Shown here: positions 1-59,171 of the stretch, one piece after another
Position numbering within the stretch: position 1 is the first letter of the stretch
How the letters are laid out: each line of letters opens with the position of its first letter
Assembly: GCA_027579435.1 (NCBI GenBank)
Contig: JANBPK010001226.1
Location: 1-59,171 of the forward strand
Direction of reading: 5' to 3'
Length of the DNA stretch: 59,171 nucleotides
DNA from: Candolleomyces eurysporus
Lineage: Eukaryota > Basidiomycota > Agaricomycetes > Agaricales > Psathyrellaceae
Position numbers and translations under genes: made by a program
Notes under the pieces: generated by a model
What the model was told of the DNA's origin: nothing
Databases searched by the model: none
What the model saw: the letters and a program-made list of their open reading frames with translations, nothing else

Positions 1-8
1 GGCACACA

Positions 9-244
9 GATCCGGTGCGTTCTGTCGCAATCTCGCCGGACGGCAAGCACATTGTCTCTGGCTCTGATGACAGGACGATTCGGATCTGGGATTTTGGAGA
101 CGGGGGCGCAGGTGGGGAGAGCCGCTCCGAGGGCACACAGACTGGGTGAGATCTGTCGCAATCTCGCCGGATGGCAAGCGGATCGTCTCGGGCGCAGAGG
201 ACAGCACCATCCGGATCTGGAGTGCAGAAGGGATACTAGTTTGA
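9..244 (+). pseudogene. WD40-repeat fragment, frameshifted
   Basis: Two WD40 blades typical of basidiomycete NACHT-WD40 (NLR-like) proteins can be read. The first starts at base 9 and contains [17 protein letters not shown] followed by TIRIWD. The second lies in another frame and contains [17 protein letters not shown] followed by TIRIWS, ending in a stop at 242-244. Between the blades the expected linker ([17 protein letters not shown]) can be recovered only by allowing one extra T near 94-96 and a 2-nt excess near 117-120. This is therefore a decayed fragment or the last exon of a broken gene entering from the left edge. No NACHT domain is in the window. Confidence 0.8.
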
Positions 245-2640
245 AAGAGAAGTGGCTCCAATACTATTCACCGTCCGATGTCGACCTTTTCATTATGTTC
301 TGCGATAATCATTTCTTTAACCCTTTGGCCTCTTGGACATATTAATCCGCTTTCCTCATTTCTTCTTCCAAAGAATATATGTTCTGCCCTCATGTTTGTT
401 AGTTACAGTCATCGCTATAATATCTAGATATTCTGAATGATTTGGTAGCTTCTGAAGGACGGAAACGACTTATGAGAGCGACTCTTGGAAAAACGATTTT
501 CATTGACCTTAGGATGGTTTGATCACGACGCACTGACGATTGCTCCGCTCGCTCAGGACTTGGCCGATGCGCGGGGAGGAAATTTGCCGAATAATGAATC
601 GCTCGAATCGTTGACCAGGGATCCAAACCGAATGATATTCGAGGTCACATATTCTTCGACTCGAGTGAATGCAATTCTTGTATAGTACGGTAACCGTCAA
701 CTCAACTCATATTGGGGACAAGTGAAGAAGGCGAGGAATAACCTCTGCTTTTTCGACGAACTTCTTCTGAGGGTGACTATCGTCTCGCAGTCCAGGATGA
801 CATTTTCGTGTGCGACCGGTAACTGATGTAGTGGCGGGTATCGGTGACAGCTTGACCCAATTCCGGGGGTTGAAGTGAACGTCTTCGTCGTGTCCTTTCT
901 TGATCTGAAGCTTCCAGATGCAGACTCAATTTTGCGTCAAACAATTAGATCGTGGGATCTGCGCCACAAAGAAGAACATGTGCTGTGAAAATCACGACGT
1001 TGAAGCGGAAAAAGTGGCAATGAATGATAAAGTCGCTTCGCGTTCGCGTTTCCTTGGACACTAAGTCCAGGTTTATGGTTTTGAGACAGGGTTTTGAAAG
1101 CGAACGCAAAAAACGGCGACCTACATTTTTTACTATATATGGACATAAACCCAAACAATCCGGATCAGTCTATCTTTTCTCTCTTTTTGCGTTGCACTAC
1201 GACGTACTGGCTTGCCTCATCTCAACAGCCCTTTCTTAACCTTCTTGGATTTTACTACTTCTTCCTCTGTGATTCAATTTCTTTTTTCCCATTTTCTCGG
1301 TAGAAATCAACAGTTTTATTATCGCTGACGAGTCTGAGAGTCTTTTAATAACCGACAACCGTCCAAGTGGCTGTGATCTGCGAGTAGACATCAGGCAGTG
1401 AAAGTGGCACCTCCCAAGTCCAAGCATGGACAATTGGATAAAAGAGTGGTGTGAAGGAGGGAGCCCTCCATTCAAGCAGCGGACAGCAAAACAGTGCCAC
1501 CAGGGAAAGGTGAGGATGGACAAGCTTGACTCTTCTTGAGTAGAGATTGCAAGACGTAAAACCACTGCCATTGAGGTAATACTCAGGACCGCTGTAGGTT
1601 GTCAAAGATAACAGGTAGGAGAACAAACATCAGCCACGGTCATAGGGAATCACAGCCACTTGAACTTACACCACAAGTCCACAGCATTGTGGCTATACTA
1701 CACTTTCAATGTCGTAATAGTCTGGACATTCCATGTATATCGAATGAATGCTGGTTAGTGGACGTCTTTGGGGCAGGGGGAACTCAGCCAAATGCAGGAG
1801 TAGAAATGCCGTGCATGGGTTCATGGCAGATTTCCTTGTCTGGACTCACACTTGGCATTGAGGGTGGTCAGTGACTAGTTGAAGGCTCTCTCGTGCTTGA
1901 GTTTTTTCACTGACATTTTGGGTGAGTCCCATACGTCCAGTGAGATCCCAAAGCTGATGGTGATTGGAATGCTCCCTGAATGGGAGAGGTAGAGCTTTAT
2001 CTCACTGGCGTTGCACACCAGCTTTTGTACAGAGACTTTGGGATGCTGATAGCCCGCATGAATTCACAGCAACTCCACCCACAGAGGGCAGCAAGTAATT
2101 GCGGCACAGTTTGTTGCTCGGTGAATAGAGCCCCGTAATAATATGTATACGATTGCTCTCAGATTTTCTCGAAGACCAACTGAAATCAAACCTATTCTCT
2201 CAGTCGTTCTCAACTTGATTGAATAAGAAAGATACCGAGTGTCCAGGTACGCCCGGCCGGGCAATTTCTATTTCTACAGGATGAAGTTCTTGTGAACACA
2301 AACGGGCTGGGGGAACGAGCCCTCGTCGATCGGTCGGCATGCAAACTAAATAGAAATTGCCGATGGAAATTGCCGTGCTTCGGCCTTTGAAAGCCAGAGG
2401 GCGTCAACTATTACGGTAGACTGATCCATTTCAATGGAGCACCATAGAATTACCACGTTGGTATAGAGGGCTTAAATACTGATGCGGGATGCGCTTGGAC
2501 TTGGTTTTGTTCATACTAGCGCCCATTAGGCGCGTAACAGGACTCTGAAGATCGTTGTTGAGATGTCCCGACTCCATATCCCCTATTATAGTTCACAGCA
2601 CTGGATGAAGACTGCAGAATGAGTGACCTTGGCTCTGACT
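245..2640. other. No supported gene
   Basis: Only short ORFs without recognisable motifs or consistent splice structure are present on either strand. The stretch around 1020-1310 is T-rich. I see no repeat, RNA gene or transposon terminus here. Confidence 0.5.
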
Positions 2641-2736
2641 TGCGCAGTTGAAGCCTTCCCATCTGGCGCAAGTTGAGAAACTACCCTCCATCGACTTCTT
2701 CGCCTGCTTCATGAGAAATGTACAATTCGCAATCCC

Positions 2737-3018
2737 GTGGGGTATTATAAAGGTGTCAGCTCTGAACTTTTGCAAAGGATTGTCGTCTTATGGCAGCCAC
2801 AAGAGAATCATGGGAGACTGGGATTCGACATCGGCCGAGTACTTGGTCCCTCAGAATGCATCTCTGCCGATATGAATACATTCTTTTCGATCAAGGATTC
2901 TCTAGACAATGAAGGATATCCAGAAACGCATCAGAGAATTTTGCGGCAGAGCTTCCGGGAGAGATATGTTTTACAGCAATGGACAAAGGTGAATCGAGCG
3001 ATTACTTGCCTACGCTGA
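2737..3018 (+). CDS. Short unrecognised ORF
   Basis: A 93-codon open frame begins at ATG 2737 and ends at 3018. Its composition is reasonable for a soluble protein (ELLQRIVVLW, then a charged C-terminal part), but I recognise no domain. An overlapping frame from 2648 is open too. It may be a terminal exon of a lost gene or chance. There is no intron structure to support it. Confidence 0.2.
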   Translation: MGYYKGVSSELLQRIVVLWQPQENHGRLGFDIGRVLGPSECISADMNTFFSIKDSLDNEGYPETHQRILRQSFRERYVLQQWTKVNRAITCLR

Positions 3019-3732
3019 TTTGCAGCATATACACGATCAGTAGATATAGCCATAATGTCCCTCTTTGTAAAACTCCTTGCAACTAGCTCTACATGTCGTA
3101 ACTCAAAGCTAGGAAGAATGGCCTGTGTTCGAACCCGTGCCCTGCGGTTCGTCTTCAAGTACTCAGCGCGCAGACATTGGGAAGTCACCGGTCACCAATA
3201 ACTGATTGATCGTTGTCGAAGTTTAGCCCGACGACGGGGATACTACATATCTACCCATGAACAGTGACAAAAGAAGTAAAGCATGGCAACGGTCTGCAGC
3301 ATGAGTGGCCAGCACCGATGCTAGACGTTGGACTGACAACCATCGTCCAGAGCTTAAAGCAATATCGTTGGCCCATCGATCAGCCAATGCACGAGTGACG
3401 AACATGCCTCCTATCTCTAACTCCCGAAGTCGGACGCTGCTAGCACAATGGGTCGGCTTCTTTGCCTCACCATATGGGTAATGGCCGCAAGAACCTGCCA
3501 GCGATGTAGATACCTCCGCTCTACTTCCTGCTTCCAGTACCTGCAACCACCTGATCTGGCGCAGAGAGCACATGCATTCCTGCCACCAATGAGGCTTGGG
3601 TATCCGAATCGTCTACGTCAGCTTGAAGATGCGAAGTAGATAAGAAATTGTTTCATCTCTTACCGTCCAGTGTGGCTCATTCAGTCCCTCCCATCTCTTC
3701 GACTCAAGTAAACTCGGTACAAGACGCTCAGA

Positions 3733-5886
3733 ATGAAGCTTCTCAGAACCATCGTGGGACTACTCTCCCCAGTTGCCTGCCTTTCTTCGAGAACTGCAGC
3801 TGCTGGTGAATATTCCGGCATACTCGGCCAAAATGTCCTGAAGTCTAACCTCTTCATCATAGACACCCCAAACTATATCGTGACGCTCAAACGGAGCTCA
3901 TCCACCGGTTCAACCGTCGTTTCGTCCTTGAGAACAGCAAACAGCATTGCTATCACGCATGAATGGAAGCACGCTCTGAACGGATTTGCTGGTACGTTGA
4001 TGTGGCCCAGCCAGGGTAGGTTGACCCAACTCTGCACCCCATTTCGTCACAGCGAAACTGGATCCGGCTTCCTTGAATGCTCTTCTCAATGACCCAGCAG
4101 TAGAGTCCGTCGAACCGGATGGGACGGTCTACGCTTTCGCTAGTGTTATCCAGTACGTTCCTCCCTACTAATCATGGAAAGAGACCTCATGATGTACCGC
4201 TCTCGCTAATGGCAGGACGAATGCTCCTTGGAACTTGGCTCGCCTGTCAACTGTTCGGCCCCTCACAGCTCCAGTATACAATTATACGTACGACTCTAGT
4301 GGTGGGAACGGAGTTGACATATACACTCTGGGTGAGCGGACCTTCGGCTCTGGCTCGTACAAGTGCTCAACCTGACCCGAATCGACTCCGGCCGTTCAAC
4401 GATACAGATACGGGTCGGTTCACTTGCCTATAATTCTGATCATGACCGTCTCTCATGCCATTTTCTGGGTGAAGGCGTTAGAATAACTCACGTCAGTCAA
4501 CCTCTATACTCCACCCCGCTTATTTGGTCATTATCTTGCACGAACAGAACGAATTTGAAGGTAGAGCGAGGTGGGGAGCCACTTTTGGCGGACACGCGTA
4601 CGTGAGCCCATTAGCTTTCGGCTGCTATATACTCAAGAACTTCTCGATGCAGTGATGTCGATGGACACGGACATGGGACTCACTGCGCGTAAATATCTCT
4701 ACCCCCGCTACAAGAACCTTCCGGGATCTATGGATATTGATATAGCCTCGCGCAGGGGAACTGCTGCTGGAAAGAGATTCGGTGTCGCCAAGGTTCGTCG
4801 TTGACCCAGCAAAGAGAGCCACTGTTTGTTAAAATTTTGAAGCGCGCAAGCATAGTCGCCGTTCGTGTGCTCAGCGATCAAGGGTATGCCCAAAAATCTT
4901 GTAAAAGCCCTTGCTGATATCCCGTGCTCAAAAATCAACCAGCTCCAGCTCAGTATCTAACATGTACTTTCCCAGTTCTCAGCTCCACCGCGTATTCTTT
5001 CTGACCCTTTCAAACTAAAGTATCTCAGGAATCAACTATATAATCCAGTCCGCGTCTAGCGCGGGGAGGCCATCCGTCGTTCTGATTGCGTTAGGTGGAG
5101 GTGCGAACACTGCACTAGATAACGCAGTCGTCTCTGTGAGTACCCGCCCCTAGGCGACGCATCATCGTTTCTCATTCTCGTTTATCATGCTACAGATGAT
5201 CAACGCGGGAATACATGTCGTCGTCAGTGACTCTCAGCTTCTCCCTCTGACCCTGGACTCTGCTAAGTGGAATTTCTGAATCGTATGACACCCCGTATCA
5301 GGTCGCTGCTGGAGGGTCGAACTCACCTAATGAAGATACCTCACCAGCACGCGTCCCGGGTGCAATCACAGTCGGCGCTTCTACTATCTCCGATTCACGA
5401 GCATCGTTCTCGGACTATGGAAGTGGGCTCGACGTGCATGCACCTGGTGTTAACATCGAAAGTGCCTGGCATACGGCTGATGATGTACGTCCGACTTCAG
5501 ATGTTCTTTTGTCTGAGCGTTCTCCCAATTGTAACTTGTGCTTGTCCCAGGCTACAAGAATACTTTCTGGAAATTCCATGGCAAGTCGAAACTTTGAATT
5601 CTTCCCATTCAAAGACTAACCCAGTCATGATTCCGATGACCTGTTCCAACAGGCAGCAGCTCACGTCGCAGGACTGGTGGCATACATTATCGGCCTTGAA
5701 GGCAACCTCCCCCCTAGCGCAATGGAGGCAAAGCTGAAGGGTTGGGCCTTAGCAGGTGTGTTAAGTGGAGTTCGTGAGCATCCAATTTCGTGTTTGGCAG
5801 AAAGACGCATGATATTAACATTAATTTCTCCACTTGTAGCGGCAGACACGGCGAACCTTTTGGCTCACAATACGCCCCCGGTATGA
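3733..5886 (+). CDS. Secreted subtilisin-like serine peptidase, proteinase K family (S8)
   Basis: My splice model has 16 exons: 3733-3991, 4053-4152, 4216-4331, 4408-4413, 4475-4491, 4548-4597, 4653-4688, 4756-4792, 4843-4883, 4943-4963, 5021-5135, 5196-5222, 5302-5484, 5551-5584, 5657-5755 and 5840-5886. They total 1188 nt (395 aa), normal for fungal proteinase K relatives. The N-terminus is hydrophobic (signal-like) and is followed by an inhibitor I9 propeptide (YIVTLK to [14 protein letters not shown]). Catalytic residues: Asp in DTGVRITH, His in [12 protein letters not shown], and Ser in SGNSMATAHVAG (usually SGTSMA). Structural motifs [26 protein letters not shown] and [12 protein letters not shown] all fit. 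Two oddities: the Asp codon is completed by a 6-nt exon, and the oxyanion Asn of VAAGN reads as Gly (VAAGGSN). The likely role is extracellular or vacuolar proteolysis, if it is still active. Confidence 0.88.
4408..4413 (+). other. 6-nt microexon encoding the catalytic Asp region of the S8 peptidase
   Basis: The preceding exon ends CTG-G at 4331 before GTGAGC. The six bases after an ATACAG acceptor give (G)AT-ACG-G. The next donor is GTCGGT at 4414, and the next exon (4475) supplies GC-GTT. Together these read DTGV, the conserved catalytic aspartate motif. Skipping this exon keeps the reading frame but loses Asp-Thr, so inclusion or skipping could switch activity. Confidence 0.65.
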
Positions 5887-5968
5887 GAATGTGTGCAATA
5901 AAAGGATTCAAAATAAGATAGGCGTCGAGTATTCTATAAAATATGCTATGTTTGATGTGCAAAGCAGC

Positions 5969-7483
5969 TCAGAAAGGCGGCACACGAGCCATTTCCAGCA
6001 CCTCTGGCCATTCTTTCAGCTCTGGGTCTCTATACATCCACCATCTTGAACAATTGCATTCGTGATCTTCTTTGTCGTATGGAAGGAGGTTTGCCTCCAG
6101 CTGCAATCCGGCTTTGACAAGGTCATCTACCATGGCGATGTATGACTTGATTAGTGTCGCATCGGTTCCGTAGAAAACAATCTTGAAGCTCTCCCCCTCC
6201 CCCTCCGCTGCTGTCAGTCGAGAAGTCAGAAAGTTGCGGAGTGTCAACGTTACCATCTCGCTGCATGCCAGCTCCGATGTGTTGAACCAGTGCTTCCGAC
6301 ACAAGTTTCTGGTCGACAGATCGAGCACGACTTCCCGGAGTTGCGGAAGGGGACGCTGTTGAAAAGGGCCGTCATCGACGATGGTCAAAGCCCCGAACAG
6401 GGCTCCCAGATCCTTCGGATTTTGATTTCGTAGATGTATGTCGAGGGTCTTGATTTCTGGGATGGCTTCGAGCATTCTGTCTATCCCAGCCATGTTCGCG
6501 CACGAGAGCGAAAAGTATTCCAGCCCTTTGTGTTGCAAAACCGTGTCCACGAACTCCTCGATCAAGTCCCAGTCTGCGTTCCTATTCAGGTTTAACTCGT
6601 GCTGGAGGACCAATCGCAGACTTTTCAATCTGGGGAAGACGAAGTGGCGGATGAACTCGATGCCTTCAGCCTGAAATCCCGGGTTGTCGTCGTAATCCCA
6701 GAGATTGACTGTGAGATATTCCAACGACTCGACAGCGAGTCTTTCGTCAGGCCACCTCCATGATTTGCCTACGCGAGGGGAGATCATCGCCAGATAACGA
6801 ATGCAACTCATCTGCTCGATACACTCCCAAGTGCGTTTTTCTGTCTCCCAGAACTCCAGAAAATGGGTAAGCTGGTGCCAGGGGAGCGGCATGAATCCAG
6901 GGTCGGCGATCTGGGGCTCCAGTGCGGCACGGCGCAGTGCAGGTGCATCGGAGAAAGCCCAGATCCGACCGTGTTCCCAGTACTTCGTGGGCAGAACCAA
7001 CCTCTCTAGAACCGGGAATGAATCATCCGGCAGAGAGACTAGTTCTTCTTGAGGAATCTCGATGAGTACCAGACTTGTCAGATTCTTGACGCTCCGGGTG
7101 ACCCATGGCATGAACCTTTCTCCGGGAATATCGAGCTGGAAGAGCGCCGAAGCCCCTTGTAAACCGTTGGCGTAGTCTTGCTCCAGATGGAGTCTGACTT
7201 CCTTCCGCTTCGCGCGCTGAAGCCAGTCGCACAGATGCTGAAGACGCCAATTGTCCAGTCCTGGAGAGGGATATCGTACTCGTAGGGAGGTCCAGAGGTG
7301 TTCCTCATCGTGTGCAATCAGTCTCCATTGACTACAGATGTGCGTTAAGAGAACTGGAGCTTCTAATGGGTTGAAAGTCGCTGGTCCAATCCGTGAGTCG
7401 GCACAAGTGCGGAAAATCTCGCGCCAGATCTCCTCTGGAACCCGGCTACTGCAAAAGCCGTCCGAGACTGCCGGTGTCGTCAT
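5969..7483 (-). CDS. F-box and leucine-rich repeat-like protein
   Basis: A single 504-aa frame on the minus strand begins at ATG 7483 (MTTPAVSDGF). The F-box lies at about residues 15-75: VPEEIWREIF, then PVLLTHICSQWRLIAHDEEHLW, the arrangement common in Agaricomycete F-box proteins. The rest is a series of irregular LRR-like segments (for example FPVLERLVLP, YLTVNLWD, FPRLKSLRLVL, LREVVLDLS). Such proteins usually pair with Skp1 in SCF ubiquitin ligases, with the C-terminal part binding substrate. The open frame continues upstream to 7564, but that part contains a good intron (7557-7499, GTGAGT to TTTAAAG), so the extra 27 residues are probably a spliced 5' UTR. These genes form large, fast-evolving families in mushrooms; the specific target is unknown. 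Confidence 0.88.
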   Translation of the reverse strand: MTTPAVSDGFCSSRVPEEIWREIFRTCADSRIGPATFNPLEAPVLLTHICSQWRLIAHDEEHLWTSLRVRYPSPGLDNWRLQHLCDWLQRAKRKEVRLHLEQDYANGLQGASALFQLDIPGERFMPWVTRSVKNLTSLVLIEIPQEELVSLPDDSFPVLERLVLPTKYWEHGRIWAFSDAPALRRAALEPQIADPGFMPLPWHQLTHFLEFWETEKRTWECIEQMSCIRYLAMISPRVGKSWRWPDERLAVESLEYLTVNLWDYDDNPGFQAEGIEFIRHFVFPRLKSLRLVLQHELNLNRNADWDLIEEFVDTVLQHKGLEYFSLSCANMAGIDRMLEAIPEIKTLDIHLRNQNPKDLGALFGALTIVDDGPFQQRPLPQLREVVLDLSTRNLCRKHWFNTSELACSEMVTLTLRNFLTSRLTAAEGEGESFKIVFYGTDATLIKSYIAMVDDLVKAGLQLEANLLPYDKEDHECNCSRWWMYRDPELKEWPEVLEMARVPPF

Positions 7484-7498
7484 GGTTCGAGTTTTTGG

Positions 7499-7557
7499 CT
7501 TTAAAGGAGAAATGTCAGTACTCAGAGGTGGCATCGACTCGTGACAACCGAACTCAC
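7499..7557 (-). other. Probable 5' UTR intron of the F-box gene
   Basis: On the minus strand GTGAGT follows TTGCGAC at 7557. A CTGAC-like branch site precedes the acceptor TTTAAAG at 7499, giving a 59-nt intron. This explains why the reading frame appears to extend upstream of the ATG at 7483. Confidence 0.6.
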
Positions 7558-7569
7558 GTCGCAAGGGCC

Positions 7570-9165
7570 AATGAAGTTACTGGGTGGGCTGACGAAGGAA
7601 CGGGGAAGAGAGAGACGAACAACCCAGAGCTCTTTATATATGACTCTTAGAACAATGTTTCCCACGATTTTTTGCAAACAAAGGAGGCCAACTAGCTTGG
7701 TCCAGCCATATGGCCATTGTACTCGTATTGCGGCTTCACCCCAAAAAGGAACAATGCGCCTCCCTGGTTTGATGCGTCTTTTGTTCTCACGCCTAGGCCA
7801 TGACTCCCAAATTGGGTGGACAGCGACCACTCGGGAAATGGCTGGAGGGGAATGGACCTGGAGCGCGTAGCCACTGTACAAAGCATGAAAGTTAGATGGA
7901 CTGTGGTGAGTCGCATATTCCATGGAGCAGCGACAAACGACAATGGAGATTCACTCAACAGCCTCTAGACGGAGCTGAAATGGAACCATTGGAGCTCGAA
8001 CTAACCTAGAATGATTGCTGCAAGCACCGTTCCACAACCTTCCACGACCTTCCAAGACAATCGCGGCTGCAGCTCGATCGACTACTCTAGGTCACCCACC
8101 ATTTGGCTCGACTGGACATTAGGTAGACCGCCGTTTCTGATAAGGTGGTAATTACAAGTATATGGTGTCTACGGAAGAGGATTTCTCCTTCCGGAGTGCG
8201 CGATATGCAAGTCTCGAGCGTAGTGTATTGCCAGGGGCTCAAAGCCAAGTATTGAGCTTACAGCAGATGCAGAGCAGTCAGTGCAGGACTACAGCACATT
8301 CGGCGACTGGTCACTCAGACAGCCGATGCCGACGTATCACCAATGGCGTCACTCTACGGTTTGGTTCCTGAAATCGCTTTTGCCCTCGTACGCCCTACAT
8401 ACTTGGCCTTGGGCATGACAGTGATGACACCATGGAGTGGCGTTCAGTTGACAGCCCGTGAGCGCTTGGATATGCGTCATGTGTCCAACACCAAGAGCGA
8501 TAAGCCTCTATTTCCCAGATACGCTTTTTGGGTGTGTAGGCTTGTGTAGGTCAACTGGCCTTATCTCCCATCATTCCTTATCTCCCATCAATTCGTGACA
8601 GTGTCTCCGTGATGAACGAACCTTTTTCGTTTCGAGGCTTGGCTTCTGTGAACTCGGAGAATAGATAGAAGTGTGAATGTGAAGAGAGGGAAGCGGTGCT
8701 TAGATAGATCGTCGTTAATGTAAATCAATAGAGCTGTCGTAAGCCTTTGGGATCCTGAAATCGTTGTCCTAGATTTCGGTTGTCGAGTGAAAGATATATG
8801 CAAGAAATTCAAACGAAGATAAGAGAGTGTGCTGTCGTACAGTTCCGAAGGCAGGGGATATGATTCATTTTGTTGAAACTCGATTCGATAAAAGTACAAA
8901 GAAACACACAAATTAAAGATAAGGAGGAAAGATGGAGCGGGCTCAAGATGATGTCAAATGAAGCAATAAGTCGATCCCAGGAGTATTACGAGGGGAGTGG
9001 TGCAGTAAGTGAACGAGTCAGGGTCAAAATCTGCCTGGGAAAGACGACGACAAGAACCGTGAAGTAGTAAAGAATGAAAAGAAGATCCATAGTCATTGAA
9101 TATCATGGGGGTTGGTCGTGAGAGCGAGATGAAAGCGCGAGGTGGAGGGTGTAGTTTGGAGAGGC
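7570..9165. other. Intergenic, no supported gene
   Basis: This stretch lies between the F-box gene promoter (minus strand, reading left) and the 3' end of the DUF3602 gene. Several 60-130 codon ORFs overlap on both strands near 7522-7960 but none has a recognisable domain. A TATATATG stretch near 7637-7645 could be a TATA-like element of the F-box gene. The end nearest 9170 would hold the DUF3602 3' UTR. Confidence 0.4.
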
Positions 9166-9170
9166 ATTGA

Positions 9171-10026
9171 TCAATTTCTGACAATGTTTCCGGCACCACC
9201 ACGGCCAGTCGATCCATGGTGGCTCACCGAGATACTTGGACGCTCAACGTCGGGCTCTTCTTGCTCAGTAATGTTAGCGAACCCTCCGCGTCCAGTCGAG
9301 TGACTATCAAACGAGATCAGGAATCATTTCGAAACACAGGATAGGAGTACTCACGCTCCGTGGGGGAGGTGCACCTCAACCTTCTTCCTTTCTGCTTCAT
9401 CAGTGGCGTTGGCGTCGTACCCGTCTCCCTCACGGAAGTTGCCCGCACCACCACGACCAGTGGTAACAGTACGAGTGCGAGAGTGGTCTCGAGAGCGAGA
9501 ACGGTTGATGTTGCCGAGACCTCCACGACCAGTGGAAACCTAGAGTGGAGGAAGATATCACCAAGATCAGTCTTGAGCGACTGCTAAAGAGTTTAAGATG
9601 TCGACATACAGGGGTCTCTCCTTGGTGAGCTACGTAGTTATCAATAACTTCCTTTTCGTGGCGGTCAGGGCCTCGAGAGGCATCGCGCGAAGGGGAACGA
9701 AGGTTTCCAGCGCCTCCACGACCAGTTGAGTAGATCTACAGAGCGTCGTCAGGACAAGGCCAATAACAGCAATTAACGAACGTACGGCGTCAGGGTTGGC
9801 GACGGGCTCACGGCCACGGGTAACGGAAAAGTCGTCGGGGCCAGAGTTTGGTCGATCACGAGAAACAGAGGCTGGACGGATGTTTCCAAGGCCTCCTCGG
9901 CCAGTGGATAGCTGGGGAGTGAAAAATAACAATACGTCGTCAGAAAGAAGGACGCTCAGCGAACAGAGTGGTAGATCGTACCAAGGGCTCACGTCCACGC
10001 GATTGAGAGCGGTTCTCTGTCGACAT
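9171..10026 (-). CDS. DUF3602 protein with six GRGGxGN repeats
   Basis: My model has five exons: 10026-9982, 9911-9786, 9735-9610, 9539-9355 and 9303-9171, totalling 615 nt (204 aa). It starts MSTENRSQSRGREP and ends at a TGA at 9173-9171. Six copies of (S/T)TGRGG(A/L/F)(G/A)N(I/L/F) occur, the last (TGRGGAGNI) just before the stop. Exons 2-5 each begin immediately before a repeat copy, and the introns before exons 2, 3 and 4 are phase 0, so the protein looks built by exon duplication. The region between repeats is Ser/Arg/Pro-rich and probably disordered. DUF3602 is a fungal family of unknown function. The upstream open frame to 10308 is probably 5' UTR. Confidence 0.85.
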
Positions 10027-10413
10027 TATGCAAGAGAAATGAGTATTGGTTTCGAAAAGTTTGAAAGAGGATAGGGGATTGATGAGGAAGCGAGCCACGG
10101 GCGGGGTAGAATTTATAGGGGACGTGATCCCGTTCAGGTCCCAAATTGGATTACGATAGAGGCAAGAAAGACCCAGGATGACCAAACGAGACGACGACTG
10201 ACGTCGATGGCTATGTGTCTTTCGGGGTCTGGATCCGAAGCGACGTGGCTCGACAAGGAGATGAGAAAGGGAAAAGGACAGCGCCCCGACGACAAGAAGC
10301 CTGCGCACAGCAATCTGTCATTCTGGCGTTTGAAATCGAGAATTGGTCGTGGTAAAGGGTAAAATGTGGGGAGATAAGATAGCGGAACAGAGACATGCGC
10401 ACGGACGTAGTCC

Positions 10414-10650
10414 TTATCTCTTATCGCAAAACGCCTCTTGAACCCGAACCACCATCATCCCTTCCTCTCCTGATGCCTCAAGAAACTCGAACTTACCTTT
10501 GGGAAGCACTGGAAGACCGCTATGAGTCGAGTCTTGCTCGACGTCGGCGTTGCTGAACGTTCGTGAAAGCTTTGCGCCAAGAGAAGAGATTTTGCTGCCA
10601 AGGCCACCCCGATTGGGCGAGTGTGAGTTGCTTCGTTCTGACGCGAGCAT
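10414..10650 (-). CDS. Small hypothetical protein
   Basis: A 78-aa frame begins at ATG 10650 (MLASERSNSHSPNRGG) and ends at 10414. It has a Ser-rich start, a short amphipathic piece (KISSLGAKLSRTFSNAD) and an acidic/hydrophobic tail (GKFEFLEASGEEGMMVVRVQ). The composition looks like a real small basidiomycete protein. I recognise no domain. An open frame extends upstream to 10797 across an ambiguous base at 10740, so the true start could be further upstream. Confidence 0.4.
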   Translation of the reverse strand: MLASERSNSHSPNRGGLGSKISSLGAKLSRTFSNADVEQDSTHSGLPVLPKGKFEFLEASGEEGMMVVRVQEAFCDKR

Positions 10651-13600
10651 TTTGTGCTGAGAGGGACTTGTGATCCTTTTGAATAGTAGGAGGGGCAGAG
10701 AACGGGGTTGGAGACGAGAACGCTCGCTGGCCAAGAGGANGGGGGCTATAAGGGCGGGCGGAGTCCAACCCTTGATGTTTTTTGTTTGGCCCATCACCGT
10801 CGCGGTATGGCGTATGTGGAATGCAATGCAGCGTGATCACCTTCTTTCTGCGTTTCCTTTTCCCATTGGGCATCATTTGGGGTCAGACGACATACCAGTT
10901 GCCCAAGCTGCGAACGTTTGAGGGTCTTTCGGCACGGATCTGATACAAAGCTTGTTGTGTCAATCTGGTATGTCCGAACCATTCCTCTCATTTTCAGTCT
11001 ATTCCTGTTCATCTGGCCTCACCCCCAATTTCGCCTGCTCGCGTTCCTGGGCGCCCACTTGCCAGATTCGACCCTTCACCCCTCGATTTACAAGCAGCGA
11101 ATCTCGAGCAGTTCCAATGGAGTCCCTATCCCCTATTCAACCAATCCACCGCACCCAAGACGTCCTCTTCCCCCTTCCCCGCAAGCGCACGCCCAGCCGT
11201 CAATTCTTCCCCTTCTGAAGAGAACTGGGGCAGCAAAACCTTCCCAATTTTGCTCATGCGATCTTCTCATGCTGCGCAGCTTGTCATTTTGGCACAGAAC
11301 CACCGAGATTGCACCATTATGACCACTGGCGTCCCTCGCCCCCCAGCATCTCACCTCGACATTCGAAGATCCGCAGTCGGAGGAAAGAATAGCGACTGCG
11401 AACTCAGGTACGTCCGGTGGCGGCGAGGTGTGTCGTATGNTTTTTTTAGACTTCGGGGTGGTTGATCCCCAGGGATTCCTCCGCGCCGAGGGTGCGAAAG
11501 TGGTCCTGCTGGGTTCGTGCGGCGGCGGCGATGTCGTCATCGACGACTCATCAACCCGCAACCCGTAATGTACCTGTATGTCCTTGTTCTACATCCCTAT
11601 CATTACCCTGAGGACCGGGCTATGATAAGAAGGTGTCTGTCATCATTGCTTCTTGGAAGTACGTACGTCGAGGTACAGCTGCCAAAAAATCTTTTTCTTC
11701 TAGGCTTTTTGGCGGCTCGAAGGTTGAGCGCTGAGCCTGGATCCCCCACGTGCGGATAAACTGAATTGCCGAATAATTGCGCCATCGATGCGGAAGCAAA
11801 TAATTCGTCGACCGAAGGGTTGAGCAGTCCAAGAGCGTGTAGATGTACGTACGTACGTATGCGATATTTTGACGTGTGCAGCAGGTCCGTCCATACCTGC
11901 TGCGCGTCTTTTGTCAAGGCGAAATCCCTTACATGTCCCACATACCGACCGACTGATACAGACTCTCAAGAGGCAAAGCAAGCTCCGGAATACAAGAGAG
12001 CCACATGATCGGGCCCCAAGCTATGATCCGTTGAAAATTTAGCGAGCTATGCAGCCAATGGCTGTTTCAGTGTCGGGTGCTGTGCCTTTCCGGCTATGAA
12101 TGACTTGCGGGGGAGGCTTTCCAGAATTTCGGCCGTAGAGTACTCTAGCTTGGCATCGTCCAAGCGTTCTCGTTGTCTATGCTCCTGGATCCTCAGCTGA
12201 CAACTAGCTTCTAAAGAGTGTACAGACCGGCTCGGAACAAAGACTTGTAAATCGACGAAGTTCCATTCCAAATTTTCGTGATCCATAGAGTGACGATGAC
12301 ATATCGTCGACTGGACCAAAGTGAGTATGTAAGGGTTCAGGGCTTCAACCCGAATCGCTATTTTCGCGCACTCCAGGTTGACGTCGGTGCATTCGGCGCG
12401 AGCTAACGGGAAGAAACACGCCACTCTACGCCACTCCCACTGCTGTGCACCTGGGAGCATACTTCCATACGCCGATGAATGACTTGTGAAGCTTCGCCGG
12501 TATTATTGGATGAATGAGCGAAAAATGAGTTCCGAGTGGCGTCTCGTGTCGTTCTCTCCGATTCATGATGTTTCTGGAGTTCGCATTTTCAATGCAGTAC
12601 ACGTGCACCCCCTCCAGATGGGAAGGACAAGAGAGCGTGAAGGGTACATTGTCATGCTTTACGCAAATATGTAATGCTTTGTCAATGTCATCTGGGTTAT
12701 CCTGAGACGGAAGACCCGCATTTGTCGTACTAACATACCTGCCCTGTGCTTATCGAAACCTTGACTTGAAGAGAGTCCGTTTTTGATTATTTTCTCAGAT
12801 GAGGTGGGGTCTAACCAACCGTCGGAGCAGCTAGAGTGGTTTATGTTGTGTCTCGTCTTACCAGTAGGTAAATATCAAAACTCCAAAGCTCATGCCTGCG
12901 GCTCACTCTGATCTTGATAGAGTGCGACGTGAGACGAACATAGCCCTCCCTGAGTTAAAGGATCAGATAGGTCCATCCTTTTCCGTCGGTCAGTAACCCT
13001 CGATTAATTTGGGTCCAGAAAAGATTGACAAGTGCTCCTGGAGAGATTGTATGAGATTCTGGAGGTTGACTCGCCCGAATAGCTTAACACGGGCGTCCAC
13101 CTGGAGGAGCGACCTCCGCTGGTGGGTCATTGGCAACTCTTCAATTGGGGTTTTTAGCTTCAGGAAGTACGAATGGTCGATCCCGAGGTCCCAATCATAA
13201 TGAAAGAGCGTCCTTCAAGAGAGATCTTGCAAGAATGACATTAAGAGGGAATAATGGGAGCTTTGGGCTTCAGCTGCAATCGCTGCGAAGTCGATGAGAC
13301 ATAACGGTAGAAGTAGTAGTTGTATACTCGCGTCTCTCCCTTCCAGATGGCCTCCACTTTCTGCCCGAATCCTGGTTCTTCCTCCTCACGAGCATTGATC
13401 CCTCCTTTCACTCCTGCTCGCAATCCCTCGCACTCTGGAGAGCCCATCCACTCGATCTTCCATTCATTCTCCGAGATGCATTTTCATACTATTGTTGGAT
13501 ACGAGTGCCAGGTCAGGAAGGAAGGAGATTTAGGGAATGCAGAGACAAAGTGAGCTCACTTTCGATTCGGGAAGTCGGCGCCGAGGAAATCTGAATGAAA

Positions 13601-13895
13601 ATAAAATGGTAAACCTCGAGGGATCCAGATTTGAGAGCTCTGAGCAATCGGTCAGGTTCGATGTAGTACATCTCCACTCGTTCTTCAACTTCTCACTCGA
13701 TTACTCAAGCAGGGTGTAGCCAGAAGAACGGAGAGCTACTAATATTCCCCTGTTCTTGCTAAGCTGAACCACTGAATTAATATTCTTCATCGGGCGTTTT
13801 TAACGTGAGTTCAGGCAACCTCGGGCTATCCGAGTGGCGTTCGTATTTTAGAACGCGTTTACTCGTCGAGAAGATCCAAATCGTTGAAATTTAGA
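10651..13895. other. Intergenic, weak coding hints only
   Basis: At about 11085-11420 (+) a Pro/Ser-rich frame (NLEQFQWSPYPLFNQ, then SSPSEENWGS) looks mildly coding but has no clear start or splice partners. It is broken by an N next to a T-run at 11440. At 12047-12460 (-) there is an unrecognised 137-codon frame. A short ACGT-repeat microsatellite lies near 11843-11856. I see nothing else supportable. Confidence 0.35.
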
Positions 13896-14077
13896 GACCT
13901 AGAAACTTTGAAGCAAGCGCCGAGTCCAGCAAAACAGGGGTATAGAAGCAAAAGGATACAGGTAGAGGCAGAATACATGAAAAATAGGACACAATTCAAA
14001 AATTAGATAGAAACGTCCGGTAAAACGACGATCGTTGAAGTCTAAAATCCGAATCAATCTGGCACTGAGCGGGGAAA

Positions 14078-14239
14078 TCAAATCAATGAGAGAAGACGCA
14101 CTGAGCGAGGGCGATAACAGGGTGTAGGGCCTATCCATCGATTTCTTCGACTGTGCGATGTTGTTAGTGAAGTATAAGTGGGAATCAAGATATGAAGATG
14201 GCACATACACCTCGATGTTTCTTGATCCCTAGCTCTATT
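14078..14239 (-). other. Probable terminal exons downstream of single-codon exon array 1
   Basis: After the last triplet, an 82-nt intron (14321-14240, acceptor TATTCCTAG) leads to a 29-nt exon at 14239-14211, followed by GTGTAT. The next acceptor is CGCACAG at 14151, and coding could continue from 14150. If the triplets are read in phase 0, the 29-nt exon gives NRARDQETS(R/S) and the frame closes at 14080-14078. If read in phase 2, it gives GIELGIKKHR and the frame closes near 14131. The 29-nt exon is alignable to the 31-nt exon at 21534-21504 next to array 2, showing that both arrays descend from one gene structure. Confidence 0.5.
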
Positions 14240-14315
14240 CTAGGAATACGGTGAGGCGCTTGAAGGAGTTGGCGGTTGAAGGAAACAGCTCATTCACATT
14301 GAATGATGCGTATAT

Positions 14316-15853
14316 ACTTACCCACTGTTAAGAGGATAATAATGAGGACGTGAAAGAATGAATGTTGAATGAGGAAGAACTTGCGTGCTTGACAAGAAGA
14401 GATCCAGTCCTCGTGAATAGAGGCCTCATGGCTGAAGTTGAGGGGAGCTTACTTTCTGCACGATGTCAGGCATCATATTATACGCAGGAAAGACACCTTA
14501 CCCGCTGGACAACCGCGGACGTTGGAGTGAGATGGGTGTCAGCTGGTGAAATTTGGAGTGACTCACAAGCTTAACGACAGCAGATATCGGTTCGTCAGGG
14601 GTCAGTCTTGATCAGTGAGAATCGAAGTAACGCACAATCTGGACAGGAGTAGGCATGGTTAAGGGGAATCAACGCTGATCAATAAAGTGTCAAAGCGACT
14701 CACATTCTGGACAATGCCAGGCATTGGATTGAGGGTGGCTGACGTTCATCAGTGGCCATCAAAGCGAATAACTCACCCGCTGGACAACAGTGGAATGTGG
14801 GTCGCGAGGGGTGGCCCGGGTGAGTGCCAAACGATGAACTCATTCGGGGGTAACGTACAACCTGGACCCAGGAAGGGAGTAGATTTGGCCTGTCAGGCGT
14901 CGGAGTCAACCTGTGAGCATTGGAAGAACTCACAATCTGGACAGGAGCAGACATAAGGTCATAAGAAGTTGAGGACTTGGCGTCAAACGACTCACATTCT
15001 GGACGACGGCACGCATATAAGATTGTGAGTGGTGGTTGATGTCCATTACTGAGCATTCAATCAACTCACAGGCTGTTAATAGCGGACATTAATTTGACAG
15101 GTTGGTATGAATCAGCGGGCGTTAAAACAACGTACAATCTGGACAGCAGGAATCAGGTTATGTCATATTGACGTATATGAGCTCAATATAACTCACATTT
15201 TGGGCAGCGCCAGGCATCAAATTTTGTGTGGCGGATCTCAGTCGGTGAGCTTCTAAAAGATGGACAATCTTGAAAACAGGGGTTATGGACGGCCAGTATA
15301 GATCAGTAGCATAAACCTAACTCACAGACTGGGCAACAGGAGATGCCCTTGTCAGAGGTTGGTGTAGGGAGGGTCAGTCAGCATCAAACCAACTGACATC
15401 CTGGACAATGTTTTATGAGTGACATGATCAGAGCATCGGTAAAGAGTAAACTCACGGACTGTACAACAACACATATCGGTTCTTGAGAGGTTAGTCTTGA
15501 TCGGTGAGCATTGAAGCAACTCACGGGCTGGACGATGGCAGGCATCGGGGTGTGAGCAGTCAAGATTGGTCGACGGTGAATATTGAGCTAACTCACTGGC
15601 TGTACGACAGTAAATCTCGGGGCTGAGAAGTCAATGCCGATCGGTGGGCATTCAAGCAACTCACATCCTGGGGAATAACATAAAGCGTCACGCCGATCAA
15701 TAAGCACTGAAACAACTCACGAACTGGGCAATAGAACACATTAGGTGGAGAATTGATCGGTGAAAATGAAGCCGGATGTACATGCTAGAGATAAATGTCA
15801 GTTATTCTTAAGAAAGGGTCGTGGAAGAGAGGTCCCCCGAGCAATGCACCTAC
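14316..15853 (-). repeat. Tandem array 1: 22 intron-like units separated by 3-nt exons
   Basis: On the minus strand the region is a run of short intron-like units. Typical form: GTGAGT, a middle containing a CTGAC/TTAAC-type branch site, a C/T-rich CTGTTGTCCAG-like acceptor, then three bases, then the next GTGAGT. The 3-nt exons (plus-strand starts, minus-strand codon) are 15782 CAT, 15721 TTC, 15665 GAT, 15597 CCA, 15525 CCC, 15456 TCC, 15398 GAT, 15326 TCT, 15266 ATT, 15197 AAT, 15136 ATT, 15070 CCT, 14996 AAT, 14934 ATT, 14859 GTT, 14777 CGG, 14704 AAT, 14636 ATT, 14567 CTT, 14502 CGG, 14453 AAA, 14322 TGG. Intervening introns are 46-128 nt, mostly 53-79. Two units look decayed: 15197 (acceptor CAA instead of CAG) and 15266 (donor GTCCAT). 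Seen: the unit structure. Inferred: that the triplets are spliced in. Confidence 0.8.
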
Positions 15854-15886
15854 CAATTCAGTGTCTGCCCTTCGATTTAAATGATA

Positions 15887-16981
15887 TCAATTAGCGCAAC
15901 TGACCTCAACAAAACGCTTCTCTATGTGACAAAAGATAGCCATTTCCTTGATGTTGTCGCGGCGAGGTGGGCACATTTCTTTATCTCGTTCTCCTGAGCA
16001 TATGAACCGCCTTTCACACCGGCGACTGCCACACCACTCCTCAGAACAATTACAGCATTTCTGAGTATGTCACGCACCAAACCAGCCAGCCATGGTCCTT
16101 GTATGTTCCAAGTCGTGTTCTTCCACATCTAGGGCATGTCTCCGCGACTTCTTCGACCCAGACTGCCTCAGTTAGCATGGTCATAACTAGGTGCTCACCG
16201 GACTCCTTGATATCCTTCAAACTTCCAGGCGTCACTACGACTCCATTATGTGCCCTCGCAATGGAGTAGCGTCGGCTACGGACACGCTGTTCGCCAATTT
16301 TCCCCTTAAAATATATAACCAAGGTTGCGTGCAGGTCCTTGTCAACCCAAAGTCAGCAAACCCAACGGGCTTTACGCCAAGGAAGGAGACGGGTACGTCG
16401 TAGCTTGAGACCAGTTCCCATGGGAAAGTTACGGTGCGCCCCAGCGCGTTGGTGATAACCATTGCGTTTGCACTACTGTGGCCAACAGTGGCTGGGAGGT
16501 TGCGTAGAAATTGTCGGAACATGGCCTCAGTGACTTTGGCGACAATCTGTTGAACTGGTATTCGGTGAGCTTTCGGTCAAGTCTCGGGACGCAAGGATGC
16601 GGTAGTGTACGTTCTGGGTTACTGGCATGGTTGACGATCATGTTTCCTGCTATGCTATTGAACGTCCCCCCGGTAATGGAGAAGTCCCTGCTGTTGGAGA
16701 TCGTTTGGAGAGAGGAATTCTGAGCGATTGATACTGTGTCTGCTAGAGATAACGTCAACTAAAGCCTGTCAATGGAGCGTAATTTACTCGCCGTCAGGCT
16801 CGGCCTGAGTTGTGGGCTGGGGGGAGGAGGGATTCCTGCGGAGGACATGACGGTCATCGGGACCATTAATATAGAAACCATCTGAGGGTGTAACGGCGCC
16901 ACAATTTCTGGAGAGGACTTCATATGGAATGTCGAAAATGCGATAAAGAATGTCGCGAACGACAGCAAGAATATTGTCCAT
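15887..16981 (-). CDS. Ubiquitin-like domain (ULD_2-type) protein with CPRC zinc-binding region; may continue into the array
   Basis: Exons: 16981-16788, 16690-16611, 16569-16397, 16337-16083 and 16036 (or 16039) onward. The first exon starts MDNILAVVRDILYRIF. Exon 2 carries the basidiomycete motif FSITGGTFNSIAGN. Exons 3-4 hold the ubiquitin-like fold (AMVITNALGRTVTFPWEL, YDDLHATLVIYFKG, RRYSIARAHNGVVVTPGS). CPRCGRTRLGTYKDHGW follows, then a Cys-rich tail (WCGSRRCERRFICSGE, MCPPRRDNIKEMAIFCHIEKRF). Read straight on, the frame ends at TGA 15889-15887. However, two possible splices (after 15905 or after 15901, both to the acceptor at 15865) join an 11-nt exon (15864-15854). Its strong GTAGGT donor leads directly into array 1, so the array may be the 3' part of this gene. 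Domains of this type accompany innate-immunity-like and kinase genes in mushrooms; no function is known here. Confidence 0.75.
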
Positions 16982-16989
16982 GTTGACGT

Positions 16990-19900
16990 GGCAAAAGGAA
17001 CAGGATGAGAGCGATGAAGGGGCAATCGAGCTTCAAGGGGCACATAGAGCGGATGGAGAGACATTCGCATGCATGGAGCTATAAGACGGGTCGAGCGTAA
17101 GGCGCCTAGCGCTAGATGCTAGCCATCCCATATTTAGAATGACAGCAGTTTTGGGGGAAATTACACCCACTCGAACCAGTTCTTGTTCAAAAACTCATAA
17201 AAAGACCAGCAAAGGCAATAGAGCTCAGCCAAGCATTTAGGCACGACGTTCGGCACTTTACAAGCTGGTTAGTTTCGACCTAGTATCCCTCACTTACGGA
17301 CAGGTGCAGGAACGAAACAGCATAAACGGGACATAACCTTATCATGGATGAGATACTGTAATTGTCGAAATGAACAGACTATACGGAATGACTGAATTCC
17401 CACCGCGATTCTTTGTATTTAGAGCATCGTTACTAGTATTCCGTTCCAGTACACCTCACAGAGTTTTAAGCTGTGTTCCCGTGAATGAGGCGGGAACACC
17501 TCAAGGCATGCACAGTTATTAGTNAAAAAAGATCCGAGATGAATAACCCGTCCCGTGACACACATCATGAGCTGAAACTCGAAGGGCGTCATGGTCGAGA
17601 GAGATGGAAGGCGCTCTAACGCCTTAACGCTTAGTAGTCCTCGCTGAGCTCAACCGACCTTCAGATCGTGAGTCGATGCTACATGAACGCCGTCGAAGTT
17701 GAATAAGGTGAGTCGAGTTACCCAATTTTGAATGTAGGCGCCATTCTCAAACAGATAGAACCAGGGTTGAGAGAGCTCGAGTGACTCAGCCTCAAGGACC
17801 GAGTGTACCACTTCGGAATGTTGCGGCAGTCATATTCCGGTTTTTTGAATGGGGTTGACCGAATCTCTTATGGAACTTATATCGCTGTCACTAACCCTGT
17901 AAGGAGCGCTTTGTCACTTGTCACCGGGCCGCTAATTGAATGGAATGAATCGCCCGGGGGGTATTGATGAAGTCTGCGCGTTCCACTTTGCGGCGTCGCA
18001 GTGCGCACTTTTGCAGACACCCGAGGAGAGACAGACGGGTGAAGGGTACTAATTCCAACGCTGCATAGTTTAAAACTCTAATGTGCCACCTTCGGGCATG
18101 CCAATTCCGTAGATCCCGACTCAACAATCCAGACGTGTTATTTATCCAAATAGGAGAGTTGCGCCTCATGTTGAACGGAAGTTTATCTTATCGAGGGTGA
18201 TGAGACCCGAAGTTCCGTGTCACCAACCAGGGGGTGCGGAGCAAGAGAAAGACCGTACTATAATGTGTTCTGTACACCACTGTTTCGAGGTGTGGGGGAC
18301 GCACATTCCAAGTTGATTAACCAGCACTGGCGGGTTGATAGGACTCGGGACCTGTTGTGCCGGTGCCAACGCATTGCAACTAGCGCTCATTGAAGACACA
18401 ACCTATTTTCTGAACGGAGTTACTTTCAAGTTCAACGCCTGCTCCGAGTTACAGGTGAGTGTCTTCTCCTCACCGAGTCACACTGGGCTCAGCAGCGTAC
18501 GTGGGGGTGTGCACTATGTCGGACTCGGCGGATTCATCCCGATATCGAGGGTACAAAAAGACCCGGGGACATCGACCAACGAATATATTCAACCCAGCGA
18601 CAAGATAGTACTTGAGACGGTCACACGCAGTGCCGTGCTGACCGAGCCGAACGATTGTACCGGTCGATGGCGCTTTGAGAGGAATTAGGCCCGCGGGCTG
18701 TGCCGACTTTACAGCAATTCAAGCCCCTATACACCGCCATGCAAAGGTGTCGATCGAGGGCGAGAGGTTGCCAGTCGTCTGGCCCGTTGTTAGAAGTCAA
18801 ATGAAAACGGATAGATGGTTTTGATTCTGCGAATATGGGGACTCAAGTCGATTCACTCAATGAGAAGCGTCGAGAGTTTAGTCTAGCTTTATCATTGCAG
18901 AGCTTAAGATCGATGTTGAGGGATTTTCAAAGAGGCGTGGAGAGGTTGAAAATCTAGGAGCTCAAAGGAAACAAACCTATCAGTTTTGACAGTTGTGCAC
19001 GCATTTGGAACATCGATCAAGGATCGAGTTGTTGAGAGTGTTAGACGAGGACAGCAGCGCTTCTATTGGACTTTATAGAGAAGAGCTGTCGACGGTGAAA
19101 GTCACGTCTAGAATAATGTCAATATGCCTAGGTTACATGATGCTAGTGCAATCAACTACGAACTGACGAAATTGAAACTCGAAGAGTTGTTTCACTGCAT
19201 GAATATACCCTTTGGAGGAACCTTAAGCTAATTGCCATTTAGACGCCACAGGACGCTGGGCGTGTAGAATGACTGCCAGGAAGGATGAAGGAACCCATAA
19301 AGAACGAGCATGTGAAAAGAACAGCAGCGGATTGGGCAGCCCGGAGGAAGGATACAGCTAGGGAGAGTTTGAGAACGGTGGTACTTGTGCTTTGGGCTAG
19401 TTTAGGCTCATATTCTAACGCAGATCAAGCTGGGAAAGAAGTGAGAGACAACTCAATCAGAGGCGAAAAGGAGTTAGGAGAGTGGAAGAGAAAGGTCCAC
19501 AGAAACAGATGAATAAGGAGAGGGACAGCGTTGAGTTTTTGAAGGTTAAAGGGGTGATGCGGTACGAACCTATGAACTCATGAGCACTCTAGCCCTGCTA
19601 CTTGTCAGGATGTCGCTGCGAAGCCATAGGGTGCGACGAGCCGAGTCCATCTAAGTTGGAGAGTTCGCGTACCGAGCACTCTTTTTCCTCGTGATCAACG
19701 ATGGAGAGCATGCAATTTGAAGGTGGGATCAAGGAAGCACGAGGGGACCAGGTGTGAGTAAGGTAGAGGCAAGAGACGAAACGCTTCCGCAAGGGCGCCG
19801 ATCATGGGAACCGTCGCAAACAGTGCCAAACTCACCGCGCATTGGTGCTGACCCCAGATGGTGCTTATCTTGCTCAAGTGCACGCTGACCTGCTGTCCGC

Positions 19901-21495
19901 CTGCTGATGACATGCTCAACCCGTAGCCTCACTCCGCAGCTGGAGTCGCCTGTTACCCAGGACAGGACTCGGGCTTTGGACGGGGCTCGTAGGCAATCTT
20001 TCCGAGAGGATGGCAATTGTGATGCTTTTGCGAGGGCTCCTAGACGACGTCTTCGCTTTTATTGACGATCACGTTCGCCAAATCTAGAGAACTGAAGAAT
20101 TACCGGAAGAAATGGAGGGAAGGTGGAGGTTTGGAATGCTATCATGGGGGACAGTACGTTTTCATCGCCTGCGTTCGATTGAGAGTCCTACTCAGGCTTC
20201 CTCTCGTGTTGGAGACTTCTTCCTGTTCTCACTTGAACCCCTTCACTCTGTCCAATCGGGAGAGGCTTTCATTTTTTGAGGTCCTTGTGTGGCCCATTCA
20301 GTTCGTTCGCTTGTGAAGTTTTTCGTTCGATTGCTCTGATTAATCCTTGAGCCTTCTATGGCCTTCTCGTTTTCTGTTTCTTACCCTCCCGTTTCTGCCT
20401 GTTCTTACTACTTGCTTGCTCTTTTCTCACCTTTACTTGAAGAATCGTGGGATGAGGAATGTGCTCCCCGAAAGCGGTGATTCGCAGCATGAAAGAACAC
20501 CCCAAACGGTTCAAACTTACCCGTACCAGCCCCAAGGATAGGACGAAGTTGGCGGGGTCGCGGTGACTCTATATGCATGCGTCTTCTCCTTCTCGCTGGT
20601 CTGCGCGAGCCCTCGAGCGTCATCCATTTTGATTACCCTTCTCGATCGTCTCACCTTTTCGCTCTCGCACTCTGAGGGACTCCTTTGCTCGTTCTTCCAT
20701 TGATTATTCACGACTATCTTCCTACTGACGTTTCCGTGATCGGATATAAGCCTGAAGAAAATGCCTGTGATGAACAGAGCGCGAGGATGAAGACGATTGT
20801 ACGTCCCTTGAATGTGATGGCCTTTGGCGGGCGGCTTAACTTCTGGCTTGCTGATCTTCGTTTTGCGAGCGGAGTGTGGTGATGAGCAACCTCCATGCAC
20901 AACTTCCTTTGAGCCTCAAGTAGCACAACTTCGCTGAGGGTGCGCTCACATCTCCATCACTTTCATTTTTCGGTCCTGAAGACTCCTACGACAGCGAGAG
21001 AAGAAGACATCGCGCCGAGGATATTGTATGGAAAGAAAACCCACGGTCAAGGCGAATACGAAGACAGCTAAACTGTGGTGTGAAGGTTCGGTACGCGGTG
21101 AGTTTGTCAATGGAGCGTCGCCATCTTGAGCGTCGTTGTCCAGCGTCGTAGGTGAGATAGTCGGACCTTGTACATAGTATGACTAGTGCGGAGTGTGATG
21201 GGTATATCTGAGCAAAGCCGACAAAGGAGACACGGTACAAAGAATTCGGGGGCACATGTAAGAGAAATTATTGAAGAGAGTGGGACATTATTCGAACACA
21301 GGCATTTTCTGAAAGCGTCGAGGTTGGTGCCCGAGTTTGACTCGGCAGATGTAAATGAGAGGCAACTCTCTGAAGGTAAGTGCGAGCACACGTCGCGGCC
21401 GCAGGAACCGTAGTGCCGATGCTCGCAGTTCTTCAACTGTGATGCAAGCGTGAGCGATAGATATGTGCGCAAAAATTAAACACGAAATGAACGTA
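16990..21495. other. Long stretch without a convincing gene
   Basis: This region lies between the 5' end of the ULD gene and array 2. Short ORFs occur on both strands, for example 17921-18169 (-), 18335-18688 (+), 19598-20016 (-), 20517-20900 (-) and 21107-21472 (-). None has a recognisable domain or consistent splice sites. An N next to an A-run at 17524 marks an uncertain base. The part nearest 21495 may hold the 3' exons of the gene that contained array 2. Confidence 0.35.
18335..18688 (+). CDS. Unrecognised ORF, possibly a gene fragment
   Basis: A 117-codon open frame starts with TTG (no ATG) and is closed upstream by a TGA at 18314. It contains a hydrophobic/Cys part (IGLGTCCAGANALQL) and a mixed second half (HYVGLGGFIP, SDKIVLETVTRSAVL). 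A possible intron (GTGAGT at 18453) lies inside it. I cannot assign it; it may be an exon of a decayed gene or chance. Confidence 0.2.
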   Translation: MIGLGTCCAGANALQLALIEDTTYFLNGVTFKFNACSELQVSVFSSPSHTGLSSVRGGVHYVGLGGFIPISRVQKDPGTSTNEYIQPSDKIVLETVTRSAVLTEPNDCTGRWRFERN

Positions 21496-21503
21496 GTACG
21501 TAC

Positions 21504-22082
21504 ATCTTGAGGCTTCCTTGATCTCAGCTTCCTCCTAGAAAAAGGATGGTAAGGCATCCCAAAGGGGATAGCTAGGCCATGCCTAGCGATAGATAACGAC
21601 TTACCCGCTGTTATAACAGTGAGGATGAGGGAAGATAGATGCTGAACGATGCGAAACTTACTGCCTTCAGGATGGGAGATAGATTGACAATCGATGAGGA
21701 TGTCTCATTTGGTATTGAAACAAAACCTACCAGCTGCACAACAACGGACGATACGTTGTGAGGCGTCGGCACTGATTAGCAAGCGTCGAAGTGACTCACG
21801 CTCTGGAGACAGGCAGGGATTGTTTCTGAGGGTTTTTCGTTGGTCAGGAAGGGTCGAAGCGACTCACAAGCTAAACAGTCGCAAAAATAGATCCATGAAG
21901 GGTCAGCGTAGATCAGTGAGCATTAAAGCAACTCACTCCCTAAACAACAGCAGCCATAATTCATGAGGGGTTGCCATCAATGGCTAACGAGCATCAAAGC
22001 GACTCACTCTCTGGACAACAGCAGACATTGGTTGCTGATCAGTTGGCGTCAATCGGCAAGCGTTCGGGTGACTTACTCTCTA
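21504..22082 (-). repeat. Tandem array 2: 8 intron-like units with 3-nt exons plus a 31-nt exon
   Basis: This is the same unit structure as array 1 on the same strand. Triplets (plus-strand start, minus-strand codon): 22077 AGA, 22008 AGA, 21937 GGA, 21868 CTT, 21800 AGC, 21731 CTG, 21662 GCA, 21605 CGG. Spacing is 57-71 nt. Acceptors are TAG, CAG or AAG; donors are GTAAGT, GTGAGT or GTAGGT. After the last triplet a 70-nt intron ends in TTCTAG, followed by a 31-nt exon (21534-21504) ending before GTACGT. In phase 0 this exon reads EEAEIKEASR and can be aligned with the corresponding exon of array 1. No ULD domain is found upstream. The array ends about 540 bp from the hAT insertion, so its 5' part may have been lost by rearrangement. 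Confidence 0.75.
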
Positions 22083-22622
22083 GACGACAGCGAGGACGCC
22101 TAGCCCACTGGGGCAAAAGCTCGCGGCTCGCGGCTCGCTGGGGCAGATCATGTGAGTGATTTGGTTGCCAGCTGGATAGGGTCCAATCGACGCTGTCGCT
22201 CATTCTCGTTCTTATCATCGTGGCGACTGCAGTGTGAAACTCGAACGGAGAGCGCTCTACAGTGTTCTCGCGCTCCTTGGGACACGATCACTCCTTGGGA
22301 CAAACGGCCATGACTCATGCAAGACTCGTTTGATTAGGACAAATTTTTGTAATACTAAAACAATCAATTCGTCACTAGGTGTGACCCATGACATATCTGA
22401 CGAAGTTGAATTTTCGTCAAAGCCGACTATGGGGCATGACATTAGCAGAAATTTCGTCAAAATTTCTACAACCTCTGGAGGGCCCACTCATGTTAAGAAA
22501 CTTTGTTTTCCCTGCAGTTCATAGTACTATATGCATACCTATCTGCACAATTTCAGAATTATACGGTAAATACCCGGAAATTCGCCGGACCTCGGGAGGC
22601 AGATNCCCCGACTCTCCGGACA

Positions 22623-22630
22623 GGCGCGTC
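22623..22630. repeat. Target site duplication, left copy (hAT)
   Basis: GGCGCGTC directly precedes the left terminal inverted repeat. The right copy at 25642-25649 is GGCGTGTC. Seven of eight bases match, and 8 bp is the length expected for hAT insertions. Confidence 0.8.
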
Positions 22631-25600
22631 TAGTGAATTACGGGCTCATGTTCGGCCTGAAAGCTGCGGCTTGGGCCTGGCCTGAAGCAGCTTGGGCTTG
22701 AATAAATTTGAGGCCGAGCCGCCTTCAAGGGCTTGGGCCCAGCCTGGGCCGGCTTGGGCCTAAGCCGCGGCCTTTTTGTGGAGAATCATCTCAACGGAAA
22801 GAATAAGATAAATTAACTATACTACAGTACAGCGTCCTGATCGTCATCAGCATAATCATCACCGGATACTACATCCACCCAGTCAGGACTACCATCGTCG
22901 TCCTCGATACTTTCCTGTTCAATCTCCCAAAGTGAGGTATAGGGCGGGGTGCGATAAACGAGATTCTTTTGCAGGAGATACTTGAGAACCTGCAGAGCTT
23001 TGACAATGTCAGCTTTCAATTGATTACACTTTGAAATCATAATCCCAGCAGCTGAAAATACTCGCTCGCTTGATACAGATGACGCCATGATTGCAAGGTA
23101 GTCCCTTGCTAATGAGGCCCAAGTTGGAAGCCTCCGAGAGTTCACCTATTGAAAAAGAACAATGTCAGTTGTTGCAAAGGCTATCAACAACGGAATCGAA
23201 AACACACCACCCACCATTCCACCATAGACTGACCCTTTTCTCGCTCGTCATCACCATCAATATATTTTCTGAACTCCTTCAACCACGGTTGGTCACCAGA
23301 ACCTGTCATCGTCGTGGAGTCGTGATCTCGATGCTGATGGTGTAACGGAGGCCTTTTCAGCAGCTTCATTGAGCTCTTTCCATTGTGCTTCAAACTAAAA
23401 GTGTTGATTCAGTCAAATATCCACTAGTTGAAACGAAACAGAAGACAGAAAGTCACGATTTTCTCAGCATTGTCCCGAACTTCAAGCTCAAGCTTGTTGC
23501 CCCAGTGCTTCTGAAAGTAGTTAGTCTTTGAGTCGGGGTCAAGGACGGGTAGATTCACAAATCAGACCATAGAAACTGGTTGAAGAAGGGTACTCACTCA
23601 TTGCCATTGTATACATGTGCGAATATGAGGTCTTATTGTAATAATCTTTGATTTTCGCAAGACTGGCCTCGAGGGCAGGCCTATACTGCTTGTACTTCTC
23701 CTTTGAGCAAGAAGTCCAAGCCTTGTGAAGTCGCTCCAGCACAGGTAGGCCATTGTAAAGGCTTGGCTCAGTTTTGGAGGAGAAAGCCTGCTGAGCCTGG
23801 TCAGCAAACTAAACCAATATTGTCAGATATGTGAATGGGAAGAACAAAAAAGAATACAAGCCTTAAGCAAACCAAGCAACTCCTTAACTCACTCCCAATC
23901 CTTGTTGCTCAATCGCAAGCTTAGAAGCTTATTTTGCTTCTCAATGTTTGTTTCTTCAAAGCTCAACTCTGAAAGGAACAGGTTTATGTACTATATGAAT
24001 GTTAATAGAACCAAAGAACAGATACCAGATAGCAACTACATACCTTATGCAACTCATATGCTTGCTCAAGCATCAAGTAGGTGGAAGACCATCTGACCTT
24101 CATATCTACAAGTAAGGTCAGTGGAATTTTCACACCATCCTTTGCCTGAAGCTCCTTTAGCAAAGCATTCCGCTTTGCTGATGATTGAGCCTATATCATT
24201 TCAATCTTTGAGAGCACGATCCCAAAAAAGATAACCCCTTCGCACCTTTACAGCAATGCATCATACAACACCAACAACATCGTGCATCAGCTCCTCGTCT
24301 ATTACATCCACATTTGGCTCTTACTCACCTGGTTGGTCGCAATGAGCCAATCCTCTGCCACCTCCTGAAACAGAGTGTCCGAGTAAGGGACAACCCGCTC
24401 TTTCTCCTCAACGACATCATCCAATGTTGACTGCTGGGCTTTCTTGGCATCCTTCCGAGCCCTGACAGCTGCAGGGAGCTTCAACTCAGCACCATTACGC
24501 TTGCACCAAGCATTGTAACTTCCCTAAACACTCATCTTAAATAGGGTACTGCCGTGGTTAATTAAAAGATACATACTTGATGGGATGCTTGAATATGTTG
24601 GCAAAGAGTTGTTGTCTCTGAAACAACAAATCTAGAAGGGAATGAGCCAGAAAAATACAAATACAACAGTAAAGGGAACGTACTTTTCAATAGTTAGGCA
24701 CCAAAGACAACGTCGGTAGCGCTTCTGGCTTCCCTTAGGTCCACAAAGCACTGGTGGCCCAAAAAACTTGTCAATGTCACGAGTGCGGCTCAATCACTGG
24801 CTTGCCAATCTCACTTTTGCTGGAGGATTCCGACTTGTTTCCAGATTCTGTGTGTGGTGCAGGTGATGGCAATGGCAAAGAAATCCGTGGTTTTTTTTGC
24901 TTTTTCTGTGTTGAACATTAGAATAGAATTTAGATATCCAAGAGTGAACAAGACATCAAACAACTTACTTTTGGTTTTCAGTTTCTTGGCAGCAGGTTTG
25001 TCTTCATCCAAGGGTCCATTCTCATCAACATCTTCAACAGTCGCAGTACCGTGGTGGGTAGACATGATGGGGGAAAGCTGGTGAGAAGTTGCTGTTGAAC
25101 CCTGGGTGACAGGCTGTTGAGCTTCTCTCCCATGTTCATGGGCTTCTCTGTGGGCGTATACCTCAATATCACCAATGTTATTGGGATCGGTTAGCTTTGA
25201 GGCAGGTTGCCGTTTGCGTTTGTTCAAATCTGACATTGAGCACTCAAAGCCGTAATGCATTGGCCAGATGTTGACAGTTGTCAAAACTTGAAAGTGAGCT
25301 GATATGATGCTGTGCTATCAACAAACCTGGTAAGCTTGTGGCTGACATGGTACTCGAACTTTATCATACCAGTTCCATTCGGCACAGTTGTAGCCGTCTA
25401 GAATAATTTGAATAGGCTCCTGGAAAATTGTAGAGGAAATAGGAGAACATATTAGGATTGCCACTGATAAGCGGCATTTTGCCGATCATCATGGTTGATG
25501 TCAGCTTGGGCCGCTGGCCTGCACCTTAGGGTATAGGATAAATGGCCTGGCTTGGCTTGGGCTTAAGATGGCCAGCTCGGCCCGAGCTGGCCATCTTAAT

Positions 25601-25641
25601 GGGCTAGCCCAGGGCTTCAGGCCCAAGCCCGTTATTCACTA
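22631..25641 (-). mobile_element. hAT-family DNA transposon, 3011 bp
   Basis: The ends are terminal inverted repeats beginning TAGTGAATTACGGGCT on the left (22631) and TAGTGAATAACGGGCT on the right (reading inward from 25641). Repeated GGGCTTGGG/GGCC-rich subterminal motifs lie inside both ends (about 22655-22775 and 25505-25620). Imperfect 8-bp target duplications flank it. The internal gene runs on the minus strand and encodes a BED-finger/hAT transposase. The single TSD mismatch and near-complete TIRs suggest a moderately old insertion. Confidence 0.88.
22822..25236 (-). CDS. hAT transposase, intron-interrupted
   Basis: The likely start is ATG 25236 (MSDLNKRKRQPASK). Next come an acidic/basic linker, then a BED-type zinc finger split by an intron (CLWC near 24705, LCQHIQASH near 24595). 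The core segments are PYSDTLFQEVAEDWLIATNQ (about 24310-24390), LLKELQAKDGVKIPLTLL and MKVRWSSTYLMLEQAYELHK (about 24045-24170). The C-terminal hAT dimerisation region (PTWASLARDYLAIMASS, then ERVFSAAG) ends at 22822. Several GT-AG introns are needed. I did not resolve every exon, so I cannot say whether it is fully intact, but the blocks are well preserved. Confidence 0.75.
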
Positions 25642-25649
25642 GGCGTGTC
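25642..25649. repeat. Target site duplication, right copy (hAT)
   Basis: GGCGTGTC follows the right TIR and matches the left copy at 22623-22630 in seven of eight bases. Confidence 0.8.
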
Positions 25650-25689
25650 ACAACCAATGCCTGCCTCATCCACCACCGCTGAGCAACTG

Positions 25690-27147
25690 CACAGGAGTAC
25701 CTATTATCATAGAACTGCTCTCTCCTCTACCAAAGCCTTCCCTGTCTATTCAAGGCCTGATAGAGCATAATCTGTCTGGAACTGCAGTTGCAACACACCT
25801 GTTGAGTAACCATCCAGAAGACTACTTCAGCAAGGACCCACCCACTGTTGTCAGCATTGCATCGATTGCATGTGTTCCCGCACCTGAGACGAGCATTGTG
25901 GATGTGCTTGTGGACCACCTTGCAGCCAATGGCAACAGCAGCAAGATCTGTTCTGTCAAGTGCACGCATTTGTCGCAATCCTCACCCCTCAGCCTCCCTG
26001 TTGAAGTGGTCAGCTTTTGGAGAGAGTTGAACAACGCCAAAGACATACAGTCCATCTGGAGGAATGCAAACACCTTTCTTCAAGGCCTGGGTATGGAGGA
26101 GAGGAATATTGCAAGAGATATCAGGGGACTGTTTGAGGGGGTTGGATGGGCTGGTGGGGTCAAAGGATTCTCAAGAAACGGCACTGCCGAAATCACAGAC
26201 ATTGCACAATTTGCATCAAATGCATGGCTCAAGGACGAACAGGTCAACATGGTGCTTGATATCCTTTGTACAGAGCTAGACTGTGACAAAAATACCAGGG
26301 TTGAGATTCGGAGCACTTGGTTTTTCACAAAGCTCACTCAAGGCTACCAGAAGACAGATGAATACACCAACCTCAGAAGTTTCCAATAGGTTCAAAGGAG
26401 AGGGCATGAAATGGCAACAGGGGATTTAGGTTTTCTAGGGCTTATCATCAATGTCGATGAAAGCCACTGGGTTGCTGTGATGATTGATGTCCAAGAGCAG
26501 AAGATATTGTTTGGGGACTCGCTTGGGGAAGCACTACCATCGCATATTGAAAACGTTCTCCACTGGTGAACAGAATTTCATACAGGAATGGATTTTGCTG
26601 TTGAGAAGCTACCAATCGGCTGCCAAATGGATGGGTTTTCATGTGGAGTATTTGCTTGGAATGCTCTAGCAGCATGTTGCCTGCCAGAAATGTATCAGCT
26701 TGCAACTGCAGAGACTGTTGCCTACCATCGGCTTCTACTCATAAAGCAGATACTCAAAATTCACCTTGACCAAATGGTAAGTGTTCTACTCCGCATAAAG
26801 GGAAGCCAGCGCTTACTCATTATCAGGATGTGGACAAGACCAGGCTATGGGACAAAACAGAGAGCAAAGCCATCAGTATACAAGCTGGTCATGTCAATAG
26901 TGATGGCCTCCCTGAGACCAGAGCTGCCAATAATGAAGCCATCAATTTCGACAGCAATAACAACCATTCCAGCATTCAAGGGAAGGAAACAGAGTCAATT
27001 TCTACTGTTAACAAAGCCAGTACGTCAACAACAAAGAAAACAACAAAAACTTCTTCCATTTGGCAAGCCCTGGAGATTGTAGAAGGGATGGATTCTGACA
27101 ACATTAGTGTGCCACCATTGCTGAAGTTTCTCAAGGTTGCAACATGA
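25690..27147 (+). pseudogene. Transposon-associated Ulp1-like (C48) cysteine peptidase, with in-frame stops
   Basis: The frame is open from about 25690 through 26389 without a certain start. It then continues in the same frame past a TAG (26387-26389) and a TGA (26567-26569). The Ulp1-like signature follows: His in DESHWVAVMID, Asp in ILFGDSLGE, and Gln plus Cys in GCQMDGFSCGVFAWNAL. A GTAAGT intron near 26776 joins the final exon, which ends at 27147 (LLKFLKVAT). Ulp1 peptidase genes are carried by several eukaryotic DNA transposon groups alongside the transposase. The two stops indicate inactivation, unless the stops reflect assembly errors. The 5' end may have been lost where the hAT element abuts. 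Confidence 0.7.
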
Positions 27148-27254
27148 GAACAACATCAGCTCCAGGTTGCACGGGATCATGAGGAACATCGTCGCAAGCA
27201 AGAAGATATCAAGCACAAGGCGGAAATTCATGGGGCTGAACAACAAGAGAGAAT

Positions 27255-28402
27255 ATGCAAGCAGAATTGAATCTGGAAGCAGAAGGAACAGGAGCACAAA
27301 AAGGAAGATGCAGTAGCAAAAGGACTCCAAAGTCCAGGAGGTACAAAGCAAAAGCAAAAGGTATGAAAATCCCTCTCCCAAATCTTTCACCTCAAATATT
27401 CATTGTAATTCAGGAATTAGAACTTACCAATAACGCATCTGCTTCAAAATGCTTCAAAGAATTCAACAGCATAGCTGAACTTTCACAACCTGCATGGGCA
27501 ATCAAAGCAAGGGTTATCGCAGGTCAGCACAAACCTCAAGGCCGAAAGAGGAAACATGCACAGCAACCAGCCAAGTATACCAACTGGTTTACACCTTTCA
27601 TTTTCACGCAAATTCTGCAGGCAGCAAAATGAGCTGGATGGAAGATGAGCGCAACAAAGATTGTTGAAGAAGCAAAGAAGATTGACCCACAGGTCTTTGC
27701 CAACTTACCTCGCACAACGGTTGACAGCTGGATTGACCATACAGGGCCTAAGCCTAAATGGAAGGCCAGTGTTCTACAGCATATCCAGAAAGGAAACCTT
27801 GTTGGCCACGTTAAAGGAGGTAAGCAAAGTGTTCTGGTGAGCAAAAGAATCAATTGAACTCACCAAAAGATAGGCTGATATTTCTTTAGGATCATCATCC
27901 TGGGTTAAATGCTTCCATCGCTGCCATGTTGAAAGCTCTTAGGGCTGGGGGAGCACCACTTACTGTTGTGACAATGCATGCTGTGATGATCACAATGATA
28001 ATGGTGATGCACCCCAAGCTTCTAGAAACACCATCTCACAATGGGTCAACCTTCAAGGTGTCAGACGGATTTGTGCGGAAATGGGCAGAGAAACACTTGA
28101 ACTGGACAAAGCAAAAGGCCACAAAAGCTGCCCAGAAGTTGCCTGGCAACTGGGAAGAGCAGTGCAAGAAGTCAGCACTAAGGAAAGCATGGAGCATCAA
28201 GGAATATGACATACCAAGTGCACTCTACATCAATTCTGATCAAATGCAAGTTGTTTACACTCCTGGTGAGAAGATGACATACGCCAAATTGGGCTCAAAG
28301 CAGATTCCTGTAGTTGGTGTTGAAGAAAAGCGGGCATTCATGGTCATGGTTTCAGTCTTGAGTGCCAGAGACCTACTTCCATTTGTAAAGGAGCTTCGAT
28401 GA
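27255..28402 (+). pseudogene. DDE_1-type transposase fragment
   Basis: A basic N-terminal segment (27255-27632) is followed by a helix-turn-helix-like piece (SATKIVEEAKKIDPQVF, 27645-27857). Then comes the start of a DDE_1 (PF03184-like) catalytic domain: SALYINSDQMQVVYTPG contains the first Asp, followed by AKLGSKQIPVVGVEEKRAF and VLSARDLLPF. The frame stops at 28402, before the second Asp and the third acidic residue, so the catalytic domain is truncated. Together with the Ulp1-like gene this forms one decayed element. The downstream 500 bp is AT-rich and I found no terminal repeat. Confidence 0.7.
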
Positions 28403-29170
28403 TCCTTTATCTTTGGTGTATTCTAATGAATACACAAATTAATTTGGGTTTAGTTCTTGTATTCAAGCTATCAGTCGTTGTTAAGAGTAGGAGAATATGT
28501 ATACTAATCGAGTCCTAGTTCTAGTTAATTCGTTTAGTTAGCGTTACACTTTAACTGAATGAATTTTGACGCAGCGCGAGGCGTTACGCACTAACCAGAG
28601 TGAGGGGCAAAAAGTAAAACTTGTTATTTTGATTCCTAATTACTTGTATATATATATATACTGTAGCTATTCCAGTTCTACTAGTAGCTAAGCAAAGACA
28701 ACGGTTTCCTTGAGAAAGTTATAGAAAGTTCCCGACTTGCGTAGGGGACTTTAGAAGGCGAGAGAAGCATTGAGTTACGCCGCAAGTTGTGTTTGATTCT
28801 GCACGTGTCTTTGGTATCAATGTTTGGCTCGTGCGGTCTCGGCAAATCAGAGTGATCCGAGCTCCTCAGAGTTCGGATCAATCTACTCGTGCTTTGACTA
28901 ACTCGCTCTGATGTATGCTAGAGATACTCAAACACAACTTTAATTCACAATGTAACTGACTAATAATACAAGTTATGCAAAAGATAGGCTGTTTTTTAGG
29001 GTTTTAATAGAGTTAAATGCAAAAGAAAAAGAAAGAGTAAAGAAACTTGGACATATTTGTTGGTATTGGGATAAGAGAAGGCGAGTGTGTTCTTGGTTAG
29101 AGGCCAATCAATGGGAGATGACTAGTTACCCATAACACCATTCCAGGTGATATACACTGGAAGGAACCTT
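28403..29170. other. AT-rich non-coding stretch
   Basis: No ORF with recognisable content. A (TA)n tract lies at about 28648-28663. It may be the remnant right part of the DDE element. I could not find an inverted or direct terminal repeat pair. Confidence 0.4.
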
Positions 29171-29172
29171 CC

Positions 29173-30470
29173 GTGCACCATTCCAAAATTTCTTGGACGT
29201 TTCGTTTCCTGGTGTGTCATGCCGCTCACCCAGCCCAACCTTTTCCCTCACACAAGTTCTTAGCTCCTGATGAGACATCTGAATCTGGTCTAGCAAGAAC
29301 ATTCAGCTGTGACCGCTATCCTCAACTCCTGGACATTGACATCAAGTCTACCCCTCCAAAGATTACCCGCTCCATCATTAAAGAGTATCTCAATGCTGTT
29401 TGGGGTGAGTTGTCAACTACCATGTGCATTCCAATACTCACAAAAACCAGAGTCGGTACTTGCCCCAGATTGGTCTCAGATTCCGACGCCCTGGAAGGTC
29501 CTCAGCTCTACCGAATACGCAAAAACCTTCAACTGCGCAGAAGAGGTTAATATTTGACGTCTATTGACCTTGAAGATATGGACGTGGGTCGGCTGTACCG
29601 TAATATTACGCTGTGTCAAGCTCGTGGAGCCTCGAGCTTCACGTTGAACGAGTCTCTTACCTACGAACTTCTCAATGATCTGATTGGAGATGGATTCGAC
29701 AGTGATAGTGATATCCTCAAATTACCAGACCCGAGCGCCATTAGGCGCAAGGGGAACAAGGCTGGGAACATAGGTGAGTGGTTACATGAATTTTGCATGC
29801 TCAACAACCTCATGCGGTCCGACAGCAGTCCCATCTAGAGAGAAGTCTGGCAAGATCGATGCTTCACAGCAAAAACCACCTCCGAGTCCGCCTCAAGTGT
29901 CCACCAACTCCAAGTCACCATCGCCGATCGACTTTTCCCCTGATATGCATGATGCTGACAAGTCAACATCGGGGAAGACAGCTTCACCACCACCTGGCCG
30001 GATGTCACCTTCGCCATTTAGATATTCCGACGACGATGAATGGCAGGGAATTGACTCAACGCGGTCGCCATCGCTGGTCCTATTCGATAACTCCAATTGA
30101 CATGGTGAAATTCAGACGAAAACTCCCTCCCCGTGTCCCACTCCACCGTTTGTAGGCGCAGCCGCCACCGCTAAGCACCCTTATAAACGCAAGGCAGCAG
30201 TGAAGAGTCATAAACCGCAAAAGCGCCAAAGAAGGTTAGTCTCAGCTCTCGCAATCATCTGTTTAGACCCATCTGTGGATCTCACACCACTTCATCGTCC
30301 AGATCTCCTACGCCAACCAACGGTCAAGAGCCTCGCCGCAGTTTGCGCAGTAAGCGTGCTGAAGGCGCACAGCCATTGGGTGTAGCTGCTTCTGAGAAAG
30401 CAACGTGTGCTGGGACGAGAACATGGAAAACGCATAAAGTTGTCGTAAGTAATTTTGATACATATTCCTC
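29173..30470 (+). CDS. Unrecognised multi-exon protein, Pro/Ser-rich with basic C-terminus
   Basis: Spliced reading: an exon ending at 29404 (ITRSIIKEYLNAVW) joins 29450 (ESVLAPDWSQIPTPWKVLSS). A further exon (about 29555-29772, DLEDMDVGRLYRNITL to KAGNI) joins near 29826 (AVPSREKSGKIDASQQ). The C-terminal exons are low-complexity, with repeated SP and PP, then a basic stretch (HPYKRKAAVKSHKPQKRQRR) that could be a nuclear signal and RRSLRSKRAEG, ending near 30470. The start is unclear: no ATG opens the first exon, and the join near 29536 needs a short or unusual intron. Position between transposon remnants and a hexamer-repeat cluster suggests it may belong to a mobile element. I do not recognise the family. 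Confidence 0.45.
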
Positions 30471-30580
30471 TCTCGCATGAGCTTAATCACTACACTAGCT
30501 TGCGCCCCCAAAGAACGCCCTGCCTCCGACTCCCCCGCTCTAATCATCCCTTTTTTTTCTTCTGGAAGTCCGTTATAGTG

Positions 30581-31010
30581 GCTAGGAGGCTCCCAGGCTC
30601 CAGCCAACATTGGCATTGATGTGCCTTTTCTTTTTCCGTTCTATAGGCTTACAGCTGGCTCGTAGGCTCCGATCGTTGTGTTTGTATGCCCTTTTCATTA
30701 TATTCTCTCTCATCGGTTTCATCCTGTGGGCTTGCAGCCTAAATTAATAGGCTCGAATGGTAGACTGGTTTCACTTCTTCGAGACTCTGTACGCTTAGGC
30801 TCACCGTAGGCTTTGCTACTATACTTATTGCACCTTGTTTCTTAGGCTCGAATAAATTGAGTGCGTCGCGGTTAGGCTCCTTAGACTGAAAATAGGATTA
30901 TTAGGCTTTGATCCTGGCAATACTGACACATGTACTGACGAAAACGTAGAACACATAGGCTTCCGCTCCAAAGCCTATAGCTTTTAGAATTGTAGGGTAG
31001 GCTGGATCCT
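30581..31010 (+). repeat. Cluster of TAGGCT hexamers
   Basis: TAGGCT occurs at 30644, 30663, 30748, 30796, 30807, 30843, 30873, 30902, 30956 and 30998, almost always followed by C or T. One reverse copy (AGCCTA) lies near 30972, and GGCTCC variants near 30588-30600. By chance a hexamer on both strands would be expected well under once in 400 bp. There is no coding potential. Such dispersed short motifs resemble the subterminal repeats of DNA transposons. Confidence 0.7.
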
Positions 31011-31455
31011 ACCAACTGAGGTCCATGGCAAGTTCATGTTTGAACGCATACCACTAAGCGGCTGATAGGTGGCCCAGCGCACACTTTCTGGTTGTCTTTG
31101 CGCTCTGGAAGCCGTTCAAGCTGAAGAGTTTACTAGTCGAATACCTGACATGAGATTGCAGTGACCAGTTTCTCGCAATTGAGCGCTGGTAGAAGTTCGC
31201 GGACCCAGGTCGTTAAGTTGAGGACGCTTTAGGACAGTGGAAAGGGCAGTAGACGCAGCGGCGCAGCGTTGCAATTAAGCCATACCTGGTGCGAGGCGTT
31301 GTGAATGGCCCAGCCGGCGCTGAAGATTCGTTTTCACAATCCACCGCTATGTAGAATGATGCCTTTGCTAGATTTAACGCAGCCTAATATACATGTTGAT
31401 GTAATTCAATTGCCTCTTCCACACTTCCAAGGTTATCAACGGCCGGAAAACCCTT
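31011..31455. other. Intergenic, nothing seen
   Basis: Lies between the hexamer cluster and the 3' end of the lectin gene. Only a short chance-like frame at 31305-31493 (+), which overlaps the lectin gene antisense. Confidence 0.5.
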
Positions 31456-31461
31456 GTTTGT

Positions 31462-32687
31462 TTACAGAGTCCAGACTTGGTTTTGGTCATTAGCCGTACA
31501 TCGCCACAGGTCAGCCCCACGCGTCAGGTCGAGGCATTGCCCTAAACAGTCTCTCAGTAATCATATAGATGGTCGATGAACGAAAACAAACCTCGTCCCT
31601 CGAGCTCGATCCTATTATCAGATGTATAGAACCACTGTTGCGCTGGGAGGTTGTCAAAACACTGCCAGATCTTCACTCCAACCCCGTTCGCAGGAGCTAT
31701 TAGCAAATGCTCCATGTCTCAGCTCACCGGAGTGTATAAAATAAATAGCACACTCACTCGACCCAGCGTCCAAGCAGAAGTTCGTTCCTGCCAATTGCAC
31801 CTTCGTACTATTTCTCCTCAAGATCCAATTCTGCGCCGCGGATCCGTTACAATCGTTGATTTGAACTTCAGTGCCATTCGCAAACACCCCTCCACGGACG
31901 TCCAAACATTTGTTAACGACGGTTGGGTGGATACGCCAAGTCAGTGGGACTGGCCAGTTACCGCCGGGGCAGAACCTGTTTGATACAATGAGGAAAGTGA
32001 ACGTTATATATAGCCGGAGAAAAATGAAGAGGCAACTCACGTAATTCGGTAATTCGTGTTATTGTAAGGGCATTGGTAAAAAGGTGGAGTTGGAGGAGTT
32101 GATCCCAAGGGCGGGAACCTCGTGGGAGGAGAAGGGAATGCTGTGGAACAGTTATTCTCGTTACAGCTAATTCCCTGGCAGAAGCCCGTTTCCTAGAGAA
32201 CAGGCGAGTGAGTGTTGCGTCCAAACTGGCTTATGGTGGAGATCGTCCATCACTCACTGCCAGCCTCTGAGGAACGATGCTCAATCCAGTATTCAATGGT
32301 CCATCTCCTTCCCTAACCACATAATAGTACTGTTCCTATTGGTATAAACATATGTCAATCAGTACATAATCACTCCAACTACTGGCTCCAATGACGNAAA
32401 AAATGACTCACCGAACCATAAAACCCAGCTCTCAACGTCCCGGAACCAGTTATATTCCCACCATTTGCATCTGTATAAAAGAATCCAGCGGTCTCTGCCA
32501 GAAGCCTGGTCGTGCTGCCACCTGTTGCAAGCACTGTATCAAACTGCCCACCGATATAGAGATTAATCGAAGCTGGGCATTCATTGGATACGATATACTG
32601 CCTAGACACAACCTGCCTCTTCTCTGCTGCTGGATTCGCGAGAAGAGGAGCGGCAAGTAGAAGTAGTATAAGAGATGCGGCAATCAT
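31462..32687 (-). CDS. Secreted protein: thaumatin-like N-terminal part fused to a ricin B-type lectin domain
   Basis: My model has six exons: 32687-32412, 32335-32258, 32192-32041, 31975-31758, 31696-31592 and 31541-31462, totalling 909 nt (302 aa). A clear signal peptide (MIAASLILLLLAAPLLANPA) is followed by a KR dibasic site. The first half (FVSNECPASINLY-like region, FFYTDANGGNITG, FCQGISCNENNCS, FYQCPYNNTNYRIT) resembles thaumatin/osmotin-like basidiomycete secreted proteins. The second half is ricin B-like: NKCLDVRGGVFANGTEVQI, then AQNWILR, FCLDAG, VGVKIWQCFDNLPAQQWF, GQCLDLT and NQVWTL. Expected role: extracellular carbohydrate binding. The stop is TAA at 31464-31462. An N beside an A-run (32397) lies in intron 1. 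Confidence 0.88.
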
Positions 32688-32957
32688 CGCAAAAAAATCC
32701 AATTGAGAATGTGTATGACTATGAGGGTGGATTGTGATGATAAAGATAGGAGGGAATAGAACTACCACCGCCCAAGCAGAACTCCATTTATATACCTCGA
32801 GGGACACACATCTTGGGGCGGGGATCAGCTCTAGCTTACGATCCAGAATCAGCTGGTGCCTCTGCGAACACTCGTAGAGCTTCGATCGACATCAGTCAAA
32901 AGAATGGCGATTTTCGGTGTGCATTGCCGTATCCAAACTCGAGGTCATTAGTAGGCT

Positions 32958-33179
32958 TTAGACGTATGTGAGGAGGAGAGGCACTACCCCGGCAATAGTA
33001 CACGCATCATGGTCCATGTCCCAGATGCTCTCCCTCGACTCGCTCCACTGAATTCCCTCAACTCCATATAAGGCTGGGTAATAGCCATCATCGGACAATA
33101 CATCCGATCGACATATACAGGGTGTCATATTAATAAGTGGGTCCAACCTCGAAGTTCTTCCTGAACCTGATGCCGGCAC
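32958..33179 (-). CDS. Possible terminal exon, unrecognised
   Basis: A 73-codon frame reads MPASGSGRTSRLDPLIN, then DDGYYPALYGVEGIQWSES, IWDMDHDACTIAGVV. Composition looks coding, but I found no upstream exon or domain match. Could be the remains of an enzyme gene. Confidence 0.25.
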   Translation of the reverse strand: MPASGSGRTSRLDPLINMTPCICRSDVLSDDGYYPALYGVEGIQWSESRESIWDMDHDACTIAGVVPLLLTYV

Positions 33180-33199
33180 ATTGAAGAACCGTCTGATGG

Positions 33200-36100
33200 A
33201 AAGTGTGCTAAAATTATCCCTACCAGAAGACCATGCTGAGTTTTTTTTTCAGGTCGCCCAATTTCCGCTTCGGGAGAACCTGATAATCCAGCAAGCTCAG
33301 TCGGTTGGCCGAAACCTGAAAGCCGTGCACTACGATTGGGCAAGCGTTGCATTAGATACTTGCATTGTTCCGTATGCCGTACTCAAGAAGGGGTATCGGC
33401 AGAAGCGAAGTGGCCTGAGTCCGGCTGGAGGGTACCTTGTGACTGCCCTCATGCGATCAGTGAGGATCTTCGACGGGTGAAGCATGGTCGCGCCCAGGGA
33501 GGCGCTCGAACTTTATTGTCGCGTATCCGAGAGAGTAGAATGCGAAGAGAAGAAAGGTCAAGACCCACCTAATAATACGGGTTGAACCAGAAACCTGGAG
33601 ATTGGGCCTATCATCGGGATATTCAACGCGAGACCGAAGAATGCGACCCTCGTCTGGGTAAAATTCGTAAAACTACATTGTTGGGAGAAGGGACAAGTGC
33701 CAGAGGGGTTCAAGAGAATTGATGTAGCCGTAGGATGAAGACGGTGATAATCTGTTGCCTCGACGAAGGACGGTCGTGTACTCGTTCACTTGCAGGCGCG
33801 TGCATCTACCCTTATATGTCTAACGGATGCGTCCGTCTCTGGCCCCGGCGGCTTGCGGGCAGCGATGATAGTCCCTGACGCCGAGGCATCACCATGCCGA
33901 GTCGCGTCAGCGCCTTTCTTCCTTGTCGTCCTCCTCCTACATAGCGCCCACCGAGAATTTCTCTACTGTCGGAATTTTGAGTCTTAGGCCACTCGGTAAT
34001 AATGATTGAAGAAGCTCAGCTAATCCGACCCTCCACCAGAATTGCTGGCACGTCGAGCGGAACGAGCAAGCCGTTCCCTGCTCTACAACGTATCAATAAG
34101 GTCGAGGACACCATGCCTTCTGCTCACCCTGCATTTTGCCTCGACGCTGAGGTCTCTATGATGGTCTGAGAAAGGAGACGCCGTCCGCTAAGGTACGTGG
34201 CGATTTGACGCCGCTGGGTGCGCTTAATGGGTGCATCCTAGGCCTAGATCAATCGGCGGTGAGGTGCTCTTTTGGGAAGAATGGAGCTCTGACTCGCAAC
34301 AAAATAAGAGAAAATAAAACTGTTGAAAATGGGCTATAAAGTGCGAAGGCTCTATTATCTCCCTTCTCCGTTCTTGAGAATGCTGAAGTTTGGTTAGTGA
34401 CTTGACCTTCAAACGTGCTCGGCGACGAGCGATGAGCATATTTAAGTTGCTCTGAGCATGAGCTGAAAAATGATTCCTACGAGGAGGGAGCAGGAGAACT
34501 GGAAGCAGGAGATGTGGGAGGAGCGGGTACGTTCTCTTCTACTCATCTACCTTTGTTGTGCAAACTGAGCATCTGTACAAAAGCCCATACTCACAGCCAA
34601 CCTCCTTGTACCGAACCTCGATAATTCTCCGATCCTTCGCCTCTCTCCTCAACCAGACAACATCTCAAGGATGATTCGCAAACATAAACGAGAGAGGCTA
34701 CACGCAGGGTGTAGGAGAACGTCCATCAGGAACTGGCCAGAAAACGGATAGCAGATTGAACCGTGGACCCACTGTCACCGAAAATGGCATCTCCGGTGTC
34801 CTTAGTAAAGCGTCTAACTCGTGCTAGCAGAGAATTATCCGCTCATTGAAATTATCCCAGTTGAGCATAGACCATGACTCGTCCCATCTGTGATGGACAT
34901 ATTTAGCCTGTCCTTGAACGTCATCTGCACCTGACTGAACACATGGAAACCTGTGTCCTGCCGCTACTCGCTCCCCTGTATGCTACGGAGGGTACCAGGG
35001 AACCGAAGTTGTCATGGAGTGGCGTGACTCGGGGTTGGCCCATGGCAGATTTTTACCAATAGAGGTCGGACAATCATCTCCGTTTCCGTTTCACTTGTCC
35101 AAACCCTGACTACTTGCTCAGGCGGTCCAACCATGCCAACGGTCAAAACTATGCAACTGAATATTGGAAAAATCGCAAGATCCACAGCCTCCTCGAGATA
35201 CAAATGAAGACACCATGTCGTCTGGGGATTCTGCAAATTTCTCGATCCTCAAGTATGTTATATGGTCATTTGTGCGGTCGTTGAATTGCTTGTCTTGGGC
35301 TCTTATGGCATTCATGGAGATCATTGATAGCAGGCCCAACAGAGATTGGAGAACTCAGCTTGAAATACGGGTTTTCGCCATTATGATGGACTGCATGAGG
35401 TGCGAGGTGTGGTTTCACACTATGTCCAGAATGAGGTGACCTTGAGGTCCGAGCATAAGCGCCACGTCCCGTGTTCGATATGACAAGCCCGACGAACCCG
35501 TGTCTCGCCCGCTCTCAGATCGGTGTTTGCTCCATAATTGGGGTATCCCTACCCACGAACGAGTTGAACGATCCCTGTCAGGAATGACGGATACCATGTT
35601 TTTCGGGTTGCGGGCGCCTATCTGAGTTGAGGAGTGCAATCTCCGGGCTGATTGTAGTGGAAGGCGACCGACGTGACGAAAATGTGCCCGGTCTTGTAAA
35701 ATCAGCTCCATTGTACAGATGAGGACTTCTACGGCAAATGTCACCTCAGCGGCATGGCCTCCTCTTCCTCGTTCTTCACAGCCTTGTGCTCGACCCTTCC
35801 GCATTTCAAAAATTCCTGCTCAGATAAACAGTGGTGCTGCAAGGGACCACCTGCTGCGGTGCTACTCGCCTGGAACAGCTCGGCTCAAGTGGAGACGAAG
35901 TAGTAGCGAGAGTTTGAGACGAACATCGTTTCATTCATTGTGGTTCTCTGAGTCCGGCTCGGGCCTATTGTGACGGAGATGAGAGCACTGACGGCGAGCG
36001 ATATCAATCATCACCTTTTTGGCGTCATGATTGGTATTCGGGCGTTTGTGGTATCGGTGAAAGGAGGGGGACATACTAGGCCGCCCGATCCCAATTAATA

Positions 36101-36475
36101 TGAATTGAGAATGGTCGACGTGCAGAACGTATACTTGACGTTATGACATGCATTTTCAACTTCACCCCACAGCAGAAGGGCGTCGCCGTGTCCGTTGGCT
36201 CCTCATTTTTCACTTCCTATATGCGCTAGCTTCCACGATGACTCTCGAGTCAGCGGACGAGTCTGGCGTGGAGGTCTATAAAACCAACTTCAGGTCGATG
36301 GTCCAGATTGTCACGAGCTGTCTCCCAACCATCTTGTTATGGACTTGGTTCCCGATTGACCCAATCTTTGCGAATATCGGTAGACTTGGAGGCGTAGAGT
36401 TGGTAGGAAATTTAGAGTTATTCGTGCGGGCACTGTTGTCACCTCAGCTGGTTATGATGTGTGCATGCAACCAGT
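33200..36475. other. Long stretch without a convincing gene
   Basis: ORFs of 60-160 codons occur (for example 33181-33480 +, 35415-35804 -, 36148-36627 +), mostly overlapping each other antisense. No domain is recognisable. The last of these runs into the MFS pseudogene and may include its degraded 5' part. Confidence 0.35.
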
Positions 36476-36489
36476 GGTTTGGCCAGCAG

Positions 36490-37225
36490 GGTACGCAGAC
36501 GGTACCACCACAGTCAATGAGTTCAACGATTCTTTCCCTCTCTCAAGGGATTAGAGCCTTCGTTGGAGCTCTGGGGCATGGGAGCGGAAATTTTGGGAAG
36601 GAGATATGTACGCTCTACACTCCATGACTATTCTTCCTTAATTCGTTTTTTGTAGACTTTTTTTTTTAGCTCATCGTCTTGTTCATTGGCGTCCTCGCGA
36701 TTGCTGCTGAATTCTGTTCGTATACTGCGGTCCTTTGTGGCATTCTGGGCCGTGGGCTTTAAAAGCGTGTTACCCGTAAACACTGCTATTTCACCGTTTC
36801 CTCAGACTTGATGCGACCTTCCTGACTCTAACTCACCGCCATAGAGTTCATTACAGCACCCCACAAATACCCACTCATGCTGTTATCTGTCCGGTTCACG
36901 CTTGGGCAATTTGCTGGTAGTTTGGTGGGTTCCCTCGATCAGAATGATCACCTAACTAACAATGACACCGCAGATAGCATGGCCGCTCACGGTCCCATTC
37001 TCCTGCATGACTGACTCACCAGCCTGCTGGAACCGTCCCAGGTCCTTGGACATGGGGTGGCGTTATTTCCTATTCAACACCGTCGATAGCCTCGTGATTG
37101 TGATATAGGCATGGCGCTATTTCATCCTCGAGCTGTACGAGACTCCAAAGTATGTCATGGCAGATGGAGGTATCTGGATGCTGTAGCTTTGGTTCATCGT
37201 GCTGCCAGGCGTAACGGAAGGACAT
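36490..37225 (+). pseudogene. MFS transporter pseudogene (duplicate of the gene at 39165)
   Basis: The sequence aligns by eye to 39610-40365 of the intact transporter, including intron positions. Shared blocks: CACAGTCAATGAGTTCAA, CTCTCTCAAGGGATTAGAGC, the WAVG-encoding region, the EFI..AP..Y exon, and ATAGCATGGCCGCTC. It carries many substitutions, frame breaks and a T-run (36658-36667). Homology ends at GGAAGGACAT (37225), in the middle of what is exon sequence in the intact gene; at that point the third intron-array fragment begins. Confidence 0.75.
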
Positions 37226-37556
37226 GCGTGTGAGTTGACTTAATGCTCGCTGACCATCGATGTCTAACCCTCGCAAATATATGTATGCCGTTGTACTATA
37301 GGATGTGAGATGCTTTGATGGTCGCTGATTGATACCGACCTCTCACGAAACACTGTCTGCCGTTGTTTAGATCGTGAGTAGCTTTGATGCTCGCTGAGCG
37401 ATGCCGACTCCGGACGAATGAATGACTGGCATTATTCATATATTATATCCGTATCATGGACGGGAGTTGCGCTGATTATCGCTGATCAGTGTCGACCCTT
37501 CACGAATAAATGTCTGCTGTGACGTTGTGCGCTCTGAGTTGAAGCTGGAGGTGAGG
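37226..37556 (+). repeat. Tandem array 3: fragment of the 3-nt exon array, plus strand
   Basis: From GTGAGT at 37230 the sequence shows the same unit as arrays 1 and 2 on the opposite strand. A GCTCGCTGACC-type middle leads to an acceptor ending TATAG, the triplet GAT (37302-37304), then GTGAGA. A second unit ends GTTGTTTAG, triplet ATC (37371-37373), then GTGAGT. Later units are degraded (about 37395-37540). A last acceptor-like TTGAAG is followed by six bases (37545-37550) and GTGAGG. Confidence 0.65.
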
Positions 37557-37560
37557 CGTA

Positions 37561-39160
37561 TGTTGGTATCCCTCGCTTCTATCATTTGGTTCCTGTTTTT
37601 TCCCCTGAGATATATGGGCAATTAGAGGTGCCTATACGGATCTCGCGTAAATCAAGAAAGCGCGGTCNGGGGGGCATCACAGTCATTAGTCTGGATCGAA
37701 ACTCGGTGACGACGGACGCTAATAGGATGATGATTGTCTCCCGTGCCCTCGCTTTTTCTCAGAGCAAGCCGGAAAACAGTATATCTAGAATATGCGATTA
37801 TACGACTACACCGAGCGAGGGTCACTGCTACTAGCGGCTACAACTGGCCCGAACGTTGAGTCGTAATCCACTTGATTTGTGGTCAGCGTTACACACTAGC
37901 TCCGAGCCCTACGTCCCAAATCCCTCCACAATTCCCAAGTTCCAACCTTGCAGAGTACTCTATTCATCATCAGATAATTGTACGTTGCTGATTGACAACA
38001 ACAATTCTCAGAAGTACCGTGGGTGAGATGGCAGTCAGGTAATGGGGCCTTCGAAAGTACGGCTTTCTCGCCTCAGTGATAAAGTCGGCCAATACCACTT
38101 TCTAAGAAGCGGGGTGTTGAGCTCACTAAGTCCCTCGAATCAGACCCCTATTTAACACCAACCTAGCACACTACAGCGCTTTACCAGCAACATGATCTTA
38201 GGGCTTCTTACCGTAGGAATATTCAAGGTGGCACAGATCAGAAGTTTTAGAGCTCGAGGAGCTGATAGATTTGACTTGTCCTTGTTGATCGAACCCAAGA
38301 GAGGAGATGCTTACCCAGTATCATCACCTCAACTTTCAAAATGTGCAATTCGAAGCCGTGTCGGTTGTTTGGATTCTACAAGCTGGTGGAGCATTAGTCG
38401 GGTCTCCGTCACCGTAATCGTGTGAGCTAAAGTCAAGTGGAGCTTTCATCGGTGCAGGAGCTCTCGTGAGTCGAGTTCCACCGTATATATCACTTGCGGT
38501 GACACCACTCCCAATTTCTTCACAGAGATGAACTCTTTGCATCGAGCCCATGGTAGATTTATATCAATGTGGCCTACGATCCGCTTCGACTCAGGCTGAT
38601 CACGCATAGAAGTTGGGACTGAGTGTGGTTTTGAGCAGTGTCATGCGCGTAATCATCTTGCTTACAATCACATAGGCCGTGTCACATTTGTAAATATCTG
38701 TATTATATAGAGTTCCTTATCTTTTTTTTTCAGCGCGTTGCACTCCTTTTAACTTCTGAGTGATCTAAATCTGCGTGTATGGTGAGGTACGATGAGCTGC
38801 GTGAGAGTGTTAAAAATCCTTGCCTGAATTTCGGGCTATCATGGTGTATTTTATCTGCAAAGATGACTGGTAGTGCTCTCAGAACTTGATTTCAGTGGTA
38901 ACAGTCTTGGTGTTATCTATGCTTCACCGACAGACCCGGGAAAGACTGGCACTGACCTCACATCGAGAGCCATCTTGAGCGGTCACAAAATATCCTACTT
39001 CTCAGAAGCCGTTAATTATTTTGCAGAACCAGATTACACACGAACTGCTTCACAGTGCTTCTCACGTCTTTCTATCTGGAATGCGTAAGGCATAAATAGC
39101 TCAGCTGTCTTTTGGGAAAAGTCAAACAGGTCCTCATTCGTCCTACGACTAGCTAAGCTC
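37561..39160. other. Intergenic, no supported gene
   Basis: Holds short ORFs only. An N next to a G-run lies at 37667. The last 100 bp should contain the promoter and 5' UTR of the MFS gene. Confidence 0.4.
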
Positions 39161-39164
39161 CCTC

Positions 39165-41421
39165 ATGTCGAGCGATAATAAGTCCCCATCGTCTTCAAGG
39201 ACAGCCTCTACCCCAACACTCCCTGATCTCAGTGCAGTTTCGTCCACCTTTACTCCTGCAAGCACCCTCGATTCGTGCTATGTTGCGAAGGCCACCCTTC
39301 TTAATGATGCTATGCAGGATATAGGGATGGGAAGGTATCAATGGTATGCTAGATTGACCACCTCTTCCTCTGATTTAGCTACTAATTTCAACTCGGTATA
39401 TCATTGGATTCGTAGGCACCTCTTCATTATCACGGGATTTACTTGGTTTATGTACGTCAAGTCAGGTTTCGTCGAACAGCAACGCACTAAGCATTGTCAT
39501 TGGTCACTATGTCTAGGGGAGAGCTCTGGCCGGTAAATATTGAGGCATTTAGATTCAATCCATGATGATCACATTTTCTCTTGATCAGGCGGTCACAAGT
39601 CTTATACTACCACCCACAGTCAACGAGTTCAATTATCTGGGTCCCTACCTCTCACTCTCCCAAGGAATTGGCGCCTTTGTCGGAGCTTTGCTTTGGGGCA
39701 TGGGAGCGGATATTTGGGGAAGGAGGTACGCTCTACACTCTACGACCATTCTTTCAAGCTCTTGACTTTATTTAATTCACCGTTCGTAGAATTTGTTTCA
39801 AGCTCACCGTACTAGTCATTGGGGTCTTCGCGATCGCCGCTGGATTTTCTCCAAATGCTGCAGCCCTTGGGTGTTTCGTGGCACTCTGGGCCGTGGGCGT
39901 CAATGGCGCGTTACCCGTAGACGCTGCTATTTTCATTGGTACATCAGACTTTATGTGATCTTCCTGATGCTAATTCACCGCCCTAGAGTTCATTCCAGCA
40001 TCCCACCAATACCTACTCACGCTATTATCGGTCTGGTTTGCGCTTGGGCAGGTTACTGGTAGTTTGGTGGGTTCTCTTCATCAGAATGAATACCTAGCTA
40101 CTAATGATTCTGCAGATAGCATGGCCGCTCATGGTCTCATTTTCCTGCGTAACTGACTCACCAGGTCGGAACTGTCCCAGGTCCTCGAATATGGGGTGGC
40201 GTTACTTCCTGTACGCTGTCGGTGGCCTCATGATTGTGATATGGGCTTGGCGTTGCTTCATCTTCAGGTTGTACGAGACTCCAAAGTATCTCATGGGCAA
40301 AGGGAGGTATCCGGATGCTGTAGCTTCGGTCCATAGTGTTGCTGGGCATAACGGAAGGACATCGAATCTCACACTCGAGGACCTGGAGAGAGTGGATCTG
40401 GACCATGGTTTCAAGCTTGACGAAAAGAGTCACGATGATAATGAGAAGGCTTCTCATCGTATTTGCCGTCAGATGGCAAAACTGGATGCGAATCACATCA
40501 AGTCGCTATTTGCCACCAAGGAGCTGGCGCTCACCACAACTCTCTTGATTGTGATCTGGTGTATGTTTTCAGTTGCCTTTTCTTCCTCCGTTCTCGGATT
40601 GACATTTTTCAACAGCTCTGATCGGTCTAGCGTTCCCTCTCTACAACAATTTTCTCACTTACTTGTAATTTCAATGTCTTATTTTCCTAGTTTTGACCTA
40701 ACATCCTATTCTCACAGTACGGCAGCTCTGGGTCAGAGAGTTGGTGACGGCTCGTTAAACATGACCTATAGAAACGTATGTGAATGCTTGCTACACTTCG
40801 ATTGTCTAAAACCATTTGACGGTCATATTCCGAGTATAGCAAGTCATCATCTACCTCCTAGGCATTCCAGGAGCCCTTCTTGCAGGATATACAGTTGAGA
40901 TGCCCCTTCTCGGTCGACGGGGCACTTTGGCCATTGCATCATGTGAGTCTCTAATTTGACCCTAATCCTCACATACACCCTAATCCTCACATACACTTAT
41001 TCCGAATTTCATTCGCCACAAACAACTAGGTCTTACTGGAATCTTCACTCTCCTAGCCACAACCGCTCGTAGCTCCAATGCCTTCCTCGGATGGAATTGT
41101 GCTATCAGCTTCTCTACCAACATCACATATGGCGTCCTGTACGCTATCACCCCTGAGCTTTTCCCAACCAAAGACAGGGGGACAGGGAACGCCATCACAG
41201 CAACTGCAAATCGCATCTTCGGTATCATGGTGAGTACGGCTTGCGTATAAGTTTGTGATATCGTATCTTGACCAGACACAAATTTGCAGGCGCCAGTAAT
41301 TGCTCTGTATGCCAACTTGAACAGCCATGTTCCTATATATGTCGCTGGGTCGGTGTACGTTGTTGCAGGTCTAACAGCGTTACTTCTACCTTATGATTCA
41401 CGCGGTCAAGCCTCTCTTTAA
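39165..41421 (+). CDS. Major facilitator superfamily transporter (sugar-porter-like)
   Basis: My model has 12 exons: 39165-39343, 39416-39451, 39517-39532, 39589-39725, 39790-39938, 39987-40066, 40116-40560, 40616-40664, 40718-40775, 40840-40942, 41030-41229 and 41290-41421. They total 1584 nt (527 aa), a normal length. A Ser/Thr-rich cytosolic N-terminus precedes LLNDAMQDIGMGRYQW and a first membrane segment (LFIITGFTWFM). Further segments follow: GIGAFVGALLWGMGADIWGRR (an MFS loop 2-3 signature), VLVIGVFAIAAGF, YLLTLLSVWFALGQVTG, and RYFLYAVGGLMIVIWAW. After a long hydrophilic central loop come C-terminal segments (IYLLGIPGALLAGY, LLGRRGTLAIAS, ELFPTKDRGTGNAI). Plasma-membrane uptake of a sugar or related solute is likely; the substrate is unknown. 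Confidence 0.88.
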
Positions 41422-42331
41422 TGTTCTAGTTACCCGTGCCATCTCTGTTCCTTTGCTCCCTGTCCATCCGCATACTCCATTGCGCCCCTCTCACCGGCGC
41501 TCTACCTCATCCTATGTCTCCGGTCCCTTATATATGTACATATCGCTTATCACGAATGCTATTGCAGCGATGGCTGGCTAAACCTATTGCTGTGTTTAGA
41601 ACATGTTTTTTGCTCGCAAGCTGTCTGCACAAAGCGGCCCGGTCGGCCCATTAATTTGGACGACTGGCGCACGGACCCTCTGCCGCGCTTTGCTTGGTCG
41701 TCCACTTGGGTCTCCGCTACTCTGCTCAAACCCTCAGCTGACCCGTGTTCCCACTATGGCATACAACTGTCAGAAGGCTCCGAAGCTCTGGGGTCACAAG
41801 GTGCAACGGAGTTGGGGCCATTCGCCACTTTGCAGCTGTCGGTCGTTTTTGACGTGTTGGAGGAAGCTGAGAGAGGCATAGGATATAAACATAGCTTGAA
41901 CTTCATCGAGGTACGCTACGCACTGCTCCATCCATCTATTCAGACGAAGCTTATTGCATGTCCAATCCTCAGGCATTGATCGGAGCAATAGGGCGCCAAC
42001 GGTAGGCTCGCCATCCATCCGAAGGACTGGCGCAATACATTTGTTATCGTGAGCTCCCCAGCGGTACAATTCAAGCTACGTTTGGAGAGCTTGGGACCTT
42101 CCTGGAGCCCCGACTGTTCGGATGGCTATGCATTTGTCATGCGTAGGGCGAGAATCCAAATTGTGAGACTAGGTAGATGCCTAAGTGTGTGGTCTTCCTC
42201 ACTCGCACCCTTCTTTTACGACATTGTTGGAGCAGCTACTGATATATATTCAAGGTCCTCTTTCCCTGGGCGCTTCGCAATCACCCTTCTCCACCCACGT
42301 CAACTCGCCGTCATTACCCCTAGCTCTGGAA
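41422..42331. other. Intergenic between MFS and GST genes
   Basis: Contains overlapping short frames on both strands with no recognisable content. The right end holds the GST 5' region. Confidence 0.45.
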
Positions 42332-43606
42332 ATGGTCTTGAAACTTTACGCTGCCCCTCAATCGACCGCCTCTCTTCGAGTGGCTCAGGTCTTGCATGAG
42401 AAGAATGTCCCTTTCGAGTTCCATCCTATCGATTTGAGGGCAAAGGAGCAGAAAAACCCTGCATTCTTGGAGAAGAATCCGTTCGGACAGGTTCCGTATA
42501 TTGTGAGTACTCATCTGCTCTCACCGTGATCAGTGCCCGTTTGCGACCAATGCTGAGTGCTGACTGACACCCTTCCCCGTTGTCATTTTCCTCATTCAGG
42601 ACGACGATGGCTTCGTTCTCTATGAATCCCGAGCCATTGGTCGCTATATCGCACTCAAATACGCTAACCAAGGCACACCTAACCTTGTTCCTCCCCAAAG
42701 CGACTTGCAGGCGACAGCGCTCTTCGAGCAGGCTGCGAGTAACGAGTTTGCCAATTTTGAGGTTCATGCAGCAAAGATTGCATATGAGAAGTTGTTCAAA
42801 GTGTACGTACTCCTTCATCCACTCGTCATATCTCGCCTGCAATCGTTGTTCTTCTCTATGTCTTAATCGCCCCACTTCTTTTGTTCTTCGTTCATCTTCT
42901 TTTCTCGTGCTCTATCTTTCTCACCTCTTCTCTTTCTCTCACCCGACGCTCCATTTTCATCGCACTGCGTCCCTATACTTCCTTCGTCATCCGTGTTTCG
43001 TCCATCTACGATACATTAACTCACATTTTACACCACACCTAGTCGACTTGGACTCGGAACCAACGAGGAGGTCGTTGAAGGTGCTATTCAGCAGTTGAAC
43101 GTCAAGTTGGACGCGTACGAGGGGATTCTGGGAAAGCAGGCGTACCTCTCTGGAGATGTGAGTTTTTCTGTCCCTTTCACATTCTTACCGCTTTTCTTTA
43201 GCGACGCCTTGGTGTTCAATACTTCCTTTCTTTCGCCTTTATCTTTCCATATGTCTTGTCCCTCCTTCGTTTTTGTTCTTATCGAGTTCTTTTCTCCGCT
43301 CATTCTCATTTCACTGATTGTGCTCCATTTTTTGACTTTTGCTTTTCAACGTCCTCTTCCTTTACTCTTCTCCCGTCACTTCTTCTTTCTTTTCTCGTTC
43401 ATTGTTCTAATATGCTGACATATCCTCACTTCCTGCAGAACGTAACCCTCGCAGACCTCTACCACATCCCCTTCGGCAGTCGTCTCTACCGCGCTGGTCT
43501 TGGCTCCCTCATCGATAGCCGACCCAACGTCTTCAGGTGGTTCAACAGTCTTTTGGAGAGGCCGAGCTGGGTGGCGATCAAGGATGGTATTGTGGGTACT
43601 GCTTGA
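42332..43606 (+). CDS. Glutathione S-transferase
   Basis: My model has four exons: 42332-42502, 42600-42802, 43043-43157 and 43439-43606, totalling 657 nt (218 aa). The N-terminal thioredoxin-like domain starts MVLKLYAAPQSTASLRVAQ and includes NPAFLEKNPFGQVPYI and the glutathione-contacting ESRAIGRYI segment. The C-terminal helical domain contains FEQAASNEFANFEVHAAKI, then KQAYLSGDNVTLADLYHIPF (the N-capping/hydrophobic staple region), and RPNVFRWFNSLLERPSW. This resembles phi/theta-like fungal GSTs. Function: conjugation of glutathione to electrophiles in the cytosol. The longest introns (240 and 281 nt) are CT-rich. Confidence 0.92.
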
Positions 43607-44299
43607 AGTGTTTCGAATAAGTGTTACGGTCATCACGCTGAGAATGTGTACTAATAGTCTTGAAATTGTGTATTACCTGCCTCTATGTCATGCAGGATTT
43701 CTATCGTTAACCGAGGCGTTGGACTGGAGAAATGGCAAGAATCGGGTGTATATGATTCTGTACGCCGTTCTCCGAAATCAACTCGTGAAGCGCCTCCCAA
43801 AGTATCCCAATCGGAGGGCCTCTAGCTACTTATCACAACGCTAACTGGAATCGGCCTCAGAGAAGGCTTCACAGCCATCGCATCAAGTTAGCAATAGTCA
43901 AGTGCCAGCTGGCCCAAACTCGATCACTTGAGATCTGGTTCCGTACAGTACCGCCCACGGCCGCTCTTGCCACGGTACTAAGAACTGCGATCCAGAACCC
44001 CCACGTTCACCTTGTGCATCTCATGCCTCTCACAACAGACTGTCCCAAAAATCCGAACCGGCGTTGAAACACCGGCAATGACCGCGGGCCGTCGATAGGC
44101 GTTCCAACATGATAAGATTGGATCCAACGGACCGTTCCTCTGCTAAAATGGTTCCGACGCCGGAGCGTGAGACTCAACTGAGTTGGAAGGGCTGGAACTG
44201 CGTTGGAAGGGTTGGACATTGAACCCTCGACCCTGCACCTCGAATTCCTTGTTCATTCAGCACAATTGCACTCCTCCCGTTCTCTGTAACATCACAACC
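43607..44299. other. Intergenic; probable left flank of the Plavaka element
   Basis: No gene. Inverted and direct short repeats such as GTTGGAAGGGCTGGAAC (about 44180-44215) and GGTTCCG-like motifs (43935, 44150) may belong to the transposon end. I could not pair a terminal inverted repeat with the right side. Confidence 0.35.
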
Positions 44300-47200
44300 A
44301 TGAATACCAGCCGCTCTAAACCCAAAACCGAGATATGCCCTATCTGTCGTGCTTCATTCACAGCTGGGGGTGCCATGAAGAACCACGTCAACGCCTGCAA
44401 GCGGAATCAAGAAGCTGAAGCTGAACGGCAGATGTTTGGGGGCCAGTATCGTGAGTTCACCCTATTCTCTTGTCCTTCCAACTAATAGTTAACCCCAAAT
44501 CCTCAGAAACACCACTCCAGCCACCACCGATCCAACGGCATCCCAAGCCCTGGGAGAATTTGGCAGCTCGGCGAGCGCTGCGCACGGAAACGAGCTCAGG
44601 TATGCAATTCGAACTCCATCCATCTTGGAATGGGCCTGACATTGGTGCAATTAGTTCCTGATATCCTGCCTGCACATGGATCGGATGATGGCGCGGTTCC
44701 TAGTCCAGCGGCAGCTCCTCCCCCTGCTCTACCCGCAGCCTTCGACACCCTCGATCCGAGTGTTGAGGTGGATACAATTGAGACGCGTTATCACCCACAT
44801 GCCNAAAAAAGCCCCTTTACGGGAAACTCTTGACGAATATCGGGAGCGTAGATACGAAGAAGCAGCTGCCTCTGCTCCTTCCGCTTCTGGGTCTACCTCG
44901 CAGCATCCGTGGCACCCCTTTGCTACGCGTGCTGACTTCGAGTTTTCTGAACTTAGTCTCAATGCCTCTCTGAGCCGTAAGGAGATCGGGGATTTTCTTG
45001 CGCTGCTTCGTCGATGCCAGTCTGGGGCCGACCAAGTCACATTTCGTGACTACAACCATTTACACGATACATGGAACGAAGCCTCCCATTTACGTACACC
45101 GGTATGTTGTTGTCTCCATACTCGTTATACACCCCATCATAGTTTTCGTACTCTCTTGCTGTAGTTTACCAGCCAGCCTGTCACTGTTCCATACCAGAAC
45201 ACTGATCAAGTTTTTCCGATCCAAACACGTTCGCTGTGGGGCTGGGTTGAGGAGACAGTAAAGCTTCCACAGCTTGCCCAAAAATTCCATTGGGATGGGT
45301 GTAAGGTGCGGAAGTTCAATGGAGCTGAGTGGGATCAAGTTATCAATGAACCCTGGACAGCAGATAATTTCTATGATATTCAGGTATGTATTAGATATTC
45401 AGCTGATTGTGCGGGTGTCCTGACCATGACTGTAGTCCAAACTTCCTTCAACAGGAAAACCTCTTGGTATCATATTATATTCTGACAAAACAGAGCTTTC
45501 ATCATTTGGTGGACAGAAAGGATACCCTGTCTATGCCCGAATTGCAAACCTCCCGTCAGAGATACGAAATGGAACAGGACTTGGAGGTGGCCGTGTTGTT
45601 GGCTGGTTGCCAGTGGTAGGATACTTTGATATACAAAGAATATAAATACTAAATTCTTTGTTGTAGGTCAAAGATAAGCAGGAAGATGCTGGAAAGCCAT
45701 CATTTGTGGAGTTCAAACGTGTTGTCTGGCATGAATCCTTCAAGGTTCTATTAAAGACTATCAAGAAGCATTCTGAGAAAGGATGTTGGGTTGAATGTGG
45801 CGATAAAATCAAACGCCATTTATTCCCATGTATATTGATTCTTTCAGCTGATTATGAAGAACAGTATGTTATTCTGATATGTTTCATTCAGTGTGTTCTG
45901 AAGAACTGAAAATCCATGTTATCTAGATGTATAATGGCAGGGATCCGAGGAGGTGCTAATGCACACAAACCCTGCCCAGTCTGCCTTGTTGATGGAAAAG
46001 ATATGGCAAAGTTTCTTGAGGAATATGTAATGCGAACAACTGAAGATGCAAAGTTCACACTCAAAACTGCCAGAACACATTCCTCAAAGGGGCAGCAAAA
46101 CGAAACTCTTAAAGAGACTGGACTACGTGCAATCGACAATGCATTTTGGGACATCGAAAACTCAGATCCTTATTGTGCACTCTCATGGGATCGTTTGCAT
46201 AGCTACCCAGGTGGAATTGGACAGCATTTGATTGAGGAGCTCACAAATGTGCGATTCAGCAAGGTTGAGGGTACAGAAAAACGACTTCTTAAAGCCAAGG
46301 TTGAAAACCGGTGAGTCATAATTTTATTCAAGGCAAAACACTTGAATCTTTTGTTGAACCATGGAATCAGTGCCAGCAAATTTCCAAGCTGGAGAGGACT
46401 CATTCACTTTTCCCATATCCTGACTGAGAACTCCTTTCAGGACTCTAACAAATGGGAAGACTCAGCTCGGGTATGTCAACAATGAACATTGATGCTGTGG
46501 TATATGGTTAAGACTCACTAAATCTGTTTAGATTCTCCTATTCACTGTTCATGATCTATTTCCTCCTTCGGATCGCATCAACCACCAACTTTTGCGCTGT
46601 CTGAGGTCATTCTTGAATCTGAATGCCTACTCCTCCTTTGAAAACTTCACCTTCTCTATTCTGTCTGATATGGAGAAGGAGCTCAGGTTGTTTGCAGAGG
46701 AGATCAAGGTATGTTTGTTGGCTCAGACTCCAAAATGCAATTAATAAAATCTAATGTTTCTCCAAGAAATATACTCAGGTTAACAAAGACACAAAGGACT
46801 GGAATTTTCCCAAGCTGCATACACATATGCACATGATAAGGGATATCATGGCAAAGGGAGCAACTAAGAATTTCAACACAAAACCAAATGAAGCTATGCA
46901 CAAGGTTTTAAAGCTCTTCTATCAATATATGACCAACTTTCGAGACATTGATGAACAGGTATGCCAATTGCTTCCCATTATACTAAGCTAACATACTATC
47001 TGATAATACTCCAGATAGTCACATTTGAGCATTGGTGCTATGTTGCCATTCATATCCGGGACCAGATCAATGCATATGACAGCCAGAAGAAATCTGCTGA
47101 GAATGATGGACCCCTTCAACAGGCTGTTGCCCGCAACTACAAGTATAAGTGGGAGAGCATCACATTTGGTTCTCCTCAGAAAGCAGTACTCCTTTCCAAC

Positions 47201-47865
47201 TTTTCCACACGCATTGCAATAGGAGAGGAAAACTATCCTTTGCAACTGGATCGTCTTAATATCATCTCCAGTATTAATACGTTGCTTGATGCAAATCCAA
47301 CTGCAACTGACTCCAAAATTACGCCAAAGACAATGGTATGTCAACCCTGCATTGTCTGTTCTAAATGTGCTTGGGTACTCACTTGAGCTATTAGATTCAG
47401 CATTTCCGAATGATGCGTGTGCAGTTCGAGTCAAAAGAAACCTGGGAGTTTGAAGAAAACATTCTCCGCTGCACCCCAATGTTCAATGAGAAGCCTCGGT
47501 TTGATGCAGTTCTTGTACAAACTGACGATGGCCCTCTCTTTGCACGGTTACTCATGCTCTTCACACTTTCAAATTCGAAGAGTAGCGAGATAAGCCAACA
47601 CATACCATTTGCGGTCATTGAACCCTATGACGCCCCAATTCCAACCCGACTACAGCAGCGCGATCTATCATTGCAGATGCTTCGTGTTCGACCTCAGACA
47701 ACAGTGGTTCCAGAAGTCATTTTTGCACGTTCGATTATTCGTGGTGCATTGCTTATTCCAGACTGGGAGGATAAGTCCACAGACTTCATGGTATTTGATA
47801 TTTTAGATAGCGATATGTTCCTTCGTGTGAGGGAGATGCGCGCTGACCCTACTTCTGAACCTTAA
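44300..47865 (+). CDS. Plavaka-type transposase
   Basis: ATG 44300 opens MNTSRSKPKTEICPICRASF, with a C2H2-like finger (CPICRASFTAGGAMKNHVNAC), as in Plavaka transposases of basidiomycetes. After introns come DEYRERRYEEAAAS, VTVPYQNTDQVFPIQTRSLW, KFNGAEWDQVINEPW, then the catalytic-type region GIILYSDKTELSSFGGQKGYPVYA, ADYEEQ...IMAGIRGGANAHKPCPVCL and CALSWDRLHSYPGGIGQHL. C-terminal exons run to the stop at 47865 (MRADPTSEP). The exon chain is broken at one point by an N beside an A-run (44804), where the frame changes, probably an assembly uncertainty rather than a real break. I did not resolve all introns, so intactness is likely but not proven. Confidence 0.78.
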
Positions 47866-47869
47866 CAAT

Positions 47870-48125
47870 CATAATGTTCTGCCTCCAATCAGGATTTGTC
47901 CTTTCCTTCATCTCAATGTCAGTTCTTTAAAACCTCTTCTTCACATATAAATGCCAGGTTTTATGCTATATGCTCGCTTTTCCCTTCCTTGCTCAGTGCT
48001 CATCTCTTGCATATGGCATCACCAGCATAACGACCGTGTGAAGGTTTTGATGAAGCTGTCTGGAACAGCGCGGCATTAACAACTTACGTCGCGAGGCAAC
48101 CTCGACTACGTATACCTAATACTCC
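47870..48125. other. Right flank of Plavaka element
   Basis: No gene. The segment around 47875-48040 has wording similar to 52880-53025 (ATAATGTTCTGCCTCCAATC versus AAAATGCTGCCTGTC, then CTTCACATATAAATGCCAG versus CTTTACATATATATGCCAG), so it may be a dispersed repeat or transposon end. Confidence 0.4.
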
Positions 48126-48127
48126 AC

Positions 48128-50949
48128 TTGCCATCTCCCAAGCCTCGTACAACGACCTCCGAAACGAGAACAACCTTGCGTCAACCACGACCGAGCGCCA
48201 TAGCCCAACTTAAGTTCAGTCTGTCATCCAGCGCAAGTAAAGACTTTTCCGACGTCATTCGACGCAGCGCTGCAGGCAATGGGTCACGGGCTTCCCTTGT
48301 CGGGTCGTTCAAGCTGAAGGGAGGATTCAAGGTCTACGTCGACCCTAGTGTTGACTTGGAGCTCGGGGGAATCCTTGTGGTGAAGAAGCAGTTAAGGGCA
48401 GCGCTGGAAGATACGGCGGGATGAGGCCCGTCAGCTGCCAACGGCAACGCGCCGGCGTCAAAGGGTGTGTTCGTGAAGTAACGAATACTACGACGAAGAA
48501 CCCGAATGAGAAGGAGAACGGTGGAGGGCTGTTGAAGGTGAAAGTCGATGAAGAGAGGAAGTGGTGGAGTATCGGAAGAGGAAGGAAGGATTCGAAGGAA
48601 GAGAAGAAGAACAAGGAGAAAGAGAATGCCCCGAGTAGGGCTAGCTGTAAGTGGTTTCATATTTCCCTTGCTACGCGGTGCTCACCTACATCATCCCAGC
48701 TCCCGCTCCCACCTCGCTCGAAGAGTAAGTCACATTCTTCGTGTTTCACGTACTTTTTCCTAACGTCGTCACCTAGCCCCGGAGCCCTTCAAGATGTCGA
48801 ATGCTCAATCCGAACAACCCCGAACTTGTTTCAACTCGCTGGATGCTGGCATCCTCCTCGGACTGTCCAAGAAGAAGTCCAACAACGTTCTCGCGGTTGC
48901 TCCCACCGTCCGACTCACCGAATCCCCTGCTGCCCCAGCCCCCACTGTTCGCATTGCGGACGCTGANGCTACCCGGATCAAACATCTCTCGAACCCTCAG
49001 CTGCACCCACAANCNCAGNCGAANAAGATGGAGCGCATTCCGACGCNACCTCAGGTCANATATNCNAGGTCGGCTAGTGCGACCCTCGGACGATTGCTNG
49101 CGCCTCCGACTATCATCNGTAACGGCNATTTGGCNCCTCCATCGAACAACAGTGCCAACCAAGGCTCGATTGCCCTTCGCGCCATGCAGAGTGTCAAGTC
49201 ACTTGCCCGTACAGCAGCTCCGAAGCTGGCGCACTCAGCTTGAGTCCCCCGCCCGCGCCCAAGGGTTCGACCATCAGCAACAAGCATAGCATTTTGGCAT
49301 CATCCAACACTGCCGTTTCGCAAACTGCTGCTGCTCCTGTTGCCACCGCCAGCCGTCTCTCAGTGGATTCGGGTCCTCGCTTGGATCGTCGTGCTTCTAT
49401 CCAGTCCTCCACCAGCTCGTCCTTGCGCCCAGTCTCCATCACGTCCACCATCTCAGGCGGTTCCACCGTTTCCAAGGGCTCTTCCACGCGTCTGTCGAGC
49501 GGAAGTCCTGTGTGTTGGGACGAAGAAGGGTTGGAGCGAGCCAAGGCAGAGAGAGATATTACGAGGAGGAACTCGAAGGACGGGAAGAGGACGAGCAGGG
49601 ATAGTAAGAGGAGCTCGGGAGAGGGGAGGAGGACCGCGATTACGGATATCTTCCCGGAGATTGTGGGTGCTGGCATCGGTGCTAAGCCTGCTTCTCCAGA
49701 GCCGGAAGTGAGGAGGTACCCGATTGTCACGATTGAGGAGGCCACTGCAGATGGGCACGGAGAGGATTGCGTGCTGATTTTGAAATCACTTTGGACGTCC
49801 CACCTGTCCCTGCCCTCCCTCCCCCCAAGTCCTTCAATTCCAGCGTTTCTACCATTCGGGGCTCTGAGTCGTTCGAGTTTTCCCTCGGTGTTGGAAGGGA
49901 TGTCGTGGAGGCTGAATCGCAGATTGTGGAGATGGAGGAACCGACTTTCTTCAAGAGTTCTCAGTCCGGACAGAGCAGCAACCTGCAAAGCATCCCATCC
50001 CAGTTCAACGACGAGTCAGTTTCGCGAATCATAGAGATGAGGCAGCCGAGTCTCGAAATCCCTACTCTTGGAAGCAGCACCTCTAGCAACAACCTCAAGC
50101 TCAAGTCGTCCACCTCGTCCGCGTTCTCGAAGAAGTCCGGAACCTCCGTGGTGAACTCAATCGATCCTTCAGATTCGGTGGGTTTTCGTCTGCAAGTCCC
50201 AGCCCGGCCAAGATTCCAGAGTCCCCCAAATGGATACATTGGATGTGTTGACCACCGCCGATCTCTTGAAGCCCGAGCCCGCTCCTGTCAAGCCCCTCAC
50301 TTTGGCGGACGTCATCCCACCTCCTTCGCATGTTCGAGAGATCTCTTTCTCGTCTTCCATGCTCGACGATTACGAGGATTCGGCGCTCAATTCCATACTT
50401 GCCATCACTACGGAGGCTTCTCAGCAGCAGGAACAGCAGAAGGAGCAGCAGCGCAACAGTGTCGTTTCTCAAGACTCTAGGATGTCGAGGACTTTGTCGA
50501 CTTTCATCCCGCTTACCAGGCCCTCATCCGGTGTCAGCTTTGCTGGACTCGACTCGTTCGATGAAGTCAGGCGTGGATTCGAGTTCCATGACCAGAGGCC
50601 CAATTTATACCCAGGTCCTGCTCAGAATGCCAGAGCCCGCAATCATTCCCATCGTCGTGCTCAGGACTCGGTTTTCAGCATCGCCTCGGTCTCCTCATAC
50701 GGTCGTGTTATTCGAGATGGAGCTCAAGATCCCTTCGACTACGATATGGCGCCTCCAATGCCTCCATTGCCTCCATTGCCCCCCATGCCCCCCATGCCCA
50801 GCCTTCGTGAGAGGTCCTTCGAGGAGGAAGATATGTCCGATTCCATGTCCTTCGACATGTCGACTCATGTGGACGATAACTTCTCGTTCATCCATCACCG
50901 TCCAGTTCTGCGACGCCGAGTTGACAGTGACGCCAGCAGCTTCTATTAG
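48128..50949 (+). pseudogene. Serine-rich basidiomycete protein, internally deleted and frame-broken
   Basis: Conserved blocks of a large, disordered Agaricomycete protein are recognisable: LVGSFKLKGGFKVYVDPSVD; KWWSIGRGRKDSKEEKK; FNSLDAGILLGLSKKK; SIALRAMQSVKSLAR; SVDSGPRLDRRASIQSS; VCWDEEGLERAKAERD; TAITDIFPEIVGAGIGAKP; RRYPIVTIEEATADGHGED; VPPVPALPPPKS; LTLADVIPPPSHVREISF; SFDEVRRGFEFHDQRPNLYP; VFSIASVSSYGRVI; RRRVDSDASSFY before the stop at 50949. The frame changes near 49235, near 49757 and near 50190-50230. Compared with the family as I know it, a long central part is absent at about 49757. There is no ATG for the first exon, and many Ns lie at 48967-49135. Function of the family is unknown. 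Confidence 0.65.
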
Positions 50950-50984
50950 GAGGATGTCCTCTTAGTCTTTCCACCCTCCAACGT

Positions 50985-51300
50985 GTCGCTCCCGCTCGCC
51001 TCAGAGAGCCCCCTTCAACAGCAGGGCCTTCAGTGACCCCTTCAGGATGGATTGGAACCACGACAGGGACCGTGGCTACCCGTATGAGATGGACAGGGGG
51101 CCCTACGACTACCGGCACGGAAGGAGTCGCAGCCCGCCTCCAAACGAGAGTGCGTGTCAGTTTCACTCCAGGGACCCCAAGTATCTTGGCTAATTATCTC
51201 AACAGATAGGAAGCGCCGTCGATCCATGTCGCCCTACGAGCGAGACTGCTACGAGCTCCACCCGCGTCACAACAATGATTACGGTTCGCCCTTCCTGATT
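50985..51300 (+). pseudogene. ARS2/SERRATE-like N-terminal exon fragment, copy 1
   Basis: An RS-rich piece reads RCRSRSPQRAPFNSRAFSDP, then FRMDWNHDRDRGYPYEMDR and RHGRSRSPPPNE. A GTGCGT-TCAACAG intron joins DRKRRRSMSPYERDCYELHP. It is a near copy of 51586-51900. No start or downstream domain accompanies it; it ends where the serine-rich exon duplicate begins (about 51300). Confidence 0.65.
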
Positions 51301-51585
51301 CCTAGGTGCCTCAATGCTCACTTACACCATCCTAGCTCCCGCTCCTCCACCTTGCTCGAAGAGTAAGTTACATTATGCGTGTTTCACGTACTCTTTCCTA
51401 ACATTACTACCTAGCTCCGGAGCCCTCCAAGATGTCGAACGCTCAGTCCAAGCAAACCCGAACTCGTTTCAATTCCCTGGATGCTGACATCCTCCTCGGA
51501 CTGTCCAAGAAGTCCAAGAAAGTTCTCTCCGCTGCTCCCACTGTTCGACTCACCAAATCCCCTGCTGCCCCTGCCCAATGCGTCG
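51300..51585 (+). pseudogene. Duplicate exon block of the serine-rich gene
   Basis: This repeats 48690-48950: the small exon CTCCCGCTC... ending CTCGAAGA before GTAAGT, the same intron ending CTACCTAG, and then MSNAQSKQTRTRFNSLDADI and LLGLSKKSKKVLSAAPTVRL. At about 51585 it switches abruptly to the ARS2-like sequence (RRSRSPQRALF). Confidence 0.75.
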
Positions 51586-52563
51586 CTCCCGCTCGCCCCA
51601 GAGAGCCCTTTTCAACTGCAAGGACTTCGATAACCCCTTCAGGATGGATTGGAACCACGACAGGGACCGTGGCTATCCGTCCGAGAGGGACAGGGGGCCA
51701 TACAATCACCGGCGCAGGAGGAGTCGCAGCCTGCTTCCAGATGAAAGTGCGTGTCAGTTTCGTTCCAGGGACCCTATCTTGGCTAATAATCTCAACAGAT
51801 AGGAAGCGCCGTTGATCCATATTGCCCTACGAGTGAGACCGCTCCGAGCCCCGCCCACGTCACAAAAATGATTACGGTTCGCCCTTCCTAATCCCTAGGC
51901 ACCTACCCAGCACTGACCATGCATCTGCAGGCACGCGTTCCCGTCGCTATGGTGGCTACTCGCCCCAGAGGCGTCATGCTGCTTCTGGTGACAACAAGCC
52001 TAGTGGTGGCAGTGACGATGACATGCAGTTCAACTTCAAGGCTAATGAGGAGCCTGCGGATGATTCATGTCCAGAGAAGGAACAGTCCAGCAGCAAGAAG
52101 CAGCAGCAGTCGAGTGGTAATGATCGCGGAGAAGAGATTTCTGTCCCCACCGAAGGCAACCAAGTTACGATCAAGACGATTCCTCCTGATATTGGACGTG
52201 TCAAGCTTGAAGAAGTGGGTCCCCGATTTGTTTTCCTCCATACACAAGTTCGAGTATTTATTGGGAATGACTTTTGTAGCTGTGTGCCAAGATTCCAGGA
52301 TTTGTGTATCTTGCTTTGGGTGACCCATCGCAAGTGCGCAATTTCTATTGAGCTGGCTGGATTCATTTTCAAGATGAAGTCGACATGCCAGCTATGTTGA
52401 ATGAATTGAGTGAGAAGAAGGTGCGTTGTGGCTTGTCTTCTATCCCTCGACCACCCCCGTTTAATGCTCTTATCACGTCCTTTACAGATCGAGGGGTTCA
52501 AATTACATGTTATACATATGATGAAGCCATTCGTGAACGGAATTCGGTATACGCCTGAGGAAT
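51578..52563 (+). pseudogene. ARS2/SERRATE-like pseudogene, copy 2 with C-terminal region
   Basis: The RS-rich segment (FRMDWNHDRDRGYPSERDR) repeats copy 1. After the same intron, CGA in KRRRS has become TGA near 51814 (KRR-stop). A further exon gives GTRSRRYGGYSPQRRHAASG, DDDMQFNFKANEEPADD, and the ARS2 hallmark GEEISVPTEGNQVTIKTI, PPDIGRVKLEE. The next exon reads CAKIPGFVYLALGDPSQVRN, a stop at 52346-52348, then AGW, and ends with EKKIEGFKLHVIHM, PFVNGIRYTPE. The large central part of ARS2 is missing. ARS2 proteins link the nuclear cap-binding complex to RNA processing; this copy cannot encode a full protein. Confidence 0.75.
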
Positions 52564-52569
52564 GACCGC

Positions 52570-53020
52570 AATGTGAGTGTTTTGGCCTGCGCTCATTAAT
52601 CCATGCCTTGCTGATGTCACTATAGCTTTTGTTCCTCCTCGTTGCCACGATGGCATGAGGGCCTTGCTCGAGGGCTCGTCTCACCTGCCAGCCGAGCTTT
52701 GCTGCATGCGCTCTCGTGCAAGGACTTAGCTTATCAGTGACGGACATGGTTGGGTGGGGCTACACAACTGCCCGGCGGACGTGTTCTATACCCTCAGTGT
52801 ACTATACGATGGACAATAAGACTTGCTGTACTTTATTTGCTCAATCTATAGATAGTAATATTTCTTTGTACGCTGACCCTGCTTCGAGACTGTAATCATC
52901 AAAATGCTGCCTGTCTTAGATCTTGCTGCATGTCGACTTTTTTTTACCTCTTCTTTACATATATATGCCAGTTATTTGCGCGATGTGCTTGCTTTTCTTA
53001 TTCCCTGCCCATCTCTCGCA
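52570..53020. other. Intergenic / flank of the DUF6698 gene
   Basis: No gene. It contains a stretch similar to 47875-48010 (see that entry), suggesting a shared terminal sequence of two mobile units. Confidence 0.4.
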
Positions 53021-53022
53021 CA

Positions 53023-54870
53023 ATGGCACCACAGGGACGACGACGACCAGCAAAACCCGACCGGTATAACGCGTGCGAAGATTTCGAGGAAGCGGTTCAG
53101 GCTATCAGGAGTGAACCCTCCTCTGACGATGATTCCGTTGTGCTTGCTCCCACACCTTCAACTCGGCCCCAGCCTCGAATCCAACGAGCCGGAGCCTACA
53201 ACAGTCTTAGAAGGCCAGTACAATCCCCGGAGCACACCGATAATGGGCAAAGTCGTTCCTTCATCACTCCTGGTCAGGCCCCAGCTGGTGGCGCAGGCTT
53301 GCGCCAGGTGCCAGACCTTGGCGCCTTGACAACTCAGATTCAGAAGAGCATTGAGGTGCGCTACGAGCAGGTCAGTATATGATATTTCTATTGCTCTCAA
53401 CTGCTGACACAGCATGCTGTAGATCGTCAAGGACAACCAGCTCGAAATCGGAGAGCTGAAGGAACAGCTCCGTAAACTCACCCTTGAAAATACACAGATG
53501 CAAAACCGGATGCGTCAGGCTGGAGTTCGGAAGAAGAAGAACACCCAGGAGCTCGAAGTCAGCCCCATAGAGGCTGAAGAATCAATGTCTAACCGTCCAG
53601 CAGGTTCTTCGAACCCATCGACAGGTGATGTCAAACGCGATGAAGCTATCCGACACTGTGCACGCAAATTCACTGTCACGACCAATCTGTTTCCTCAACA
53701 CAACTGGTTCATGGTTCCTCTCTCAGAGAATGCCGCTGTCGACATCACTCGCTATGACAACGCTGGCTCCAAACTTGCTGCGAATGTGCACGAGCTTTAC
53801 GAGGAGGTGCCCCCATCACTACATGACTCCCTTCTCAAGACCACTGGCTTCCGGAAGGTGGTGAGTGCTACTTGTCTTCTGCTTGTGCAATATGTCAGTG
53901 CTAATGAGTTGGATACCACATTATCAGTTCCTAGCGGCACGGAATGCTCTCGTGCGCCAGATGACTTTTGGCCTTCGAGATGGAGCTGGAGCTGCGGCGT
54001 TTCCGGTAAACGATGATGGACCTGTTGACTGGCTCAAATGGTCTCAACCACAGCGTGTTATTCCTGGGTTCTCCCAGGAAGAGATGGCCTTTATTTTTCC
54101 TGTTTTATTTCCCGGTGGTATTCACAACATTACGCTCATATTTCGCAATATTGGAATCGCTCGAGTAAGTGCCCTGTCAATATTGTGTTTCACAGCCGTT
54201 ATTCTTACAATTCTTATAGATACTCCATAGCTTGCTTTTTGGCTCGGGCTCGGTCAAACCTAAATATCTCTTTGCAGATAAATGGCCTGTTCATGGGAAA
54301 TGTTTTGCGAAGTTGCAGGGAGTGAAGGAGCTCACCCCGGCAATGATTGCTCTTGGCAGTGTATTGGTGCGGATTCAGATCGCTATTTATCTCTCATTCT
54401 CACATCTAACCATGCCCTTCCAGGCTGTCTTCTGGAACAGTGGAGACGAGTCTTTCGCTGATGTAGGCGCAAGCTCCAAAATCAATTATTGCGGAGCGTT
54501 CGAATTCTACAAAGAATTCATCATTCGAACATATCATAACGGCAGTTTGTCAGCAGAATGGATGGATGACTTATTACAGTGGTACCACGACAACGTATTT
54601 CCCTCCCAAACAACAAAAGCTCGCACTGCTTGTACAGCAGAGGAGCAAAATCAAGCGATGCAAATGTCGCAGCTCATGACCGAGCTCGAACGCGAGCTCA
54701 GGGCCGGTGCCCACGTCCCACATCCACCTGCTCCAAATTCGACTATCCCAGCTGAGCCAGCTCCATCCAGCCCTCTCAGCGATGAACCTGCCATTCACAA
54801 CGAACCGACGGAAGAACATCCGCAGGTTCTTGCCACCACACCGCGGTTTTTCTCCTGTTTGTTGGGGTGA
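53023..54870 (+). CDS. DUF6698-type basidiomycete protein
   Basis: My model has five exons: 53023-53370, 53423-53860, 53928-54164, 54220-54360 and 54424-54870, totalling 1611 nt (536 aa). It starts MAPQGRRRPAKPDRY. The N-terminal third is disordered; a predicted coiled coil follows (EIGELKEQLRKLTLENTQMQ), then NWFMVPLSENAAVDITRY, DPVDWLKW-like WSQPQRVIPGF, NIGIARILHSLLFGSGSV, LTPAMIALGS joined to AVFWNSGDESFADVGASSKI, and YCGAFEFYKEFI. These latter blocks match the DUF6698 family of Agaricomycetes, which is multi-copy and unknown in function. The last intron (54361-54423) could be read through without a stop but has a good branch site (CTAAC) and removing it restores the family motif. The Pro-rich tail ends at 54870. 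Confidence 0.78.
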
Positions 54871-54909
54871 CACATGGTAAGCAAACCCTGTGCTGGGAAT
54901 GACTTTACT

Positions 54910-55520
54910 TACTGTTTGCGCTGCGTGTGTCCGGGCCGGGCACATGTTGTGTAAAGTATTGATGTGCCCATCAAATTGCCGAGCCATTTGCCGGGTTGTC
55001 TTTTGATATATTTGTGACGCATTTGCCAACCGAGCTCACACTCTAGCAAGCTGAGCTCAATTAAAAACCCTGCTAGGTGACTGGATATAAAGTTTGCTAA
55101 TATATTTGCGCTTCCTTTGCCCTATATTGGCTGCCAAGTCACTGATATCATTTGCGCAGGATGAGCATCACATGTGCCCTGTAACCAGATCAAAACAATA
55201 GTTGCCGGGCAAACATTTCGGGTGCCGATCTATGTGCAACGCAAACACATTCTGGATTGAGATAAGATGCGGCATGGGTTTGCCTACGAGTGTGCCAGAT
55301 GGCCGAACTTTGAGCGCACGAAAGATGTGGCAATTCAATGTGCCCAAACAACAGAGAAATACTTTATTGCATTTACCACATTCTTTGTGTGACCAGAGAA
55401 TCCTCAATAACACTGAATGTTGAGTACATGCAAATCATTGGGATTCGCAAATTTTTCTTGCGCCAGGTGAATCACGCAAATGTTTGCCCTGGCGTCTCCT
55501 CGATAAATCGTCGGCCAAAT
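54910..55520. repeat. Cluster of TTTGC / GCAAA motifs
   Basis: About a dozen TTTGC or GCAAA words lie in roughly 600 bp directly after the DUF6698 gene, for example near 54917, 54987, 55021, 55093, 55106, 55117, 55151, 55210, 55242, 55279, 55430, 55447, 55477 and 55483, often as ATTTGCC/GGCAAAT. No coding potential. Resembles transposon subterminal repeats. Confidence 0.6.
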
Positions 55521-55704
55521 GCCAAATGGAGAAGGCGGGGCGGAATCAGCGCGTTGTCGTGTCAGTTGCTCTGATCATGAACCTCCATCTCTTCTCTCCC
55601 CTCGATGCATTCAAACGACCACGGTTCGGTTGATCAGCGTAATTAAGGGTGGAACGTACGAGGGGCTCGTGAAAACGTGAGTGGGGATCGCAACTTTCAA
55701 TCAC

Positions 55705-56067
55705 TCACTCACTGGGAATTATCAGTCTGTCCAGGCTTGCTCGATGACCCCGATGGCCCAACGACTCACAGAGCAGCCTGTACATGTGCTCGGACTCTAG
55801 ATCTGAAAGCGCTCGTGTTGTCCATCGCCGATGGAGTTTGGGACGGCCGCGGCTAGTTAGGTTGTCAGAATCCCCATCCTGTTGCTCAATTAGACGAATA
55901 CGGGTTTCAAAGAGGCGGCGCTTGCGAAGGAGAACGGGCCTGTGGTGGTTGGGCTGAGGAGCCGAGCGGTCTGAGATTGGGCTCATGGATGGTACGTTTT
56001 TTATTGCATCCTTTACCGTTCTCCCTCCATCCTGCCCAGTATTGTTTTTGCGTGAACGTCGACTCAT
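55705..56067 (-). CDS. Small basic hypothetical protein
   Basis: A 120-aa frame from ATG 56067 (MSRRSRKNNTGQDGG) to 55705. It is rich in Arg and His (HHRPVLLRKRRLFETRIRL), with a C-terminal segment ALSDLESEHMYRLLCESLGH that may be helical. No recognised domain. The plus strand over the same place also has a shorter frame (55977-56201), so strand is not certain. Confidence 0.4.
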   Translation of the reverse strand: MSRRSRKNNTGQDGGRTVKDAIKNVPSMSPISDRSAPQPNHHRPVLLRKRRLFETRIRLIEQQDGDSDNLTSRGRPKLHRRWTTRALSDLESEHMYRLLCESLGHRGHRASLDRLIIPSE

Positions 56068-57365
56068 TTCGCTTCTCCTCTCCCACAGTTCGCACCACTC
56101 ACAACACTGAAGTAGGCTCAGGCTGGGAGATTACCCCTGCAAGAGAGGAGGCCTTTGCCCGGTTCCAACCGAATTTCGCAACTCCTCGTCCAGGCCCCTG
56201 AATTTCAGCGACTGTGATCTGCGTACAACGCGAGACTTGGAGTTCTTTCATTTGTTTTCCGATGTTCGCATCTCCATCTCTTTCGATTTTCGAGGTTTGA
56301 CCTTCCTCTCGTTACAGTCCGAACGACGCTCTGGGCGTCAGCTTGCAGACGCTCTCGTGTCAATGGTGTCGTAAGTTTCTTAGGGATCCTACCTTCTCCC
56401 TCGCATCTTTGCTGGCCTCTCATCGATTTCCATCGGCAGATCGTATGCACCAAGCGGCTTGCCTCCGACCTGCTTGACCACGGTGAGTCGTCTCTGAACC
56501 CTTTCGCTTTCTCGCTCTTCTCATCGAATGGTTTAGCCTCCAACTTCTTTTCTCCGTAGTTCTTTGAGCCCACTTAACATATTCAATCCACCTTGCGTCG
56601 AGGACACGTCCGTGCATCATTCTTCTGTTAAGAAATTGTCCAGGGAGATTCGTCGAATCTTTGACCTTCAAATCGGCGACGGCAGCTCCGATGAGACATC
56701 GGCCAGCGCCTTACTAGTGCTGCATACGTTCACTCACCCCTACGCATAAACCAAGATTGCCCATCCAGCCCCCTTCTTTCTTCTACTTTACGTTTCGGAT
56801 GTCTCTCAGTAAAAATCTAATATCCTTTGACAATCCTCGGTGATTTTCATGTGCTTCAAGAATGTGACAAAATGCGACAAAAACCGAGATGTATACATGA
56901 AAGCTGTCCAACCATACAGCAAAATGGATCGATCTACAAGTAAAACAGCGTGCTTGATGGTCAAGAATCAATATTCGAACCAACATAGTCGATCATTCAA
57001 GAAATGAGAAGCTGGAACTAAGTGTTCTCGACCAGGGAACCCTCCACGATTGAAGTCACCCATTTGCGCAACCACGTTGAGTGGTTTTGCCTGACGCCCG
57101 CGTTATCTATTCAGGTGATCCATATCCATACCCGGAGATATCGAAGAACGCCCGCGAACGTCCTAAATGTACAGCGGTAAGTCTTGGATGGGGAGCCAGG
57201 TCGTGTTTCCGATCAATCCCGTTTCGTTTAAAGTGGGGGAATCGGTGGGGGAGTCGTCTCGATTTCTCTGTTGCGAAACAGACGGACGACACCTCGTCTG
57301 ATCATCCGAATGTGATAGCTTATATGCTTGAAGACCTGGACAAAGAAGGCGGAAAAAGCAAGGAA
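56068..57365. other. Weak coding hints on the plus strand
   Basis: Between 56209 and 56370 (+) a frame DLEFFHLFSDVRISISFDFR followed by QLADALVSM ends at GTAAGT. Near 56625-56748 (+) SREIRRIFDLQIGDGSSDET leads to a stop. These may be exons of an unrecognised gene, but I could not chain them. Confidence 0.3.
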
Positions 57366-57713
57366 TCACACCCTTGACCATAAAAACCTGGTGTTTTGAC
57401 GACTTACCAACTTCATTGTAGAGCACCGTTCGCCATGCTTTCCGTACCTCTCGGGATACCTTCTTTCCTCCTCCTCCATAGTCCTTTCGTCATACTCGAC
57501 ATCGCTCATCGCGTAGATGGCTTGGATCGTACCCTTCATTTTTATGAGGCCACCAGGCTCGTTCAGAACATCAGCGAGAGATGGCGGTGGTTTTGGGAAA
57601 ATGTTCATAAATGAGCTGAATTGAGCCGTGGACAAGACGCTAGACGGGGACGGGGAAGGCTGAGAGGATGAAGGGCTTCGATTTGTGACGCAAGGCGTCT
57701 TTGATGAATTCAT
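57366..57713 (-). CDS. Small hypothetical protein
   Basis: A frame from ATG 57713 (MNSSKTPCVTNRSPSSS) has a Ser/Pro-rich start, then FMNIFPKPPPSLADVLNEPG, GLIKMKGTIQAIYAMSDVEY and a charged helix (DERTMEEEERRYPERYGK). A GTAAGT site follows ATGAAGTTG near 57411, with an acceptor CTTTGTCCAG near 57344, so a further exon (to about 57245) is likely and the printed end is only the unspliced frame end. The composition looks like a genuine gene; no domain recognised. Confidence 0.5.
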   Translation of the reverse strand: MNSSKTPCVTNRSPSSSQPSPSPSSVLSTAQFSSFMNIFPKPPPSLADVLNEPGGLIKMKGTIQAIYAMSDVEYDERTMEEEERRYPERYGKHGERCSTMKLVSRQNTRFLWSRV

Positions 57714-59171
57714 GACGGCTTTTTTAGAGTGGATCGTAGAGCAAAGATATTAGTCGGTCGGTAGAAGAATCTCTCAGCGTCGGGTCTTGGATCGCTGAGC
57801 AGAAGAGTGAAAAAGATGGTAGGGGTGGAGGTGGTGGATATGGCGGCGGTTGGTGCCTGTTTAGGTGCCGGTGCGTGAATTTAGGGCGAGCGAACAAATC
57901 ATGGGTGACCAAACACCGCCCTACAGCTCTGACCGCTGATATAGACCACGAGCGGGCACCAGAAAATTGACCGAATATCGAGAACACGTCCTGCGCGTTG
58001 GGCAAATGCCAGAAAGCATCTACGGTCCTCAGATGGGAAAGAAACGAGGATAGCAGGAGTCAGGACAGACAGAGCTGACCTGCCATAATTAGCAAGGCGC
58101 GCAGATCTTCACCGACGATGGGGAAGGGTTCGGGGTGGCAGGTGCGTCCCAATCGACTCGACCGTAGATGAATGTTCAATTCTTCCAGCTTCAACCAGGC
58201 CACATAGATTCTAGAAGGCAATCCTTCGTCGAGCCCAGCCCTCCATTATGGGGACTCCGCCGTAGCCCCTCGCCTCCGACAGCAACCTCGCGCCCTCGCC
58301 TTTCCATCCCTATGCCTTCCATCCCGCCAACTGCCCGTTCACCTCGTCTCGACAATCCCATTCGATCCCTGGGAGGAACGAGGTCTGCTCGCACCAGCAT
58401 CCAGAAACGAGCATCCACCNTTTTCGACAACCTTCCTCCTTCCTTCTCCGTTGGGATACCGTGAACGCTCGCTCCATTGCCCGGTGCTACCCCCAAGGCA
58501 GTTGAAGTCATCGGCAAATCAAAGCACCCTTCCATCCTCTCTAACACACACTCGTCCCAATCCATTCCTGATCCCCAAGATTCCATAACCTCGATCCGGG
58601 CCTTATCTTTCTATGGCCCACGGCAAGACCGCCTGCTCATTCGGTTCAATACAGCTGGGAGCGAGCACCTGCCCATTCCATCCACATCCAAGACACACTC
58701 TCCAGGCCGTCACCACGCCGTCCTAGATACCGTCTGCCTCTTCGTGCAACTGGTACACCTTTCCGGGCTCTCCCATTCATCCTCCGCATCCCTTCCACTT
58801 ATCCCTCGACTCTATTGGCCAACCCGTCCAATTCGTCACGACGATGACCGGCAGACCTCGCCACGGGGACGGGATAGCTGATTTTCTAATCAAACCTCTC
58901 GTCTAATTGTTGACCGATCCGCCGCCGGGCCTAGGACTGCAGGAGGAGGGGGGTACAGAAGGCAAGACCACCCATCTTTCACGACCCTGTTAAGCAGTTC
59001 GCTGACCCAAGCACACAGGCTCGCCATGGACAAGGCCCAGTCTGGTGGAATGACGTCACGAACAGGAGGGGGAGGCTGAACGAGGGTCGAAAATCGGTCA
59101 GTGACCGTTTACTTGGTTTGCGACAAATGGATTAACGCCAGGATACCTGGTCAGACCCCTAGTCAGGACAC
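57714..59171. other. Right end of window, no convincing gene
   Basis: On the plus strand 58168-58464 has a Pro/Ser/Arg-rich frame (RSPSPPTATSRPRLSIP, then an N in a T-run at 58420) that may be part of a disordered protein. A second frame (58477-58881) is similar in character. I cannot define a gene. Confidence 0.3.

Follow-up and report, generated by a model that had tools for sequence, protein, structure and literature searches.

Results

Structure of the host gene and its array

The window, by which we mean the complete stretch of 59,171 nucleotides that was analysed (Candolleomyces eurysporus, contig JANBPK010001226.1), carries on its minus strand a gene for a putative ubiquitin-like/zinc-ribbon protein. 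Between two of its 3' exons lies an array of 23 units with a spacing of 49–82 nt, each composed of an intron and 3 nt. The features are listed in Table 1.

Table 1. Features of the host gene and of the two arrays in the window.
Feature	Position	Strand	Remarks
Likely start codon of host gene	16979..16981	minus	MDNILAVVRD...; compared by eye with MGNILSTIRD... of P0007 (C. aberdarensis)
Exon with first ULD_2 part	16397..16576	minus	Upstream border approximate; donor GTACCC at 16396, by eye
Exon A	16078..16337	minus	Remaining ULD_2 and first CPxC pair of zinc ribbon; phase 2 end, donor GTGCGT
Exon B	15905..16025	minus	Second CxxC pair (CRRC) of zinc ribbon; phase 0 end, donor GTCAGT
Single-codon exon array	14322..15784	minus	23 predicted exons, from CAT (15784) to TGG (14322); introns of 46–79 nt between; reads HFDPPSDSINIPNIVRNILRKHW
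Array triplets 1–12		minus	CAT TTC GAT CCA CCC TCC GAT TCT ATT AAT ATT CCT
Array triplets 13–23		minus	AAT ATT GTT CGG AAT ATT CTT CGG AAA CAC TGG
Exon C	14209..14239	minus	Phase 0 start, phase 1 end, donor GTATGT
Exon D	14131..14150	minus	Conserved C-terminus FEE... and stop TAG (14131–14133)
Second array	21605..22079	minus	8 predicted single-codon exons: AGA AGA GGA CTT AGC CTG GCA CGG
Exon C of second array	21504..21534	minus	EEAEIKEASR, by eye

Similarity to ULD_2 (PF22893) extends over two exons. Taken alone, the ORF of the first gave a weak Pfam match (E 0.014, 16 bits), and exon A scored 23.7 bits, slightly under the curated cut-off of 24.5; the model of a family member on another contig, C550, reached 48.4 bits (numbers with a C denote contigs of the same genome). 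In an alignment, the joined window product matched P0007 at 56% over 178 residues. An upstream ORF (16429–16758, minus strand) contains the motif SRDFSITGGTFNSIAGN, and annotated relatives have a comparable stretch near the N-terminus (SNNFSVDGVTVNAIEGG in P0007).

The first-pass annotation had proposed single-codon exons on the minus strand, counted 22 of them and placed them between two neighbouring exons, the upstream one at 16337–16083. The array was confirmed, and a recount gives 23 units, so that the predicted insertion is 69 nt rather than 66 nt. The upstream exon in fact ends at 16078, and the two exons are not neighbours: the conserved exon B, which had been overlooked, lies between them and closes the frame. 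From exon B the frame runs unbroken through the array and exon C to the conserved stop. Exons A to D are all open, with phase and stop conserved, and the 23 triplets are free of stop codons.

This anatomy (ULD_2 exon pair, exon A, exon B, array, exon C, exon D) was found by eye to be common to the window and five other loci. Counterparts of exon B were seen, also by eye, in C550, C617, C1160, C262 and C1126. Ends resembling that of exon D are FEELKE in C550, IEKVKEG in C617 and, by eye, FEEVLE in C262.

The acceptor AG is intact in 22 of the 23 window units, the exception being an AA in front of the AAT at 15197–15199. The donor GT is likewise present in 22 of 23; the triplet CAC (14385–14387) is followed by GCAAGT, and two further donors, GTACAT and GTCCAT, are weak. 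Branch-like sites had been described as common, which agrees with the occurrence of CTNAY in 18 of 23 units, searched in the 39-nt stretch ending 6 nt 5' of the exon, as compared with 22.5% of background stretches. The intron interiors have drifted, as had also been noticed: with strict gaps their mean identity is 0.451, against 0.379 for shuffled partners and 0.758 for the introns of C550, and with loose gaps 0.725 against 0.717 (shuffled). Since the interiors resemble each other only slightly more than shuffled sequences do, the preserved splice signals are more than the remnant of a young repeat.

A generic splice parse of the window array with free exon length (1–30 nt) chose 3 nt in 21 of 22 exons. 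Under a stricter branch-point rule the choice was 3 nt in 19 of 21 exons and 26 nt in the remaining two; 20 shuffles yielded 0.55 on average. The earlier statement that longer exons do not work thus holds for most units, but in one of 22 or two of 21, depending on the parse, a longer exon was preferred.

In the second array of the window, the strict parse gave 3 nt in five of seven exons. This array is likely a 5'-truncated copy, since the contig has no second ULD match. Nearby is an open frame (22822–23145, minus strand) which we take to resemble the end of a hAT-type transposase.

Related arrays throughout the genome

The scan covered one genome of 65.85 Mb in 1296 contigs. A pattern for a pair of triplets matched 289 times, compared with six matches in the reversed control. 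Grouped according to the base that opens the second triplet, the matches numbered 97, 97 and 90, triplets starting with N being omitted. TRR occurred as second triplet in three matches, all of them TGG, and there was no stop codon among the second triplets of the 289 pairs.

An 86-residue ULD piece had 42 matches in the genome, itself included. In 34 of these, at least one pair match follows 324–561 nt downstream on the same strand. The eight ULD matches without an array comprise five with a TGA inside the match, one near a contig end, and those on C60 and C1142. In the latter two no array was detected, and a single open exon continues past the FRH motif, which on C1142 reaches a stop 18 residues further on. 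Given these two genes, the array gives the impression of a tail that was added to the ULD gene.

An adjoining ULD match is absent in nine array matches: the second window array, C381, C1229 (at the contig start), C483 and C971 (whose introns belong to another family), and single pairs on C198, C834, C315 and C986, which may be due to chance. The AG-NNN-GT arrays at C971 7500–10839 and C483 1–3500 use introns of the type GTGAGTGGTTGCTCTGAATGCAGCTG... and lack a ULD match; they may represent a second gene type with single-codon exons.

The longest arrays are those of C550 with 59 units and C617 with 43. When conceptually spliced, both (59 and 43 codons) are open in frame to the conserved stop. 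Arrays differ in the intron family used. Outside the window, the introns between the microexons are mostly 58 nt long.

Two side observations concern the array ends. The units listed for C1010 52478–52662 and C1229 6–190 are identical, one set being inside its contig and the other at the start; a single gene may have been split or collapsed in the assembly, and the true arrays may exceed their assembled length. The first profile intron is preceded by a Thr codon in 22 of 33 arrays (13 ACG, 5 ACC, 3 ACA and 1 ACT) and by ATG in five of 33.

Exon length and splice signals

Of the 184 exons in the generic parse of seven arrays, 115 had 3 nt, 60 had 19 nt and 9 had other lengths; on C1160, all nine exons had 3 nt. 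Introns of the commonest family contain a competing CAG, placed 16 nt upstream of the acceptor and also upstream of the conserved branch motif, and the generic parse did not decide between the two acceptors of this 61-nt family. It was replaced by a Viterbi parse with a profile of the 58-nt intron and free exon length, applied to the 33 arrays of the commonest type (that is, without C234, C1160, C971 and C483). Here 371 of 375 exons had 3 nt, in a parse that leans to such units since the profile was built from AG-NNN-GT units. Intron copies more than 40 nt apart yield no exon, triplets with N are dropped from the counts, and a few triplets are counted twice because C1010 and C1229 share an identical stretch. 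The four deviating exons were three of 4 nt and one of 8 nt. The 8-nt exon is a parse artefact caused by a misplaced intron end, one of the 4-nt exons contains an N, and the other two are found in C1126 and C78. The pattern acceptor-N{0,24}-donor matched 112 times; among the 100 matches listed, 99 had 3 nt and one had 4 including an N.

In comparisons of homologous array units, the GT and AG columns differ in only 0–2% of pairs, against an intron mean of 21%. Absence of conserved GT/AG in homologues had been named as a sign of a neutral minisatellite, and is not what we found. The CTNAY motif, 12–16 nt before the exon, has the profile to be expected of a branch site, with differences of 0.11 (T), 0.38 (N), 0.08 (A) and 0.09 (Y), and of 0.22 at its C, at an intron mean of 0.21.

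Properties of the triplets

Among 393 triplets we found no stop codon, against 21.9 expected from column composition. Counted by frame, there were stops in 0 of 312 (frame 0), 3 of 291 (frame 1) and 37 of 291 (frame 2). The absence may in part be an effect of splicing, because TAA or TGA would create a second GTRAGT at the acceptor (AG-TRA-GTRAGT). With the triplet TAT, GTATGT arises at this very position, and TAT is nevertheless frequent (18 of 312).

The introns of an array differ from one another by 21% per site, the triplets by 68, 65 and 58% at the three codon positions. The paralogous arrays of C617 and C1229 revealed the opposite relation. In 34 matched units (one mis-parsed exon was set by hand), 29 codons are identical, two differ synonymously and three non-synonymously. 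This amounts to 7 of 102 codon bases (6.9%), as compared with 267 of 1641 bases in the intron interiors (16.3%; Fisher P 0.011). If the alignment is slid by one to three units, only one to five codons are in common and the introns differ by 23–24%. The contrast between codons and introns rests on this pair, the only one among the 14 best pairs that shares most codons. Other best pairs share few, such as C1126/C262 (4 of 15) and C423/C1099 (4 of 11), indicating that most tails have diverged.

Taken together, the lack of stops, the closure of the frame and the pattern of codon and intron divergence suggest that the triplets behave as translated codons. Along with the free-length parse, they also lend support to the proposal of the first-pass annotation that single-codon exons are selectively kept, as far as this can be read from DNA.

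Predicted tails and public protein models

The predicted tails are rich in E, L, Q, R, F and K. Four arrays were long enough for a test of helical periodicity. The C550 tail had an amphipathic-helix periodicity above that of its own shuffles (P 0.004), and in the three other tails it was not significant.

A search of 5.8 billion proteins with two conceptually spliced proteins retrieved seven matches, which covered the ULD part only and never the tail. All seven public relatives contain PF22893; five are from C. eurysporus and two from C. aberdarensis. None of these seven family models carries the tail, and most stop before the zinc-ribbon intron, at its border or shortly after entering it. At the end of P0002, residues resembling exon B in another frame were noticed by eye. 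As possible proof of splicing, the genome was searched for a spliced retrocopy of the C550 tail; none was found, the only match being exon C with neighbouring codons.

Discussion

Single codons predicted to be spliced into a protein tail

From the genomic sequence we consider it very probable that the 23 codons of the array, each lying singly between short introns, are joined by splicing, with the frame kept, and encode the tail at the C-terminus of a ubiquitin-like/zinc-ribbon protein. The spliceosome would remove the array introns in turn, each splice carrying the growing exon to the next donor. Stepwise removal is the simplest assumption, since an acceptor and a donor 3 nt apart could hardly be recognised at once for adjacent introns. 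Such removal, donor by donor, resembles recursive splicing.

The array would be a tandem repeat in which the intron part behaves like a repeat and the lone codon is under selection at the protein level. With each unit gained or lost, the tail would become longer or shorter by a single residue. As each unit is symmetric, exons could also be skipped without a shift of frame. We infer a variable C-terminal tail on a ubiquitin-like/zinc-ribbon protein; our guess is that it serves binding or recognition.

A more far-reaching proposal is that of codon-cassette arrays, in which an intron plus one codon is the unit of evolution and tails vary residue by residue. Skipping of subsets might give a 59-unit gene an enormous set of tails, for example for recognition between individuals. 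We put this forward tentatively and think it rather unlikely.

Alternative explanations

The window copy might be a decaying pseudogene, with other members of the family functional. The deviating splice sites described above (the AA acceptor, the GC donor and the two weak donors), the drifted introns and the presence of a second window array without ULD match are what decay would produce; the open exons A to D, the 23 triplets without stop and the conserved phase and stop argue against it. On balance we regard decay of this copy as unlikely, although it is the alternative to be taken most seriously.

Introners, that is, mobile introns, might have invaded a pre-existing coding sequence at every codon, which would make the codons older than the introns. 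A burst of insertion would explain why intron divergence within C550 is nearly independent of distance (0.182 for neighbours, 0.198 at 12 or more units) and why codons are far more diverse than introns. Dispersal was not seen, however: of the 143 genomic matches to the intron core, all those listed are on contigs bearing an array. Random insertion also predicts multi-codon exons and other phases, in contrast to the almost uniform length of 3 nt in the profile parse. The genes on C1142 and C60 show no comparable tail, and the intron families differ among arrays. An origin by dispersed introners is therefore improbable, and tandem amplification of intron plus codon, with later exchange among introns and selection on codons, fits the data better.

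Alternatively, the array might be a neutral minisatellite inside one large intron, exon B being joined directly to exon C and the triplets left untranslated. Its units are indeed related tandem repeats, and skipping all of them is compatible with the frame, as the end of exon B and the start of exon C are both in phase 0. In a neutral minisatellite all columns should drift alike, but triplets, introns and GT/AG columns drift at three very different rates. Inside arrays the diversity of the triplets is roughly threefold that of the introns, but the triplets have diverged less than the introns between the two paralogous arrays; the missing stops, and the AG and GT kept in nearly every window unit despite drifted interiors, point in the same direction. 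A neutral minisatellite is thus very unlikely.

Least credible of all are longer exons, in which use of the upstream acceptor TTCAG (16 nt before) would divide the units of the 61-nt family into 19 nt of exon and 42 nt of intron. The generic parse with a minimum intron of 42 nt did pick 19 nt for 60 of its 184 exons, but this length disrupts the frame, and stops occur in the parsed products. The competing CAG varies at its A in 18% and at its G in 28% of pairs, as compared with 0–1% for the other acceptor, the conserved CTNAY branch motif lies downstream of that CAG, and 3 nt were chosen in all C1160 exons and in 19 of 21 exons of the window array.

Significance and comparison with known systems

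Should splicing of the arrays proceed as predicted, one transcript would unite as many as 59 successive one-codon exons. The arrays would then be a test of how the spliceosome copes with dozens of consecutive acceptor–donor pairs spaced by 3 nt, and would offer a route by which a protein gains single residues, in frame, between intron repeats. The public family models suggest that current fungal annotation misses entire protein tails, and similarly shaped genes may go unnoticed in other genomes.

In the literature on tiny or consecutive exons, as far as it lies outside most subscription journals, we did not find a gene with a run of single-codon exons. Tiny exons that occur singly have been described in fungi, namely a single-nucleotide exon of CYP621A in Fusarium (PMC12940212) and a microexon of Xlr2 in Trichoderma virens (PMC11121469), and very small exons are spliced in plants (PMC8831610). 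These cases indicate that tiny exons can be spliced, also in fungi; the passages cited describe no arrays of single codons. The run with a 3-bp exon that we used for comparison is that of RPS24, in which three consecutive microexons of 3, 18 and 22 bp are used alternatively between two constitutive exons (PMC11162997). It shares with the arrays the succession of microexons, one of them 3 bp long, but according to the cited passage it is only three exons long and alternatively used.

Fungal introners, or introner-like elements, are short spliceosomal introns with many near-identical copies across many genes (PMC4457414, PMC9860276; as described in the passages cited). The introns of the arrays are similar in being short and present in related copies, and differ in their distribution, as among the intron-core matches listed there were no copies dispersed in unrelated genes.

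The bicycle genes of aphids have, to our knowledge, neither single-codon exons nor introns that are tandem repeats. The cited passage describes them as a fast-evolving insect family whose gene structure includes microexons (PMC9168663); the likeness to the arrays is that of a microexon-containing gene family, which in aphids evolves fast.

The closest counterpart are the micro-exon genes (MEG) of Schistosoma mansoni, which form a family of some 35 members with 10–20 very short exons each (PMC10526429). In the part of this source cited here, the exons have 6–81 bp (3–81 is also given), mostly in multiples of 3, and the introns about 0.1–5 kb. The arrays resemble the MEG in having a run of very short exons whose lengths are mostly multiples of 3 and which are hard for automatic annotation (PMC10526429), and almost all exons of the profile parse agree with the description of many short exons divisible by 3. 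Unlike those of the MEG, as far as described there, the exons here are single codons, up to 59 in number, with tandemly related introns of 46–82 nt. With introns this short, below the MEG range both in the window and elsewhere, the arrays are not members of the MEG family. They are predicted to work like a microexon gene, and of this gene type they are an extreme form.
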